Origin: Candidatus Rokuibacteriota bacterium | Lineage (GTDB): Bacteria; Methylomirabilota; Methylomirabilia; Rokubacteriales; CSP1-6 | Assembly (NCBI GenBank): GCA_016188005.1 | Contig: JACPIQ010000086.1 | Location: forward strand, 1-64,000 | Length of the DNA: 64,000 nucleotides | Direction of reading: 5' to 3' | Shown: positions 1 through 64,000 of the stretch, piece after piece | Layout: every line of letters starts with the position of its first letter | Position numbering within the stretch: the stretch's first letter is position 1 | Notes under the pieces: generated by a model | What the model was told of the DNA's origin: nothing | Databases searched by the model: none | The model's input: only the letters and a program-made list of their open reading frames with translations | Translations under genes and position numbers: made by a program

Positions 1-21
1 GGGTCAGGGTCTCGGCCACGT

Positions 22-176
22 CGCCTCGCCTCCGGCTACGGCTCGCCCTGGCTCGCTCACGCTCGCCCTACCTCCCATATCCGCTCGCCTCGCCTCCGGC
101 TCCGGCTCGCCCTGGCTCGCTCACGCTCGCCTTACCTCCCATGTCCGCTCGCCTCGCCCCCGGCTACGGCTCGCCC
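22..176. repeat. 64-bp tandem direct repeat, about 2.4 copies
   Basis: Copies begin at 22, 86 and 150, each with CGCCTCGCC; the third breaks off near 176. Copies one and two differ at only a few positions. Each unit contains shorter GGCTCGCC and GCTCGC echoes. The array is contiguous, with no unique spacers, so it is not a CRISPR. It overlaps the last codons of tsaB (stop at 132-134), which suggests the repeat grew out of the gene end into the downstream gap. The rest of 1-131 shows no convincing gene. Confidence 0.85.
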
Positions 177-848
177 CACCTTCAGCTCGGCCTCGGAGGG
201 GCGGAGGTAGAAGGGGAGCAGCGCTTCGGGGGCCACGCCCTGGCCGGCCTCGAGCATCGCGTGACCGAGCTGGGCAACGACACCAGGAGCCGGCAGCCGC
301 CTCCCGGGCGGGGCCACGCGCAGGGAGTCGCCGAGCGGAGCGAGGAAGGAACGGCAGGGCTCCACGCCGTCGCCGAGCACGATCACGGGAGGCTCGAGGC
401 GCGCGACCGCCGCCGCGGGAGGCAGCGCGAGATAGTCCCAGACTCGCACCATCCGGTCCCGGCTCCACCGGTACAGCGAGAGGTACACCTCGCCCTTGCG
501 CGCATCGAGGAGCGGGCACACGGGCGCATCCGCGAAGGGCAGCGCGGACGCCAGGGCATCCAGTGTCGGCACGGGCGCCACGGGGAGGCCCAGCGCGAGG
601 CCCAGCCCCTTCGCCGTCGCCACCCCGACGCGGATCCCGGTGAAGGAGCCTGGCCCGATCGAGACGGCCAGACCCTCCAGGTCCCTCGCGCCCCACCCGC
701 AATCCTGGAGCAGCCGGTCCACCGTGGCCATGAGCCGCTCGGAGTGCGTGAGCGCTACCGAGAGCACGCTCTCCCCGACGAGGCGGTCGCCGTCCAGGAG
801 CGCCGCGCCGCCGCTCAGGGTCGCGCTCTCGAGGGCCAGCACTTTCAT
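132..848 (-). CDS. tsaB: tRNA threonylcarbamoyladenosine modification protein TsaB
   Basis: TsaB is the inactive ASKHA-fold partner of TsaD in the complex that makes t6A37 on ANN-decoding tRNAs. The 238-residue protein starts MKVLALESATLSGGAALLDG and has the family segment GLAVSIGPGSFTGIRVGVAT near residues 60-80, the usual TsaB signature. The ATG at 848 is chosen because homology starts there; an in-frame extension to 923 adds only low-complexity sequence. The stop codon lies inside a 64-bp tandem repeat, so the last residues (after SEAELKVGRAVAG) are probably not conserved. tsaC, another t6A gene, lies at 16.8 kb. It diverges from the phosphoribosyltransferase gene at 944. Confidence 0.93.
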   Translation of the reverse strand: MKVLALESATLSGGAALLDGDRLVGESVLSVALTHSERLMATVDRLLQDCGWGARDLEGLAVSIGPGSFTGIRVGVATAKGLGLALGLPVAPVPTLDALASALPFADAPVCPLLDARKGEVYLSLYRWSRDRMVRVWDYLALPPAAAVARLEPPVIVLGDGVEPCRSFLAPLGDSLRVAPPGRRLPAPGVVAQLGHAMLEAGQGVAPEALLPFYLRPSEAELKVGRAVAGGEASGHGR

Positions 849-879
849 CGCCGGCTCAGTGTAACACCTCGACTCACGG

Positions 880-885
880 TATAAT
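880..885 (+). promoter_or_regulatory. Perfect -10 box (TATAAT) upstream of the phosphoribosyltransferase gene
   Basis: TATAAT sits 58 nt before the ATG at 944, in the 95-nt divergent gap between tsaB and the phosphoribosyltransferase gene. No good -35 hexamer lies 16-18 nt upstream, so activity may depend on an activator. The site is inferred from sequence only. Confidence 0.4.
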
Positions 886-943
886 GCCAGCGAGCCTGTC
901 AGGGCTCGAGGGACGCTCACCACCCACCGAGGAGGAGGCCTCG

Positions 944-1630
944 ATGACCCCGCAGGCCCGCAAGGAAGCCGCCCTCATGGACGCCGAGGTCCGCGAGAAG
1001 ATCCACCTGGAGATCCTGAAGCGCACCGGAGCCTACCACGCCAATGACCACATTCTCCTTCCCTCGGGTCACCACACCACCGAGTACATCGAGAAGACGC
1101 TCGTCACCACCGAGCCTGCCTTCACGGAGGGACTCGGGGCGGTGATTGCCAAGCACTTCGCCCCCTGGCCCCTGGACGTGGTGCTGTCCACCGGGCCCGG
1201 GGCCCTGATCCTCTCGCACTGCGTGGCCCGGGCGCATCCCTCCCGTCCCACCGTGATGTACGGCACCAAGGGCGTCAGCGCGGGCAAGCGTCGCGTCACC
1301 CTGCCGGCGGAGTTCCACCGCCTCGTGCGCCCCGGGACGAAGGTGCTCATCGTCGAGGACCTGGTGAGCTCCGGACAGACGGTGCGTCTCCTGACCCAGC
1401 TCGTCGAGGAGCGTGGCGCCCAGGTGGTCGGCATCGGCGCGCTCTGGCGCCGCACGAGGAGGGCCGAGGTGGACGGGAAGCCGATCTTCAGCCTGGTGAG
1501 CCGCGACTTCCCGACGTATGCGCCCGAGACCTGCCCCCTCTGCAAGAAGGGCGTCCCTCTCAATCAGGAGTTCGTGAAGCGGCGCGAGGCGCGCCGGCCC
1601 TCCTCGGCCCAGGAGCACGAGACCTCCTAG
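944..1630 (+). CDS. Orotate phosphoribosyltransferase-like protein (type I PRTase)
   Basis: This 228-residue protein carries the PRPP-binding signature VLIVEDLVSSGQT at about residues 134-146, with the acidic pair (E-D) and the S-S-G-Q-T loop of type I phosphoribosyltransferases. The early region with HILLPSGHHTTEY resembles orotate PRTases (PyrE), whose substrate is orotate plus PRPP. The C-terminus adds a CPLCKKG motif, which is unusual for PyrE. The ATG at 944 follows a strong GGAGGAGG site at 931-938; an in-frame ATG at 884 lacks such a site. No pyr gene is adjacent, so a role in another PRPP-dependent reaction or in salvage remains possible. Confidence 0.72.
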   Translation: MTPQARKEAALMDAEVREKIHLEILKRTGAYHANDHILLPSGHHTTEYIEKTLVTTEPAFTEGLGAVIAKHFAPWPLDVVLSTGPGALILSHCVARAHPSRPTVMYGTKGVSAGKRRVTLPAEFHRLVRPGTKVLIVEDLVSSGQTVRLLTQLVEERGAQVVGIGALWRRTRRAEVDGKPIFSLVSRDFPTYAPETCPLCKKGVPLNQEFVKRREARRPSSAQEHETS

Positions 1631-1708
1631 CCCCCCGGCCAATCCGGGGCCGGCCCCCATATCTCGCCCCTCCGGTGCGCGTGGAACCCTCCATCCGGTA
1701 TTTTCCGC

Positions 1709-1738
1709 TTGACAGCCTTTCCACCCTCCCCGTAGAGT
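1709..1738 (+). promoter_or_regulatory. Sigma70-type promoter for the micropeptide/EamA transcript
   Basis: A consensus -35 TTGACA (1709-1714) is followed after 18 nt by TAGAGT (1733-1738), 4 of 6 matches to TATAAT. The predicted start is near 1745, about 45 nt before the micropeptide ATG at 1791. This is a good match for such GC-rich DNA. No other gene start lies between it and 1791. Confidence 0.5.
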
Positions 1739-1790
1739 CCGGACAGACGATCAAGCGCAAGGACGCGCGGAACGGGAGGGAGGTGACAAG

Positions 1791-1829
1791 ATGGCGAAGA
1801 AGAAGGCGGCCAAGAAGAAGAAGAAGTAA
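1791..1829 (+). CDS. Possible 12-residue lysine-rich micropeptide
   Basis: The ORF encodes MAKKKAAKKKKK (9 of 12 residues Lys) and ends in TAA. It is preceded by one of the strongest ribosome-binding sites in the window (GGGAGGGAGGTGA, 1774-1786), about 5 nt before the ATG, and by a TTGACA/TAGAGT promoter about 50 nt further up. That combination argues the region is transcribed and translated, but the ORF is far too short for homology. It could be a true basic peptide, a leader peptide sensing lysine or translation rate ahead of the EamA gene (63 nt downstream), or a chance reading of a purine-rich tract. Confidence 0.4.
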   Translation: MAKKKAAKKKKK

Positions 1830-1846
1830 GGCGCCCGATCTGGCGC

Positions 1847-1879
1847 TCGGCCCTGTCGGCCCCATCCCGGCAGGGCCGA
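1847..1879 (+). promoter_or_regulatory. 9-bp perfect inverted repeat between micropeptide and EamA gene
   Basis: TCGGCCCTG (1847-1855) pairs with CAGGGCCGA (1871-1879) across a 15-nt loop. No T-run follows, so it is not a canonical intrinsic terminator. It ends 13 nt before the EamA ATG and could modulate expression of that gene together with the upstream lysine-rich ORF. Confidence 0.35.
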
Positions 1880-1892
1880 ACCATCTCCGACG

Positions 1893-2768
1893 ATGACTCC
1901 CGCCCGCGCGTACGGCCTGCTCCTGCTGGTGACCCTCCTGTGGGCCGGGAACTTCCCCCTCGGCAAGCTTGCGTTGCTGGAGCTCGGCCCCATCACGCTC
2001 ACGGCCGCGCGGGCCACGCTGGCCGCGCCGGGCCTCGTCCTCCTCGCGCGCCTCACCCACGGCCCCTTCCCCGCGTTCGCGCGGCGGGATCGCTGGACCT
2101 TCGTCGTGATCTCCCTCACGGGGCTCGTCGGCAACACCACGATCTGGTACTGGGGCCTCTCTCACACGAGCCCCGTGAACGCCGGGATCCTGGGCGCCGC
2201 GGCCCCCGTGATCGTGGCGCTGGCGGGCGCCGTCTGGCTCGGCGATCCTCTCGCCCCGCGGCACATCCTCGGCATCGCGGTCACCATGGGGGCCGTGCTC
2301 CTCACGATGTCCCACGGCTCCCCGGAGGCCCTGTTGACGCTGTCCTTCAACCGGGGCGACCTGATCATCCTGGTCTCCCAGATCGCCTGGGTCGGCTACA
2401 CCGTGTTCAGCCGGGCGAGCCGTTCGGAGCTGCCGTCGCTGACCGTGCAGGCCGGGGCGCATGTGGTGTCGCTGGCGGTGCTGGCGCCCCTGGCGCTCCT
2501 TGAGCGCCCGTGGCAATCCCTGGCGGCAGCATCCTGGGTGGGCTGGGGAGTGATCGTCTACGCGGCCGGGCCCATCGCGCTGGGGCACATCTGGTACTAC
2601 CAGGCGATCCGCATCGTGGGGGCGGGCCGGGCCGCCGTCTTCATGAACCTCGTCCCGTTCGTCGTGATCGCGCTGTCATGGCTGATCCTGGGCGAGCCGA
2701 TCCGCTGGTACCACCTGACGGGAGCCACGGTCGTCATCGGCGGCGTCGCGCTGGCCACGGCCCGCTGA
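1893..2768 (+). CDS. EamA-domain (DMT superfamily) transporter
   Basis: This 291-residue integral membrane protein has about ten hydrophobic segments arranged as two EamA repeats (roughly residues 5-140 and 150-290). The N-terminal helix carries LLWAGNFPLGKLAL, and the end of the first repeat has the pattern P-V-I-V-A-L, both typical of the drug/metabolite transporter superfamily. Members export or import amino acids, nucleobases and similar metabolites; the substrate cannot be read from sequence. It lies between a possible lysine-rich micropeptide and the threonine degradation pair, so an amino-acid link is conceivable but only inferred. Confidence 0.85.
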   Translation: MTPARAYGLLLLVTLLWAGNFPLGKLALLELGPITLTAARATLAAPGLVLLARLTHGPFPAFARRDRWTFVVISLTGLVGNTTIWYWGLSHTSPVNAGILGAAAPVIVALAGAVWLGDPLAPRHILGIAVTMGAVLLTMSHGSPEALLTLSFNRGDLIILVSQIAWVGYTVFSRASRSELPSLTVQAGAHVVSLAVLAPLALLERPWQSLAAASWVGWGVIVYAAGPIALGHIWYYQAIRIVGAGRAAVFMNLVPFVVIALSWLILGEPIRWYHLTGATVVIGGVALATAR

Positions 2769-2842
2769 CCCGCACAGGAGGCCAGCGGAACGGGGGATCG
2801 TCCCGGTATGATGGGCCGGGAGTCCACGCAGGAGGAGAGCGG

Positions 2843-3868
2843 GTGGCGCGCAAGCCCGTCGTGCTCGTGACCGGCGCCAGCGGGGAGATGGGGCATGGCT
2901 TGATCCACCGCCTCGCCGACCTGGGCGCCTTCGATGTCCTCGCCCTGGACGTCCGGGGTCTGGACCCGGCTCTTGCGCGCCGCTGCGCGGCGGTGCGGAT
3001 CGGGGACATCCTCGACCGGCATCTCCTCGACCGCCTGAGGAGCGAGTTCGAGATCTCCGTCGTCTTCCATCTGGCGGCCCTTCTCTCCACCCGCGCCGAG
3101 TTCATCCCCGAGACCGCCCATGAGGTCAACGTGCAGGGCACGCTGGGCGTGCTCCGCCTGGCGCTCGAGGAGGCCCGCTCGCTGGGCCGCCCGGTGAAGG
3201 TCCTCTTCCCGAGCTCCATCGCCGTCTACGGGTTGCCGGACCTCGCGGCCAAGCGCGCGGCCGGCCGGGTCGCCGAGGACCGTTGGCTCGGCCCCATCAC
3301 GATGTACGGCTGCAACAAGCTCTACTGCGAGCACCTGGGCCGCTACTTCGCCCGCCACTACCGCCAGCTCGCCGCGCCGGGCGGGCTCGGGGGCGTCGAC
3401 TTCCGCGCCATCCGGTTCCCCGGGCTCATCTCGGCCTTCACGCTGCCCAGCGGGGGGACCAGTGACTACGCCTCGGAGATGCTCCACGCCGCCGCCCAGG
3501 GGCGCTCCTATACCTGCTTCGTCCGCGAAGACACACGGCTCCCCTTCATGGCGATGCCCGACGCCATCGGAGCCCTGCTCGCCCTGATGGAGGCGCCAGG
3601 CGAGTCGCTGACAACCCTCGTGTACAACGTCGGGGCCTTCAGCCCGAGCGCCGGCGAGATCGCCGATCTGGTACACGCGGCCTTCCCGGCCGGGCAGATC
3701 GCCTTCGCGCCGGATCCGCGCCGCCAGGCCATCGTGGACTCCTGGCCGGAGGATGTCGATGACGCGCGGGCCCGGCACGACTGGGGCTTCCGGCCGGCCT
3801 ACGATCTCGGGCGCGCCTTCGGCGAGTACCTGCTGCCCAATGTCCGGCGCCGCTACGCCGGGCCCTGA
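2843..3868 (+). CDS. tdh: SDR-type L-threonine 3-dehydrogenase
   Basis: An NAD-dependent extended short-chain dehydrogenase of 341 residues. The Rossmann glycine motif is TGASGEMG (residues 10-17) and the catalytic Tyr-x3-Lys is Y155-GCN-K159. The region [20 protein letters not shown] and the later [18 protein letters not shown] match the SDR-type threonine dehydrogenases rather than UDP-glucose epimerases. It would oxidise L-threonine to 2-amino-3-ketobutyrate. The GTG at 2843 is chosen because homology begins there and a GGAGGAG site lies 5 nt upstream; the upstream in-frame extension overlaps the EamA gene in a non-coding frame. The next gene is kbl, the partner enzyme, 47 nt downstream. 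Confidence 0.85.
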
Positions 3869-3915
3869 GCGAGGAGGGGGGCCGGCGCGCGCCGCCGCCC
3901 CCAGGGAGGGCGACC

Positions 3916-5100
3916 ATGTACGGGGAGGTCAGGAGGCGGCTGGAGAGCGAGCTCGACGAGATCCGCCAGGCGGGACTCTGGAAGGGCGAGCGGGTCATCG
4001 AAGGGCCGCAGGGAGCGCGGGTGGCCGTCGCCAGCCGGGAAGTGCTGAACTTCTGCGCCAACAACTACCTCGGCCTGGCCAACGACCCCGCACTGCTCCG
4101 CGCCGCCCGGGAGGGGCTCGAGCGCTGGGGCCTCGGCCTGGCCAGCGTGCGCTTCATCTGCGGCACCCAGCGCGTCCACACGGAGCTCGAAGCCGCCCTG
4201 GCGCGCTTCCTCGGCACGGAGGACGCGATCCTCTACACCTCCTGCTTCGACGCCAACGGCGGGCTCTTCGAGACGCTCATGGGCGAGCCGGACGCCGTCA
4301 TCTCCGACGCGCTCAACCACGCCTCCATCATCGATGGCATCCGCCTCTGCCGCGCCCAGCGCCACCGCTACGAGCACGCCGACATGGCCGATCTCGAGCG
4401 CGCCCTGCACGCCACGCGGGAGGCCCGCACGCGGCTCATCGCCACCGACGGTGTCTTCTCCATGGACGGCGACGTGGCGCCCCTCCGCGAGATCTGCGAC
4501 CTGGCCGACCGCTACGATGCCCTCGTGATGGTGGACGACAGCCACGCCACCGGCTTCTTCGGCCCCACCGGTCGGGGCACCCCCGAGCACTGCGGGGTCG
4601 CCGGCCGCGTGGACATCGTCACCTCCACGCTCGGCAAGGCGCTCGGCGGCGCCAGCGGCGGCTTCACGGCCAGCCGCCGCGAGGTGGTCGCCCTCCTCCG
4701 CCAGCGCTCGCGCCCCTACCTGTTCTCCAACACGCTGCCCCCGGCACTGGTCTGCGCCTCCCTGGCCTGCCTCGAGATCCTCTCGGGGAGCACCACGCGG
4801 CGCGACCGGCTCGAGGCCCACACCCGCTGGTTCCGCCGCGCCATGACCCAGGCCGGCTTCGCCATCCGCCCGGGCGAGCACCCGATCGTCCCCATCATGC
4901 TGGGCGACGCGCACCTCGCCCAGGGGATGGCCGCCGCGCTCCTCCAGGAAGGGATCTACGTGGTCGGCTTCGCCTACCCCGTCGTGCCGAAAGGTCAGGC
5001 CCGCATCCGCGTCCAGCTGAGCGCCGCGCACGAGCCCGCCCACCTCGAGCGAGCGGTGGCCGCCTTCGTCAAGGTCGGCCACGCCCTCGGCGTCCTCTGA
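3916..5100 (+). CDS. kbl: Glycine C-acetyltransferase (2-amino-3-ketobutyrate CoA ligase)
   Basis: A PLP-dependent alpha-oxoamine synthase, 394 residues, full length for the family. The PLP lysine is K241 in [23 protein letters not shown] (207-216) and the N-terminal [10 protein letters not shown] (45-54) are hallmark motifs. It cleaves 2-amino-3-ketobutyrate with CoA to glycine and acetyl-CoA, completing threonine breakdown begun by the preceding dehydrogenase. An AGGGAGG site lies 6 nt before the ATG. 8-amino-7-oxononanoate synthase (BioF) is the main alternative, but the neighbouring tdh settles it. The glycine produced could feed GlyA and PurD encoded further along. Confidence 0.93.
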
Positions 5101-5116
5101 CCCCCCGCCCGGCCTG

Positions 5117-6718
5117 CTACGGGGCGAGCCAGACCTTCATGAACGTGTTGTTGTCGTAGGTGGTCACACCCGGCCTGTAGTTCCGGAGCCGCTTGTCCTT
5201 GAAGAACCACCCCTCCACCCAGCCCACTGCGAGGGAGGAGTGGTCGCCCCGTCCGAGGATGTGACGCTGGAGCTCCCAGTACAGCGCCTTGCGCCTGTCG
5301 CGATTCGACTCCCGGAGCGCGCGGGCGGCGAGATCGTCCACCTTCGAGTCTGACCAGCGGCCCCAGTTGCTGCCCGCCTCGGTCGTGTAGGCGATGTGGA
5401 AGACGGCGGAGGGGTCGTTGACGTCCATGCTCCGGTCCTGGGTGGCGATCAGGAGGAAGTCCCCCTTGCCGAAGGCCGCGAAGCCCGCCGCGCTCTCGTG
5501 GGTCTTGAGTGTGCCGCGGATGCCGATCCGCCTGAGCTGGGCCAGCACGAGCTGCGCCCTGTCCACGTAGTTGCCCACCGAGCGCGTGGCCACCTCGATG
5601 TCGAGGCCTCCCGGGTGGTGCTTCTCGACCAGCCGCTTGGCCTCGGCCACGTCCGCGTCCTTGGGCTGGCGGCAGCCCGGCACTTTGCTCACCTCCTCGA
5701 GCGGCAGCGCGAAGTCGCCGACCAGCTTCGGGTCGAGGATGGCGCAGGGCACGCCCGCGCCCTCCAGCGCCTTGCCGACCAGCTCCTGGCGGTCGACAGC
5801 GAGGTTGACGGCGCGCCGGAGGTCGGGGTTATTGAAGGGCGGCTTCGTGGCGTTCAGGTAGATGAGGAAGAGGGTATTGATCGACGTCTGGAAGATCTCC
5901 ACGTCGTCCCGCGCGCGCCTGAGCTCGTCGGCCTGCGTCTTCCGCATGGCCGGCCAGGCATCCCAGAGCATGATCTTGCTCGCCTTCGCAGCGGCCACCT
6001 GGGTGGGTCCGCCCACCAGGATGAACTGCTTGACGCCGTCCAGATACGGGAGCCCCGGGATGAAGTAGTTCGGGTTGCGCTCCCACTCGATCACGCTGCC
6101 GCGCTCGTACTTCTTGAACCTGAACGGCCCCGTGCCGATCTGTGCCTCGGGCCCGTTGAGATCGCCGTACTTGGCGAGGATGTGCTTGGCCGCGATCCGG
6201 CACCACGCGGAGGCCACCGAGGGCACGAAGGGCGCCGCCGGGAACTTCAGCTGGAAGGTCACCGTGTGCGGGTCCACCGCCTCCACGCTCGCCACCATGG
6301 GCTTGAGCGAGGCGCCGCACTTGGGGCTCTTGAAATCAGGCCGCAGGACGCGGTCGAAGGTCGCCTTCACGTCGGCCGAGGAGAAGGGCTGGCCGTCATG
6401 CCACCTGACCCCCTTGCGCAGATGGAAGGTGTAGGTCTTCCCATCGGGTGACACGGTCCAGCGCTCGGCAAGGTCACCGATCACCTTGGTGGGCTCGTCG
6501 GGATCGTAGTGGAGGAGCCCGCTGTAGACACCCGCCGTGGCCTGCTGGACGACCAGCGGCGACTCGGCGTGGACGTCCAGCCGGCCGGGATCGCCATAGT
6601 CGAACCAGGTGAGCACCCCGCCGCGGCGCGGCTTCTCCTGGGCCGCCGTCCAGGGCGTCCCGAGCGCGGCGAGCAGCAGGAGCGCGGCGATGACACCGAT
6701 CACCCGCGAGGTCCTCAT
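5117..6718 (-). CDS. ABC transporter substrate-binding protein, family 5 (peptide/nickel type)
   Basis: A 533-residue periplasmic solute-binding protein with a signal peptide (residues 1 to about 26, MRTSRVIGVIAALLLLAALG then A-Q-E). The early segment RWTVSPDGKTYTFHLRKGV and WHDGQPFSSADVKATFDRV is the SBP_bac_5 signature (DppA/OppA/NikA family). Ligands of this family include oligopeptides, nickel chelates, opines and sugars; the actual ligand is unknown. It is the last gene of a three-gene operon after two permeases, 24 nt downstream of the second. It converges with kbl across 16 nt, and no terminator is visible between them. Confidence 0.92.
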   Translation of the reverse strand: MRTSRVIGVIAALLLLAALGTPWTAAQEKPRRGGVLTWFDYGDPGRLDVHAESPLVVQQATAGVYSGLLHYDPDEPTKVIGDLAERWTVSPDGKTYTFHLRKGVRWHDGQPFSSADVKATFDRVLRPDFKSPKCGASLKPMVASVEAVDPHTVTFQLKFPAAPFVPSVASAWCRIAAKHILAKYGDLNGPEAQIGTGPFRFKKYERGSVIEWERNPNYFIPGLPYLDGVKQFILVGGPTQVAAAKASKIMLWDAWPAMRKTQADELRRARDDVEIFQTSINTLFLIYLNATKPPFNNPDLRRAVNLAVDRQELVGKALEGAGVPCAILDPKLVGDFALPLEEVSKVPGCRQPKDADVAEAKRLVEKHHPGGLDIEVATRSVGNYVDRAQLVLAQLRRIGIRGTLKTHESAAGFAAFGKGDFLLIATQDRSMDVNDPSAVFHIAYTTEAGSNWGRWSDSKVDDLAARALRESNRDRRKALYWELQRHILGRGDHSSLAVGWVEGWFFKDKRLRNYRPGVTTYDNNTFMKVWLAP

Positions 6719-6742
6719 GGCTCCCTCTCCTTTCGGTCCCGG

Positions 6743-7582
6743 CTAGCCGAGACCCCCGCGCAGGCGCGGGTCGGTGACGTCACGGATCGAGTCCCCGAGC
6801 AGGTTCAGCCCGAAGACAGCCAGGCTGATGGCCAGGCCAGGGAAGAATACCATCCACGGGGCCGTCTCGATGGCCTGCACGCCGGCCGTGAGCATGCCCC
6901 CCCAGGACGGGTCGTCCGGGGGGGCCCCGGCGCCGAGGAAGGAGAGCGAGGCCTCCACCACGATGGCGTAGGAGACGTTGGTCGTGAGGAGCACGATGTA
7001 GCTCGCCAGGCAGTTGGGGAGCAGGTGGCGAGAGATGATGCGCCAGTGCGAGCCGCCGGCCGCCCGTGCCGCCTCGACATACGGCGCCGCCGCGACGCCC
7101 AGGGCCACGGCGCGCACCGTCCGCGCCGCCGTGGGGGTGAGCAGGATGATCAGGGCCAGGATGACATTGGTCACCGACTGGCCCAGCGCCGCCATCAGGG
7201 CCAGCGCAAGGATGATGGGCGGCAGCGCCATGAGACTGTCGACCACCCGCTGGCTGCCGATGTCGGCGAGCCCGCCGAGGTAGGCCGTCGCGACGCCCCA
7301 CAGCGCGCCCAGCGTGATCCCGACGACGACCGAGGCAAGCCCCACGTAGAGGGACAGGCGCGCCCCCCAGATCACCCGGCTCAGCACGTCACGCCCGACC
7401 TGATCCGTGCCCATGAGGAACTCCGCGCTCGGGGCGAGGTAGGGGGCGAAGGCCGTCTCCTTGGGCCCGTGGGGCGCCAGCCGCGGCGCCAGGAGGGCCA
7501 CGCCCACCAGCACGAGGACCACCAGGGCGCCGGCGGCGCCGAGGGGCTGGCGGAGGGCGAGGCGCCCGGCGGCGGCGAGCAT
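6743..7582 (-). CDS. ABC transporter permease, DppC/OppC type
   Basis: A 279-residue inner-membrane permease with about six hydrophobic helices. The N-terminal stretch (AAAGRLALRQPLGAAGALVV) and the HPFGTDQ-like segment FLMGTDQVGRDVLSRVIWGA are typical of DppC-type subunits. The EAA coupling loop is EAARAAGGSHWRIISRHLLP, which would contact the ATPase. Its ATG lies 1 nt after the stop of the DppB-type permease. No ATPase genes are in the window, so the energising subunits must be encoded elsewhere. Confidence 0.92.
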   Translation of the reverse strand: MLAAAGRLALRQPLGAAGALVVLVLVGVALLAPRLAPHGPKETAFAPYLAPSAEFLMGTDQVGRDVLSRVIWGARLSLYVGLASVVVGITLGALWGVATAYLGGLADIGSQRVVDSLMALPPIILALALMAALGQSVTNVILALIILLTPTAARTVRAVALGVAAAPYVEAARAAGGSHWRIISRHLLPNCLASYIVLLTTNVSYAIVVEASLSFLGAGAPPDDPSWGGMLTAGVQAIETAPWMVFFPGLAISLAVFGLNLLGDSIRDVTDPRLRGGLG

Positions 7583-7583
7583 G

Positions 7584-8546
7584 TCAGGCGTAGCGGATCC
7601 GCGGATCCAGCCAGGCGTACGTCAGATCCACGAGGAGGTTCACCGTGAGGAAGACCACGGCCATCACGAAGATCATGGCCTGCACCGTCGGGTAGTCCCG
7701 CTGCGCCACCGCGTGCACCAGCGCCGTGCCCATGCCGGGCACGACGAAGATGATCTCCATGATGACGAGCCCGCCGAGCAGCCGGCCGCCCCACCACCCG
7801 ACGAAGGTCACCACCGGCAGGAGCGAGTTCCGCATCGCGTGCCGGTACACCACCGCCCGCTCCCGCAGGCCCTTGGCCCGCGCCGTGCGGACATAGTCCT
7901 GGCGGATCACCTCGAGCATCTCGGAGCGCGTGAGCCGCGTGATGGGCGCGCTGATGTAGTAGGCCTGGCAGAGCGCCGGCCAGATGAGCTGCTTGAGATT
8001 CTCGAGCGGGCTCTCCGTGAAGGCGACGAACTCGAGTGGCGGCATCCACCGGAAGAGCCGCCCCAGGCCGTAGAGGATGAGGGCGCCGGTGACGAAGAGC
8101 GGCAGGCTGAGCCCGCTCAGGCTCACGGCGCGCGCCAGGTAGTCGAGCGCGCCGTTCTGGCGCACGGCCGAGACGACGCCGAGCGGCACGGCCCAGGCCA
8201 CGGCGAGGGCCAGCGTCAGGAGCGCCAGCTCCATGGAGCGCGGGAAGCGCTCGCGGAGGATGTCGCCGACCGGCCGCCGCTGCGTGTAGGACTGGCCGAA
8301 GTCGCCGCGCACGGCGCCGCCGGCCCAGGCCAGGTACTGGCTGACGACGGGGCGGTCCAGTCCGAGCTCCTGCCGGATCTCCTGGATCTGCCTCCGCTGG
8401 ATCGCGCTCGACTCGGAGCCGCTCTGATAGACGAGGATCTCGGCGATGTCGCCGGGCACGAGCCGCATCAGCACGAAGACCAGCACCGAGGCCCCGACGA
8501 GGGTGGGGATGAAGAGCCCGAGGCGCCGGAGCACGTAGCTGCGCAT
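7584..8546 (-). CDS. ABC transporter permease, DppB/OppB type
   Basis: A 320-residue permease starting MRSYVLRRLGLFIPTLVGAS, the classic DppB/OppB N-terminus, followed by VLMRLVPGD. The EAA loop is ARAKGLRERAVVYRHAMRNS. It forms the channel together with the DppC-type subunit. It is first in the operon and is preceded by a good promoter only 12 nt from its ATG. There is no Shine-Dalgarno sequence, so the mRNA is probably leaderless or has a leader of a few nucleotides. Confidence 0.92.
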   Translation of the reverse strand: MRSYVLRRLGLFIPTLVGASVLVFVLMRLVPGDIAEILVYQSGSESSAIQRRQIQEIRQELGLDRPVVSQYLAWAGGAVRGDFGQSYTQRRPVGDILRERFPRSMELALLTLALAVAWAVPLGVVSAVRQNGALDYLARAVSLSGLSLPLFVTGALILYGLGRLFRWMPPLEFVAFTESPLENLKQLIWPALCQAYYISAPITRLTRSEMLEVIRQDYVRTARAKGLRERAVVYRHAMRNSLLPVVTFVGWWGGRLLGGLVIMEIIFVVPGMGTALVHAVAQRDYPTVQAMIFVMAVVFLTVNLLVDLTYAWLDPRIRYA

Positions 8547-8558
8547 GGGGTGGCAGGT

Positions 8559-8588
8559 ATGCTACCGGCGCCGGGCGAGCCAGGTCAA
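8559..8588 (-). promoter_or_regulatory. Promoter of the ABC transporter operon
   Basis: On the minus strand, TTGACC (8583-8588) and TAGCAT (8559-8564) are 18 nt apart, with 5/6 and 4/6 consensus matches. The predicted start falls around 8550-8553, within a few nucleotides of the dppB-type ATG at 8546, implying a near-leaderless transcript. It lies in the 55-nt gap after nrdR and separates the transporter from the upstream genes. Confidence 0.5.
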
Positions 8589-8601
8589 GGCGGCCCGGTG
8601 A

Positions 8602-9102
8602 TCAGCGGCGGGGAGCGCCCTTGACGGGCTTCGCGAGCTTGCCCTTCTCCCCGTCCTTGATGAGCCCCTTCACCTCGTCCATGAACTGCGAGATGTCCTT
8701 GAACTGGCGGTAGACGGAGGCGAAGCGGACATAGGCCACCTGGTCGAGCTTCTGGAGGTGCTCCATCACCAGTTCGCCGAGCTCCTTGCTCGTGATCTCC
8801 TTCTCGGCCCGCTCGTGGAGCCTGGCCTCGATCTCGGCCACCACGTCGTCCACCGCCTGGACTCCCACGGAGCGCTTCTCGCAAGCCTTGAGGATGGAAC
8901 CGCGGAGCTTCTGCCGGTCGAAGGACTCGCGCCGTCCGTCCCGCTTGACCACGTGCGGGAGCACGTCCTCGACGTACTCGTAGGTGGTGTAGCGGCGGTG
9001 ACACTTGAGACACTCGCGCCGGCGCCGGATGAACTCGCCGTCGCGTCCCACGCGCGAGTCCACCACCCGGTCCTCGCTGTGGCCGCAGAAGGGGCACTTC
9101 AT
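8602..9102 (-). CDS. nrdR: Transcriptional repressor NrdR
   Basis: NrdR is an ATP/dATP-sensing repressor of ribonucleotide reductase genes. The 166-residue protein has the N-terminal zinc ribbon (C3, C6, C31, C34: MKCPFC and CLKC) followed by the ATP-cone domain ([20 protein letters not shown], about residues 50-140). The C-terminal tail, [14 protein letters not shown], is basic. The ATG at 9102 overlaps the glyA stop (ATGA), so translation is likely coupled. glyA-nrdR adjacency is common in bacteria; no nrd gene is present in the window. Confidence 0.95.
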
Positions 9103-10349
9103 GCGCGGAGGCGCTCGGCGTAGAGCGGGAAGTGGGCGGTGAGGCCCTGGACCTCGGCCCGCACCGCGGCCTCCACGGAGGCGTTGCCGAGATTGGTCAG
9201 GACCCGGTCCACCAGCGCCGCGATCTGGGCCATCTCCGGCTCCCGCATGCCGCGGGTGGTCACCGCGGGGGTCCCGACCCGGATCCCGCTGGTCACCATC
9301 GGGCTCTTGGTGTCGAAGGGGATACCGTTCTTGTTGACCGTGATCCACGCCCGGTCGAGGGCCTCCTGCGCCTCCTTGCCCGTGATCCCCTTGGGCGTGA
9401 GGTCCACCAGCATGAGGTGCGTGTCGGTGCCGCCCGAGACGAGGCGGTACCCGCGCCCCGCGAGGGCCTCGGCCAGCGCGCGGGCGTTGCGGACGATCTG
9501 CCCCTGGTAGCCGCGCCACTCGGGGCTCTGCGCCTCGCGGAAGGCCACGGCCTTGGCCGCGATGACGTGCATGAGCGGGCCGCCCTGGATGCCGGGAAGC
9601 ACGACCCGGTCCAGGGCCGCGGCATGCTGCGCCCGGCACATGACCATGCCGCCGCGAGGCCCGCGCAGCGTCTTGTGCGTCGTCGTGGTCACGAAGTCGG
9701 CGTACGGGATGGGCGAGGGGTGGAGGCCCGCCGCCACGAGGCCGGCTGGATGCGCGATGTCGGCCATGAGGGCCGCGCCCACCTCGTCGGCGACCTGGCG
9801 GAACGGCTGGAAGTCGATGGCCCGCGGGAAGGCCGACCCGCCGGCGATGATGAGCTTCGGGCGGTGCTGGCGCGCGAGGTCGCGCACCTGGTCGAGGTCG
9901 ATACGCTCTGTCTCGCGCGTCACGCCGTAGGCGACGATGCGGTAAAGCTTGCCGGAGAAGTTCAGCGGGTGGCCGGCCGTGAGGTGGCCGCCGTGAGCGA
10001 GGTTCGACCCGAGGACCGTGTCCCCGGGCTGGAGCAGCGTCATGTAGACCGCCATGTTGGCCTGGGAGCCCGAGTGCGGCTGCCCGTTGACGTGCTCCGC
10101 GCCGAAGAGCTCCTTGGCGCGCGCGATGGCCAGCTCCTCGGCGATGTCCACGATCTCGCAGCCACCGTAGTATCGCCGGCCCGGGTAGCCTTCGGCGTAC
10201 TTGTTGGTGAGGACGGAGCCCGTGGCCTCGAGCACGGCCTCGGAGACGAAGTTCTCGGAGGCGATCAACTCCAGGTTGCGCGCCTGCCGCTCCGTCTCCG
10301 CGCGGATGGCCTTGGCGACCTCCGGGTCCACCTGCTCGAGCCAGCCCAT
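9099..10349 (-). CDS. glyA: Serine hydroxymethyltransferase
   Basis: A PLP enzyme converting serine plus tetrahydrofolate to glycine plus 5,10-methylene-THF; it is the main source of one-carbon units for PurN and PurH encoded in this window. At 416 residues it is full length. The PLP lysine is K226 in [26 protein letters not shown] (27-37) and [15 protein letters not shown] (49-63) are diagnostic. The ATG at 10349 ([10 protein letters not shown]) is chosen; a GTG 15 nt upstream is an alternative. It lies 11 nt after rpiB and overlaps nrdR by 4 nt. Confidence 0.97.
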
Positions 10350-10360
10350 GTCCGCCCCCG

Positions 10361-10831
10361 TTACGCCTCGCCCGTCGCCCGGTCGGCATGGCGGCGCTCG
10401 ACGGCGGTGATCTTCTCCACGCGTCCGCTGTGGCGCCCGCCGGCGAAGCCGGTGTCGAGCCACACCTTGACGATCTCCAGCGCCATCTCCGCCCCCATCA
10501 GGCGGCCACCGAGAGCCAGCACGTTGGCGTCGTTGTGCTCACGGCTCATGCGGGCGGTGTAGAGATCGGCGCAGGCCGCCGCGCGAACGCCGGGGACCTT
10601 GTTGGCCGTGATAGCCATGCCGACGCCGGTGCCGCAGACGAGGATGCCGCGCTCCACCTTGCCGACCGCCACCGCCTCGGCCACCTGGGCGGCGTAGTCC
10701 GGGTAGTCCACCGCGTCGGGGGAGTGGGTGCCGAAGTCGAGCACGGGCCGGCCCTGGTCGATGAGCCAGGCCTTGAGGGCTTCCTTCAGCTCCCAGCCCG
10801 CGTGATCGGCCCCCAGGGCAACGGCGCTCAT
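10361..10831 (-). CDS. rpiB: Ribose-5-phosphate isomerase B
   Basis: RpiB interconverts ribose-5-phosphate and ribulose-5-phosphate and so supplies PRPP for the purine genes. The 156-residue protein has GADHAG (7-12), the catalytic cysteine C66 in LVCGTGVGM, and the conserved [14 protein letters not shown]. The family also includes galactose-6-phosphate isomerase LacAB, but the context (glyA, nrdR, purines) favours RpiB. The rpiB-glyA-nrdR order is seen in many genomes. Confidence 0.95.
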
Positions 10832-10866
10832 CGCGGCCCAACGTTACGCTCCGTCGCGGGCGGGTG

Positions 10867-11109
10867 TCAAGCGGCCCCCACATCTTGTGCGCGGGGGGCC
10901 TTCCCCCGAGGCCATGCCCTCGGCGCAGGGCCCACGCACCTGCGCCAGATGGGATCGACCAGGCCGGGGGCGCCCGCCCCGCCGAGGTCGATCGCCGGCA
11001 AGTCGTCGAGCGGGGGCGGGCGGAGGCGGATCTCCAGCCCGACCGTCGCGGCGACGGTGACGAGGAGCGAGGCGGCGCCGACGAGTCGTCTGGCGAGGGA
11101 GCTCCTCAC
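10867..11109 (-). CDS. Small hypothetical membrane-anchored or secreted protein (80 aa)
   Basis: A GTG-started ORF whose start overlaps the stop of the upstream MFS gene (GTGA), the same coupling used by neighbouring genes. The product has a basic N-terminus followed by a hydrophobic stretch (LVGAASLLVTVAATVGLEI, residues 9-27), then a Pro/Leu-rich tail with DPIWRRCVGPAP. This looks like a signal anchor with a short periplasmic part. I recognise no family. The overlap and codon pattern support it as real, but a non-coding 3' region cannot be excluded. Confidence 0.5.
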   Translation of the reverse strand: MRSSLARRLVGAASLLVTVAATVGLEIRLRPPPLDDLPAIDLGGAGAPGLVDPIWRRCVGPAPRAWPRGKAPRAQDVGAA

Positions 11110-12392
11110 GGGCCCGTCGAGGCCGGCGCTGCGTGCGCGGGCGCGTGAGTGGGGCCCCCCGCCCGGACCCCGCGCAGGAGGCCCAGACCCGCCAGGAAGA
11201 ACACGCCGATCGCGACGATGGCGATGCGCTGGTTGCCGCCGGTGAGCCGGGAGGCCAGGCCGAACACCATCGGGCCGAAGACGGCCGCGGCCTTGCCGCA
11301 GAGCGCGTAGAAGCCGAACAGCTCCGCCTCCTGGCCCGGCGGGATGAGCGTCGCCATGAACGTGCGGCTGGCAGCCTGGATGGCGCCGAGCCCCGTGCCC
11401 GCCACGATGGCCAGAATGAAGAACTGTGCCTTGGTCTGGACGACGTAGGCCGCCACCACCACGACGCACCACTGGACGAGCGTGCAGGTCACGACGAACT
11501 TGGGGCCCCTGAGGTCGGTGGGGCGCCCCCACGCCCATGCCCCTCCGAGCGCTGTGAGCTGCACCACGAAGTAGAGGAGGATCACCTCGGTGGTGGAGAA
11601 GCCGAGCGTGTGCCCCGCGAACACCGCGGAGAAGTACACCACCGTGTTGACGCCGTCTTCGAAGAAGAGGTAGGCGAGGAGGAACCGGCGCAGGTCGGGC
11701 ATCCGCGCGATGCGTCGCAGGGTGGCCTGGGTGCGCGTGAAGCCAACCCCCACGGCCTCGCGGAGGCTCAGCGCGCCCGGCCGATCGCCGGGCAGCCACA
11801 CGAAGGCGGGGATGGCGAAGGCACCGAAGAGCGCCGCCGCGGACAGGAAGGCGCCGGCGTAGCTTCCCCGGAGGGCGAAGGGCAGCGCCGCGCCGAGCGC
11901 CACGGCCGAGCCCAGGTAGCCCACGGCGAAGCCGTACGCCGACAGTCTGCCCTGACGCTGGCGGGGCGCGAGGCCGGGCAGGTAGGCGTTGTAGTAGACG
12001 ATGGCGGCCTCGAAGCCCACCGTCCCGATCACAGCCAGGACCCATCCCCGGAGCACGTCGCCGGGCCCCACCGTGGCCATGAGCGCCGTCGCCGCCACGC
12101 TCGCATACGTCAGGATGAACAGGAAGCGCTTCCGCAGGCCGGTGTGGTCGGCGATGGCGCCCATGGGGGGCGCCGACAGCGCCACGAGGACCATGGAGGT
12201 GGTCACCGAGAGGCCCCACCAGAAATCCCCTTCGCCCCGCTCGTTCCCCACCACCGCCAGCGCATAGTACTTGGAGTACACGGTGGCGGGGATCACGGCG
12301 ACGAAGGCCGAGTTGGCGAAGTCGTAGAGCGTCCAGGCGACGACGGCGCGCCGGTTTGCCGCGGTTCTCGTCCCGCCCGACGCGCTGGTCAC
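11106..12392 (-). CDS. MFS transporter, UMF1 (Atg22-like) family
   Basis: This 428-residue membrane protein has about 12 hydrophobic segments. Its N-terminal VVAWTLYDFANSAFVAVI is the hallmark of the UMF1/Atg22-like MFS branch (W-x-L-Y-D-F-A-N-S-A-F). The loop ADHTGLRKRFL corresponds to the MFS inter-helix 2-3 motif. A role in amino-acid or metabolite efflux is suggested by the family, but the substrate is unknown. It starts at GTG 12392, overlapping the stop of the beta-CASP nuclease by 4 nt. Confidence 0.88.
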   Translation of the reverse strand: MTSASGGTRTAANRRAVVAWTLYDFANSAFVAVIPATVYSKYYALAVVGNERGEGDFWWGLSVTTSMVLVALSAPPMGAIADHTGLRKRFLFILTYASVAATALMATVGPGDVLRGWVLAVIGTVGFEAAIVYYNAYLPGLAPRQRQGRLSAYGFAVGYLGSAVALGAALPFALRGSYAGAFLSAAALFGAFAIPAFVWLPGDRPGALSLREAVGVGFTRTQATLRRIARMPDLRRFLLAYLFFEDGVNTVVYFSAVFAGHTLGFSTTEVILLYFVVQLTALGGAWAWGRPTDLRGPKFVVTCTLVQWCVVVVAAYVVQTKAQFFILAIVAGTGLGAIQAASRTFMATLIPPGQEAELFGFYALCGKAAAVFGPMVFGLASRLTGGNQRIAIVAIGVFFLAGLGLLRGVRAGGPTHAPAHAAPASTGP

Positions 12393-13965
12393 GGGAGCGG
12401 CACCCGCTGGCCGTCCCGGGCCACCTCGACCGTCCAGCCGCGCTCCCGCCGGATGGCCTCGCGCAGGGCCTCGGCCGCCTCCGGCTCGCCGTGCACCACG
12501 TAGGTCATGGCGGGCGGACGCCGGAAGCCGCCGAGCCACCGGAGGATCTCGCTCCGGTCCGCGTGGGCCGAGTACGCGTCGCTGGTCAGGATCGTCGCCC
12601 GCACCGGCACCATCTCGCCGAGCAGCTTGACCTCGCGGACGCCGTCGCGGAGCAGCCGCCCGCGCGTCCCGGCCGCCTGGTAGCCCACGAAGAGCACCGT
12701 GGTCGCCGGCGCCGGCAGCAGGCGCCGCAGGTGGTGCAGGATGCGCCCGCCCGTGGCCATGCCGCTGCCGGCGATGATGATGCCGGGCCCGTCCACGGCG
12801 TTGAGCCGCTTGGAGTCCTCCACGGACCGCGCCAGGTGGAAGCGCCGCGGCGCGAAGGGGCGCTTGCCGGCGGCCTCGGCGCCGCGGAGCGCCGTGTCGT
12901 GCTCCTCGGGATGGCGCGCGTAGATGGCCGTCGCCTCGATGGCCATGGGGCTGTCGAGGTACACCGGCAGCGAGGGGATGCGCCCGGCCTCCTCCAGCTC
13001 GCGCAGCGTGTAGAGCAGCTCCTGGGAGCGCCCCACGGCGAAGGCCGGGACGAGGAGCCAGCCGCGATGGCGGGTCGCTCGCTCGACGGCCTCCGCGATC
13101 CCGGCGGCGCGGTCGCCGTCGGGGTGGAGCCGGTCGCCGTAGGTGGACTCCACCAGGAGCACGTCGGCCTCGGCCACGGGGTCCGGATCGCGCAAGATGG
13201 GCACGGTGTAGCGTCCCAGATCGCCCGAGAAGACGACCACCCGCCCTCCGGCGGAGACCTCCACGAGCCCGGCGCCGAGGATGTGGCCGGCTGGCAGGAA
13301 GCGGGCCCGGACCGGGCGCGCTGGCTGGAAGGGCTCACCGAACTGCACGGTGCGGATCAGCTGGAGCGCGCGCCGGGCATCCTCCGTGGTGAAGAGCGGC
13401 AGCGCAGGCGCGTGGCGGGAGGTCTTGTGGCGGTTGGCGAAGGCCGCCTCCTCCTCCTGGAGGCTCGCGGCGTCGGGCAGCATGACGGCCAGCAGATCGG
13501 CCGTGCCGCGGGTGCAGAACACGGGTCCCGTGAAGCCCGAGCGCACGAGCCGCGGCAGATAGCCCGCGTGGTCGATGTGGGCGTGGCTGAGGAGGACCGC
13601 ACCCAGGCGCGCCGGGTCCACGGGGGGCGGCTGCCAGTTGCGCAGGCGCAGCTCCTTGAGCCCCTGGAAGAGGCCGCAGTCCAGGAGCAGGCGTGCGCCG
13701 CCGGCCTCCAGGAGATGCTTGGAGCCGGTGACCGTGCCGGCGGCGCCGAGGAAGGTGAGATGGCCGGTTCTTCCATCTCGCTTGAACGTGGAGGACTCCG
13801 GGTGGCGGTTGGGCCTCTTCGCGCCTCTGGCGCTTTCTCCATCTCGCTTGAATGTGGAGGACGTCGGGTGGCGGTTGGGCCTCTTCGCGCCTCCGGCGCT
13901 TTCTCCATCTCGCTTGAATGTGGAGGACTTCGGGTGGCGGTTGGGCCTCTTCGCGCCTCCGGCGC

Positions 13966-13969
<4 letters not shown>
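12389..13969 (-). CDS. MBL-fold/beta-CASP RNA-processing exonuclease-like protein with N-terminal repeats
   Basis: The core (from about residue 69) is a metallo-beta-lactamase fold with the zinc motif HAHIDH (129-134), the DCGLFQG strand, the beta-CASP region (SPMAIEAT, SGSGMATGGR-like AGSGMATGGRILHH) and the final VHGEPE motif. These resemble CPSF73/Ysh1-type nucleases, which cut or trim RNA. Residues 1-67 are three near-identical 22-residue units (GAKRPNRHPxSSTFKRDGES) encoded by a 66-bp tandem repeat; such an extension is not part of the family. The ATG at 13969 overlaps the thiI stop (ATGA), and no later in-frame ATG precedes the core. The product is 526 residues in all. Confidence 0.88.
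13772..13965. repeat. 66-bp tandem repeat, three copies, within the beta-CASP gene
   Basis: Copies start at 13772, 13838 and 13904, each opening TCCATCTCGCTTGAA on the plus strand. The last copy is about 62 nt and ends at the start codon of the nuclease gene. Differences are a handful of substitutions, so amplification looks recent. The 66-nt unit keeps the reading frame (22 codons). There are no spacers between copies. Confidence 0.93.
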
Positions 13970-15206
<1,237 letters not shown>

Positions 15207-15207
<1 letters not shown>

Positions 15208-15338
15208 CACGCCTCCGACTGGGGCGGCCGCGGGTGCTTCGGGCGCCGCTGGTAGACGGTCTTGGGGACTTCCACCTTGGGCGGCTTGCGCGGCATCGGC
15301 TTGCGCACGCGCGCATGCACCGGCTTCCGGCGTGGCAT
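15207..15338 (-). CDS. Small basic hypothetical protein (43 aa) upstream of thiI
   Basis: The ORF encodes a Pro-, Arg- and Lys-rich peptide beginning MPRRKPVHARVRKPMPRK and ending in a TGA that overlaps the thiI start (TGATG). The close coupling and the GGAGG site inside its 3' end that serves thiI suggest it is translated. The composition resembles small RNA-binding or ribosome-associated proteins, but no family is recognisable. It starts 7 nt after the preceding 269-residue gene. Confidence 0.45.
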
Positions 15339-15345
15339 GGTGCCG

Positions 15346-16155
15346 TCAGTATAACGCGCCGGGGCAGGTGCTCACCCGCGCCTCGCGCCCGGCTGCCTTG
15401 TACATCTTCACGCCGCCCCAGGGGTGACCGGCGACCCCGTCGTGGAGCGCCCAGCTCCTCCCGCGCACCGTGCGCGCGGCTTGCGGCTGCCGGAACGCCG
15501 ACGAGCCGTCGAGCCGCGCGGCGAGCTCGCCGCCGGGGGCGAAGCTCTCGTGAATGCCCTCCATGATCTCGCGCCCCATGAGGTACCCGCAGCCGTGGCG
15601 CTCGTAGAGGATGGCCGAGTGGTAGAAGAGCGGGTCGATCAGGTAGATCTCCTTGCCGATGAGGGAGCAGAACCGCTCCATCGCCTCGAGCACCTGCGCC
15701 AGCATGCGCAGTCCGCGGCGCACCTGCCCGGGTGCCAGCCCGTCCCGCAGGGCACGCAGCTCCTCGGGCAGGTTGCGCGAGGCCGTGCCGAAGAGGGTAT
15801 CGAGCCCGTCCTGGTCGCGGTCGATCGCATAGCGCGACGCCGCGGGATCGTTGATCTGCACGAAGGCGAGCTCGGGCACGGAGAGCGAGGACATCTCCAC
15901 GTCCACGAGGAGCGCCGGGTCGCGGTCCTCCTCGGTCGCGCGCACCTCCACGCGCACCCAGGACTGGTCCCCGGGCGCCGTGACACGGACCAGTCGCGTC
16001 CCGTCCGGCCCGCAGAGCGTGGCGGGATCGATCTGGAAGCGCCGGAGGAGGTCGTCCGGGACGAGGCGCAGGTAGGGCGCGTGGAGCACCTCGCGCGGCA
16101 GCGCGTTGATCTCCTGGATCGAGCCGAGGCCGAGCCCCTCGACGCGGGCATCCAC
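15346..16155 (-). CDS. Conserved-looking hypothetical protein (269 aa)
   Basis: I do not recognise this protein. It has no signal peptide or membrane segment and mixed alpha/beta composition. Features visible are an N-terminal ALPREVLHAPYLRLVPDDLL, a central acidic stretch with EMSSLSVPELAFVQINDPAA, a D-R-D-Q-D-G-L-D motif, and a C-terminal IDPLFYHSAILYERHGCGYL followed by GREIMEGIHESFAPGG. The tail ends in GHPWGGVKMYKA. The GTG at 16155 starts 1 nt after the mobA stop; coding quality is good throughout. Proximity to mobA and thiI hints at cofactor or sulfur metabolism, but this is only context. Confidence 0.75.
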   Translation of the reverse strand: MDARVEGLGLGSIQEINALPREVLHAPYLRLVPDDLLRRFQIDPATLCGPDGTRLVRVTAPGDQSWVRVEVRATEEDRDPALLVDVEMSSLSVPELAFVQINDPAASRYAIDRDQDGLDTLFGTASRNLPEELRALRDGLAPGQVRRGLRMLAQVLEAMERFCSLIGKEIYLIDPLFYHSAILYERHGCGYLMGREIMEGIHESFAPGGELAARLDGSSAFRQPQAARTVRGRSWALHDGVAGHPWGGVKMYKAAGREARVSTCPGALY

Positions 16156-16156
16156 C

Positions 16157-16759
16157 CTATCGCGCCTCGGCGGAGCCGGCCAGGGCCCGCGCGCGGGCCA
16201 GGTCCTCCGGCGTGTTGACATTCAGGAAGATGGTGCTGGGGTCACCCAGGCGCGCGATCTCCGGCTCGGTGACCGCCAGTACCCGCACCTCGTCGAAGAA
16301 GCCGACGATCTTCAGCCGGCCGGCGCGGAGCCGGCGCTCCATCGGCGCGAGGCAAGCCTTGGCGTAGCAGGCATGGAGCGTCTCCCACTGCCCGCCGATC
16401 TGCGGGATGACCACGTCCGCCTCGCCGGCGCGCGACGTGACGAGGCGTGCCACCTCTTCCGAGAGGAAGGGCATGTCGCAGGCGACGGTGAAGGCGGCAT
16501 CCCCGGGCGCGGCCGCGAGCCCAGAGTAGATGCCGCCGAGGGAGCCGTGGTCGGGAAAGACGTCGGGCACCATGGGCAGGCCCAGGTGGGCGTACACCTC
16601 GGGCGTGTTGGTGACGATCAGCACCTCCCCGGTCACGGCCCGCACCACGCCCAGCGCGCGCTCGATGATGGGGCGCCCGCCCAGCGGGAGCAGCGCCTTG
16701 GGCTGCCCGCCCATGCGCGTGCTCTTGCCGCCCGCCTGGATCACGCCCGTGACACGCAT
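16157..16759 (-). CDS. mobA: Molybdenum cofactor guanylyltransferase MobA
   Basis: MobA attaches GMP to Mo-molybdopterin. The 200-residue protein has the nucleotidyltransferase signature AGGKSTRMGGQPKALLPLGG (9-28), the metal-binding DMPFLS, and the C-terminal FLNVNTPEDLARA, all typical of the family. MobA implies that molybdoenzymes of the bis-MGD type exist in this organism, though no other moa/moe gene is in the window. It starts 5 nt after tsaC. The closest alternative is the CTP-using MocA branch. Confidence 0.9.
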   Translation of the reverse strand: MRVTGVIQAGGKSTRMGGQPKALLPLGGRPIIERALGVVRAVTGEVLIVTNTPEVYAHLGLPMVPDVFPDHGSLGGIYSGLAAAPGDAAFTVACDMPFLSEEVARLVTSRAGEADVVIPQIGGQWETLHACYAKACLAPMERRLRAGRLKIVGFFDEVRVLAVTEPEIARLGDPSTIFLNVNTPEDLARARALAGSAEAR

Positions 16760-16764
16760 GGCTG

Positions 16765-17373
16765 TCAGATGACCACCGGCCCGGGGCGCAGCAGCCGGGG
16801 CGGCCACACGGTGCAGTCGGCGATCGTGGACCCGGTCCCGCCGGCGGTTGGCCCGCCGTCGACGATCAGGTCGAGCTGCCCGGGAAAGTGTGCGCGCACG
16901 GCCCGGGCCGTGGTGGCCGGCTCGCCGCCGCTGGGGTTGGCGCTGGGCGCCGTGACAGGGAGTGCCGCGGCGCGAACGAGGCCCAGCGCCACCGGATGGC
17001 CTGGCACTCTCACGCCCAGGGTTCCCGTCCCGGCGGTGAGCGCGGCGGGCACCGCGGGTGCCGCGCGCAGCACGAGTGTGAGCGGGCCGGGCCAGTGGCG
17101 CGCCATGAGCCTGCGCGCGCCCTCCGGGATCTCGACGCAGAGCGCCTCCACTCGCTCGGCCGAGTCCACCAGCACGAGCAGGGGCTTGGACTCGGCGCGG
17201 CCCTTGGCACAGAAGACCCGCGCCACCGCCGCCGCGTTGAGGGCGTCGGCGCCGAGACCATAGAAGCTCTCGGTGGGAAAGGCCACGAGGCCGCCGGACT
17301 TGAGCACGGCCGCCGCCTCGTCGAGCACGGCCGGCTCGGGAGATCGTGGGGCCACCACGAGGAGCCGGGTCAC
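16765..17373 (-). CDS. tsaC: Threonylcarbamoyl-AMP synthase (TsaC/Sua5 family)
   Basis: The enzyme makes threonylcarbamoyl-AMP from threonine, bicarbonate and ATP, the first step of t6A tRNA modification. It is 202 residues, the TsaC (YrdC-only) length. Motifs are GGLVAFPTESFYGLGADA (28-45), CAKGRAESKPLLVLV (55-69) and TAPSANPSGG (141-150). The GTG at 17373 overlaps the purD stop (GTGA). It complements tsaB at the left end. Confidence 0.93.
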   Translation of the reverse strand: MTRLLVVAPRSPEPAVLDEAAAVLKSGGLVAFPTESFYGLGADALNAAAVARVFCAKGRAESKPLLVLVDSAERVEALCVEIPEGARRLMARHWPGPLTLVLRAAPAVPAALTAGTGTLGVRVPGHPVALGLVRAAALPVTAPSANPSGGEPATTARAVRAHFPGQLDLIVDGGPTAGGTGSTIADCTVWPPRLLRPGPVVI

Positions 17374-18662
17374 CGGAGCTCCTGCCGGGCGAGCGCTCGC
17401 CGACCGATGTCCCGGCGGAAGTGCGCCCCGTCGAAGCGGATGCGCGCCGCGGCGGCATAGGCGCGCGCGACGGCCTCGCGGATGTCGTGGCCGAGGGCCT
17501 GCACGCCGAGCACACGGCCGCCGGCGGTGACGAGCCGGCCCGCGCGGAGCGCGGTTCCCGCGTGGAACACCTGCACGCCCTCGGCGTCTGGCAGGGACCC
17601 GGCGGGGTCCAGGCCGGAGATCTCGCGCCCCGTCTCGTAATGACCCGGGTAGCCGCCGGAGGCCATCACGACGCATGCCGACGCCTCCGCGCGCCAGCGG
17701 ATGGCGGCCGGCAGCCCGTGCCCACGGGCCACGGCCTCGAGGAGCGGCAGGAGGTCCTCGTCGAGTCGTGGCAGGATCGCCTGGCACTCGGGATCGCCGA
17801 AGCGGCAGTTGAACTCCACCACGCGCGGGCCGTCACCGGTAATCATGAGCCCCACGAAGAGCACGCCGCTGTACGGCGTGCCCTCCTTCGCCATGGCGGC
17901 GATGGTGGGCCGCACGATCTCGGCCATGACCCTGGCGGTCATCGCCTCGTCGATCACCGGCGCCGGCGAGTAGGCCCCCATGCCCCCCGTGTTGGGCCCC
18001 CGGTCGTCGTCGAAGACCGTCTTGTGGTCCTGGGCGGCCACCAGCGGCAGCACGGCGGCGCCGTCGGAGAGCGCGAAGAACGAGGCCTCCTCGCCCGCCA
18101 CGAACTCCTCCACGACGAGACGGAGCCCGGCCTCGCCGAAGGCACGCTCCTCGAGGCAGCGCGCCACCGCGCGGTCGGCCTCCTCCAGGCTCCGGCAGAC
18201 GATGGCGCCCTTGCCCGCGGCGAGCCCGTCGGCCTTGACCACCAGCGGAGCCCCCAGCTCCCGGCAGTAAGCGCGCGCAGGCGCCGGGGCGTCGAAGACG
18301 CGGAAGGGCGCGGTGGGGATGCCGTGGCGAGCCATGAGCGCCTTGGCGAAGGCCTTGCTGCTCTCGAGGCGCGCGGCTGCGGCGCCGGGGCCGAAGACGG
18401 GAAAACCCACCGCCCGCAGGCGATCCCCGAGTCCGGCCGCCAGCGGCGCCTCGGGCCCCACGACCACGAGCTCCGGACTCTCCGCCACCGCCAGCGCCAC
18501 CAGTTCCTCCACGGCCGTATCGCGCACGGGCACGCAGCGGCCATGCTGCGCGATGCCGGGGTTCCCCGGCGCGACCACGAGCCCGCTCAGCCGGGGGCTC
18601 CGGGCAATGGCCCAGGCGAGGGCGTGCTCGCGCCCGCCCCCACCCACCACGAGCACCTTCAT
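17370..18662 (-). CDS. purD: Phosphoribosylamine-glycine ligase
   Basis: PurD is the second enzyme of de novo purine synthesis and joins glycine to phosphoribosylamine using ATP. The 430-residue protein has the N-terminal VLVVGGGGREHALAW, the ATP-grasp loop VKADGLAAGKGAIV, the signature FDDDRGPNTGGMGAYSPAP and the metal site VVEFNCRFGDPECQ. The ATG at 18662 overlaps the stop of the MerR/TPR gene (ATGA). Confidence 0.97.
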   Translation of the reverse strand: MKVLVVGGGGREHALAWAIARSPRLSGLVVAPGNPGIAQHGRCVPVRDTAVEELVALAVAESPELVVVGPEAPLAAGLGDRLRAVGFPVFGPGAAAARLESSKAFAKALMARHGIPTAPFRVFDAPAPARAYCRELGAPLVVKADGLAAGKGAIVCRSLEEADRAVARCLEERAFGEAGLRLVVEEFVAGEEASFFALSDGAAVLPLVAAQDHKTVFDDDRGPNTGGMGAYSPAPVIDEAMTARVMAEIVRPTIAAMAKEGTPYSGVLFVGLMITGDGPRVVEFNCRFGDPECQAILPRLDEDLLPLLEAVARGHGLPAAIRWRAEASACVVMASGGYPGHYETGREISGLDPAGSLPDAEGVQVFHAGTALRAGRLVTAGGRVLGVQALGHDIREAVARAYAAAARIRFDGAHFRRDIGRRALARQELR

Positions 18663-19585
18663 TCGTCCCCCTCCCCGGCGGGCGCCTCGCCATCGGATCG
18701 CCCCTCGGTCTCGCAGAGGTGGGAGCGGGCGATCTGCGCCCACGCGCTGCCGGCGTCGAGGTCGAGGTAGCGCCGCCAGTGGACCACCGCGGCCTCCGCG
18801 CGGCCGGCCTTCCCGAGCACTCCGGCGAGGTTGAAATGCGCGTCGGCGTAGTCGGGGTCCATCTCGAGCGCTCTGCGGTACCACGTGATGGAGGCGGGGA
18901 CGTCGCCCAGATCCTCGTGGAGCGAGCCGAGGTTGAAGGCCGCCTGGGCGCACGTCTCGTCGGCGGCGAACGCGGCCTCGTAGCACTGCCCCGCTCGCTC
19001 ATAATGGCCCATGCGGTGCTGGAGCAACCCGAGGTTGTTCCACGCCGCCGCGTAGCCGGGGTCGACGGCCAGGACGCGTTCGTAGGCGTCCACCGCGGCC
19101 TCCCACTGCTCGGGATCGCCATCCCAGGCCGAGGCGCGCGCGAACCATGCTTCCGCGGCCTCCGCCGGCGGGATCAGCGGGCGGACCATCCCCCATGAGA
19201 GGGACTCGGCGGCCTCGCGGGCAAGGTCCGTCTCCGGAAACCCGAGCAGCCCCTGGCCGGTGCGCGCGTCGAACCGAAGGCGGCCCTGCTCGACGACGAT
19301 GCGCCGATCCGCCACCACGAGCCGAAGCTCGGTCAGCGGCATCTCCGTGTCGGGGGCGAGCCGGCGGGCGCCCTCGAGCCCCTCGCGCACCTGCTTCACG
19401 CTGGCCCCGGCCTCCAGGAGTGCGGCGGCGACCCGGCAGGCGACGAGGTCACGGAAGCGGTAGCGCTCGCCCTCGGCGCGCAGGAGCCCGAGGCGCCGGA
19501 GCTGGGTCGCCCGCCGGGCAGTGAGCCTCAGCAGCCGGGTCAGCTCCCTGAGGGTGAAGACGCGCTCGGGCTGGGTTTCGTTCAC
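18659..19585 (-). CDS. MerR-type HTH protein with TPR repeats, putative regulator
   Basis: A 308-residue protein with an N-terminal MerR-like winged helix (VFTLRELTRLLRLTARRATQ, about residues 9-75, with RDLVACRVAAALLEAGASVKQV), a linker of about 80 residues, and a C-terminal array of tetratricopeptide repeats (about 155-290: AWNNLGLLQHRMGHYERAGQ, AAFNLGSLHEDLGD, AHFNLAGVLGKAGR). It has no signal peptide. It lies inside the purine genes, 35 nt after purH and overlapping purD by 4 nt, so a role sensing a partner protein and regulating this operon is possible, but the target is unknown. Confidence 0.83.
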   Translation of the reverse strand: MNETQPERVFTLRELTRLLRLTARRATQLRRLGLLRAEGERYRFRDLVACRVAAALLEAGASVKQVREGLEGARRLAPDTEMPLTELRLVVADRRIVVEQGRLRFDARTGQGLLGFPETDLAREAAESLSWGMVRPLIPPAEAAEAWFARASAWDGDPEQWEAAVDAYERVLAVDPGYAAAWNNLGLLQHRMGHYERAGQCYEAAFAADETCAQAAFNLGSLHEDLGDVPASITWYRRALEMDPDYADAHFNLAGVLGKAGRAEAAVVHWRRYLDLDAGSAWAQIARSHLCETEGRSDGEAPAGEGDE

Positions 19586-19620
19586 GGCCTCAACTCCCGG
19601 CGACGTCCGCTCGCACGGCG

Positions 19621-21237
19621 CTAGTGCCTGAAGTGGCGGATGCCAGTGGTGACGAGCGCCATGCCGTGCTCGTCGGCGGCGGCGATGACTTCCTCGTCCC
19701 GGACCGATCCTCCAGGATGCAGCGCCGCCGTGGCCCCGGCCTGCGCCACCACATCGAGGCCATCCCGGAAGGGGAAGAAGGCGTCGGAGGCGCAGACGGT
19801 GCCCCGCGTTTCGAGCCCGACCGCCCTGGCCCGCATCACCGCGATGCGGGCGGAGTCCACGCGGTTCATCTGCCCCGCCCCCACGCCGATCACCTGCTGC
19901 GCCGAGGCCAGCACGATCGCGTTGGACTTGGCGTGCTTGGCCACGCGCCAGGCGAAGCGGAGCGCGCGCCCCTCGGCCTCGGTGGGCGGGCGCCGGGAGA
20001 CGACCTTGAGCGCGCCGGGATCGAGGTCAGCGAGGTCGGCGTCCTGGACGAGAAGCCCGCCCAGGACGCTGCGCGTCTCCATCAAGCGCGCCGGGTAGTC
20101 CGAACGGCGACACGGCAGCCGGAAGACCCGGCACTTCTTCTTGGTGCGCCGCAGCTCCTCCAGCGCCTCGGGGGCGAAGTCCGGAGCGAAGAGGATCTCC
20201 AGCAGGATCCCCGACAGCTCCTTCACCACCTCGAGGTCGAGCCGTCCGTTCACCCCGACGATGCCGCCGTAGATGGAGATCGGGTCGCAGGCCTTGGCCC
20301 GGCGGACGGCCTCGCCGGCGCTCCCGCCCAGCGCGACGCCGCAGGGGTTCGTGTGCTTGATGACCACGGCCGCCGGGTCGTCGAACTCGAGCAGGAGCGA
20401 GAGCGCCGCCGACCAGTCGAGCAGGTTGTTGTAGGACAGCGCGGGGCCGTGAAGGTGCTCGGCGGCCGCGAGCCCGGCCGGCACGCCCGGCAGCCGGTAG
20501 AAGGCCGCCGACTGGTGCGGGTTCTCGCCGTAGCGGAGCGGCTGGACGCGCTCGGCCTCCAGCACCAGCCGGGGAGGCAGGAGTGCCTCCCCCACGCCAG
20601 GCTCCTCCTCATCCGCGCCCGAGACCGGGCGTCGCCCGCCGCGAGCGCCGGGATCGCGCAGATAGGCGGCGATGGCTGCGTCGTACTGGGCCGTTCGCCT
20701 GAAGGCCTCCTGCGCCAGCCGATACCGGGTCTCAGGCGACAGCGCCCCGTCGCCCCGCCCGAGCTCCTCGAGCACGCCCGGGTACTGCGCGGGGTCGGTC
20801 ACGACGCCCACGCTGTCGTGGTTCTTGGCGGCGCCGCGGATCATGCTGGGGCCCCCGATGTCGATGTTCTCGACGGCCTCCGCCAGCGTCACGTCGGGGC
20901 GGGCCACCGTCTGCTCGAACGGGTAGAGCGCCACCACGACGAGGTCGATGGGCTGGATCCGATGAGCCTCGAGCGCCGCCATGTGCTCCGGCGACGCGCG
21001 CCGGGCGAGGATGCCACCGTGGATCTTCGGGTGCAGCGTCTTGACGCGCCCGTCCAGCAGCTCGGGGAAACCGGTGACCTCGGCCACATCCACCACGGCG
21101 ATGCCGGCCCCGCGCAGGAGCGCAGCCGTGCCCCCCGTGGAGAGAATCTCGACGCCGAGGGCGGCGAGCCCCCTGGCGAAGTCCACGATGCCACGCTTGT
21201 CGTGCACGCTGATGAGCGCGCGGCGCACCCTGCTCAT
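19621..21237 (-). CDS. purH: Bifunctional AICAR transformylase / IMP cyclohydrolase
   Basis: PurH performs the last two steps to IMP, using 10-formyl-THF. At 538 residues it is full length. The N-terminal MGS-like cyclohydrolase domain (1 to about 150) has [15 protein letters not shown] and [16 protein letters not shown]; the transformylase domain includes [24 protein letters not shown] and [13 protein letters not shown]. The ATG at 21237 overlaps the purN stop (ATGA). Confidence 0.97.
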
Positions 21238-21860
21238 GGCTCCTCCACGATGCGGACGCGGCGACCCTCGACGCGGAGTCGGCCCTCGGCGAAGAGGCGG
21301 ATCGCTTCGGGATAGAGGCGGTGCTCCTCTGCCAGGATGCGGTCGGACAGCGTCTCCTCGGTGTCGTCCTGGCGCACCGGGACCGCGGCCTGGAGCACGA
21401 TGGGACCCGTGTCCACGCCGTCGTCCACGAAGTGGACGGTCGCCCCCGAGACGCGGACGCCGTGGGCGAGCGCCTGCCGCTGGGCGTGCAGCCCCGGGAA
21501 GGCGGGAAGGAGCGCGGGGTGGATGTTGAGCAGCCGGCCCTGGAGGTGGCGGACGAAGCCCGGGCTCAGGATGCGCATGAATCCCGCCAGGCACACGAGC
21601 CCCACCTCCCGCTCCTCCAGAGCCGCAGCCAGGGCTCGGTCGTAGGCCTCGCGGCCGGGATGCAGCTCCGGATCCACGAACAGCGCCTCGACGCCGTGAG
21701 TCCGCGCGATCCCGAGCGCCCCCGCCCCGGCGCGATCCGAGACGACGACCACGACCTGCGCCCGCATCCGTCCGCCCTCGACGGCGGCGAGGATGGCGCA
21801 GAGGTTGGAGCCGCGGCCCGAGGCCAGCACGCCGATGCGAAGCCGCGAGCCCTCAGGCAT
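21234..21860 (-). CDS. purN: Phosphoribosylglycinamide formyltransferase
   Basis: PurN transfers the formyl group of 10-formyl-THF to GAR. The 208-residue protein has the N-terminal [16 protein letters not shown], the catalytic N-x-H segment [14 protein letters not shown], and [13 protein letters not shown], whose aspartate completes the active site. The ATG at 21860 is within the last codons of the purM remnant (8-nt overlap), an arrangement that normally reflects purM-purN coupling. Confidence 0.96.
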
Positions 21861-22095
21861 ACTCCACCCCGCGGGCGCCCCGGCGGAGCTTGGTGCCCAC
21901 GCCATCCGTGGAAGAGACCAGGACCGGCTCGCGGTACCCCGCGGGGATCCGGCAGAAGGCGCCGAAGGCGCCGATGCCCCCGAGGACCTCCGGTCGCTGG
22001 GTGGTGGCGGCCAGCCGCGCGATGCGCCGGACCGCCTCGTCCCCGGCCGTGATGTCCACGCCGGCAGCCCGGTAGGTGAGCGGATCTGGACTCAG
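21853..22095 (-). pseudogene. purM: Truncated purM (AIR synthetase) with apparent internal deletion
   Basis: Translation from about 22080 reads [19 protein letters not shown], then RRPEVLGG-like [35 protein letters not shown], the exact order of the PurM N-terminus including the ATP/substrate loop. Right after GTKL the frame continues [10 protein letters not shown] and stops, overlapping purN by 8 nt as an intact purM would. About 75 codons remain where the family has about 340-350, so roughly 270 codons are missing. The last ten residues resemble a PurM C-terminus, suggesting an in-frame internal deletion rather than simple truncation. There is no ATG; the frame is open upstream (CTG at 22095, GTG at 22059). 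Confidence 0.82.
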
Positions 22096-22141
22096 GAGCC
22101 TGTTCCTCGAGCGTCGGGCGCGCGGGCGCCACGACGGCAGC

Positions 22142-23542
22142 TCATCCTTCGAAGAGCTGGAGCTGGGAGCGGTCGGGGGACTCGAAGCCCACGCGGTACT
22201 GCCCGCTGAAGCAGGCGTGGCAGAAGTCGTGGGGATCGTTCCCCGTGGCCTTGAGCATCCCCTCGAGCGAGAGGTAGCCCAGGGAGTCGGCGCCGACGTA
22301 GCGCTGGATCTCCCGCACGTCGTGGCTGGCGCCGATCAGCTCCTTCCGCGTCGGCGTGTCGATGCCGTAATAGCAGGGCCACTGGATGGGCGGCGAGGAG
22401 ATGCGCATGTGCACCTCGCGCGCCCCGGCGGCCCGGATCATCTTGACGATCTTGCGGCTGGTGGTGCCGCGGACGATCGAGTCGTCCACCACGACCACCC
22501 GCCGGCCACCCAGCACCTCCCGATTGGGGTTCAGCTTGACCTTCACCCCGAAATGGCGGATGCCGTGGCTCGGCTCGATGAAGGTGCGCCCCACGTAGTG
22601 GTTGCGCACCAGCCCGCTGTCGTAGGGGATGCCCGCCTCCTCGGAGAAGCCCAGCGCGGCGCCCACTCCCGAGTCAGGCACCGGGATCACGAGGTCGGCC
22701 GGCACCGGGTGCTCGCGCGCGAGCTGGCGGCCCAGCGCCTTGCGGACCACGTGCACGTTGCGCCCCCAGAGCACGGAGTCCGGGCGCGCGAAGTAGACGT
22801 ACTCGAAGACGCACTGCAGGCGCTCCTGCGGACGGAACGGCCGGTAGCTCGTGAGCCCGCTGTCGTCGATGACGAGCACCTCGCCGGGCTCGATGTCCCG
22901 CACGAACTTCGCCTCGATGAGGTCCAGCGCGCAGGTCTCGGAAGCGACCACCCAGGCCTCCCCCAGCCGGCCCAGCGACAGCGGGCGGAAGCCCGACGGG
23001 TCCCGCACCGCGACGAGGGAGGAGCGCGTGAGCAGGAGCAGGCTGTAGGCGCCTCGCACCTGCGACAGCGCCAGGGCCAGCTGCTCCACCAGCGTGGCGC
23101 CCTCGGCACGGGCCAGGAGGTGGAGGATCACCTCGGTGTCGGAGGAGGACTGGAAGACGGCGCCTTCCTGCGAGAGCTGCCGCCGCAGCTCCTCGGCGTT
23201 GACCAGGTTGCCGTTGTGGCCGATAGCCACGGGCCCGTGGGCCGTCTTGGCGCTGATGGGCTGGGCGTTGCGCAGGTTGGAGCTGCCAGCCGTGGAGTAG
23301 CGGACATGCCCGATGGCGCGGCTGCCGGGGAGTCGCCGGAGGCGTTCGCGGCCGAAGACATCCGCCACCCAGCCCATGGCCTTCTCGACGTGGAACCTGT
23401 CGCCGTCCGTGGCCGCGATGCCGGCCGACTCCTGGCCGCGGTGCTGGAGGGCGTAGAGCCCGAGGTAGGTGACATTGGCCGCCTCGGGGTGGTTCCAGAT
23501 CCCGTAGAGGCCGCACTCGTCGTGGAGCTTGTCAGCTGACAT
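22142..23542 (-). CDS. purF: Amidophosphoribosyltransferase
   Basis: PurF is the committing step of purine synthesis: glutamine amide nitrogen is transferred to PRPP. The 466-residue protein is of the Bacillus type, with a short propeptide ahead of the Ntn nucleophile C10 (HDEC-GLYG). The PRPP loop is [16 protein letters not shown]. Cysteines in QCVFEY, WPCYYG and [10 protein letters not shown] match the positions that ligate a [4Fe-4S] cluster in the oxygen-labile B. subtilis enzyme. The ATG at 23542 overlaps the end of purL by 11 nt; a TTG 9 nt upstream is an alternative. Confidence 0.97.
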
Positions 23543-25757
23543 GACGCTCAAAGCCGGTCCTCCACTCCTGCGCGACCTGCGTCACCGGCAGGCTCACCGC
23601 GCCCGCGCCGCCCATCCGGATAACGAGCCGGGGGCCGCCTACCACGCCGATCCAGCGCCACGGCACCGCGAACTCCCCCATCAGGGTCTCGAGGGCCCGG
23701 CCGGCATCCGCGGGAACCGAGACGACGATGCGCGACGGCCCCTCTCCGAACAGCGCCAGCTCCGGCTGCGCGCTCCCTGGCAGGTCGATCTCGGCGCCGA
23801 TCACCTCGGGCCCGCTGGTGCAGGCCTCGGCCACCGCTACCGCGAGTCCCCCCTCCGAGCAATCGTGCGCCGACCTGAGCAGTCGCGCCTCGATCGCCGC
23901 GAGGCAGGCCTCCTGGACAGCCCGCTCGACGTCCAGGTCAAGCGGGGCCAGCCGGCCTGCGAGCATCCGGTGAAGCGTCCACAGGTACTGCGACCCCCCG
24001 AGGCTCACCCCCTCCGGGCCCAGGAGCGCCACCCGGTCTCCGGACTCCTTGAACCACTGGGTGCAGTGGCTCTCGGCCTCCTCGATCACCCCGGCCATCC
24101 CGATCACGGGAGTGGGCAGGATCGCCCGCCCCATGGTCTCATTGTAAAAGGACACGTTTCCGCCCACCACAGGGATTTGCAGCGCATCGCAGGCCTCGGC
24201 GATACCCGCCACGGCCTCCTTGAACTGCCACAGGATCTCGGGGCGCTCCGGCGAGCCGAAGTTCAGGCAATCGGTGAGCCCCAGCGGTCGGGCCCCGCTC
24301 ACGGTCAGGTTACGGGCGGCCTCGGCCACGGCCATGGCCGCTCCCCGGCGGGGGTCGAGATAGGTGAGACGGGCGTTACAGTCGGCGGTTACGGCGACGG
24401 CCTTCGGGGTTCCCTTGACGCGGAGGATCCCGGCGTCGGAACCCGGCAGGACCAGCGTGTTGATCCCCACCTGCTGATCGTATTGCCGGTAGACCCACTC
24501 CTTCGAGGCCACCGTGGGCGCCCCCACGAGGGCCAGGAGCGCCCGATCCGGATCCATCCCGGGAGGCAGCGCCAGCGGGTCGAACGCCGCGAGCTCATCC
24601 TGCCAGCCCGGCCGGGCCGTGGGCTTCTCGTAGACAGGCGCCTCGTCGGCCAGCGCCTTGACGGGCACCTCGGCCACCACCTCGCCGTGCATGCGCGCCC
24701 GCAGCATCCCGTCGTCCGTCACCGTGCCGATCTCGACGGCGTCCAGGTCCCACTTGGCGAAGAGGCGACGGATCTCGTCCTCGCGCCCGCGGGCGGCCAC
24801 CAGCAGCATTCGCTCCTGGGACTCGGAGAGCATGATCTCGTACGGGGTCATGCCCGCCTCGCGCTGGGGAACGCGGGAGAGCTCCACCTCCATCCCCGTC
24901 CCCGCCCGCGCGGGCATCTCGGAGCAGGCGCACGCCAGGCCGGCGGCGCCCATGTCCTGGATGCCCACCACGGCCCCGGTCTGCATGGCCTCCAGGCAGG
25001 CCTCGAGCAGGAGCTTCTCGGTGAAGGGATCCCCCACCTGCACGGTGGGACGCCGCTCCTCGGCCCCTTCGTCGAAGGTGGCCGAAGCCATGGTGGCACC
25101 GTGGATCCCATCGCGGCCGGTCTTGGCGCCGACGTAGAGGACGGGGTTGCCGGGCCCCTCGGCGCGCGCGCGCAGGATGCGGTCCTTCCGCACCAGCCCG
25201 ACCGCCATGACGTTCACGAGCGGGTTGCCGGCGTACTCGGGCCCGAAGCCTACCTCGCCGCCGAGGTTGGGCACACCGAAGCAGTTGCCGTACCAGCTGA
25301 TGCCGGCCACGACGCCGTCGATGAGCCGGCGGGTCCTCGGCTCCTCCGGTTCGCCGAAGCGCAGCGAGTCCAGGATCGCGATGGGCCGGGCACCCATGGT
25401 GAAGATGTCGCGGAGGATCCCCCCCACACCCGTGGCCGCCCCCTGGAAGGGTTCGATGAACGAGGGATGGTTATGGCTCTCCATTTTGAACGCAAGCGCC
25501 AGGTCCCCGCCGAGGTCCACGATCCCGGCGTTCTCCCCGGGCCCTTGCAGCACGTGCGGCGCCTGCGTGGGCAGCGCACGCAGGAAGACGCGCGAGTGCT
25601 TGTAGGCGCAGTGCTCGGACCACAGCGCGGAGAACAGCCCGAGCTCGGTGAAGGACGGCTCGCGACCGAGCCGCCGGATGATGCGATCGTATTCCTCGGC
25701 CGTGAGGCCGTGGGCGAGGGCGAGTTCCTGCGTGACCTTAGGCTCGGCCCCGGTCAC
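23532..25757 (-). CDS. purL: Phosphoribosylformylglycinamidine synthase subunit II
   Basis: This is the small-type PurL (741 residues) that works with PurS and PurQ, both encoded just upstream. ATP drives conversion of FGAR to FGAM. Motifs include [40 protein letters not shown] and [22 protein letters not shown] at 25757 is used, 27 nt after the purQ stop. The glutaminase is supplied by PurQ. Confidence 0.97.
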
Positions 25758-25784
25758 TCCGTCCCCACTCCATGGGCCAGGCTC

Positions 25785-26498
25785 CTAGTGCTTGAGGAAG
25801 CTGCCGTCCTCGACGAGGCTGCCGAGGAGGGAGTGGAAGATGAGCAGGCCATCGGTGCCGCCCATGGCGTTCTCGGCGGCCCGCTCCGGGTGGGGCATCA
25901 TGCCCAGCACCGTGCCGTCCTCGTTGACGAGGCCCGCGATGCTCTCCAGGGAGCCGTTGGGGTTCGACTCCTTGGTGATCCGGCCGTCCTCGGTGCAGTA
26001 CCGGAACACGATCTGCTTCTTGGCCCTGAGCGCCTGGAGCGTCTCCCAGTCGGCGTAGTACTTCCCCTCGCCGTGGGAGATGGGCATCCGCAGGACCTGG
26101 CCGGGCCGGAGCGCGCGCGTGAACGCCGTCTCGGCGCTCTCCACCCGCAGCCAGGTGGACTGGCAGCGGTACTGGAGACACTCGTTGCGCATCAGGGCGC
26201 CGGGAAGGAGCCTGGCCTCGCAGAGGATCTGGAAGCCGTTGCAGGAGCCGAGCACCAGGCCGCCGCGAGCCACGAACTCCGGGAGCGCCTCCACCACGGG
26301 TGACCGGCCCGCCACGGCACCCGCCCGCAGGTAATCGCCGTAGGAGAAGCCGCCCGGAAGGACCAGACAGTCGAAGTCGGCCAGGTTCGTCTCGCGGTGC
26401 CAGACATAGCTCACCGGTTGATGGAGTACCTCGCCGATGACGTAGTGGAAGTCGCAGTCACTCCACGTCCCGGGGAAGACGACGACGCCGAATTTCAT
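25785..26498 (-). CDS. purQ: Phosphoribosylformylglycinamidine synthase subunit I (glutaminase)
   Basis: PurQ is a class I glutamine amidotransferase that feeds ammonia to PurL. The 237-residue protein has the nucleophile C86 in LVLGSCNGFQIL and the His-Glu pair in GMMPHPERA; FPGTWSDCD and VLPGGFSYGDYLRAGA are family motifs. The ATG at 26498 is chosen because homology starts at MKFGVVVFPG; an AAAGGAGG site lies upstream. A promoter-like sequence sits 43 nt upstream. Confidence 0.96.
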   Translation of the reverse strand: MKFGVVVFPGTWSDCDFHYVIGEVLHQPVSYVWHRETNLADFDCLVLPGGFSYGDYLRAGAVAGRSPVVEALPEFVARGGLVLGSCNGFQILCEARLLPGALMRNECLQYRCQSTWLRVESAETAFTRALRPGQVLRMPISHGEGKYYADWETLQALRAKKQIVFRYCTEDGRITKESNPNGSLESIAGLVNEDGTVLGMMPHPERAAENAMGGTDGLLIFHSLLGSLVEDGSFLKH

Positions 26499-26540
26499 GG
26501 GGCTGGGTGCTCCTCCTTTCAAGCTACAGGCTACAGTCTC

Positions 26541-26569
26541 ACTCTACCGTGCAGGCGGGATTCTGGCAA
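26541..26569 (-). promoter_or_regulatory. Internal promoter upstream of purQ-purL-purF
   Basis: On the minus strand TTGCCA (26564-26569, 5/6) and TAGAGT (26541-26546, 4/6) are separated by exactly 17 nt. The predicted start near 26535 gives a leader of about 36 nt containing AAAGGAGG. It lies in the 237-nt gap between purS and purQ, the largest gap within the purine genes. The rest of the gap holds no recognised gene. No purine riboswitch or PurR box was recognised. Confidence 0.5.
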
Positions 26570-26735
26570 GGGCCACGACGCCGAGGAGGGGCCCAGGACC
26601 GCAGATCTCTCGAGGTGGGATCCCGTGACGGTTGCGCAGGTGATCGCGGCCCGAGGGAACATCGTGGCGACGGGGCCCGCCGGTGACACCCTCGGTGACG
26701 GGTTTCGGGACACACTCGACCGACGCACGCGGAAG

Positions 26736-26987
26736 CTAGGAGCGGCCTGGCAGGAGCTCGACCGTGAAGTCCTCGGTGACGGGGTTGGCCAAGAGGCGGG
26801 CACACATCTCCTGGACCCGCTGGCGCGCCGCGGCGGCGTCGAGCCCGTCCAGGTCCAGCTCGATGACCTTCCCGATGCGGATGTCCCGCACCTCGTCGAA
26901 GCCGAGCCCGCCGAGCGCGCGCTTCACGGAAGCACCCTGCACGTCCAGGATCCCCGGCTTGAGGCGCACCAGTACCCGCGCCCTCAT
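26736..26987 (-). CDS. purS: Phosphoribosylformylglycinamidine synthase subunit PurS
   Basis: PurS is the small scaffold subunit that bridges PurL and PurQ. The 83-residue protein (MRARVLVRLKPGILDVQGAS) has the typical VLVxLKPGxLDxQG start, the GLGFDEVRDIRIGKVIELDL segment, and a MCARLLANPVTEDFTVEL end. The ATG at 26987 is chosen at the family N-terminus. It lies 87 nt downstream of purB; purC, which often sits between them, is absent. Confidence 0.95.
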   Translation of the reverse strand: MRARVLVRLKPGILDVQGASVKRALGGLGFDEVRDIRIGKVIELDLDGLDAAAARQRVQEMCARLLANPVTEDFTVELLPGRS

Positions 26988-27074
26988 GGCCGGCCCGCCA
27001 GCCGGCGGCGCGCCCGGACGGTCAGCCTGCTGCCCGTGCAACGCGTGTCCGGCTCTTCCATCAGGAGGGTCTCC

Positions 27075-28370
27075 TCAGCCCAGGCCGAGCCGCTTGTAGA
27101 TGGCGTCCACGTGTCTCACGTACCAGGCGGCGTCGAAGCAGGCCTCCAGCTCCGCGGGGCCGAGCCGCGCCATGACCTCGCGGTCGGCGGCGAGCAGGTC
27201 TCGGAAGGCGGTCCGCTCCTGCCAGGCCCGCATAGCGCTGCGCTGGACCAGCTCGTAGGCCTGCTGGCGGGGCAGGCCCTTGTCCGTGAGCGCCAGGAGC
27301 ACCCGCTGGGAGAACATGAGCCCGAAGCTCCGCTCCATGTTCTCCTGCATCCGCTCCGGGGAGACGCGCAGCCCCTGGATGATCCGCGTCATCTGGGACA
27401 GCATGTAGTCCACCAGGAGCGTGGAGTCCGGCAGGATCACCCGCTCCACGGACGAGTGGCTGATGTCGCGCTCGTGCCACAGCGCCACGTTCTCCAGCGC
27501 GGCGTGGGCATTCGCCCGCACCACGCGCGCCAGCCCGCAGACCTGCTCGCAGGAGACCGGGTTGCGCTTGTGGGGCATGGCGCTGCTGCCCTTCTGCCCC
27601 TCGGCGAACGGCTCCTCCGCCTCCAGCACCTCGGTCCGTTGCAGGGACCGGATCTCCAGCGCCACCTTCTCCAGCGAGGCGGCGATGATGGCCAGCGTGC
27701 CGCACAGCTCGGCGTGCCGGTCCCGCTGGAGCACCTGGGTGGAGATGGGCGCCGGCTCGAGCCCGAGCAGGTGGCACACCTCCTCCTCCACGTCCGGAGG
27801 CACGTGGGCAAACGTGCCGACCGCCCCCGAGATCTTGCCCACCCGGACGACTTCGCGGGCGCGGCGTAGCCTCTCGAGGTTCCGGCCGGCCTCGGCATGC
27901 CAGGCCGCCGCCTTGAGCCCGAACGCCATGGGCTCGGCGTGGATCCCGTGGGTGCGGCCCACGCACAGCGTGTCCTTGTGGCAGACGGCGAGCGCCCCGA
28001 CGGCGCGGCGAAATGCCTCGAGGCTGTCGAGCAGGATCTCGCATGCCTGCACGAGCACACAGGCCTGGGCCGTGTCCACCACGTCGGAGGAGGTGAGGCC
28101 CATGTGGACGTAGCGGGAATCGGCGCCGACGGCCTCCTCGAGATTGGTGAGGAAGGCGATGAGGTCGTGGCGCGTGGTCCCCTCGATCTCGTCGATCCGG
28201 CGTGCGTCGACGGCGGCGCGCGCCCTGAGTCGCCCCAGCGCCTCTGGCGGGATGAGCCCGCGCCGGCCGTAGGCCTCGCACACCGCGAGCTCCACGCGCA
28301 GCCAGGCCGCGTACTTCGCCTCCTGCGTCCAGAGACGTGCCATCTCCGGCCGGCTGTAGCGCTCGATCAT
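27075..28370 (-). CDS. purB: Adenylosuccinate lyase
   Basis: PurB cleaves SAICAR and adenylosuccinate, releasing fumarate. The 431-residue protein has the fumarase/aspartase superfamily signature GSSAMPHKRNPV with the catalytic serine loop, and the N-terminal MIERYSRPEMARLWTQEAKY typical of PurB. TSSDVVDTAQA provides the substrate-binding region. It begins 1 nt after the M16 protease stop. Confidence 0.97.
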   Translation of the reverse strand: MIERYSRPEMARLWTQEAKYAAWLRVELAVCEAYGRRGLIPPEALGRLRARAAVDARRIDEIEGTTRHDLIAFLTNLEEAVGADSRYVHMGLTSSDVVDTAQACVLVQACEILLDSLEAFRRAVGALAVCHKDTLCVGRTHGIHAEPMAFGLKAAAWHAEAGRNLERLRRAREVVRVGKISGAVGTFAHVPPDVEEEVCHLLGLEPAPISTQVLQRDRHAELCGTLAIIAASLEKVALEIRSLQRTEVLEAEEPFAEGQKGSSAMPHKRNPVSCEQVCGLARVVRANAHAALENVALWHERDISHSSVERVILPDSTLLVDYMLSQMTRIIQGLRVSPERMQENMERSFGLMFSQRVLLALTDKGLPRQQAYELVQRSAMRAWQERTAFRDLLAADREVMARLGPAELEACFDAAWYVRHVDAIYKRLGLG

Positions 28371-28371
28371 G

Positions 28372-29636
28372 CTAGCGCAGGGTGAGGTCGCGCGGGAGGT
28401 GGCGCCGATCCACGGGCCCCAGCGCCAGCAGACAGAGCCGCTCGTCGTCGAGCACGCGGTGGATGAGCGCGTCGAGCTCCTCGAGCCTCACGGCGTCGAT
28501 GGCGGCGAGCATGTCGTCCACCGACAGAAAGGAGCCAAAGCGCAGCTCCTGCTTGGCGAGGCGATTCATCCGGCTCGAGGTGGACTCGAGGGAGAGGATC
28601 AGGTTGCCCTTGAGGTGGTCCTTGGCCCGGCGGAGCTCCGCCGCCGTCACGCCGTCCTTCTTGAGCGCGCGCAGCTCCTTCAGAAGCGCCTTGAGCACCT
28701 TGCCGAAGTTGGCGGCGTCGGTGCCCGCGTAGACGTAGAGGATCCCGGCGTCGTGGAAGGCCTGGGTCCCCGAGTGCACGGAGTAGGCGAGGGCCTGGCG
28801 CTCCCGGACCTCCTGAAACAGCCTGGAGGACATGCTGCCGCCGATGATGTCGTTGAGAAGGTAGAGGGCGTAGCGCTCCGGCGCGCCGTCGGGGATCCCC
28901 GGGAAGCCCAGCACCACGTGCACCTGCTCCAGCGGCTTGTGCACGACGTCCACGCCGGGCTGGAGCGCCGGGGGGGCGCTCCGCCGGGGGACCGCTGCGC
29001 GCTGGAAGCCCTCGAAGCGCGGGGCGAATAGGTCCACCGCCTGCTGCGGCTCGACGTGCCCCGCCACGGCCACCGTGATATTCGTCGGGGCGTACTCCTC
29101 CTCGAAGTGGGCAAGGATCGTCTCGCGCCCGAACCCCCGCACCGACTCCCAGCTGCCGAGGATGGATCGCCCCAGCGGGTGGCCCGCCCAGATCCGCTCG
29201 GCGAAGAGATCGTGGATGAGATCGTCGGGCGTGTCCTCCACCATCTTGATCTCCTGGAACACGACCGCCTTTTCTTTCTCGATGTCGTCCGCGGCGAAGC
29301 GCGGGCGCATGAGGATGTCCGTCAGGAGCTCGGTGGCCAGGGGGAGATGCTCGTCGAGCACGCTCACGTAGAAGCAGGTGTGCTCCTTGGCGGTGAAGGC
29401 ATCCATGTGCCCCCCGACCCCGTCGATGGCGCGGGCGATCTCCTCGGCCGATCGCGTGGCGGTCCCCTTGAAGACCAGGTGCTCGATGAGGTGGGAGATC
29501 CCGCCGCGGCCCTCGGGTTCGGCACGCGAGCCGGTCTCCACCCAGATGCCGACGGCCACCGACCGGACGTGGGGGATGGACTCAGCCACCACGCGGATGC
29601 CGCAGGGCAGGACGTGCTTGCGGTACCCCTCCGGCA

Positions 29637-29637
<1 letters not shown>
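28372..29637 (-). CDS. M16-family zinc peptidase (processing protease-like)
   Basis: This 421-residue protein carries the inverted zinc motif HLIEH (49-53, HxxEH) followed by FKGTATRS, with the distal glutamate in VVFQEIKMVEDTP. It corresponds to the single-chain M16B peptidases related to mitochondrial processing peptidase and B. subtilis YmxG, whose genes commonly follow pnp. Members degrade or process short peptides. The GTG at 29637 overlaps the pnp stop by one base (TAGTG). No signal peptide is seen, so it is probably cytoplasmic. Confidence 0.93.
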
Positions 29638-31772
<2,135 letters not shown>

Positions 31773-31866
31773 ATGCTGAGTGAACCTCCAACTCGGGGTG
31801 ACGCGTGGATGTGAGGGGCCCGGCCCCGCCGGGCTCGGTACGACAGAGCGAGGTCTGAGGCCGCGG

Positions 31867-32136
31867 TCACTTGCGGATCCCGAGCCTCTCGGTCAGGGCG
31901 CGGTACCGCTCCACGTCCTTCTTGCGGAGGTACTCCAGGAGCCCTCGGCGCTTTCCGATCAGCATCAGCAGTCCGCGCCGGGAGTGGTGGTCCTTCTGGT
32001 GGGTCTTGAAGTGGTCGGTGAGGCTGCTGATGCGCTCGGAGAGAAGAGCGATCTGAACTTCAGGTGAGCCCGTGTCCCCATCGTGAACCTTGAACTGCTC
32101 GATGAGGCTCTTCTTCCTGTCGGTGGACAGGCGCAT
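31867..32136 (-). CDS. rpsO: 30S ribosomal protein S15
   Basis: S15 binds 16S rRNA early in 30S assembly. The 89-residue protein is full length ([20 protein letters not shown] ... [22 protein letters not shown]). It is preceded by GGAAGGAGAT just upstream of the ATG. The upstream GGGGGG/CCCCCC potential hairpin next to the ribosome-binding site could allow autoregulation as described for E. coli S15, but that is inferred. Confidence 0.97.
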
Positions 32137-32251
32137 GAGGATCTCCTTCCGGGGGGTCCCCCCCCAATCGCCACGCCCCCAGAGTCCAGGCTGCGGCTCC
32201 GCCGAGACGGGTTCCGAGAGAAATGCGCACGACCCTTGTACGGTCCGGTTC

Positions 32252-32280
32252 AGGCTACCATGGGCCCGCTCGAGTGTAAA
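32252..32280 (-). promoter_or_regulatory. Candidate promoter for rpsO-pnp
   Basis: TTTACA (32275-32280, 5/6 to the -35 consensus) is followed on the minus strand after 17 nt by TAGCCT (32252-32257, 3/6). The predicted leader of about 110 nt includes a G-rich/C-rich inverted repeat next to the rpsO ribosome-binding site. The 158-nt ribF-rpsO gap holds no gene. Confidence 0.38.
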
Positions 32281-32294
32281 GGCGAGGGCCGGCG

Positions 32295-33242
32295 TCAGCC
32301 GTCACCGGCCTCCGAGGGCCACGCCTCGGCGATCCGCCGACCGGCCTGGATATCGGCCGCCACCTGCCGCCTGAGCGCCTCCACGCTCTCGAACTTCCGC
32401 TCGTCTCTGATCCGCTCCACGAAGCCGAGCGTGAGCGTTTGGTCGTAGAGGTCGCCGTCGAAGTCGAGGAGGTACGCCTCCACCCAGTACTCGTTCTCGC
32501 CGAAGGTCGGACGGTATCCGACGTTGACGAGGGCCGGCACGCGCCCGCCGGACCAGGTGGCCTGGGCGACGTAGACTCCGGGCGGCAGGATGAGCGCGCG
32601 GTCGGGCCTCAGGTTCGCCGTGGGAAAGCCCAGCCGTCGCCCGCGCCCGGCCCCCCGCAACACGGGACCCCGCACCGTGTAGGGATGGCCCAGGAACGCG
32701 CGCGCGCGCGCCAGATCTCCGTCACGGAGCGCCTCCCGAATAGCACTCGAGGAGACGGTGAGCCCTTCGACCTGGAGCGGGGGCACGACGTGCGTGAGGA
32801 AGCCATGCCGCTGGCCCAGCTCGTGCAGCAGCGCGGCCGTCCCGCGGGCCCCCCGCCCGAAGGTGTGGTTGAATCCCACAACCACCTCCCGGACCCGCAG
32901 CGTGTCCACGAGCACCGCCTTGACGAAGGGCTCGGCCTCGAGCCGCGAGAACTCCATGGTGAACGGGATGACCACAGTGGCGTCCAACCCCGTCTCCGCC
33001 ATCCGCGACAGGTTCTCCTCGCGGCTCGCGATCGGGGCCGGCGCGCGGTCCGGGCGCAGCACCGCCGCCGGGTGGGGATCGAAGGTGCACGCGAGCGCCG
33101 TGACGCCGAGCGCGCGCGCGCGCTCCACGGCCGTGGCAAGGATCTTGGCGTGGGCCAGGTGGATGCCGTCGAAGGCGCCGAGGGCCGTGACCGAGGGCGC
33201 GAGATCAGCCGGGAAGGACGCCAGGCCGTGGACGATCCGCAT
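32295..33242 (-). CDS. ribF: Bifunctional riboflavin kinase / FAD synthetase
   Basis: RibF converts riboflavin to FMN and FAD. The 315-residue protein has the N-terminal nucleotidyltransferase domain ([56 protein letters not shown]) and a C-terminal flavokinase domain ([33 protein letters not shown]). The ATG at 33242 lies inside the end of truB (38-nt overlap); a truB-ribF order is widespread. Confidence 0.95.
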
Positions 33243-34122
33243 GGAGGAGTCTCTCGGGCTTGACGTCGCCGCCGCGGCCGAGCCCGAGACCGAGGAACGC
33301 TCCATCGGGAGAAAACGCGCGCAGCAGGCCCTCGGCGGCGCCCGGAACCGGCACAGCCTGCCCGTGGAGGAAGGCCGGCACGACGGCGGCCGCCAGCGTG
33401 ATCGCCGGGAACCCCTGGATCGGTGAATCCACCGGGAGCAGGCGTTCCCAGAGCCGGGTGCCGTCCCGGGCCTCCCGCACCTCGGTGCACGGCACGGCCG
33501 CCGCGAGGTCGTACGGTCCCACGCGGGTCCGCACCAGCGCCGACAGAGCGCCCCCGCACCCCAGCGCTTCCCCGACATCGGCGGCGAGCGTCCGGACATA
33601 GGTGCCCTTGCCGCAGTGGACGCGCATGGTAAAGTGGGGGAGGGCCAGCGACTCGAGCGTGATGGCGTGCACCCTGACCCGGCGGGGCCGGCGCTCCACC
33701 TCGCCGCCCGCCCGGGCGATCTCGTGGAGGCGCCTGCCGCCGTGGTGCAGGGCCGAGTACATGGGCGGCACTTGCGCGATCTCCCCGACGAACCCCTCGA
33801 GCGCCTGTCGGAGCTGCGCCTCCGTCAGCGGCGGCACCGCGCGCGTTTCGAGGACGGTGCCCGCGGCGTCCTGGGTGTCGGTGACGAGGCCGAGCGTGAC
33901 GGTGGCGAGGTACTCCTTGTCGAGCTCCACCAGGTACGGGGTGAGCTTGGTGGCCTCGCCGATCAGGATGGGCAGGACGCCCGTCGCGTCGGGATCCAGC
34001 GTGCCGCCGTGGCCGACCTTCGGAGCCCGGAGGAGGCGGCGGAGATGGGCGACGACCTGGAACGAGGTGACGCCGCGCCACTTCTCCACCGACAGCACGC
34101 CGGAGCGCTGCGCGTGGCTCAC
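33205..34122 (-). CDS. truB: tRNA pseudouridine-55 synthase
   Basis: TruB makes pseudouridine 55 in the tRNA T-loop. The 305-residue protein has the catalytic aspartate D43 in VGHGGTLDPDATGVLPI and the RVHCGKGTYVRTLAADVG segment. The GTG at 34122 overlaps the nrnA stop (GTGA); the N-terminal SGVLSVEKWRGVTSFQVV is the family start, although the usual KP in this segment is EK. Confidence 0.96.
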   Translation of the reverse strand: MSHAQRSGVLSVEKWRGVTSFQVVAHLRRLLRAPKVGHGGTLDPDATGVLPILIGEATKLTPYLVELDKEYLATVTLGLVTDTQDAAGTVLETRAVPPLTEAQLRQALEGFVGEIAQVPPMYSALHHGGRRLHEIARAGGEVERRPRRVRVHAITLESLALPHFTMRVHCGKGTYVRTLAADVGEALGCGGALSALVRTRVGPYDLAAAVPCTEVREARDGTRLWERLLPVDSPIQGFPAITLAAAVVPAFLHGQAVPVPGAAEGLLRAFSPDGAFLGLGLGRGGDVKPERLLHADRPRPGVLPG

Positions 34123-35120
34123 CGCGCGGGGGACGGAAGGGCTTCGCGCACGGCACCAAGCACGGCGGCGACCGCCTCGTCGAGGGTCCCCGCCACGCTG
34201 CAGCCCGCCGCGTTCTCGTGTCCTCCGCCGCCGAAGCGCGCCGCGATGCGGTTCACGCGGACCTCCCCCTTGCCCCGCAGGCTCACCTTGACCACACCGG
34301 GAGCCTCCTCCCGGAAGACCAGCGCGACCCGGACGCCGCGAAGCGAACGTGGGTAGCTGACCACGTCCTCGGCCGCCATGAACGACTCGGAGACGAGCCC
34401 CTGCGGCACCGTGAGCCACGCCACCTGGCCGCCGTCGCTGACCGTGAGCCGCTCGAGCACCTGCCCGAGCTGGTGGAGGGTTCCCGGGGGGCGCTGCTGG
34501 TAGAGGCGGTCGGACACCAGGGCCGGCTGCGCCCCGGCGGCCGTGAGTTCGGCGGCGATGCGGAAGGTGCGGGCCGTCGTGTTGGAGTAGCGGAAGGAGC
34601 CCGTGTCCGTGTGGAGGGCCGTGAAGAGCGCCAGCGCGATCTCGGGCGTGATGGCGAGCCCCAGCGCGCCGAGCAGATCGTGGATCATCTCGCCGGCGGC
34701 CGCCGCGGACGGGTCGATCCAGTTCACCGTCCCGTAGCGCCGGTTGTCCGGGTGGTGATCGATGTTGAGGACTCGAGCCCCGGTGGCGCGCGCCTGCTCG
34801 AGGAGCCCGTTGGTCCGGAAGGGGTCCGGGCAGTCCGTGAGGGCGATGACGTCGAAGGTGCGCGGCGCCGCGCTCCACACCTCCCAGCGGGTGGCCCCCG
34901 GCAGGAAGCCGAGCACCTCGGGAACGGGATCCGGCCCGGCGAAGGTGACCGGCCACCCCGCGCCTTCCAGCGCGAGGCCGAGCCCGAGGAGGGTACCCAG
35001 CACGTCGGCGTCCGGATGCACGTGTCCGAGCAGAAGCGCCTCCTGCCCGGCCGGACGCGCCAGGACGTCGAGCAGGGCCGGGGGAGGCGCCGAGAGCGGC
35101 TCAGTCACAAGGCCGCTCAT
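34119..35120 (-). CDS. DHH-family phosphoesterase, NrnA-like (nanoRNase/pAp phosphatase)
   Basis: The 333-residue protein has DHH and DHHA1 domains: GHVHPDADVLGTLLGL (32-47), ALTDCPDPF, LNIDHHPDN, and the C-terminal GGGGHENAAGC. NrnA-type enzymes degrade 2-5-nt RNAs and dephosphorylate pAp; position between rbfA and truB is the usual place of this gene. Whether it acts on nanoRNA, pAp or cyclic dinucleotide products cannot be decided from sequence. The ATG at 35120 overlaps the rbfA stop. Confidence 0.92.
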   Translation of the reverse strand: MSGLVTEPLSAPPPALLDVLARPAGQEALLLGHVHPDADVLGTLLGLGLALEGAGWPVTFAGPDPVPEVLGFLPGATRWEVWSAAPRTFDVIALTDCPDPFRTNGLLEQARATGARVLNIDHHPDNRRYGTVNWIDPSAAAAGEMIHDLLGALGLAITPEIALALFTALHTDTGSFRYSNTTARTFRIAAELTAAGAQPALVSDRLYQQRPPGTLHQLGQVLERLTVSDGGQVAWLTVPQGLVSESFMAAEDVVSYPRSLRGVRVALVFREEAPGVVKVSLRGKGEVRVNRIAARFGGGGHENAAGCSVAGTLDEAVAAVLGAVREALPSPAR

Positions 35121-35485
35121 TCCCCCTCACGCTCCGGCGCCGCCTCCCGCTGGAGGCCCGCCAGGAGGGCCTGCATGCGGGCGGCATGCTCCATGGAGCG
35201 GTCGGGGCGGAAGACCAGCTCGGGCGTCACCCGGAGGGCCAGGTGCTTCCGCAGCCAGCTCCACACGAAGCCCCGCGCGCTCTCGAGAGCCTTGAAGGAG
35301 GACACCCACTGCTGCTCCGTGCCGAGGACGGAGACGTACACCTTGGCCTGCTTGAGGTCCGGGGTGACATCCACCTCGGTCACCGTGACGAAGCCGAGGC
35401 GCGGGTCCTTCAACTCGCGCTGCAGGAGCGTCGAGATCTCCTCCTTCACGAGCTGGTTCACGCGTTCCAATCGTTTGCCTTGCAC
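35117..35485 (-). CDS. rbfA: Ribosome-binding factor A
   Basis: RbfA is a KH-fold 30S maturation factor. The 122-residue protein opens QGKRLERVNQLVKEEISTLL and continues ELKDPRLGFVTVTEVDVTPD with AKVYVSVLG, matching the family closely. It starts at GTG 35485, 148 nt downstream of the ylxP stop; a GC-rich direct repeat lies in that gap. It overlaps nrnA by 4 nt. Confidence 0.95.
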   Translation of the reverse strand: MQGKRLERVNQLVKEEISTLLQRELKDPRLGFVTVTEVDVTPDLKQAKVYVSVLGTEQQWVSSFKALESARGFVWSWLRKHLALRVTPELVFRPDRSMEHAARMQALLAGLQREAAPEREGE

Positions 35486-35526
35486 TCTGATCGTTCTCCG
35501 TGTGGCCGGGGGCCCTTGTCACCATG

Positions 35527-35612
35527 GCGCGGGCCCCCGGGCTGGCGCCCGCCCGCGCCTGGCGCCTCGCTCCGCTCGCCCCCCCCGCAGCGCGGGCCCC
35601 CGGGCTGGCGCC
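35527..35612. repeat. 23-bp exact direct repeat between ylxP and rbfA
   Basis: The sequence starting GCGCGGGCCCCCGGGCTGG occurs at 35527-35549 and again, identically, at 35590-35612, 63 bp apart. The unit contains the self-complementary core GGGCCCCCGGGC-like stretch. CATGG flanks the outer side of both copies in opposite sense, so the whole 35520-35635 segment may also fold as an imperfect inverted repeat. No gene lies in 35486-35633. Confidence 0.8.
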
Positions 35613-35633
35613 TCGCTCCCATGGTGCCCGCCC

Positions 35634-35924
35634 TCAGAGAATCTCCACCTGGACGTCCATCACGTAGCCGTCCACGTTGTCCTCGACGAAGTCGAGCGCC
35701 TTCGAGATGACCTCGTTGGCGTGGCGAGAGTCGGCAGAGACACACGCCAGGGCCAGGGTGGCGCGCTGCCAGGAATCCTGGTGATCCACTTCGGCCACCG
35801 AGATCTGGAACCGCTGCCGGAGCTTCTCCTGGAGCCCCTTCAGCGCGTGCCGCTTGCCCTTCAGCGAGCCCACGTCGGGCAGGTGGATCTCCACCGTGCC
35901 GACCGCGACGCGCGCGGCGGACAT
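35634..35924 (-). CDS. ylxP: YlxP-like protein (DUF503)
   Basis: A 96-residue DUF503 protein (VGTVEIHLPDVGSLKGKRHA, then LRQRFQISVAEVDHQDSWQR). The gene sits between infB and rbfA in many bacteria; the B. subtilis homologue YlxP is associated with ribosome/translation operons, with no firmly established reaction. The ATG at 35924 starts 1 nt after the infB stop. No unusual features were noted. Confidence 0.93.
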   Translation of the reverse strand: MSAARVAVGTVEIHLPDVGSLKGKRHALKGLQEKLRQRFQISVAEVDHQDSWQRATLALACVSADSRHANEVISKALDFVEDNVDGYVMDVQVEIL

Positions 35925-35925
35925 C

Positions 35926-38520
35926 TCAGAGCGTCCGGGCCACCTCTTCGGTGGTGAAGGCCTCGACGAGGTCTCCGGTCTGGACATTCTTGACGCCGTC
36001 CACGCCGATGCCGCACTCGAGCCCCTGCAGGACCTCGCGGACATCGTCCTTGAAGCGCTTGAGCGAGCTGACCGTCCCCTCACCTACCACGGTGTCGCCG
36101 CGTTTCACCCGCACCCGCGCGCCGCGCACGATCTTGCCCTCGGTCACTGCGGACCCGAAGATGAGGCCCACCTTGGTGATGGGGAAGAGCTGACGCACCT
36201 GCGCCCGCCCGAGGATCACCTCGCGGATCTCGGGAGCGAGCATCCCGGAGAGGGCGGCGCGCACGTCGTTGATCACATCGTAGATGACGTTGTAGCTCCT
36301 GAGATCCACCCCGTCCGTCTGCGCCTGCGAGGCGGCCTTGGGATCGGCCTTCACGTTGAACCCGAGCACGATGGCGTTGGAGGCCGAGGCCAGCATGACG
36401 TCGGACTCGTTCACTGCGCCCACGGACCCGTGGATGACCTTGAGCTTCACCTCGTCGGTGGAGAGCCGCTCCAGGGACTCCGTCAGGGCCTCCACCGAGC
36501 CCTGGACGTCGGCCTTGAGGATGAGCCTGAGCTCCTTGACCTCGCCGGCCGCGATCTGCTTGTGCAGCTCCTCCAGCGTGATGCGCGCGGTGCCCTTGCC
36601 CTTGAGGCGGTCTCGATCCGCCCGCACGGTGGCGATCTGGCGGGCCTTGCGCTCGTCGGCCACCACGAGCAGCGTGTCGCCCGCCTGGGGTACCCCTGAC
36701 AGGCCGAGGAGCTCGACGGGGTCGGAGGGCCCTGCCTTCTGGACCTTCTTTCCGCGGTCGTTGAACATGGCCCGGACCCGGCCGGACTGAGACCCCACGA
36801 CGACGGCGTCGCCCTCCTTCAGCGTTCCCGCCTGGATCAGGGCGGTGGCCACGGGGCCCCGGCCGCGGTCGAGGCGCCCTTCCACGATGACCCCGCGCGC
36901 GGCGCGGTTCGGATTGGCCTTGAGCTCGAGGATGTCGGACTGCAGGGCCGTCATCTCCAGCAACTGCGGGATGCCGTCGCCTTTCTTGGCCGAGGTGTGC
37001 ACGAAGATCGTCTGTCCGCCCCAGTCCTCGGGCACGAGTCCGAGGTTGGCGAGCTCTCGCTTGACCCGGTCGGGATCGGCGCCGGGCTTGTCGATCTTGT
37101 TCACGGCCACGAGGATGGGCACGTTCGCGGCCTTGGCGTGGTTCACCGCCTCGATCGTCTGGGGCATCACGCCATCGTCGGCGGCCACCACCAGGATGAC
37201 GATGTCGGTGGCCTGGGCTCCGCGCGCCCGCATGGCGGTGAAGGCCTCGTGACCGGGCGTGTCGAGGAAGGTCACCTTGCCGTGCGAGGTCTCCACCTGG
37301 TAGGCTCCGATGTGCTGCGTGATGCCGCCGTGCTCCTTCTCCGCCACCTTCGTGGTGCGGATGGCGTCCAGCAACGACGTCTTGCCGTGGTCGACGTGGC
37401 CCATGACGGTGACGACGGGGGGCCGCGCGGCGAGCTGGCTCGGGTCGGTCTCCTCCTCTTCCAGGATCTCTCCTTCGAGCGACCGCACCTCCACGTCGAA
37501 GCTGAACTTGTCGGCCACGAGCTTCGCCGCCATGGGATCGAGCACCTCGTTGAGCGTGGCCATGACGCCCAGCTCGAGCAACGCCTTGATCACCTCGCCG
37601 GACTTCCGGCGCATCGCCGCGGCCAGCTCCCCCACCGTGACGGACTCAGGCAGCTTGATCAGCTCGCGCTTGACCTCGACGGGCGGCTCCGGCTCGGCCG
37701 GCGGCGCGGCCGCCGCCAGCATGGGCTCGACCTTGGCGGGCGCCAGGGGGGCAACCTCTGCGACCGGACGGGCCGGCGGCACCGGCACCCCTGTGCGGCT
37801 CGGAACCACGGGACGGGCAGGGGCCGCCGCTGCCGGCGGCCTGATGGCCGGGGCAGTGGGCGCCACAGCGGGCGTCACGACCCTCGGCGGCGCCGGCGGC
37901 GGCTTCGGTACAGCCGGGGCTGCGGGAGCTCCCGGGACCACCGCGGCAGGCCGCACGGGGACCACGGGAGCGGGCTTCGCCGCGGGCGGCTTGGGTGGCT
38001 CGACCTTCTGGGGCTCCATCCACGCCGGCTCGGCCTTCGGCGGCTCGATCTTCGGGATCTCGACCCTGATCGTCTCGGCCGGAGGAGCCGGTGCCACGGA
38101 AGCCGCGCCCGTTGCCTCAGCCGCGGGCACCACCGGGGCCGGCCGGAAGATGGTGGCCGCCGGCTTGATCACCTCCGAAGCCAGTTCCGGCTCCAGCTTG
38201 GACCCCTTGGTCGCCTTCCGAGCCGGAGTCTTCGCCGCGCGGGCGCCCGGGGCCGCCCGCTTGGGGCCAGGCTCGCCGGGAGCGGCGCCCTCCTCTCCCG
38301 CCGGCACGGGCTTCGGCCGAGCCGCGCGCTTGGGCTTGGCCTCGATGGGCAACTCGCGCCCGCGGCCGAGCTTGATGCGGAGCTCGTTGGCGGTGGCCGT
38401 ATCCAGCGGGGTCATGGCCCGCTTTCCCTTGTGCCCCATCCCTTCGAGCGCCACGAGCAGGTCCTTGCTCGTCACGCCGAGCTCCTTCGCCAGGTCAATG
38501 ACCTTTACGCGTCCTGCCAC
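35926..38520 (-). CDS. infB: Translation initiation factor IF-2
   Basis: IF-2 is the GTPase that recruits initiator tRNA to the 30S subunit. The 864-residue protein has an N-terminal IF2_N module (1-55), a long Ala/Pro/Lys linker (about 60-285) of low complexity, a second IF2_N module (about 285-345), then the G domain with GHVDHGKT (374-381), DTPGHEAF and NKIDKP, followed by domains II-IV. It starts at GTG 38520, overlapping ylxR by 16 nt. Confidence 0.97.
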   Translation of the reverse strand: MAGRVKVIDLAKELGVTSKDLLVALEGMGHKGKRAMTPLDTATANELRIKLGRGRELPIEAKPKRAARPKPVPAGEEGAAPGEPGPKRAAPGARAAKTPARKATKGSKLEPELASEVIKPAATIFRPAPVVPAAEATGAASVAPAPPAETIRVEIPKIEPPKAEPAWMEPQKVEPPKPPAAKPAPVVPVRPAAVVPGAPAAPAVPKPPPAPPRVVTPAVAPTAPAIRPPAAAAPARPVVPSRTGVPVPPARPVAEVAPLAPAKVEPMLAAAAPPAEPEPPVEVKRELIKLPESVTVGELAAAMRRKSGEVIKALLELGVMATLNEVLDPMAAKLVADKFSFDVEVRSLEGEILEEEETDPSQLAARPPVVTVMGHVDHGKTSLLDAIRTTKVAEKEHGGITQHIGAYQVETSHGKVTFLDTPGHEAFTAMRARGAQATDIVILVVAADDGVMPQTIEAVNHAKAANVPILVAVNKIDKPGADPDRVKRELANLGLVPEDWGGQTIFVHTSAKKGDGIPQLLEMTALQSDILELKANPNRAARGVIVEGRLDRGRGPVATALIQAGTLKEGDAVVVGSQSGRVRAMFNDRGKKVQKAGPSDPVELLGLSGVPQAGDTLLVVADERKARQIATVRADRDRLKGKGTARITLEELHKQIAAGEVKELRLILKADVQGSVEALTESLERLSTDEVKLKVIHGSVGAVNESDVMLASASNAIVLGFNVKADPKAASQAQTDGVDLRSYNVIYDVINDVRAALSGMLAPEIREVILGRAQVRQLFPITKVGLIFGSAVTEGKIVRGARVRVKRGDTVVGEGTVSSLKRFKDDVREVLQGLECGIGVDGVKNVQTGDLVEAFTTEEVARTL

Positions 38521-38825
38521 AGCCTGTCTCCCTCCTTGCCCCGGGTCAGATCACCTGGGGCCGCGCACACCTCCGCCGGACCGCCAGCAGGAAGCTCGGT
38601 CGGCCGCTTGAACGCGTGCCCGAGCCGGCCCTCTCTGAGCGCCTGCTTCAGGCACTCCTCCGTCGGGCACACATAGGCGCCGCGTCCCATCCCCGCTGCC
38701 TCCGCCCGCACGCGCCCGTCTGCTCCTCGAACCAGCCGGATGAGCATCTTCTTGGGTCGAACCTGCCGGCATCCGAGACAGGTGCGCTCCGGCCCCGACT
38801 CACCCCGCTGAGGCTCGCGAGGCAT
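38505..38825 (-). CDS. ylxR: YlxR family RNA-binding protein (DUF448)
   Basis: A 106-residue protein with the YlxR core ERTCLGCRQVRPKKMLIRLV and GRGAYVCPTEECLKQAL. Homologues sit between nusA and infB and bind RNA (in Clostridioides difficile a YlxR homologue, RnpM, regulates RNase P). The ATG at 38825 is chosen as closest to the family N-terminus; in-frame ATGs at 38837 and 38843 are alternatives, and the last has the better upstream G-rich site. All overlap the end of nusA. Confidence 0.88.
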   Translation of the reverse strand: MPREPQRGESGPERTCLGCRQVRPKKMLIRLVRGADGRVRAEAAGMGRGAYVCPTEECLKQALREGRLGHAFKRPTELPAGGPAEVCAAPGDLTRGKEGDRLWQDA

Positions 38826-40227
38826 CCTTCCGCGCATCGTCATCGGCCGATCCCGCCGCACCACTCTCAACAACCGCCTGCCGGGCGGCCTCGGCGTCGC
38901 GCGTCTCATCTCCGGCGACCTCGCCGCCCTCGGAGGCCGGCGGCGGCGGTGGGTGCTGGTCGACCCACTCGGTGGCAGCCGCGAGCAGGCTGGCGGCCTT
39001 CTTCTCGCCGACCCCGGGCAGGGCCTCGAGAGCGCCGAGCCCCCCCCGCACGATGCGCGCAGGCGAGTAGAGCCCCGCCTCTGCAAGCCGCTCCACGAGC
39101 TGAGGACCCACCCCGGCGAGCTCGGCCAGGGCCTCCCTGCCCTGGACCCGCTCCTCCTCCTCGCGCCGCCGGTCCTCCTCCACCTCGCTCTCGCTCTTGA
39201 TGTCCACCCTGAGGCCCGTCAGCTTGGCAGCGAGCCGCGCGTTCTGGCCCCGCTTGCCGATGGCCAGCGAGAGCTGGTTGTCCGGCACCACTACCAGGAC
39301 CGAGCGCTGGTCCCCCTCCTCCTCGAGGTCGCCCACCGTCACCGACGCCACCTTGGCCGGGGAGAGGGCCCTGCCGACGAACGTGGCCGGCTCGGGCGAC
39401 CACTCCACGATGTCGATCTTCTCGCCTCGCAGCTCCCGACTGATGACCTGGATCCGCGTGCCGCGAAGCCCCACGCAGGCCCCGATAGGATCCACGTCGC
39501 GCTTGGTGGAGGCCACGGCCACCTTTGCCCGCTCCCCCGGCTCCCGTGCCGCTGCCCGCACCTGCACGATTCCCTCGGCGATCTCCGGGATCTCGGCCTC
39601 GAAGAGCCGTGCCAGGAGCCCCGGGTGGGTCCGCGAGAGCATGATCTGCGGGCCCTTGGCCGTCTTCTTGACCTCCAGCACATAGGCCCGCACCCGGTCT
39701 CCGGGGTTGTGGCGCTCCCCGGGGATCTGCTCGCGCTCCGTGATCACGCCCTCGGCCTTGCCCAGCTCGACCATGACATTGCGCTTCTCGATGCGGTGCA
39801 CAAGGCCGCGGACGATCTTGCCTTCCTTGTCGATGAACTCCGAGTAGATCGCGTCGCGCTCGGCGTCGCGGACCCGCTGGAGGATCACCTGCTTGGCCGT
39901 CTGCGCCGCGATGCGGCCGAACTCCTGGTGCGGCAGCTCGAGCTCCAGCTCGTCGTCCAGGCGAGCGTCGCTGTTCAGCCGCCCGGCCTCGGCCAGGCTG
40001 ATCTCGAGCCGCGGGTCGGAAACCTCCTCGACGACCTTCTTCCGAGCAAACACCTGGAGCGCACCCGTCTGTCGATTCAGGTGCATGCGCACGTTGTCGC
40101 CCAGACCCATGGTCTTCTTCGACGCCGACAGGAGGGCAGACTCCAGCGCCTCGAAGAGGACCTCGGTCCCGATCCCCTTCTCGTTGCCGATCTGCTGGAT
40201 CACGTAGATGAGCTCTTTGTTGATCAT
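38800..40227 (-). CDS. nusA: Transcription termination/antitermination factor NusA
   Basis: NusA binds RNA polymerase and RNA to modulate pausing and termination. The 475-residue protein has the N-terminal RNAP-binding domain (MINKELIYVIQQIGNEKGIG), an S1 domain (GKIVRGLVHRIEKRNVMVEL), two KH domains (DPIGACVGLRGTRIQVISRE; NQLSLAIGKRGQNARLAAKL), and then a helix-hairpin-helix segment (LAGVGPQLVERLAEAGL; LEALPGVGEKKAASLLAAAT) with an acidic, Ala-rich tail. The ATG at 40227 overlaps the rimP stop. Confidence 0.97.
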   Translation of the reverse strand: MINKELIYVIQQIGNEKGIGTEVLFEALESALLSASKKTMGLGDNVRMHLNRQTGALQVFARKKVVEEVSDPRLEISLAEAGRLNSDARLDDELELELPHQEFGRIAAQTAKQVILQRVRDAERDAIYSEFIDKEGKIVRGLVHRIEKRNVMVELGKAEGVITEREQIPGERHNPGDRVRAYVLEVKKTAKGPQIMLSRTHPGLLARLFEAEIPEIAEGIVQVRAAAREPGERAKVAVASTKRDVDPIGACVGLRGTRIQVISRELRGEKIDIVEWSPEPATFVGRALSPAKVASVTVGDLEEEGDQRSVLVVVPDNQLSLAIGKRGQNARLAAKLTGLRVDIKSESEVEEDRRREEEERVQGREALAELAGVGPQLVERLAEAGLYSPARIVRGGLGALEALPGVGEKKAASLLAAATEWVDQHPPPPPASEGGEVAGDETRDAEAARQAVVESGAAGSADDDARKDASRASAG

Positions 40228-40718
40228 GGCCTCTGCCGCACCTGCCTGCCTGGGAACACGGGCACGAGACGCGCCTTGGTCACCAGGTGGCGCGGCAGCA
40301 TGCTCGTCTCCCCCTGGGCGCCCTCCACCCTCAGCTCCGCGGCTGTGACGCCCACCAGCTTGCCGGAGAACTCGGTACGCCCCCCCACGGGCTCGCGCAC
40401 CCAGCACCGCACTTCCTTGCCGATGGCCCAGGCGAGCTCGCGGTCCTTCCGCAGCTCGCGGTCGAGCCCTGGCGAGGACACCTCCAAGTCGTACGCCTCC
40501 GGGATCAGCCCCGAGACGTCCAGCACGTCCCCGGCCTCGTGGCTGAGACGCTGGCACTCGCCGACGGTGACACCGCCGGACCGGTCCACGAACAGCCTGA
40601 GCACCCATCGCCGGCCTTCCCTGCGCCAGTCGGCATCCACCAGGGACAGCCCGTGCGCCTGCACCACCGGGAGCAAGACAGTCTCGATGCGCTCGAGGCG
40701 GCCTGCCGGGTCGCTCAC
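40224..40718 (-). CDS. rimP: Ribosome maturation factor RimP
   Basis: RimP assists 30S maturation. The 164-residue protein has the family features LSLVDADWRREGRRWVLRLF, GGVTVGECQRLSHEAGDVLD and EVSSPGLDRELRKDREL. GTG 40718 is the start. It is the first gene after an intrinsic terminator that ends only 26 nt upstream, so how this operon is transcribed is a real question. Confidence 0.95.
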   Translation of the reverse strand: MSDPAGRLERIETVLLPVVQAHGLSLVDADWRREGRRWVLRLFVDRSGGVTVGECQRLSHEAGDVLDVSGLIPEAYDLEVSSPGLDRELRKDRELAWAIGKEVRCWVREPVGGRTEFSGKLVGVTAAELRVEGAQGETSMLPRHLVTKARLVPVFPGRQVRQRP

Positions 40719-40744
40719 GCCTCATGCCCCCCAGAAACCTTCAG

Positions 40745-40771
40745 AAAAAAAAGTGGGCTTCGCCCACTTTT
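40745..40771 (-). terminator. Intrinsic terminator between proS and rimP
   Basis: AAAAGTGGGC (40749-40758) and GCCCACTTTT (40762-40771) form a perfect 10-bp stem with a 3-nt TTC loop. On the minus strand it is followed by a T-run (complement of the A-tract 40745-40752). It lies 52 nt after the proS stop codon and 27 nt before the rimP start. It is by far the best terminator in the window. Confidence 0.9.
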
Positions 40772-40777
40772 CACAAC

Positions 40778-40807
40778 ACTTTAGCACATGCCCGGGCGCC
40801 CCCGCAA
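40778..40807 (-). promoter_or_regulatory. Weak candidate promoter upstream of rimP, before the terminator
   Basis: TAAAGT (40778-40783) preceded by TGC forms an extended -10 on the minus strand; TTGCGG (40802-40807) is 18 nt upstream. The predicted start lies at about 40771, at the base of the terminator hairpin. If real, rimP-nusA mRNA would begin with this stem-loop. The match is poor at -35. Confidence 0.25.
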
Positions 40808-40822
40808 GGGAGCCCGGCCGGA

Positions 40823-42526
40823 TCAGCCTCGGGATACCTCTCCAGCGACCACCCGGAGGGTTGCCAGCACCTCCGCGCGCGGCACCTTCCGCTCCCGCCG
40901 ACTGGCGCGCTCGCGGATCTCCACTAGCCCCTCCCTGACGAACCCCTGTCCCACGGTCACCCGGATCGGCACGCCCAGCAGATCAGCATCCTTGAACTTC
41001 ACGCCGGCGCGCTCGTCGCGGTCGTCCATCAGCACCTCGAATCCCGCCGCCACCAGCTCCCGGTAGACATCCTCGGCAGCCGCGGCCTGGGCCAGGTCGC
41101 GGGAGGCCACGGGAATCAGGTGGACCTGGAAGGGCGCGATGCTCCACGGCCAGACGATGCCGTCGGCGTCATGGCGCTGCTCGACGGCCGCTGCGGCGAT
41201 GCGCGCCGGCCCGATGCCGTAGGAGCCCATGACGATGGGGTGCTCCCGGCCTTGCTCGTCGAGATAGACGGCCCCCAGGGGGACGGAGTACTTCGTGCCC
41301 AGCTTGAAGATGTTGCCGACCTCGATGACCCGCTCCACCCGGAGCGGGGCGCCGCACGACGGGCACGCCTCGCCCGGCAGGACAGCCTGCAGGTCCGCCC
41401 ACTCGCACTGGAAGTCGCGGCCCGCCACGACGCCGGTGAGGTGGAAGCCCTCCCGGTTGGCGCCGGCCAGGTACGATCCCTGCCGGAGCGACTCGTCGGC
41501 CACGATGCGGGCGACACCGCTGACCTTGACAGGCCCGACGAAGCCCGCCGGGACCCCCAGGTGCTCCCGCACCTCTCCGGCCTGGGCCGGACGGGCCTCC
41601 CCACGGAGCGCGCGCGCCAGCTTGCGCTCGTGCAGCGCGTGGTCGCCCCGCACGAGGGCCAGCACCGGCCCCTCGGGCCCCATGAAGACCAGGGACTTGA
41701 TCGTCAGCGCCGGTTCGATGCCCAGCAGCGCGCAGACCTCGGCAATGGTCCGCGCCTCGGGCGTGGCGACCTCCCCGAGCGTCCAGGCCGGCGCCGGCAC
41801 CGGCGCCGGCAGGCCGCGGGCAAGCTCCACGTTGGCCGCGTAGCCACAGGACCCGCAGAGCGCGACCTCGTCCTCGCCGGCCGCGCTCGGCGCCATGAAC
41901 TCATGCGAGCCCGCCCCCCCCATCATGCCGGGGTCCGAGTCCACCACGGCGTACCGGATGCCGCAGCGGTCGAAGATGCGGCAGTACGCAGCCTTGTGGT
42001 CGTTGTAGGACTTGTCCAGCGCCGCTGGGTCGGGATCGAGGGTATAGGAGTCCTTCATGAGGAACTCGCGGGTCCGCAGCACGCCCGATCGGGGCCGGGC
42101 CTCGTCGCGCTCCTTCGTCTGGATCTGGTACCAGACCTGAGGGAGATCCCGGTAAGAGCGGATCTCGCGCGCCGCGAGCCACGCCACGACCTCCTCGTGA
42201 GTCATGCCGAGACACATGTCCCGCTGGTTGCGGTCCTTGAGCCGGAACATCTCCCCGCCGATGGCCTCCCAGCGGCCCGATTGCTGCCAGATCTCCGCCG
42301 GGTGGAGCACCGGCATGGTCAGCTCCTGCCCCCCGATGGCGTTCATCTCCTCGCGGATGATGGCGGTGACCTTGTTCAGCACGCGCAGGCCGGCGGGCAG
42401 GTACACGTAGATGCCGGCGGCCAGCTGCCGCACCAGCCCCGCCCGCACCATGAGGCGGTGGCTGATGGCCTCGGCGTCGGCCGGATCTTCCCGGAGCGTG
42501 GGAATGAGCGATCGGTGCCAGCGCAT
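40823..42526 (-). CDS. proS: Prolyl-tRNA synthetase
   Basis: A class II aminoacyl-tRNA synthetase, 567 residues, with the bacterial-type architecture: catalytic core (MRWHRSLIPTLREDPADAEA; GMTHEEV; WYQIQTKERDEARPRSGVLR), an inserted YbaK-like editing domain (about 225-400), and a C-terminal anticodon-binding domain. ILRTREFLMKDSYT-like LRTREFLMKDSYTLD is the motif 2 region. It ends 52 nt before the intrinsic terminator at 40745-40771. Confidence 0.96.
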   Translation of the reverse strand: MRWHRSLIPTLREDPADAEAISHRLMVRAGLVRQLAAGIYVYLPAGLRVLNKVTAIIREEMNAIGGQELTMPVLHPAEIWQQSGRWEAIGGEMFRLKDRNQRDMCLGMTHEEVVAWLAAREIRSYRDLPQVWYQIQTKERDEARPRSGVLRTREFLMKDSYTLDPDPAALDKSYNDHKAAYCRIFDRCGIRYAVVDSDPGMMGGAGSHEFMAPSAAGEDEVALCGSCGYAANVELARGLPAPVPAPAWTLGEVATPEARTIAEVCALLGIEPALTIKSLVFMGPEGPVLALVRGDHALHERKLARALRGEARPAQAGEVREHLGVPAGFVGPVKVSGVARIVADESLRQGSYLAGANREGFHLTGVVAGRDFQCEWADLQAVLPGEACPSCGAPLRVERVIEVGNIFKLGTKYSVPLGAVYLDEQGREHPIVMGSYGIGPARIAAAAVEQRHDADGIVWPWSIAPFQVHLIPVASRDLAQAAAAEDVYRELVAAGFEVLMDDRDERAGVKFKDADLLGVPIRVTVGQGFVREGLVEIRERASRRERKVPRAEVLATLRVVAGEVSRG

Positions 42527-42531
42527 GGAGG

Positions 42532-42864
42532 CTACCGGGCCCCCGGGCGCTTGTTGGGGCCCGCCACGCCAGGGGCGTAGACGAGCCGCGCGACGGGCTG
42601 GCCCCCGAGGATGTGGGACTCGAGGATCTCCGGAAGGTCAGCCTCCTGCACCCCCGCGTACCAGACGTTCTCCGGATAGACGATCATCATGGGGCCGTGA
42701 CCGCATTGCGAGAAGCACCCGGCCTTGTTGATCCTGACCTCCGTCCGCTTCCCGGCCGCGGCCACGCCCGCGCGCAGAACCTGGACGTACCGCTCCACGT
42801 CGCCCTGGGTGGGGCAGGTCTCCCCGGAGGTGCAGACGAACACGTGGCGCTCGAACTGCCCCAC
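42532..42864 (-). CDS. Thioredoxin-like [2Fe-2S] ferredoxin
   Basis: The 110-residue protein has the spacing of thioredoxin-fold 2Fe-2S ferredoxins: HVFVCTSGETCPTQGD (two Cys) and INKAGCFSQCGHGPMMIVYP (two Cys), followed by WYAGVQ. It is cytoplasmic. GTG 42864 is used. The gene sits between ispG, whose product carries [4Fe-4S], and proS. It could be an electron carrier for IspG or an Fe-S sensor; the adjacency suggests but does not prove this. Confidence 0.86.
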   Translation of the reverse strand: MGQFERHVFVCTSGETCPTQGDVERYVQVLRAGVAAAGKRTEVRINKAGCFSQCGHGPMMIVYPENVWYAGVQEADLPEILESHILGGQPVARLVYAPGVAGPNKRPGAR

Positions 42865-42872
42865 GGCCGTCC

Positions 42873-43961
42873 CTACCCGCCGGCGGGATGCGCCGCGCGG
42901 CGTTCGGCCAGGAAGCGGTCCACTTCCTCGCGCATGGCCGCCACGATCTCCGCCTCCGGCACCTTCCGGATCACCTGGCCCTCCCGGAAGATGAGCCCGA
43001 TGCCGCGCCCTCCTGCCACGCCGATATCGGCGGCACGCGCCTCCCCGGGGCCGTTGACCTCGCACCCCATCACGGCGATGTGGATCTCCTCGTCGAGCCC
43101 TCTGAACTCCTCCTCCACCTGGCGCGCCAGGCTCACGAGGTCCACGTCCGCGCGCCCGCACGACGGGCAGGCCACGAAGGTGAGCCCGCCCTGACGCAGG
43201 CCGAGCGCCTTGAGGATGTCGATGCCGACCCGCACCTCCTCGGTCGGGTCGGCAGACAGGGAGACCCGGATCGTGTCGCCGATCCCCTCGGCCAGGAGCG
43301 TGCCGATGCCCACGGCGGACTTGATGGTGCCCACCCCCGGCGTCCCCGCCTCCGTGACCCCGAGGTGGAAGGGGTACTCCACCTGGTCGGCCAGCAGCCG
43401 GTAGGCCTCGATCATCATGGCCGGGTCGGAGGCCTTCAGGGAGATCTTCATCTCGGGGTAGTTGCAGTCCTCCAGGATGCGGATGTGCCGGAGGGCGGAC
43501 TCCACGATGCCCTGGGCCGTGGCCCCACCGTGCCGGGCCAGGAGGTCCTTCTCGAGAGAGCCTCCGTTGACGCCAATGCGGATGGGGATCCTCCGTTCCT
43601 TGGCAGCGGCGACCACCTCCATCACGATCGGCTTGCCCCCGATGTTGCCGGGGTTGAGCCGAAGCCCGTCCACACCCTGGGCGAGCGCCATGAGCGCGAG
43701 CCGGTAGTTGAAGTGGATGTCGGCGACGAGCGGGATGCGGATCTGCCGTCGGATCTCACCCAGCTTCTCCGCCGCCTCCTTGACCGGCACGGCGCAGCGG
43801 ACGATGTCGCAGCCGGCGGCCTCTAGCGCCCAGATCTGGAGCAGCGTGGCCTGGACGTCGCGGGTGTCGGTCTTGGTCATGGACTGGACGGTGACGGGGG
43901 CGTCGCCCCCCACCCTGAGCCCGCCCAGCTGGATCTGCCTGGTCTTGCGCCGTTCGAACAT
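42873..43961 (-). CDS. ispG: 4-hydroxy-3-methylbut-2-enyl diphosphate synthase (flavodoxin/ferredoxin type)
   Basis: IspG converts MEcPP to HMBPP in the MEP isoprenoid pathway. The 362-residue protein has VTVQSMTKTDTRDV near the start, the GLRLNPGNIGGK strand, and the C-terminal Fe-S binding cysteines in FVACPSCGRAD and AVMGCEVNGPGEA, which ligate the catalytic [4Fe-4S] cluster. The ATG at 43961 is chosen over 44036 because homology starts at MFERRKTRQIQL. Genes dxr and ispG are both in this stretch, with rseP between them. Confidence 0.95.
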   Translation of the reverse strand: MFERRKTRQIQLGGLRVGGDAPVTVQSMTKTDTRDVQATLLQIWALEAAGCDIVRCAVPVKEAAEKLGEIRRQIRIPLVADIHFNYRLALMALAQGVDGLRLNPGNIGGKPIVMEVVAAAKERRIPIRIGVNGGSLEKDLLARHGGATAQGIVESALRHIRILEDCNYPEMKISLKASDPAMMIEAYRLLADQVEYPFHLGVTEAGTPGVGTIKSAVGIGTLLAEGIGDTIRVSLSADPTEEVRVGIDILKALGLRQGGLTFVACPSCGRADVDLVSLARQVEEEFRGLDEEIHIAVMGCEVNGPGEARAADIGVAGGRGIGLIFREGQVIRKVPEAEIVAAMREEVDRFLAERRAAHPAGG

Positions 43962-44013
43962 GGACCGCGCTCCCCCCGCGCCGCCGGGCTCCCTCGACAC
44001 CCGGACCGGACGC

Positions 44014-45375
44014 TCAGCGGAAGAACTTGAAGACATCGATGCGCGCCAGGTCGTTGTACACCGCGAACACCATCAGGAGCATGAGCAGGGCGAAGCCCAC
44101 CTGTTGCGCCACCTCCCGCTTGCGCAGGGACAGCGGGCGTCCCAGGACCGCTTCGCACGCGAAGAAGAGCAGGTGTCCGCCGTCGAGCATGGGCACCGGC
44201 AGGAGGTTCAGCAGCGCCAGGTTGACGCTGATCACCGCGGTGAAGAACGCCAGGCTCGGCAGCCCCTGGCGCGCCTGCTCGCCGGCCGCCACCGCGATCT
44301 GGATCGGGCCGCCGATGTTGGAGCGGTCGATCTGGCCCAGGACGATCTTGTAGAGCCCCACCGCCGTCAGCGCGGTCACCTCGGCGGTGCGGCTCACGCC
44401 CTCCCAGACCGCCACCAGGGGGTTGGAGCGCAGGTGGACCCCCGTGGGCGCCGGGGAGATTCCGATGCGTCCGACCTCCACCTCCTTGCCGTCGGGGCCG
44501 CGATCCTTGACGGCGGCCGGCACGACCGAGACCGCGAGGGTCTCCTGGCCGCGGCGTACCTCGAGCCGTGTGGACTGGCCCGCCCGCTTGTAGATCGTCT
44601 CGGCCAGATCGTCCCAGGACAGGACCGGCTTTCCCTCGGCGGCGGTCACGGTGTCGCCCGGTCTGAGGCCGGCCTTGGCGGCCGGGTAGCCGGCGATCAC
44701 ATCGCCGATGGTGGCGGGCGTGAAGGGGCGAGCCCCGAGATCCCACGCCTGACGCTCGTCCCCGAACAGGTCGCGGGTGGTGACGCGCGAGGGCGTCAGC
44801 GTGACCGTTCGCTCGCCGCCGGGGCCCGCAACCGTGAGGGCCATGGGGCGCCCGGCTCCGTCCTGGACCACGCGCAGCACCTCGTGCCAGTACTGCACCC
44901 GCTGGCCGTCCACGGCCACCATGCGTTCTCCGAGCCGGAGCCCGGCCCGCGCGGCGGGCCCGTCCTCGGCCACGCGCCCGAGCACGGCGGGGAAGACGGG
45001 CCGTCCGACCACCATGAACACCACGGCGAAGATCACCGCCGCCAGCACGAAGTTCATGCCAGGTCCCGCGAACACGATGCCGAAGCGCGCGACCAGCGGC
45101 TTCAGGTGGAAGGACTTGGCGGGGTCGACCAGCTCCCCCTTGCCGCCCTCCAGCGGGTTCTCGTCGTCCCCCATCATCTTCACGTAGCCGCCCATGGGGA
45201 CGGCGGAGAGGCAGTACTCGGTCTCCTTGCCCTTGATGCGCCAGAGCACCGGACCGAACCCGATGGAGAAGCGCTCCACCCCCACGCCGCAGAGCCGTGC
45301 CACGATGAAGTGACCGAGCTCGTGGATCAGAATCAGGACCCCGATCACCACCACGAACGCCAGGAGCGTCGTCAT
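44014..45375 (-). CDS. rseP: Site-2 intramembrane metalloprotease RseP
   Basis: RseP cleaves transmembrane anti-sigma factors and signal-peptide remnants within the membrane. The 453-residue protein has HELGH (18-22) in the first membrane segment, the distal NLLPVPMLDGGHLLFFACEA metal-binding aspartate, and two central PDZ domains (about 125-300). Typical gene order with dxr and cdsA is conserved. The ATG at 45375 overlaps the dxr stop. Confidence 0.95.
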   Translation of the reverse strand: MTTLLAFVVVIGVLILIHELGHFIVARLCGVGVERFSIGFGPVLWRIKGKETEYCLSAVPMGGYVKMMGDDENPLEGGKGELVDPAKSFHLKPLVARFGIVFAGPGMNFVLAAVIFAVVFMVVGRPVFPAVLGRVAEDGPAARAGLRLGERMVAVDGQRVQYWHEVLRVVQDGAGRPMALTVAGPGGERTVTLTPSRVTTRDLFGDERQAWDLGARPFTPATIGDVIAGYPAAKAGLRPGDTVTAAEGKPVLSWDDLAETIYKRAGQSTRLEVRRGQETLAVSVVPAAVKDRGPDGKEVEVGRIGISPAPTGVHLRSNPLVAVWEGVSRTAEVTALTAVGLYKIVLGQIDRSNIGGPIQIAVAAGEQARQGLPSLAFFTAVISVNLALLNLLPVPMLDGGHLLFFACEAVLGRPLSLRKREVAQQVGFALLMLLMVFAVYNDLARIDVFKFFR

Positions 45376-46577
45376 CGCCCGGCCCATCCGTCGGCGAGCG
45401 CCGCGGGGGCGGCGGGCCCCCGGCCGGCGGGCAACCACTCCCCCACGCGGCGGCGGGTCTCGGCGTCCGCCTCGACGCATGCCTCGACGCTCGTGAGCCC
45501 CCGGCCCGGCACGCGCGCGAGGGCCTCCTCGATCAGCGCGGAGATCCGGGAGAATGCGAGGCGCCCGTCCAGGAAGGCGGCCACGGCCACCTCGTTGGCG
45601 GCGTTCAGGATGGCCGGGGCGCAGTCGCCGTCCCGGAGCGCCTGGCGCGCCAGCCCAAGGCACGGGAAGCGCTCGAGGTCGGGCGCCTCGAAGGTCAGCT
45701 CGCCGACGCGCGTGAGGTCGAGCCGCTCGGATGCTCCGGGCAGACGGGTCGGGTAGCTCAGGGCGTAGAGAATGGGAATGCCCATGTCGGCCACCCCGAG
45801 CTGGGCGAGCACCGAGCCGTCCACGTACTCCACCATCGAGTGGACGATGGACTGCGGGTGCACGATCACCTGCACCTGCTCCGGCGCAAGGTCGAAGAGC
45901 CACCGCGCCTCGATGACCTCGAGGCCCTTGTTCATGAGGGTGGCCGAGTCGACCGTGATCTTGGCTCCCATCTTCCACGTCGGGTGCTTGAGGGCCTCGG
46001 CTACCGTCACGCGAGCCAGGTCGGCCTTCGGCCGCCGGCGGAAGGGCCCGCCGGAGGCGGTGAGCAGGATGCGGGACACCTCCGCGCGGTTGTGCCCCGC
46101 GAGACACTGGAAGATGGCGCTGTGCTCGGAGTCGACGGGCAGGAGGGGTACCCGCCGCTCCCGCGCCGCGCGGGTCATGAGGGGGCCCGCCATGACGAGC
46201 GTTTCCTTGTTGGCAAGCGCGATGGCCTTGCCCGACTGGATGGCGGCCATGGTCGGCAGGAGCCCTGCTCCGCCCACGATGGCGGAGAGGACCACGTCGG
46301 CCTCGACCTGCGTCACCAGCGTCACGAGCCCCGAGGGACCCGAGAGGATCTCCGGGCGGGGCCGCGGCAGCGCGCGCGCCACCTGGTCCATGGCCCGGGC
46401 ATCGGTGAGTGCCAGCGCCCGCGGCCGGTGCTTCAGGCAGAGGTCGGCGACCAGCTCGGGGTTGGACCCCCGGGCCGCGAGCCCCTCCACGCGGAACTCC
46501 GCCGGGAACTGGTCCACGAGCTCGAGCGTGCGCCGCCCGATGGAGCCCGTCGCGCCCAGAAGGATGATGCGCTTCAT
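45372..46577 (-). CDS. dxr: 1-deoxy-D-xylulose 5-phosphate reductoisomerase
   Basis: Dxr converts DXP to MEP, the committed MEP pathway step and the fosmidomycin target. The 401-residue protein has the NADPH loop ILLGATGSIGRRTLELVDQF and the metal/substrate region LLPVDSEHSAIFQCLAG, plus ANKETLVMAG. The ATG at 46577 overlaps the cdsA stop. Confidence 0.97.
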   Translation of the reverse strand: MKRIILLGATGSIGRRTLELVDQFPAEFRVEGLAARGSNPELVADLCLKHRPRALALTDARAMDQVARALPRPRPEILSGPSGLVTLVTQVEADVVLSAIVGGAGLLPTMAAIQSGKAIALANKETLVMAGPLMTRAARERRVPLLPVDSEHSAIFQCLAGHNRAEVSRILLTASGGPFRRRPKADLARVTVAEALKHPTWKMGAKITVDSATLMNKGLEVIEARWLFDLAPEQVQVIVHPQSIVHSMVEYVDGSVLAQLGVADMGIPILYALSYPTRLPGASERLDLTRVGELTFEAPDLERFPCLGLARQALRDGDCAPAILNAANEVAVAAFLDGRLAFSRISALIEEALARVPGRGLTSVEACVEADAETRRRVGEWLPAGRGPAAPAALADGWAGR

Positions 46578-47443
46578 GCGCCCGGAAGCTTCCCGTGGGC
46601 GACGTAGTAGAAGAGCACGGGGGCGTTGAAGAGCAGGCTGTCCACGCGATCCAGCATGCCACCATGCCCCGGGATGACATGCCCCGTGTCCTTGGTGCCA
46701 ACGCTCCGCTTGAGGGCTGACTCCACGAGGTCGCCCAGCTGGCCGGCGACGCCCAGCAGCACGCCCACGGTCACGGCCTCGCGAGGCGTGAGCGCCCCGA
46801 AGAACCACGCCCGGGCCGCCAGCGCCGCCAGCACCGAGACCGCCAGCTGGGCCACGGCCCCCTCCACCGTCTTGTTGGGGCTGATCACCGGCGCCAGCCT
46901 CCGCCTCCCCACGGCCGAACCGACGAGATAGGCGGCGGTCTCCCCGAGCCACGTCACCCACACGAGCAGCAGCACCCATTCCGTGCCGGCCTCCAGATCC
47001 CGCAGCCAGAAGCCGTAGCCGAGCAGCCAGTTCACGTAGCAGATTCCGAACAGGGTCACGGCCGCCGGCTGCCAGTCGATCCGGGCCCCGTCGCGTCCCC
47101 GGAGCGACGCGGTGAGGACGGCCAGGAGCACAGCGGTGAGCGCGAGCCGCTCGGACATGGGCAGGGCGAAGCTGGCGGTGACGAGCACGCCGCCCGCCAG
47201 CCCGAGAAGCCGGAAGCTGCGGACTCCCGCCCGCTCGAACATCCCGGTGAACTCCCATTGGCCCAGGCCCGAGACGAGCACGATCAGCACGCCGAAGAGC
47301 CACACCGGCCCGACCACCACGACGGCCACGAACAGCGGCAGCAGGACGAGCGTGCTCAGGACGCGCTTGGCGAGGGCCACCCGGCGTGTCTCGCCGGTTC
47401 CCTGCACCTCGCTCCGGAGCGGCAAGTCGTGGGCGCGGGCCAT
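46574..47443 (-). CDS. cdsA: Phosphatidate cytidylyltransferase
   Basis: CdsA makes CDP-diacylglycerol. The 289-residue membrane protein has about seven hydrophobic segments and the C-terminal signature SVGTKDTGHVIPGHGGMLDR-V-D-S. Its ATG overlaps the uppS TAA by one base, so uppS-cdsA-dxr-rseP are tightly coupled. Confidence 0.96.
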   Translation of the reverse strand: MARAHDLPLRSEVQGTGETRRVALAKRVLSTLVLLPLFVAVVVVGPVWLFGVLIVLVSGLGQWEFTGMFERAGVRSFRLLGLAGGVLVTASFALPMSERLALTAVLLAVLTASLRGRDGARIDWQPAAVTLFGICYVNWLLGYGFWLRDLEAGTEWVLLLVWVTWLGETAAYLVGSAVGRRRLAPVISPNKTVEGAVAQLAVSVLAALAARAWFFGALTPREAVTVGVLLGVAGQLGDLVESALKRSVGTKDTGHVIPGHGGMLDRVDSLLFNAPVLFYYVAHGKLPGA

Positions 47444-48225
47444 TACACCCGACCGAAGCGCCGGTGCCGGCGCTGGAACTCGGCGACGGCCAGGCAGAGG
47501 TCGCGGGGGCCGAAATCGGGCCAGAGCGTCGGGGTCACCAACAGCTCCGTGTACGCGATCTGCCAGAGGAGGAAGTTGGACACCCGCATCTCGCCGCCGG
47601 TACGGATGAGCAGATCGGGGTCCGGCACGCCCTCGGTGTACAGCGCCCGCGAGAGCCGCGCCTCGTCGATCTCCTCGGGCCTGAGCGCGCCCGAGCGGAC
47701 GTCCTCGGCGAGCCGCCGTGCGGCATCCACCAGCTCGTCGCGCCCGCCGTAGTTCAGGGCCATCACCAGGGTGAGCCCCGTGTTGGCGGCGGTCGCCTGC
47801 ACGAGCCTGTCGATGGGCCGCCGCACCGCGGAAGGGACGCCGTTGGGGCGACCGATGACGCGAAAGCGGACGTTCCGGGCCATGAGCTCCGGGAGCTCCC
47901 GCCCGATGTTGCGCTCCAGGATACTCATCAGCGTCGACACCTCGGCGACGGGACGGTTCCAGTTCTCCGACGAGAAGGCGTAGAGCGTGACGAACTCGAT
48001 GCCGAGCTCGCCCGCCGCGCGCACGATCTCGCGGACGACCTTGACGCCCTGGCGGTGGCCCGCCACGCGGGGCAGTCCGCGCCGCGTGGCCCAGCGGCCG
48101 TTGCCGTCCATGATGATCGCCACGTGGCGGGGAAGGGAGCGGGCCAGCACCTGCTCCCGGAGCTCCTTGTCGGCCAGAAGGGAGAGCTCCGCCGGGCGGG
48201 CGCCTGTTCCGGGGGTCAACGCCAT
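47443..48225 (-). CDS. uppS: Isoprenyl transferase (undecaprenyl diphosphate synthase)
   Basis: UppS condenses IPP units onto FPP to make the C55 lipid carrier for peptidoglycan and glycans. The 260-residue cis-prenyltransferase has HVAIIMDGNGRWATRRGLPR with the catalytic aspartate, the LYAFSSENWNRP motif, and TGGEMRVSNFLLWQIAYTEL. The ATG at 48225 is preferred to a TTG at 48234. Confidence 0.96.
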   Translation of the reverse strand: MALTPGTGARPAELSLLADKELREQVLARSLPRHVAIIMDGNGRWATRRGLPRVAGHRQGVKVVREIVRAAGELGIEFVTLYAFSSENWNRPVAEVSTLMSILERNIGRELPELMARNVRFRVIGRPNGVPSAVRRPIDRLVQATAANTGLTLVMALNYGGRDELVDAARRLAEDVRSGALRPEEIDEARLSRALYTEGVPDPDLLIRTGGEMRVSNFLLWQIAYTELLVTPTLWPDFGPRDLCLAVAEFQRRHRRFGRV

Positions 48226-48306
48226 GGCCCTCAAGTGTACCTGAGGGGCGGGCCCCCTTCCACGAAAATCAGGGCGAGAGCCTGGGCAGGCGCCCCGGGA
48301 ACACGC

Positions 48307-48864
48307 CTAGATGGTCAGGATTTCCTGCTCCTTCTTCCTGGCCAGCTCGTCGACCTTGGTGGTGAACTTATCGGTGGTCTTCTGGATCACGTCGTGACCG
48401 CGCCGCTCCTCGTCCTGGGAGACCTTCTTGTCCTTGGCCAGCCCCTTGAGCTTGTCGTTGGCCTCCCGGCGGACGTTGCGGATCGCCACGCGCGCGTCCT
48501 CGGCCAGCTTGCCCACGGTCCGGGCGAGCTGCCTCCTCCGCTCCTCGGTGAGCGACGGCATGCTCAACCGGATCACCTTGCCGTCGCTGGCCGGGGTCAC
48601 CCCGAGGTCGGACTTGAGGATGGCGCGCTCGATGGCGCTGATCTGCGAGGCGTCCCACGGCTGGATGAGGAGCGTCTTGGGATCGGGCACGGACACGGAG
48701 GCCATCTGGTTGATCGGGGTGGGCGTGCCGTAGGAATCCACCCGCAGGGTATCCAGCAGGGCCGTGTTGGCCCGGCCGGTCCGCACGCCGGCGAATTCGC
48801 GCCCGAGCAGGTCCACCGCCGCTTGCATGCGGGCTTCCGTGTCCTTGAGCAGGGCATCGTGCAT
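48307..48864 (-). CDS. frr: Ribosome recycling factor
   Basis: RRF splits post-termination ribosomes with EF-G. The 185-residue protein is full length and contains MQAAVDLLGREFAGVRTGRA, ILIQPWD-like LLIQPWDASQISAIERAILK and RLSMPSLTEERRRQLARTVG. It lies 6 nt downstream of pyrH and 81 nt upstream of uppS. Confidence 0.97.
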   Translation of the reverse strand: MHDALLKDTEARMQAAVDLLGREFAGVRTGRANTALLDTLRVDSYGTPTPINQMASVSVPDPKTLLIQPWDASQISAIERAILKSDLGVTPASDGKVIRLSMPSLTEERRRQLARTVGKLAEDARVAIRNVRREANDKLKGLAKDKKVSQDEERRGHDVIQKTTDKFTTKVDELARKKEQEILTI

Positions 48865-48870
48865 GGTCCG

Positions 48871-50225
<1,355 letters not shown>

Positions 50226-50265
50226 GCGGGCCGCTCTCCTTGTTCGCGTGTGCCGCTTCGCCGGC

Positions 50266-51042
50266 TCAGGCGCCGGCCTCGGCGGGGGCCGCCATCTCCG
50301 CCTCGGTCACCACGGGCAGGTCGGGCGCCGCGGGGGTCTCCTCCGCCTCCTCCTTCGCCAGGGTGCCGCGGCCCTCATTGATGGCATCGGCCATCCGGGA
50401 GGTGATGAGCCGAACGGCGCGGATCGCGTCGTCGTTCCCCGGGATGGGGTAGTCGATGCCGGTCGGATCGCAGTTGGTATCCACGATGGCCACGATGGGA
50501 ATGGCCAGCCGCTTGGCCTCCTCCACCGCGATGGTCTCCTTCTTGGGATCGATGATGAAGATCGCCGAGGCGAGCCGCTCCATGGCCTTGATGCCGATCA
50601 GGGTCTTCTCGAGCTTCTCGCGCTCACGCTCGAGCCCGAGGACCTCCTTCTTCGGTAGGCGCTCGTACTCTCCCGTCTCCTTCATCTCGTCGAGCTTCTT
50701 GAGCCGCGCGATGGACTTGCGGATGGTGGCGAAGTTCGTCAGCGTGCCGCCGAGCCAGCGGTGGTTCACGTAGAACATCCCGCAGCGCGTGGCCTCCTCC
50801 AGCACCGCCTCCTGCGCCTGCTTCTTGGTCCCCACGAAGAGGACCGTGCCGCCGCCGGCGGCGAGATCGCGCACGAATGCGTAGGCCTCGCGGAACTTCT
50901 TGAGGGTCTTCTGCAAGTCGATGATGTAGATGCCGTTGCGCTCGCCGAAGATGTACTTCTGCATCTTGGGGTTCCAGCGCTTCGTCTGGTGGCCGAAGTG
51001 CACCCCGGCCTCGAGCAATTCCTTCATCGTCAGCGTCGCCAT
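50266..51042 (-). CDS. rpsB: 30S ribosomal protein S2
   Basis: S2 binds the 30S head. The 258-residue protein has [56 protein letters not shown] and the C-terminal [20 protein letters not shown]. The 153-nt gap upstream to argJ contains no clear promoter by eye; AGAGAGG lies just before the ATG. Confidence 0.97.
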
Positions 51043-51195
51043 GGGTCCTCTCTTTTCGTCGGTTGGCCTCCGATCCCGAGCGGCGCACGCCCCCTCGCGG
51101 GGGTCACTGCAGCACTCCCCCGGCGGGCGACCGCGCCACCGGGGACCGAAGCTCGAGACCGTGCGTGGTTGCGGGCGGCCGATGGGCCGCCCATG

Positions 51196-52410
51196 TCAGG
51201 TCGTGTACTTCGAGTTCACTCGAACGTACTCCTCCGACAGATCGGATGTCCAGACGCGCTCCTCGCCGCGCCCCAGACCCAGGTCGATGGCGATGGTGTA
51301 CTGCCGCCGGCCCATGATCTCGCGGACCCGGTCCAGGCGGGCCCCCGCGCGCAGTATACCCCGCTCCACGAGGGGCTCCTCGCCGATCCGGATCGCCAGG
51401 CGATCGGGCAGCACGCGGGCGGCGGACTTGCCCAGGGCCATCATGATCCGCCCCCAGTTGGGGTCGGCTCCGGCGAAGGCGGTCTTCACCAGCGGCGAGT
51501 TCGCCACGGCGCGTGCCGCCACGAGCGCCTCCCGTCGAGTCCGGGCTCCCCGGACGACGATCTCCACGAGCTTGGTGGCGCCCTCCCCGTCGCGGACGAG
51601 CATCAGGGCGAGCCGCTCGGTGATCGCCTCCAGCGCCCGGCGGAACTGGCGCAGCCCCCGCCCGCCCTGCTCCAGCGGCGCATTCTCGGCCAGTCCATTG
51701 GCCAGCACGGCCACCGTGTCGCTGGTGGACTGGTCCCCGTCCACCGAGATCCGGTTGAGCGAGCGATCCACGGCGCGCCGGAGTGCCCCGTGCAGCGCGT
51801 CGGCGGCGATGACGGCATCGGTGGCGAGGAAGCAGAACATCGTCGCCAGGTGCGGCTCGAGCATGCCCACCCCCTTGGCGATGGCCCCGAGCGTGACGGG
51901 ACGCCCGCCGACCTCGACGCGCAGCGCCGCCTCCTTGGGCACCGTGTCCGTCGTCATGATCGCCTCGGCGGCGGCGCGGCTGCCCTGGGGAGAGAGCGCC
52001 TTCACCAGCTTCGGCAAGCCGGCCCGGATCCGGTCCATCGGCAGCGGTTGCCCGATGACGCCCGTGGCGGCGATCAGAACCTGCTGCGGGGGCAGGTGGA
52101 GCAACTCGCCGACGACGCGGGTCATCTCCCGGGCATCCTTGAGTCCCTGCTCGCCCGTGCAGACGTTGGAGCAGCCGCTGCTGGCCACGATGGCCTGGGC
52201 CTTCCGGCCGCGCACGTGCTCCTGCGAGACGAGCACCGGCGCGCCCTTGACCTGGTTCGTGGTGAAGACCGCCGCGGCCCGCGCCGGCGCCGAGGAGTAG
52301 ATCAGCGCCAGGTCCTTCTTTCCGCTGGCCTTGATGCCCGCGGCGACGCCGGAGGCGAGGACACCGGGGACGGCCGTGATCCCCCCGTCCAGCCACTGGA
52401 TCTCTGGCAT
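51196..52410 (-). CDS. argJ: Glutamate N-acetyltransferase / amino-acid acetyltransferase
   Basis: ArgJ recycles the acetyl group in the arginine pathway by transferring it from N-acetylornithine to glutamate. The 404-residue precursor is cleaved at LAT-M: the nucleophile is T190 in EPHLATMFCF; ATGVIGQP lies upstream in the alpha chain. The usual SGNANACTG is SSGCSNVCTG here, a tolerated variant. The ATG at 52410 is the family start; argC ends 17 nt upstream. Confidence 0.95.
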   Translation of the reverse strand: MPEIQWLDGGITAVPGVLASGVAAGIKASGKKDLALIYSSAPARAAAVFTTNQVKGAPVLVSQEHVRGRKAQAIVASSGCSNVCTGEQGLKDAREMTRVVGELLHLPPQQVLIAATGVIGQPLPMDRIRAGLPKLVKALSPQGSRAAAEAIMTTDTVPKEAALRVEVGGRPVTLGAIAKGVGMLEPHLATMFCFLATDAVIAADALHGALRRAVDRSLNRISVDGDQSTSDTVAVLANGLAENAPLEQGGRGLRQFRRALEAITERLALMLVRDGEGATKLVEIVVRGARTRREALVAARAVANSPLVKTAFAGADPNWGRIMMALGKSAARVLPDRLAIRIGEEPLVERGILRAGARLDRVREIMGRRQYTIAIDLGLGRGEERVWTSDLSEEYVRVNSKYTT

Positions 52411-52427
52411 GCGGCTGGCGGGGCCCG

Positions 52428-53477
52428 TCAGGGGTAGACGGGGGGCGCTTCCAGACCGCTCCGCTCGTCCCACCCCATCATGATGTTCAGACTCTGGACC
52501 CCGTTGGCGGAGCCGCCCTTGCCCAGGTTGTCGAGCGCGGAGAGGCAGACGGCGCGCGAGGTGCGCGGGTCCACCACCACGGTGAGATCGCAGAAGTTGG
52601 ATCCGAGCACCCGCCGGGTGGTCGGCCGCTCTCCTTCGGGCAGCACCCGGACGAAGGGCTCGCCGGCGTAGAACTCCCGGTAGAGGGCCACGAGCTCGGT
52701 GGTGCTGACCGACTTCCCGAGCGGAACCGAGGCCGTCGTGAACAGCCCCCGGTTCAGCGGGATCAGATGCGGCGTGAAGCTCAGCACCACCGGCTGGCCC
52801 GAGAGGGCCGAGAGCTCCTGCTCCATCTCGGGGGTGTGTCGATGGGTGGCGATGCCGTAGGCCTGGACGTTCTCGTTGGCCTCGGTGTAGAGGTACATGG
52901 GATCCGTCTTGCGACCCTGGGCCCCCGCGCCCGTGACCCCCGACTTGCCGTCCACGACGATGCCCTCCGGCCGCCCGAGCCCGCTCTTGAGCAGCGGAGC
53001 CGTCGCCAGGATCGCGCCCGTGGGGTAGCAGCCGGGAGAGGCCACCAGGCCCGCCTGGGCGATGGCCTTTCGGTGCAGCTCGGGCAGCCCGTACACGGCC
53101 TCGGCGAGGCCGGCGGCGTCCACGTGCGGCGCCTTGTACCAGGTCGTGTAGAGAGAGGCGTCCCGCAAGCGGTAGTCAGCCGACAGATCGATGACGCGAC
53201 GGCCGCGGCGCCGCAGCACGGGGACGGCCCGCTGCGACTCCATGTGCGGCAACGCGAGAAACACCACGTCGGCCTCGCCCGCGAGCCGCTCCGGGTCGGC
53301 CTCCTGGAAGACGAGAGAGCAGAGCCCCCGCAGGTGGGGGAAGAACTGATCGAGGCGCTCGCCGGAGAGCCGCTCCGAGGTGACGGCCGTGAGCCGGACC
53401 TGCGGGTGGACCCCGAGCAGGCGGAGGAGCTCCGCCCCCATGTATCCGCTGGCGCCCGCGACCGCGACCCGAAGCAC
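52428..53477 (-). CDS. argC: N-acetyl-gamma-glutamyl-phosphate reductase
   Basis: ArgC is the NADPH-dependent third step of arginine synthesis. The 349-residue protein has the Rossmann AVAGASGYMGAELLRLL, the catalytic cysteine C150 in VASPGCYPTGAIL, and GKSGVTGAG. It starts at GTG 53477, 15 nt after the rpsI stop, so the argCJ genes are nested between ribosomal-protein genes. Confidence 0.96.
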   Translation of the reverse strand: MLRVAVAGASGYMGAELLRLLGVHPQVRLTAVTSERLSGERLDQFFPHLRGLCSLVFQEADPERLAGEADVVFLALPHMESQRAVPVLRRRGRRVIDLSADYRLRDASLYTTWYKAPHVDAAGLAEAVYGLPELHRKAIAQAGLVASPGCYPTGAILATAPLLKSGLGRPEGIVVDGKSGVTGAGAQGRKTDPMYLYTEANENVQAYGIATHRHTPEMEQELSALSGQPVVLSFTPHLIPLNRGLFTTASVPLGKSVSTTELVALYREFYAGEPFVRVLPEGERPTTRRVLGSNFCDLTVVVDPRTSRAVCLSALDNLGKGGSANGVQSLNIMMGWDERSGLEAPPVYP

Positions 53478-53492
53478 CCACCAGCCTCCGGG

Positions 53493-53888
53493 CTACCGCT
53501 TGGAGTACTGGAACTTGGACCGGGCTCCCGGCTGCCCGTACTTCTTCCGCTCCTTCATCCGCGGATCACGGGTGAGCAACCCCGCACGCTTCAGCGTCTG
53601 CCGGAGCTTGTCGTCGAAGAGAAGCAGTGCCCGGGCGATGCCGTGGCGAACCGCCCCGGCCTGGCCGGTCGGGCCGCCGCCGCCCACGTTGATCGTGGCG
53701 TCGAACTGGCCCAGGGTGCTCGTCAGCTGGAGCGGCTGGCAGATGATCATCCGCAGCGTCTCCCGCGGGAAGTAGTCCTCGAAGGGTCGGCGGTTGACCA
53801 TGATGGTGCCCGCGCCCGGCCGGAGCCACACCCGGGCCACGGAGGTCTTCCGCCGCCCCGTTCCGTAATACGCCATCGTCTGAGCCAT
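53493..53888 (-). CDS. rpsI: 30S ribosomal protein S9
   Basis: S9 has a C-terminal tail that reaches the P-site tRNA. The 131-residue protein ends in the typical [17 protein letters not shown] and contains [19 protein letters not shown] and [19 protein letters not shown]. It follows rplM by 9 nt, the standard pair. Confidence 0.97.
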
Positions 53889-53897
53889 GTCCTCCCC

Positions 53898-54344
53898 TTA
53901 CGAGGATGTCCGAACGCTCCCGGGGAGCGGCTCGGGCTTCTGGGCCGAATGCGGGTGCTCCGACCCCCGGTACACCTTGAGCTTCCGCGCCATGGCGCGG
54001 CCCAGCCGTCCCTTGGGCAGCATCCCCTGAACGGCCCACTCGATCACCCGCTCCGGGTGCGCCTTGAGCATCTTCTCGGCGCTCACCTCGCGCAACCCGC
54101 CGATGTACCCGGAGTGCCATCGGTAGATCTTGTCGGTGAGCTTGCGCCCGGTCAGGTGCACCTTCTCCGCGTTGATCACGACAACGTGGTCCCCGACGTC
54201 CAGGTGGGGCGCAAAGGTCGGCTTGTGCTTGCCCCGGAGGATGGTGGCCACCCGCGAGGCCAGGCGTCCGAGCACCTTCCCCCCGGCGTCGACCACGTAC
54301 CATTTCCGGTCGATTGCGTCCTCCCGCGGCATGACGGTCGGCAT
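53898..54344 (-). CDS. rplM: 50S ribosomal protein L13
   Basis: L13 is an early 50S assembly protein. The 148-residue protein has the core [40 protein letters not shown] and [20 protein letters not shown]. The ATG at 54344 is the family start, with GGAGCGAGG upstream. A strong promoter lies 64 nt upstream. Confidence 0.97.
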
Positions 54345-54407
54345 GTGTCCCTCGCTCCTGTCCGGAGCTTCCCCGGTAAATCTCGCGCCAGAGATCGGCA
54401 ACACGTC

Positions 54408-54436
54408 ATACTAAAAGGGCTTTCGCAGACTGTCAA
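54408..54436 (-). promoter_or_regulatory. Promoter of rplM-rpsI
   Basis: A perfect TTGACA (54431-54436) and TAGTAT (54408-54413, 4/6) are separated by 17 nt on the minus strand, giving a start near 54401 and a leader of about 57 nt. The TTGACA overlaps the nth stop codon (TGA, 54433-54435), so promoter and gene end share bases. Confidence 0.65.
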
Positions 54437-55119
54437 CCCTTTCGTCCCTGCGGTCCCTGCGGCGGGCGGACCGTCTTGCCGGGCCACATACACAGGGTTC
54501 GGATCGGACAGGTGGAACACGCCGGGTTGCGGGCAAGGCAGGCGCGCCTGCCGTGGATGATCAGAAGGTGGGTCGCGCGGGTCCACTGCGCGCGGGGAAG
54601 GACCTGGCACAGCTCCTCGTGGATGGCCTCGGCGTCCGTCCCCCTCGCGAGGCCAAGGCGCTGGGAGACACGCGAGACGTGGGTGTCCACGGCGAGCGCC
54701 GGGATGCCGAACGCGTTGCCGAGCACCACATTGGCGGTCTTCCGGCCCACCCCCGGAAGCGCCGTGAGCTCCTCCCCGGTCCGCGGGACCTCGCCCCCGT
54801 GCCGCTCGACGAGGGCCTGGGCCATGCCCCGGATGGTCCTGGCCTTGGCCTTGTAGAAGCCAGTGGAGAAGATCTCGCGCTCCAGGGCCGCCGGGGGCAC
54901 GCGGGCCCAGTCCCTGGCCGTCCGGTAGCGCTTGAACAGCGGCGCCGTCACCTGGTTGACGCGCTCGTCGGTGCACTGGGCGGACAGGATCGTCGCAACT
55001 AGGAGCTCCAGCGGCGTGGTCCAGCGTAGCTCGATGCCTGCATCGGGATAGGCCGCGCCCAGCTTGCGCACGATGGCCCGTGCCCGCGCCTTCGTCTCGC
55101 GATCGGCTTCCGCCATCAT
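54433..55119 (-). CDS. nth: Endonuclease III
   Basis: Nth removes oxidised pyrimidines and nicks the DNA. The 228-residue protein has the helix-hairpin-helix LPGVGRKTANVVLGNAFG with the catalytic lysine, the catalytic aspartate in AVDTHVSRVSQRLGL, and a C-terminal [4Fe-4S] loop CLARNPACSTCPIRTLC (C-x6-C-x2-C-x5-C). The ATG at 55119 overlaps the preceding gene (ATGA). Confidence 0.96.
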   Translation of the reverse strand: MMAEADRETKARARAIVRKLGAAYPDAGIELRWTTPLELLVATILSAQCTDERVNQVTAPLFKRYRTARDWARVPPAALEREIFSTGFYKAKARTIRGMAQALVERHGGEVPRTGEELTALPGVGRKTANVVLGNAFGIPALAVDTHVSRVSQRLGLARGTDAEAIHEELCQVLPRAQWTRATHLLIIHGRRACLARNPACSTCPIRTLCMWPGKTVRPPQGPQGRKG

Positions 55120-57320
55120 CCCCTCCGCCCCTCGGGAGGGCTCCCGGCGGGGCTCTCCGACGAACCCACCTCGATGCGCCCTGGAAGGATACTCACGGGC
55201 GCCAGCCAGACCTTGATGGGCAGCCGCTTGAGACGGGGCGCGGGGTCCAGGTGGCGCATCACCCAGCCCGTCAGCGGCCCGGGCACCGCCACACCTCCCA
55301 CGCGCAGGGCCTCGGCGCGGAGCCCGAAGGGGCTCCCGTCCAGGCCAGGCACGAGACGCACGCGGCCCGAGAGGGCGGGCCCCGGCCAACCGAGGCCCAC
55401 ATCGGCCGAGCCGTCCCCCAGTCGCAGGTCGACGCGCGTGAAACGCTTCTGGGCGCGAAGGAAGTGAAGCAGATCCGTCTCGGTCACCGTCAGCCGCTCG
55501 GCGGTCAGCGCCTGGAGGTCCAGCACCTCGAGCCGTCCCGTGTCGACGAGGCGCCGGGGATTGAAGAGGAGGCCCCCCACCGACAGCCGGATGTTGCGCA
55601 GCCGGAGCGCCGGGCGTTTCCGGGCGAACTCGCCCACGAGCGCCGAGTCGGCCTCGATGACGAGCCGATCCACCTCTCCGCGGAGGAGGGCCTCCGCCCG
55701 GTACTCGAGCGACGCCGTGAAGCCCAGCACCTCGCGGGCGTGGTCGCTGAGGAAACCCCCGCCTGATTGACGCAGCCGCCGCGCCACCTCCTCGGCGCTG
55801 ATCCCCGCCAACGGCTCCAGGCGCCTCATCCTGACCATGCCACGGCTCCCGTCCGGCAGCGAGAACTCGGCGATCACGGGAAAGGCCGCCGCCAGCCACC
55901 GATCGCCACCGCCGAAGGCGGCCATGATGCGGTCGGGCCTCTCGGAGGCGAAGTCCGGCCCCTGATCCCCGGTCTTGAGGATCACGAAGTCGACACCGAG
56001 GGGGGGGCCGTCCCAGGCTCGCGTCAGCGTCAGCGGCAGCTGTTCGCGGACCGCAGTGTAGCGGAAGTTGGAAAGGGAGAAGTAGTTGTCATTGGGCACC
56101 ACGGCCACCCTGGCCGATCGCCCGCCGGCTGCGCGCAGGATGGCCTCGAGCACCTCGCGATGACGCCAGTCGCCCCCGTCGGGGGCCCGCGAGAAGACCA
56201 CGGTTCCCAGCAGCGGCGGCACCGCGGGAGGCGGCGGTAGCGCGAAGGCGGCAGACGAGACTTGCACCACCCCGAGCGCCAGGCAGCTCCAGGTGAGCCC
56301 ACGCCGCCACGCAGGGGCGAGGCGCTGGAGCCCAGCTGCGGCCACCAGGGCGGCGGCGGGAAGGAGCGGCAGCGTGTAGCGCAGGTTCTTGTTCTGGATC
56401 AGAAGGAAACCTACGAGCGGCAGCGTGGCGGACCAGAGAAGGCCGCGCGCGCGCGGCATGCGACGAAGCGCCCAGAGCCCCCACGCCGCCAGTGGAGCCG
56501 CCAGGAGCCCGAACTGGGGCTGGAACACTCGCGGATAGTAGAGCAGCGACCCCGGGGTGAGCGCGGGGGCATGCCCCGACTCCGCCGCCTGCTTGAACGA
56601 GCGGTTGAGGACCTGCATGGGCAGCCCGATGAGCCGTGGACCGTACCAGGGCAGCGCGATGACGAGCCCGATCCCGACGGCGAGGAGCAGCCGGCGGAGC
56701 CGCGGCCCGCGGTCCGGGGCCGCGAAGGCGTTCCAGGCGCACCAGGCCAGCGGCGGGAGGACGTAGGACGCGAAGGGAGGCTTGGTCAGCATCCCGACTC
56801 CCAGCGCCACACCCGTGAGCACGGACCATCCCGGCCGCGAGAAAGCCTCCGCCCGTCCGAGCGCGTACAGCGTCACCGCCACCATGGCCGCCAGCGGCAG
56901 ATCGAGCTGGAAGGTGGTGAGCGAGAAGACGACGAAGGGCGCCGTCCCGAGCAGGAAGGCGGCCACGAGGCCGGCCTCGGCGTCGAGCAGCCGGCGCCCG
57001 ATCCCGTAGACGGCGAGCGTCCCGACGGCGAGGAAGCCCCACATGACCGCCTGCGCCGTGAGCGGCACGATGGCCAAGAGGAAGTACAGCAGTCCCGCCG
57101 TGCAGGCAACCACCGGCGGGTAGAAGCTCGACATGGCGATGATCTCGCTCACCCGCTCGTGCCCCGGCTCGGCGAGGATGCGGTGGCAGACGACGGCCCG
57201 CTCGAGGTGGTTGGCGTGGTCCCACTCCGGCGGGCGGCGGTCGAGCGTCACCCAGGCCGCCGTGACCGCGGCGAGGAAGAGGAGCAGCAGCACCAGCAGC
57301 GCGCCGTCGCGCCGGCTCAT
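55116..57320 (-). CDS. GT39-family glycosyltransferase fused to an LmeA-like (DUF2993) domain
   Basis: A 734-residue protein in two parts. Residues 1 to about 400 form an ArnT/PMT-type GT-C glycosyltransferase with about ten membrane segments (MSRRDGALLVLLLLFLAAVT, then PPEWDHANHLERA with the catalytic acidic residue). The C-terminal 300 residues form a periplasmic part; its latter half resembles the LmeA/DUF2993 lipid-binding fold (GEVDRLVIEADSALVGEF; ALRLRNIRLSVGGLLFNPRR). The combination is not one I know. It overlaps methyltransferase and nth by 4 nt and is in a GT2/methyltransferase cassette. The sugar and acceptor are unknown. Confidence 0.72.
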   Translation of the reverse strand: MSRRDGALLVLLLLFLAAVTAAWVTLDRRPPEWDHANHLERAVVCHRILAEPGHERVSEIIAMSSFYPPVVACTAGLLYFLLAIVPLTAQAVMWGFLAVGTLAVYGIGRRLLDAEAGLVAAFLLGTAPFVVFSLTTFQLDLPLAAMVAVTLYALGRAEAFSRPGWSVLTGVALGVGMLTKPPFASYVLPPLAWCAWNAFAAPDRGPRLRRLLLAVGIGLVIALPWYGPRLIGLPMQVLNRSFKQAAESGHAPALTPGSLLYYPRVFQPQFGLLAAPLAAWGLWALRRMPRARGLLWSATLPLVGFLLIQNKNLRYTLPLLPAAALVAAAGLQRLAPAWRRGLTWSCLALGVVQVSSAAFALPPPPAVPPLLGTVVFSRAPDGGDWRHREVLEAILRAAGGRSARVAVVPNDNYFSLSNFRYTAVREQLPLTLTRAWDGPPLGVDFVILKTGDQGPDFASERPDRIMAAFGGGDRWLAAAFPVIAEFSLPDGSRGMVRMRRLEPLAGISAEEVARRLRQSGGGFLSDHAREVLGFTASLEYRAEALLRGEVDRLVIEADSALVGEFARKRPALRLRNIRLSVGGLLFNPRRLVDTGRLEVLDLQALTAERLTVTETDLLHFLRAQKRFTRVDLRLGDGSADVGLGWPGPALSGRVRLVPGLDGSPFGLRAEALRVGGVAVPGPLTGWVMRHLDPAPRLKRLPIKVWLAPVSILPGRIEVGSSESPAGSPPEGRRG

Positions 57321-58042
57321 CGGGGACGCCGCGCCACCAGCAGGAGCGAGATTCCGAAGGGCGAGGAAACCCAGCGGAGCAGCCGGGCCTCGAAGGCGAA
57401 GCACCCCGCCAGCAGGCGATTGACCGGAGCGGGCGGGCGGCTGAGGTCGTGGGTCTGGCGCCCCGTGAGACGGTGCAGGAGCCGGGCGAGGACGATGGGC
57501 GCGGCCAGCAGGGAGTTGAAGTAGGTGAGGCGCTCCACCTTGAAGCCCGCCCCTTCGACCGCCACGCGCAGCCCCCGTCCGGTGTAGCGCCGGCGGTGGC
57601 CGAGGATCTCGTCGTGGCGACTCCACAGCCACGGGTACGCCGGCACGGTCACGAAGAGGGATCCTCCCGGCACGAGCAGCGCGCGGACGCGCTCCAGCGC
57701 CAGGCCGTCATCGTCCAGGTGCTCGAGCACGTCGAAGAGGCAGGCGGCGTCCAGGGTCCCCGCCTCGAGAGGGATGCGGTCGGGCAGCGCGCCGGCCAGG
57801 ACCGGAAGGCCCCGAGCATCGGCGGCCCGGAGCAGCGCCGGGTCCGCCTCGATCCCGACCACGTCGCCGAAGCGCGCCAGCCCGGGCAGCAGGCCGCCGC
57901 TGCCGCAGCCGAGCTCGGCCAGCCGCAGCCCCCCTGCGGGCAGCCGGCGGGCCATCTCGGCGAGGATGACCGTCTGCCGGCCGAGGAACCACCAGTGCGC
58001 CCGGTCCTCCCCGGCGTGGACCGCGGCGTAGCCCGAGTCCAT
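57317..58042 (-). CDS. SAM-dependent methyltransferase
   Basis: A class I methyltransferase of 241 residues. Motif I is LAELGCGSGGLLPGL (41-55), followed by the acidic VVGIEADPALL; the post-motif VLEHLDDDGLALERVRALLV and SLFVTVPAYPWLWSRHDEIL are common in methyltransferases of glycan and lipid clusters. A hydrophobic C-terminus (LLAAPIVLARLLHRL) may touch the membrane. It is coupled to the GT39 gene by ATGA, so it may act on the same glycan or lipid. Confidence 0.85.
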   Translation of the reverse strand: MDSGYAAVHAGEDRAHWWFLGRQTVILAEMARRLPAGGLRLAELGCGSGGLLPGLARFGDVVGIEADPALLRAADARGLPVLAGALPDRIPLEAGTLDAACLFDVLEHLDDDGLALERVRALLVPGGSLFVTVPAYPWLWSRHDEILGHRRRYTGRGLRVAVEGAGFKVERLTYFNSLLAAPIVLARLLHRLTGRQTHDLSRPPAPVNRLLAGCFAFEARLLRWVSSPFGISLLLVARRPR

Positions 58043-58085
58043 ACGCCTCAGCCCGGGCCCCCGGACCGCCGGTCGGGCCGGGGGG

Positions 58086-58514
58086 CTAGCGCGGAGCCGC
58101 CAGCGCTCGTCGCACCATCTCCAGGCGGTCGCGGAGCTGCCCCGGGGGGAGCGGGGCCGGGTCGTGCGGGACCCGCCACACGGGCCAGCGCGGGTCCGGG
58201 TCGCCGGCCAGGCGCGGGACCAGGTGCCAGTGGATGTGCGGGACCTGGTTGCCCAGCAGCTCGTAGTTCAGCTTCACGGGCCGGTACACGGCGGCCAGCG
58301 CCCGGGCCATGTCCGTCACGTCCTCGATGAGCGCGGCCCGCTCGCCGGCGGTGAGATCGTAGAGCTCCTCGGCGTGGCGGCGGAGGATGACGAAGACCCA
58401 GCCGGGGAAGTACTGGTCCCGGTTGAGGTACGCGCGGGAGACGGCAAGGTCGGCGATGAAGTGGTCGCCCTCGCCCGCCACCTGCTCGCACATCGGGCAC
58501 GGCCTCTGGCTCAC
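58086..58514 (-). CDS. HIT-family nucleotide hydrolase/transferase
   Basis: A 142-residue HIT protein with the catalytic triad H93-x-H95-x-H97 (VPHIHWHLVPR) and an N-terminal CPMC pair that could bind zinc. HIT enzymes hydrolyse AMP/ADP conjugates such as AppppA or adenylated intermediates. The GTG at 58514 overlaps the aminotransferase stop (GTGA). The substrate is not known. Confidence 0.9.
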   Translation of the reverse strand: MSQRPCPMCEQVAGEGDHFIADLAVSRAYLNRDQYFPGWVFVILRRHAEELYDLTAGERAALIEDVTDMARALAAVYRPVKLNYELLGNQVPHIHWHLVPRLAGDPDPRWPVWRVPHDPAPLPPGQLRDRLEMVRRALAAPR

Positions 58515-59656
58515 CGGCGGCGCGCCTCCAGGAAGCGTCCGATCCGCACCAGCGCCTCCTGGATGCGCTCCAGTGAGTTGGCGTAGCACACGCGCAGGTA
58601 CCCCTCGGCGTTGCGTCCGAAGTCGATGCCGGGGGTCAGCGCGACATGCGCTTCGCGGAGGATCTCGAACGCGAAGGCCAGGGAGTCGCCCGTGTACGCG
58701 CGGGCGTTGGCGAGCACGTAGAAGGCCCCCGTCGGCGGTGCGCCCACGCCGAGGCCGATGCGCCTGAGCCCGGCCACCATGGCGCGGCGGCGCTCGTCGA
58801 AGATGCGGCGCATGCGCGCGGCGTCCGCCCCCGCCTCCTTGAGCGCGGCCAGCGCCGCCCACTGGACGAACTCGTTGGTCGAGATGAAGAAGTTGCCGTG
58901 AGCCGCCGTCAGCGGGCGGATGAACTCCCGCGGCGCGATCAGGTAACCGAGCCGCCACCCGGTCATCGCGTAGGCCTTGGAGAAGCCGTTCAGCACGAAG
59001 GCGTGGTCGGTGAACTCGAGGATCGAGTGCTCCGGACCCTCGTAGGTCAGCCCGTGATAGATCTCGTCGGAGACGATCCAGGGGCCGAGACCGGCCAGGG
59101 CCTCCATGCGCTCGGTGGAGAGCACCGTGCCCGTGGGATTCGCGGGCGAGTTGATCAGGATGGCCCTGGTGCGCGGCCCGAGCGCTTCCCGCACCGCCCC
59201 GGGCTCGAGCTGGAAGCCATCGTCCTCCTCGACGGGCACAGAGACCGGCTCCCCGTCTGCGTACTTCACGAACTTGGGATAGCAGGCGTAGTGCGGGTCG
59301 GAGAGCAGCACCTGGTCGCCGCGCTCGAGCAGCGTCATGAACAGGAGGAGCATCGCCGGCGAGGTGCCGGCCGTGACCAGGATCTGGTCGGGCGAGAGGC
59401 TCACGCCGTAGCGTTCGTGGTAATGCTCCGCGATGGCCTCGCGGAGGGGGAGGATCCCCTGGGTGTGGACGTAGCGGGTGCGGCCGTCCTTGAGTGCCTT
59501 CTCCGCGGCTTCGCGGATCACCGGAGGGGTGTCGAAGTCCGGCTCGCCATACTCGAGGTGGATGATGTCGATCCCCTGGCGCTCCAGCTCCTGGGCCTTC
59601 TGAAACACCTCGACCGCGAGGAACGGCTCGATCTCCAGGGCGCGGCGGGCGATCAT
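58511..59656 (-). CDS. PLP-dependent aminotransferase, class I/II
   Basis: A 381-residue fold-type I aminotransferase. The PLP lysine is K227 in LNGFSKAYAMTGWRLGY; LEYGEPDFDTPPVI (34-47) and NSPANPTGTVLS (169-180) are the canonical motifs. It resembles aspartate/aromatic or alanine aminotransferases, but the substrate cannot be fixed. It overlaps the GT2 stop (ATGA) and the HIT start (GTGA). Confidence 0.92.
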   Translation of the reverse strand: MIARRALEIEPFLAVEVFQKAQELERQGIDIIHLEYGEPDFDTPPVIREAAEKALKDGRTRYVHTQGILPLREAIAEHYHERYGVSLSPDQILVTAGTSPAMLLLFMTLLERGDQVLLSDPHYACYPKFVKYADGEPVSVPVEEDDGFQLEPGAVREALGPRTRAILINSPANPTGTVLSTERMEALAGLGPWIVSDEIYHGLTYEGPEHSILEFTDHAFVLNGFSKAYAMTGWRLGYLIAPREFIRPLTAAHGNFFISTNEFVQWAALAALKEAGADAARMRRIFDERRRAMVAGLRRIGLGVGAPPTGAFYVLANARAYTGDSLAFAFEILREAHVALTPGIDFGRNAEGYLRVCYANSLERIQEALVRIGRFLEARRR

Positions 59657-60396
59657 CGAGCGCTCCTGGGGTCGCGGGAGAGCGCGCGCCGGAGGCCGGC
59701 GGCCACGATCTGCGCCAGCATGCGCGGGCCGTCCTTGAGCACTCCGACCTTGGATCCGGGCTGGTCCGTCCAGTTGATGGGCACCTCGGCGATCCGGTAC
59801 CCGCGGCGCTGGGCCAGCAGCACGAGCTCGACGTCGAAGCCGAACCCGTCGGTGCGGAGCGCCGGGAAGAGGTCGTCCGCCACCGCCGCCCGGAACAGCT
59901 TGAAGCCGCACTGGGTGTCCACCACGCCGGAGACACCGAGGGCGCGGACGAGGCGGCTCCACACCTGGCCCGCCAGCATCCGGTGGGCCCGCGCCCGCAC
60001 CACCACCGAGGGATCGGGCAGCGCGCGCGACCCGACGGCCAGGTCCGCCCCGGCCTGGATCGCGGCCTCCAGTCGCTTGACCTCCACGATAGGCGTGGCG
60101 CCATCGGCATCCGCCATGAGCCTGAGGGTACCCCCGACGGCCATCATCCCGGCCCGCACGGCGAAGCCCTTCCCGCGATTGGCCGGGAGCACGTGGAGCC
60201 GTACGCCGGGGTGGACACGGGCCAGATCGCGGACCAGGGCGCCGGTCGCGTCGCGACTGCCGTCGTCCACCACGAGGACCTCGTAGGGCTGGTCCCGCCC
60301 GTCGAGGTAGGCCACCACCTCCTTGAGGTAGGCGGGCAGGCGGGCGGCCTCGTTGTAGGCCGGGATGACGACTGACCAGGCGGGTGCCGCGGACAC
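59653..60396 (-). CDS. GT2 glycosyltransferase, dolichyl/polyprenyl-phosphate hexose synthase-like
   Basis: The 247-residue GT2 protein has the N-terminal SVVIPAYNEAARLPAYLKEV, VVDDGSRDATG and the DxD-type metal motif in LMADADGATP (DAD, 96-98). The pattern matches dolichyl-phosphate beta-glucosyltransferase-like bacterial enzymes that charge polyprenyl phosphate; the GT39 protein downstream could use such a lipid-linked donor. This pairing is an inference. GTG 60396 is the start. Confidence 0.84.
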   Translation of the reverse strand: MSAAPAWSVVIPAYNEAARLPAYLKEVVAYLDGRDQPYEVLVVDDGSRDATGALVRDLARVHPGVRLHVLPANRGKGFAVRAGMMAVGGTLRLMADADGATPIVEVKRLEAAIQAGADLAVGSRALPDPSVVVRARAHRMLAGQVWSRLVRALGVSGVVDTQCGFKLFRAAVADDLFPALRTDGFGFDVELVLLAQRRGYRIAEVPINWTDQPGSKVGVLKDGPRMLAQIVAAGLRRALSRDPRSAR

Positions 60397-60402
60397 GGCC
60401 GC

Positions 60403-61842
60403 CTAGAACCAGAACTGCGTGTCGGCGCGGCGGCGCCGGTGCGCCACGCCGGTCCGCTGCGCGGCCCGGAGGACTTCCCGGGCGACGGCAGGAGCCACCT
60501 TCTTGTTGAACACGCTCGGGATGATGTACTCGGGGCCGAGCTCGCTCCTGTCCACGCAGGCCGCGATGGCGTGGGCCGCAGCGATCTTCATCTCATCGTT
60601 GACACTCCGGGCCCGCGAGTCGAGGAGCCCGCGGAAGAAGCCGGGGAAGCAGAGGACGTTGTTGATCTGGTTCGGGTAGTCGGAGCGGCCCGTGGCCAGC
60701 ACCCGGACATGCCGCTCCGCCTCCTCGGGCTGGATCTCCGGCACCGGGTTGGCCATGGCGAACACGATGGCGTCCCGGGCCATGCGCTTGACGTCCCGCA
60801 CCGTGAGTGCCCCGGACACAGACAGCCCGATGAAGACATCCGCCCCCTCGATGGCCTCCGACATCCGCCCCTTGAGGTTCTGCGGGTTGGTCGCCTCGGC
60901 CACCCAGCGCTTCATGAAGTCCAGTCCCACGGGCCGGCCGCGGTAGATGGTCCCGTGCTCGTCCACGCCGACGATGTGGCGGATGCCCAGGGCCAGGAGG
61001 ATCTTGATGGCCGCGGTGCCGGCGGCGCCGACGCCGGAGACCACCACCCTGAGGCGCCGAGGGTCCTTCTTGACGATCTTGAGCGCGTTGAGCAAGGCCG
61101 CCAGCACCACCACGGCCGTGCCGTGCTGATCGTCGTGGAACACGGGAATGTCCAGCTCCTTGCGGAGCCGGTCCTCGACCTCGAAGCAGCGGGGCGCGGC
61201 GATGTCCTCGAGGTTGATGCCACCGAAGGAGGGCGCCAGGAATTTCACGGTCTGCACGATCTTGTCCGGGTCCTTCGTGCCGAGGCAGATCGGGAAGGCG
61301 TCCACGCCGGCCAGCTCCTTGAAGAGCATCGCCTTGCCTTCCATCACCGGCAGCGCCGCCGCCGGGCCGATGTCGCCGAGTCCGAGGACCGCCGTGCCGT
61401 CCGTGACGACTGCGACCATGTTCCGCCTGATGGTCAGCGTGAAGGCGCGGTCTACGTCCTCGTGGATGGCCAGACACACCCGGGCCACGCCCGGGGTGTA
61501 GGCCATCGAGAGATCATCGCGCGTCCGGATCGGCACCTTGCTCGCGATCTCGATCTTGCCGCCCCGGTGCATGAGGAAGGTCCGGTCCGAGATGTTGGCG
61601 ACCTTCACCCCGGCGATCCCCTTGAGGTTCCCGATGATCTCCTGCCCGTGACGACCGTGGCTGGCCTTGATGGTGATGTCGCGCACGACCCGGTTGCCCG
61701 TGGTCTCCACGAGGTCCACGGCACCGATGTCCCCACCGGCCCGGCCGATGGCGGAGGTGACCTTGCCGAGCATGCCCGGCCGGTTCCGGATCTCCAGACG
61801 CACGGTCAGGCTGTAGGAAGCACTCGGAGCGGGGGCGCTCAA
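60403..61842 (-). CDS. NAD(P)-dependent malic enzyme with N-terminal ACT domain
   Basis: This malic enzyme (malate to pyruvate and CO2) has 479 residues. The first about 80 form an ACT domain (LTVRLEIRNRPGMLGKVTSA), then the malic domain (TPGVARVCLAI, TDGTAVLGLGDIGPAAALPV, the metal site VFHDDQHGTAVVVLAALLNA) and the NAD-binding domain (VVVSGVGAAGTAAIKILLAL). The ACT domain suggests allosteric control by an amino acid. It starts at TTG 61842 with GGAGGA upstream. It ends 6 nt before the GT2 gene and may begin that operon. Confidence 0.93.
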   Translation of the reverse strand: MSAPAPSASYSLTVRLEIRNRPGMLGKVTSAIGRAGGDIGAVDLVETTGNRVVRDITIKASHGRHGQEIIGNLKGIAGVKVANISDRTFLMHRGGKIEIASKVPIRTRDDLSMAYTPGVARVCLAIHEDVDRAFTLTIRRNMVAVVTDGTAVLGLGDIGPAAALPVMEGKAMLFKELAGVDAFPICLGTKDPDKIVQTVKFLAPSFGGINLEDIAAPRCFEVEDRLRKELDIPVFHDDQHGTAVVVLAALLNALKIVKKDPRRLRVVVSGVGAAGTAAIKILLALGIRHIVGVDEHGTIYRGRPVGLDFMKRWVAEATNPQNLKGRMSEAIEGADVFIGLSVSGALTVRDVKRMARDAIVFAMANPVPEIQPEEAERHVRVLATGRSDYPNQINNVLCFPGFFRGLLDSRARSVNDEMKIAAAHAIAACVDRSELGPEYIIPSVFNKKVAPAVAREVLRAAQRTGVAHRRRRADTQFWF

Positions 61843-61891
61843 CAGGATCCTCCGGGCAAAGGCGGAACCTCTCGTCGCATCAAGCCGTTTG

Positions 61892-61921
61892 ACGATACGG
61901 CCCGACTGCGCCCGGTGTCAA
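61892..61921 (-). promoter_or_regulatory. Promoter of the malic enzyme gene
   Basis: A perfect TTGACA (61916-61921) and TATCGT (61892-61897, 4/6) are 18 nt apart on the minus strand, about 50 nt before the TTG start. It is back to back with a plus-strand promoter at 61942-61971, so regulation of both genes could be linked. Confidence 0.6.
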
Positions 61922-61941
61922 ACGTTTTTCCCGCCGCCCGG

Positions 61942-61971
61942 TTGACCCTCGGCCCGGACGCATGATATCCC
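61942..61971 (+). promoter_or_regulatory. Promoter of yceI, near-leaderless
   Basis: TTGACC (61942-61947, 5/6) and TATCCC (61966-61971, 3/6) are 18 nt apart. The predicted start falls at about the ATG (61978), which has no Shine-Dalgarno sequence, implying a leaderless mRNA. The -10 is weak, so this is moderate evidence. Confidence 0.42.
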
Positions 61972-61977
61972 ACCTGC

Positions 61978-62559
61978 ATGTCTCTGCGGATCGGCATCTT
62001 CTGCCTGGGGCTTCTGCTCGCCGTCACCTCCGCCCAGGCCGAGCCCCGGCGCTGGACTGTCGTCGCGGGGAGGAGCCAGGTGTGGCTCACCGCCTCCTTC
62101 CCGCTCGGAGACTTCACCGGGCGAACGGAGGACCTGGGCGGCGAATTCCTCGCCGATCCCACCGATATCCGGCAGGGGGTGACGGGGACCCTCCGGGTCA
62201 ACGCCACGACACTGCGCACGGGCGTTGACGGGCGGGACCGGGACATGCGCCAGGCGCTCGGCGTGGACGGCCATCCCGAGATCCGCTTCGTTGTCCAGGC
62301 CGTCGAGCCGTCGTTCAGCTCCATCACGGAGGCCGCCGACGTGCTCCTGGCCATCACGGGGTCCATGATCATCCGCGGAGTGGAGCGCCCCATGACGGTT
62401 CCGGGTCGCGTGCGCTTCCGGAGCGACCAGCTCTGGGTGCGCGGCGAGTCCCGCCTGAGAATGACCGACTTCGGGATCACGCCCCCCCGACGGCTCTTCC
62501 TCACCGTCCGCGACGAGGTGGGCGTGGCTTTCGACGTCACGCTCGCACCTGCCCAGTAG
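61978..62559 (+). CDS. YceI-family periplasmic lipid-binding-like protein
   Basis: A 193-residue secreted protein with a clear signal peptide (residues 1-22, MSLRIGIFCLGLLLAVTSAQ then A). The mature part has the YceI lipocalin-like beta-barrel pattern (WTVVAGRSQVWLTASFPLGD, GHPEIRFV, FGITPP). YceI proteins bind polyprenoid-type lipids; the actual ligand is unknown. It stands alone between the malic enzyme and rpoD. Confidence 0.85.
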   Translation: MSLRIGIFCLGLLLAVTSAQAEPRRWTVVAGRSQVWLTASFPLGDFTGRTEDLGGEFLADPTDIRQGVTGTLRVNATTLRTGVDGRDRDMRQALGVDGHPEIRFVVQAVEPSFSSITEAADVLLAITGSMIIRGVERPMTVPGRVRFRSDQLWVRGESRLRMTDFGITPPRRLFLTVRDEVGVAFDVTLAPAQ

Positions 62560-62772
62560 CCCGCCCCCCTGGGGGCCCGGGGCCGAATAGGCCCACTCGC
62601 TGACGCGTCTACCGTCCATGGGGGCATCCGGGACGACCCCACCGACCCGTCGGGGCCTGCCCGAACGGAGTTTCCCTGAAACGGCGGGGGGCTCGGTCCA
62701 CTCTAAAGTCCTACGGGAGCGTGATCCATTCCGGGTCACTGGCCCCTAGACTCGCGGGAGACGAGGCAAACG
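62560..62772. other. Intergenic region before rpoD
   Basis: A 213-nt GC-rich gap with no recognised gene. A TAAAGT (62704-62709) could serve as an rpoD -10, but no matching -35 is present. GGGGGCCCGGGG-like runs near 62572 suggest a small hairpin after yceI without a T-run. Confidence 0.3.
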
Positions 62773-64000
62773 ATGACATTCCGAGAGAGCGAAAGCCCAA
62801 CAAATGCAGAGATGACCGGCACTTGGGGGGAGCAGCCGGCCCCCCGTGCCAGGGCGCGCCGGGCCCCCACCCTCGTGGCCACCGAGGTGGACCCGGCCGT
62901 CGAGGGTGAGTCCCCCGACGTGCCGGTGAGCCTGGACGGCGCTATAGCCCTGCCCGAGGCGGCGCTCGAGCCCTCCGCCCCCGAGGGCGAGGACCCGGTG
63001 CGCATCTACCTCAAGGAAATCGGCAAGGTCCCCCTGCTGAACGCCGAGAAGGAGGTGGCCCTCGGCAGGCGCATCGAGGCCGGCCAGATCCAGCTCCGCG
63101 GGGCCCTGGGCGAGATCCCCATGGCCGTGGACAGGCTGCTCACCCTGATGGACCGTGTCCGACGCGGGGAGCTGCCCCTGGACGATCTCATCCTGCTGCC
63201 GGACGGCGGCGAGCCCGAGCCCGAGCAGCTCAAGCCCATCCTGGCAACCTTCGCGCGGATCCGCCGGCTGGAGCGGGAGATCCAGCGGCTCCAGGAGGCG
63301 CTGGCTGACAGGCGCCGGTCGAGCGCCACCCGCGCCAGCTACAACAAGTGGATCGCCGAGAACCGCGCGGCCATCCGTGGCCTCGTCGAGAAGCTGCCGC
63401 TCCGGCCCGCGCTCGTGGACGAGATCGTGGCCGACAGCCGCCGCGTGGTCGAGCAGATGCGTGACCTGCGCAGCGGCAAGGAGCTGCGCGCTGTCGAGAG
63501 CCAGGTCGGGCTCCGGCGCAAGGCCCTCGTAGCAGCGCTCTCGGTCATCGAGAAGCACGATCGGGTCGTGCGCCAGGCCAAGAAGGAGCTGATGGAGGCG
63601 AACCTCCGCCTCGTGGTCTCGGTCGCCAAGCGCTACCTGGGCAGCGAGCTCGGGCTGCTGGACCTCGTCCAGGAGGGCAACATCGGCCTCATGAAGGCCG
63701 TGGACCGCTTCCAGTACCGCCGGGGGTTCAAGTTCTCCACCTACGCGACGTGGTGGATCCGCCAGGCGATCACACGAGCCATTGCCGACCACTCGCGCAC
63801 CATCCGCATCCCGGTCCACATGGTCGAGACGCTGAACCGCATCTCGCGCGTGAACCGGATGCTCGTCAACGAGATGGGGCGCGAGCCCACGCCGGAGGAG
63901 CTGGCGCGGCGCACCGGGGTGCCCGCCAGGAAGGTGCGGCTGATCCTCGAGTCCTCGCGCAAGCCCCTGTCGCTGGAGACGCCCATCGGCGAGGACTCGG
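62773..64000 (+). CDS. rpoD: Primary RNA polymerase sigma factor (RpoD), 5' part only
   Basis: The frame is open to the window end, giving the first 409 residues. Region 1.2 ([20 protein letters not shown], 74-93), a nonconserved region (about 105-265), region 2 ([20 protein letters not shown], 272-291; [20 protein letters not shown], 313-332) and the start of region 3 are present. Regions 2.3-2.4 match housekeeping sigma-70. The acidic N-terminal extension before region 1.2 is only about 70 residues, with little sign of a complete region 1.1. The usual partner dnaG is not upstream. The ATG at 62773 has an AGG 6 nt upstream. Confidence 0.95.

Follow-up and report, generated by a model that had tools for sequence, protein, structure and literature searches.

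A 12-codon open reading frame on the plus strand of the window, as we call the whole 64,000-nt stretch of DNA analysed here (contig C86 of a 5.37-Mb Rokubacteriales genome, phylum Methylomirabilota), has the features of a free-standing micro-gene, and its product is proposed to be a micropeptide that is highly expressed, polycationic and binds nucleic acid. Support for the gene itself is good; the function is deduced from sequence, and for the combined reading we would put the chances at about even.

Organisation of the micro-gene in the window

The micro-ORF, MAKKKAAKKKKK, occupies 1791..1829 of the plus strand, from an ATG at 1791 to a TAA stop; it is recognised by its sequence and by its conservation across the class, and the gene lacks annotation. 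Ahead of it lie a promoter at 1709..1738 (plus strand; TTGACA at 1709-1714, TAGAGT at 1733-1738, spacer of 18, with ATTTT ahead) and a Shine-Dalgarno (SD) region, GGGAGGGAGGTGA, at 1774..1786. The motif scan returned no second sigma-70-like site within 1600-2000 on either strand, where shuffled sequences averaged 0.0. Direct reading and the scan thus bear out the promoter and the very strong ribosome site described in an earlier note on this DNA, and the coordinates it gave for an EamA gene 63 nt downstream, with an inverted repeat at 1847-1879 in between, are also correct. The same note counted 12 codons, as we do, but nine lysines, where 8 of the 12 codons encode Lys. The downstream gene, an EamA-family transporter at 1893..2768 (plus strand, from the sequence and the gene-order table), has no evident SD and is best described as a historical neighbour; the closest NCBIfam model, YddG, scores 62.7 bits, well short of its cut-off of 300. 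Upstream, at 944..1630 on the plus strand, is a pyrE-like orotate phosphoribosyltransferase gene (placed from the gene-order table and named from its sequence), found there in the window's lineage only. Positions 1-180 of the window hold near-identical, GCTCGCC-rich direct repeats adjoining a minus-strand gene (132-923) that reads as TsaB-like.

Within the 64 kb, on both strands, no ORF of 7-30 codons other than the micro-ORF has both an SD ahead and a Lys content of 50% or more. When SD-preceded ORFs of 9-20 codons rich (at least 50%) in any one residue were counted on both strands of approximately 1.35 Mb of class loci, Lys gave 158 and every other amino acid 0, the zeros being the informative part as these loci had been picked for Lys ORFs.

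Conservation and selection at two loci

The earlier note had held that absence of the ORF from close relatives would count against it, and the opposite was found: DNA of positions 1700-1830 is matched in 49 of 60 relatives, the match shortening to SD and ORF in the distant ones. Across 95 genomes, a pattern of the SD plus first codons had 74 matches (reversed-pattern control, 0), and a strict full-ORF pattern was present in 60 of the 95 (control, 0). The consensus peptide is (M/V)(A)KKK(A/K)(A/T)KKKKK, with a length of mostly 10-13 residues. Gene order, read around approximately 100 loci, places the ORF at two conserved sites per genome, with at most three copies in total. Locus 1, to which the window copy belongs, has its own promoter and a single ORF, flanked by a divergent radical-SAM/B12 gene on one side and convergent nrdR-glyA on the other, with EamA downstream in some genomes. 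For the window's lineage, pyrE takes the upstream place that the radical-SAM/B12 gene has in other lineages, and nrdR lies at 8611-9102 of the window. At locus 2, a gene for a 349-aa winged-helix protein comes first, immediately after it the micro-ORF, single or as a tandem pair, and beyond that convergent rpmB, with recG next; locus 2 of the window's own genome (L002) has the ORFs VKKKKAVKKGGKKKAVKKGKRK and MAKKKATKKKKK, and its 22-aa variant matched no protein family in NCBIfam. Searches anchored on neighbouring genes gave the same two sites. At least one micro-ORF was present at 30 of 30 loci anchored on the winged-helix gene, with two at 22, and one lay no more than 1.5 kb from nrdR in 19 of 30 cases; at the remaining nrdR-anchored loci, the window included, other genes are inserted between the two. 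The start signals of locus 1 are as constant as the ORF, with GGTGA 4 nt ahead of the start in 34 of 35 copies and a TTGACA - 16 to 18 - TAGCAT/TAGAGT-like promoter, approximately 33-56 nt upstream of the start and mostly with ATTTT ahead, at 29 of 29 copies examined, a count that excludes six divergent copies.

Selection can be read from the codons. For the 12-codon ORFs of locus 1 (n = 18), pS is 0.51 and pN 0.067 (pN/pS 0.13), so that synonymous changes exceed non-synonymous ones, as protein-coding selection predicts; other length classes, in which shifts of alignment register inflate pN, give 0.28-0.65. Composition stays K plus A/T/G/S while third codon positions vary, and by these sequence measures the amino acids of the micro-ORF are under purifying selection. 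Class-wide, 156 of 156 unique copies end in TAA or TAG and none in TGA, a set gathered in part with a pattern demanding TAA/TAG and in part by DNA, short-pattern and winged-helix-anchored searches that had no such demand; TGA is the commonest stop (26 of 39) among the called long ORFs of the window. A chance ORF is ruled out by the conservation, the codon-level selection, and the reversed-pattern and residue controls. On this comparative evidence, the micro-ORF is a real gene, vertically conserved at two loci and retained after loss of EamA.

Related ORFs extend beyond the order. A Methylomirabilis-type genome (G045, a single contig of 2,752,854 bp) has a homologous tandem pair, MAAAKKPAAKKAAPKKAAPKAGKKTGRGC and MAAAKKKAATKKTATKKK; the tandem micro-ORFs lie at 1833-2110 of its locus L100, and the first of these sequences is a KPAA-like 29-aa variant. 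Outside the class, among the matches listed from 84,980 species genomes, Lys ORFs of the same kind, encoding 8-14 aa, occur sporadically in many phyla, including Nitrospirota, Planctomycetota, Verrucomicrobiota, Levybacteria, Omnitrophota, Chloroflexota and DPANN archaea. The corresponding control, again among the matches listed, gave 108 start sites for in-frame gap lengths (5/13) and 17 for out-of-frame ones (8/13), and nearly all of these 17 are starts of longer ORFs. The strict pattern is present in 7 of 246 Nitrospirota; for 299 Pseudomonadota it returned the seed genome only, whose match is no such peptide. Neighbours are constant inside a phylum and differ between phyla: serS and secA, one on either side of the ORF, in Levybacteria (L128, L144, L151, L161, L203), a radical-SAM gene and smc in Brocadiales-like planctomycetes, and phosphomannomutase and ftsK in FCPU426/Goldbacteria. 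Given the low complexity of the peptides, homology and convergence across phyla cannot be told apart.

Alternative readings of the locus

The order of elements in the window (Lys codons, hairpin, then EamA at 63 nt) together with a run of codons for the amino acid to be sensed would suit a lysine-sensing leader that controls EamA by attenuation, as the earlier note had proposed. EamA comes right after the ORF in the window's lineage, and it does so too in one species of a second genus (L084) and in a different family of the order (L026); this last case makes the linkage old. Conservation of the ORF and of the linkage part ways from there, since EamA is missing at most locus-1 sites, where the SD, the ORF and mostly the promoter and hairpin are retained. 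It has decayed to fragments beside an intact micro-ORF and hairpin at L008 (1292-1447) and L055 (1657-1833), and of two species of one genus, G005 has EamA (L084) and G026 does not (L031), while both keep the ORF. At locus 2, in the window's own genome and in relatives, there is neither EamA nor any co-directional gene directly downstream, the next gene being convergent rpmB. Folding and alignment found no conserved structure competing with the stable 3′ hairpin, no alternative antiterminator is evident, and the conserved alanines would be needless for a lysine sensor. An ORF kept without EamA, and a second locus free of it, indicate that EamA control is not the conserved function; attenuation is already largely refuted and we consider it very improbable. 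The genes upstream of the tandem ORFs offer a different partner. Across five other families of the class (f5-f9), these ORFs close an operon of a 189-aa wHTH/degenerate NTase, which is PADLOC PDC-M05A (E 6e-46), and a 149-aa HEPN protein, which is PDC-M05B. Additionally, a PDC-M05A homologue (E 7e-38) lies immediately upstream of MAAKKKAAKKKKK in Nitrospirota, and the winged-helix protein of Rokubacteriales locus 2 is weakly AbiEi_2-like (21.3 bits, cut-off 21). The peptide might then serve such a PDC-M05-like or AbiEi-like module as a small regulatory or effector partner, say by modulating the regulator or the HEPN protein. In the window's genome, M05A and M05B genes were seen at neither locus, the neighbour at locus 2 being the AbiEi_2-like wHTH. 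However, locus 1 stands alone, the chromosomal position is fixed, and the ORF adjoins serS-secA, smc or ftsK in other phyla. Four plasmid PDC-M05A homologues have no Lys micro-ORF alongside, on which ground we reject the idea that PDC-M05 generally has the micropeptide as its third component, and partnership in the wider sense seems to us quite unlikely. As an observation in its own right, the PDC-M05A - PDC-M05B - Lys micro-ORF operon is a conserved chromosomal arrangement (L036, L034, L074, L092, L075, L094, L097, L098, L224), in which a candidate defence pair is inherited vertically.

Another reading centres on the transcript itself. Just past the stop codon, a small GCGCC/GGCGC hairpin (1831..1846, plus strand) appears in the MFE structure, with a sequence that differs between genera; it is followed by a sequence-conserved RNA hairpin, TCGGCCCTGTCGG...CCGGCAGGGCCGA (1847..1879, plus strand), and by the tail CCATCTCC (1881..1888, plus strand), which in the predicted fold is able to pair with the SD (GGAGGUG/CAUCUCC). 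The locus-1 alignment shows the same succession after the stop, where CGGCCCTGTCGG...CGGCAGGGCCG follows a GC hairpin of variable sequence. The lower eight pairs of the conserved hairpin are identical in all 29 aligned sequences, and pair 40/58 is U-G in 21, U-A in 5 and C-G in 3, broken in none, a pattern that suggests an RNA hairpin on this strand; the fold z-score is -2.37 against shuffles. Searching with the hairpin only gave one copy per genome, adjoining the micro-ORF in 27 of 27 genomes, and recovered a copy (G087) that had escaped the earlier ORF searches. As the hairpin is single and always beside the ORF, we reject its reading as a genome-wide REP or standard terminator sequence. At one locus (L299), the usual hairpin after the micro-ORF has given way to a long inverted repeat (GGGGTCAGGCATGCGTATTTGCGTTG...) that may be a mobile or REP-like element. 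Conservation of the hairpin sequence and the CCATCT tail beyond the need of a mere terminator hints at an additional role at the RNA level. Strong SD, purine-rich ORF, invariant hairpin and anti-SD-like tail could all be parts of a dual-function or regulatory RNA as the main agent, with translation of the ORF tuning folding, stability or ribosome binding. Against this, selection acts at the amino-acid level, no Rfam family matches near threshold, and the hairpin search, with its single match per genome at locus 1, finds none at the locus-2 copies, making the ORF the constant part; we regard the RNA as an unlikely main agent. Similar weight goes to a ribosome-associated mini-protein in the manner of bS22/eL41 or bL37, very short, basic and seated in an rRNA pocket, which we count as a serious though improbable rival because bS22 (PF08213) is absent from Rokubacteriales, undetected in 59 of 59 genomes searched (f1-f4, the window's own included), and present in most other members of the class (31 of 35, f5-f10). 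Also, bS22 is itself short, 61% K/R, and left unannotated in Borrelia (PMC10618245), and locus 2 adjoins rpmB, in convergent orientation. On the other side, the micro-ORF does not match the bS22 family model, loss of bS22 is one phylogenetic event, and low complexity with a shifting register does not suggest a fixed docking site. Simple replacement of bS22 is rejected, as some genomes in f5, f7, f8 and f9 carry both it and the micropeptides.

Proposed function and relation to known systems

The H1-tail-like variant speaks for a free nucleic-acid-binding polycation, as do the composition, the copy number and the expression signals, and the earlier note's second option, a nucleic-acid-binding peptide, fits these as well as the selection. 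Locus 1 comprises a promoter, a short 5′ UTR, a near-maximal SD, the 12-codon ORF and a 3′ hairpin, and its transcript would be translated at a high rate. The product would be an abundant polycation of 10-14 residues, in essence a detached Lys-rich tail like those of histone H1-like proteins, which may bind DNA or rRNA, and possibly polyphosphate, electrostatically. It could thereby be the peptide equivalent of polyamines, serving compaction or stabilisation, and the conserved hairpin would terminate and protect the mRNA. Against the polycation, a 12-mer made of K and A would attach to polyanions of any kind, peptides so short may undergo quick degradation, and the peptide could arise merely as a side product when ribosomes load on a regulatory RNA; the strict conservation of the 3′ hairpin noted above tells the same way.

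There is a bolder version of the polycation reading, to which we give a slim chance. On it, the ORFs would represent an ancient class, spread across phyla, of free polylysine micropeptides 8-14 residues long; no dedicated nucleic-acid-binding protein known would be shorter, and they would have escaped notice because annotation does not reach down to such lengths. The peptides of Rokubacteriales would in part have assumed the role of the lost bS22, and the locus-1 mRNA would carry a dedicated, conserved 3′ RNA element. The open literature searched prints MAKKKAAKKKKK in no paper and describes no such family, and the global microbial smORF catalogue GMSC covers, in principle, ORFs of at least 30 nt (PMC11364881). 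A 12-codon gene with near-maximal expression signals, order-wide conservation and recurrence in many phyla would be invisible to standard annotation. It provides a defined target for asking whether chromosomes or ribosomes have cationic peptides of such small size (<15 aa) among their dedicated components. The question is directly testable, given that bS22 is missing in complementary fashion from the same order, a group of uncultured bacteria from soil and groundwater, and that variants occur in enrichable Methylomirabilis-type genomes.

Among known systems, amino-acid leader peptides (attenuators) likewise pair a short ORF dominated by a single amino acid with a hairpin downstream, whereas the micro-ORF has no conserved regulated gene downstream and outlasts EamA. 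The genes directly upstream of the tandem ORFs belong to or resemble the candidate defence module PDC-M05 and AbiEi-type regulators; the PADLOC models of PDC-M05 span two proteins (M05A and M05B), and the micro-ORF is not among them. With bS22/eL41/mS38 and bL37, the peptides have in common that they are very short, mostly K/R and easily overlooked in annotation. However, bS22 has a recognisable sequence (PF08213), while the micro-ORF is half as long, low-complexity and multi-copy, and the two occur together in some families. Lysine-rich tails are found in AlgP and PhaF (KPAA repeats), in Chlamydia Hc2 (lysine-rich pentamers) and in HU. All micro-ORF copies are K-rich, mostly with A/T/G/S, and KPAA-like repeats appear in the Methylomirabilis-type genome, where a homologous ORF has KKPAAKKAAPKKAAP; DNA binding by KPAA-repeat peptides in vitro has been reported for AlgP (PMC9239181). 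The peptides are K/A(/P)-rich, disordered and polycationic like histone H1-like tails, but those tails belong to larger proteins, whereas the micropeptide stands free as a 10-14-mer and has a gene, an SD and, at locus 1, a promoter of its own.
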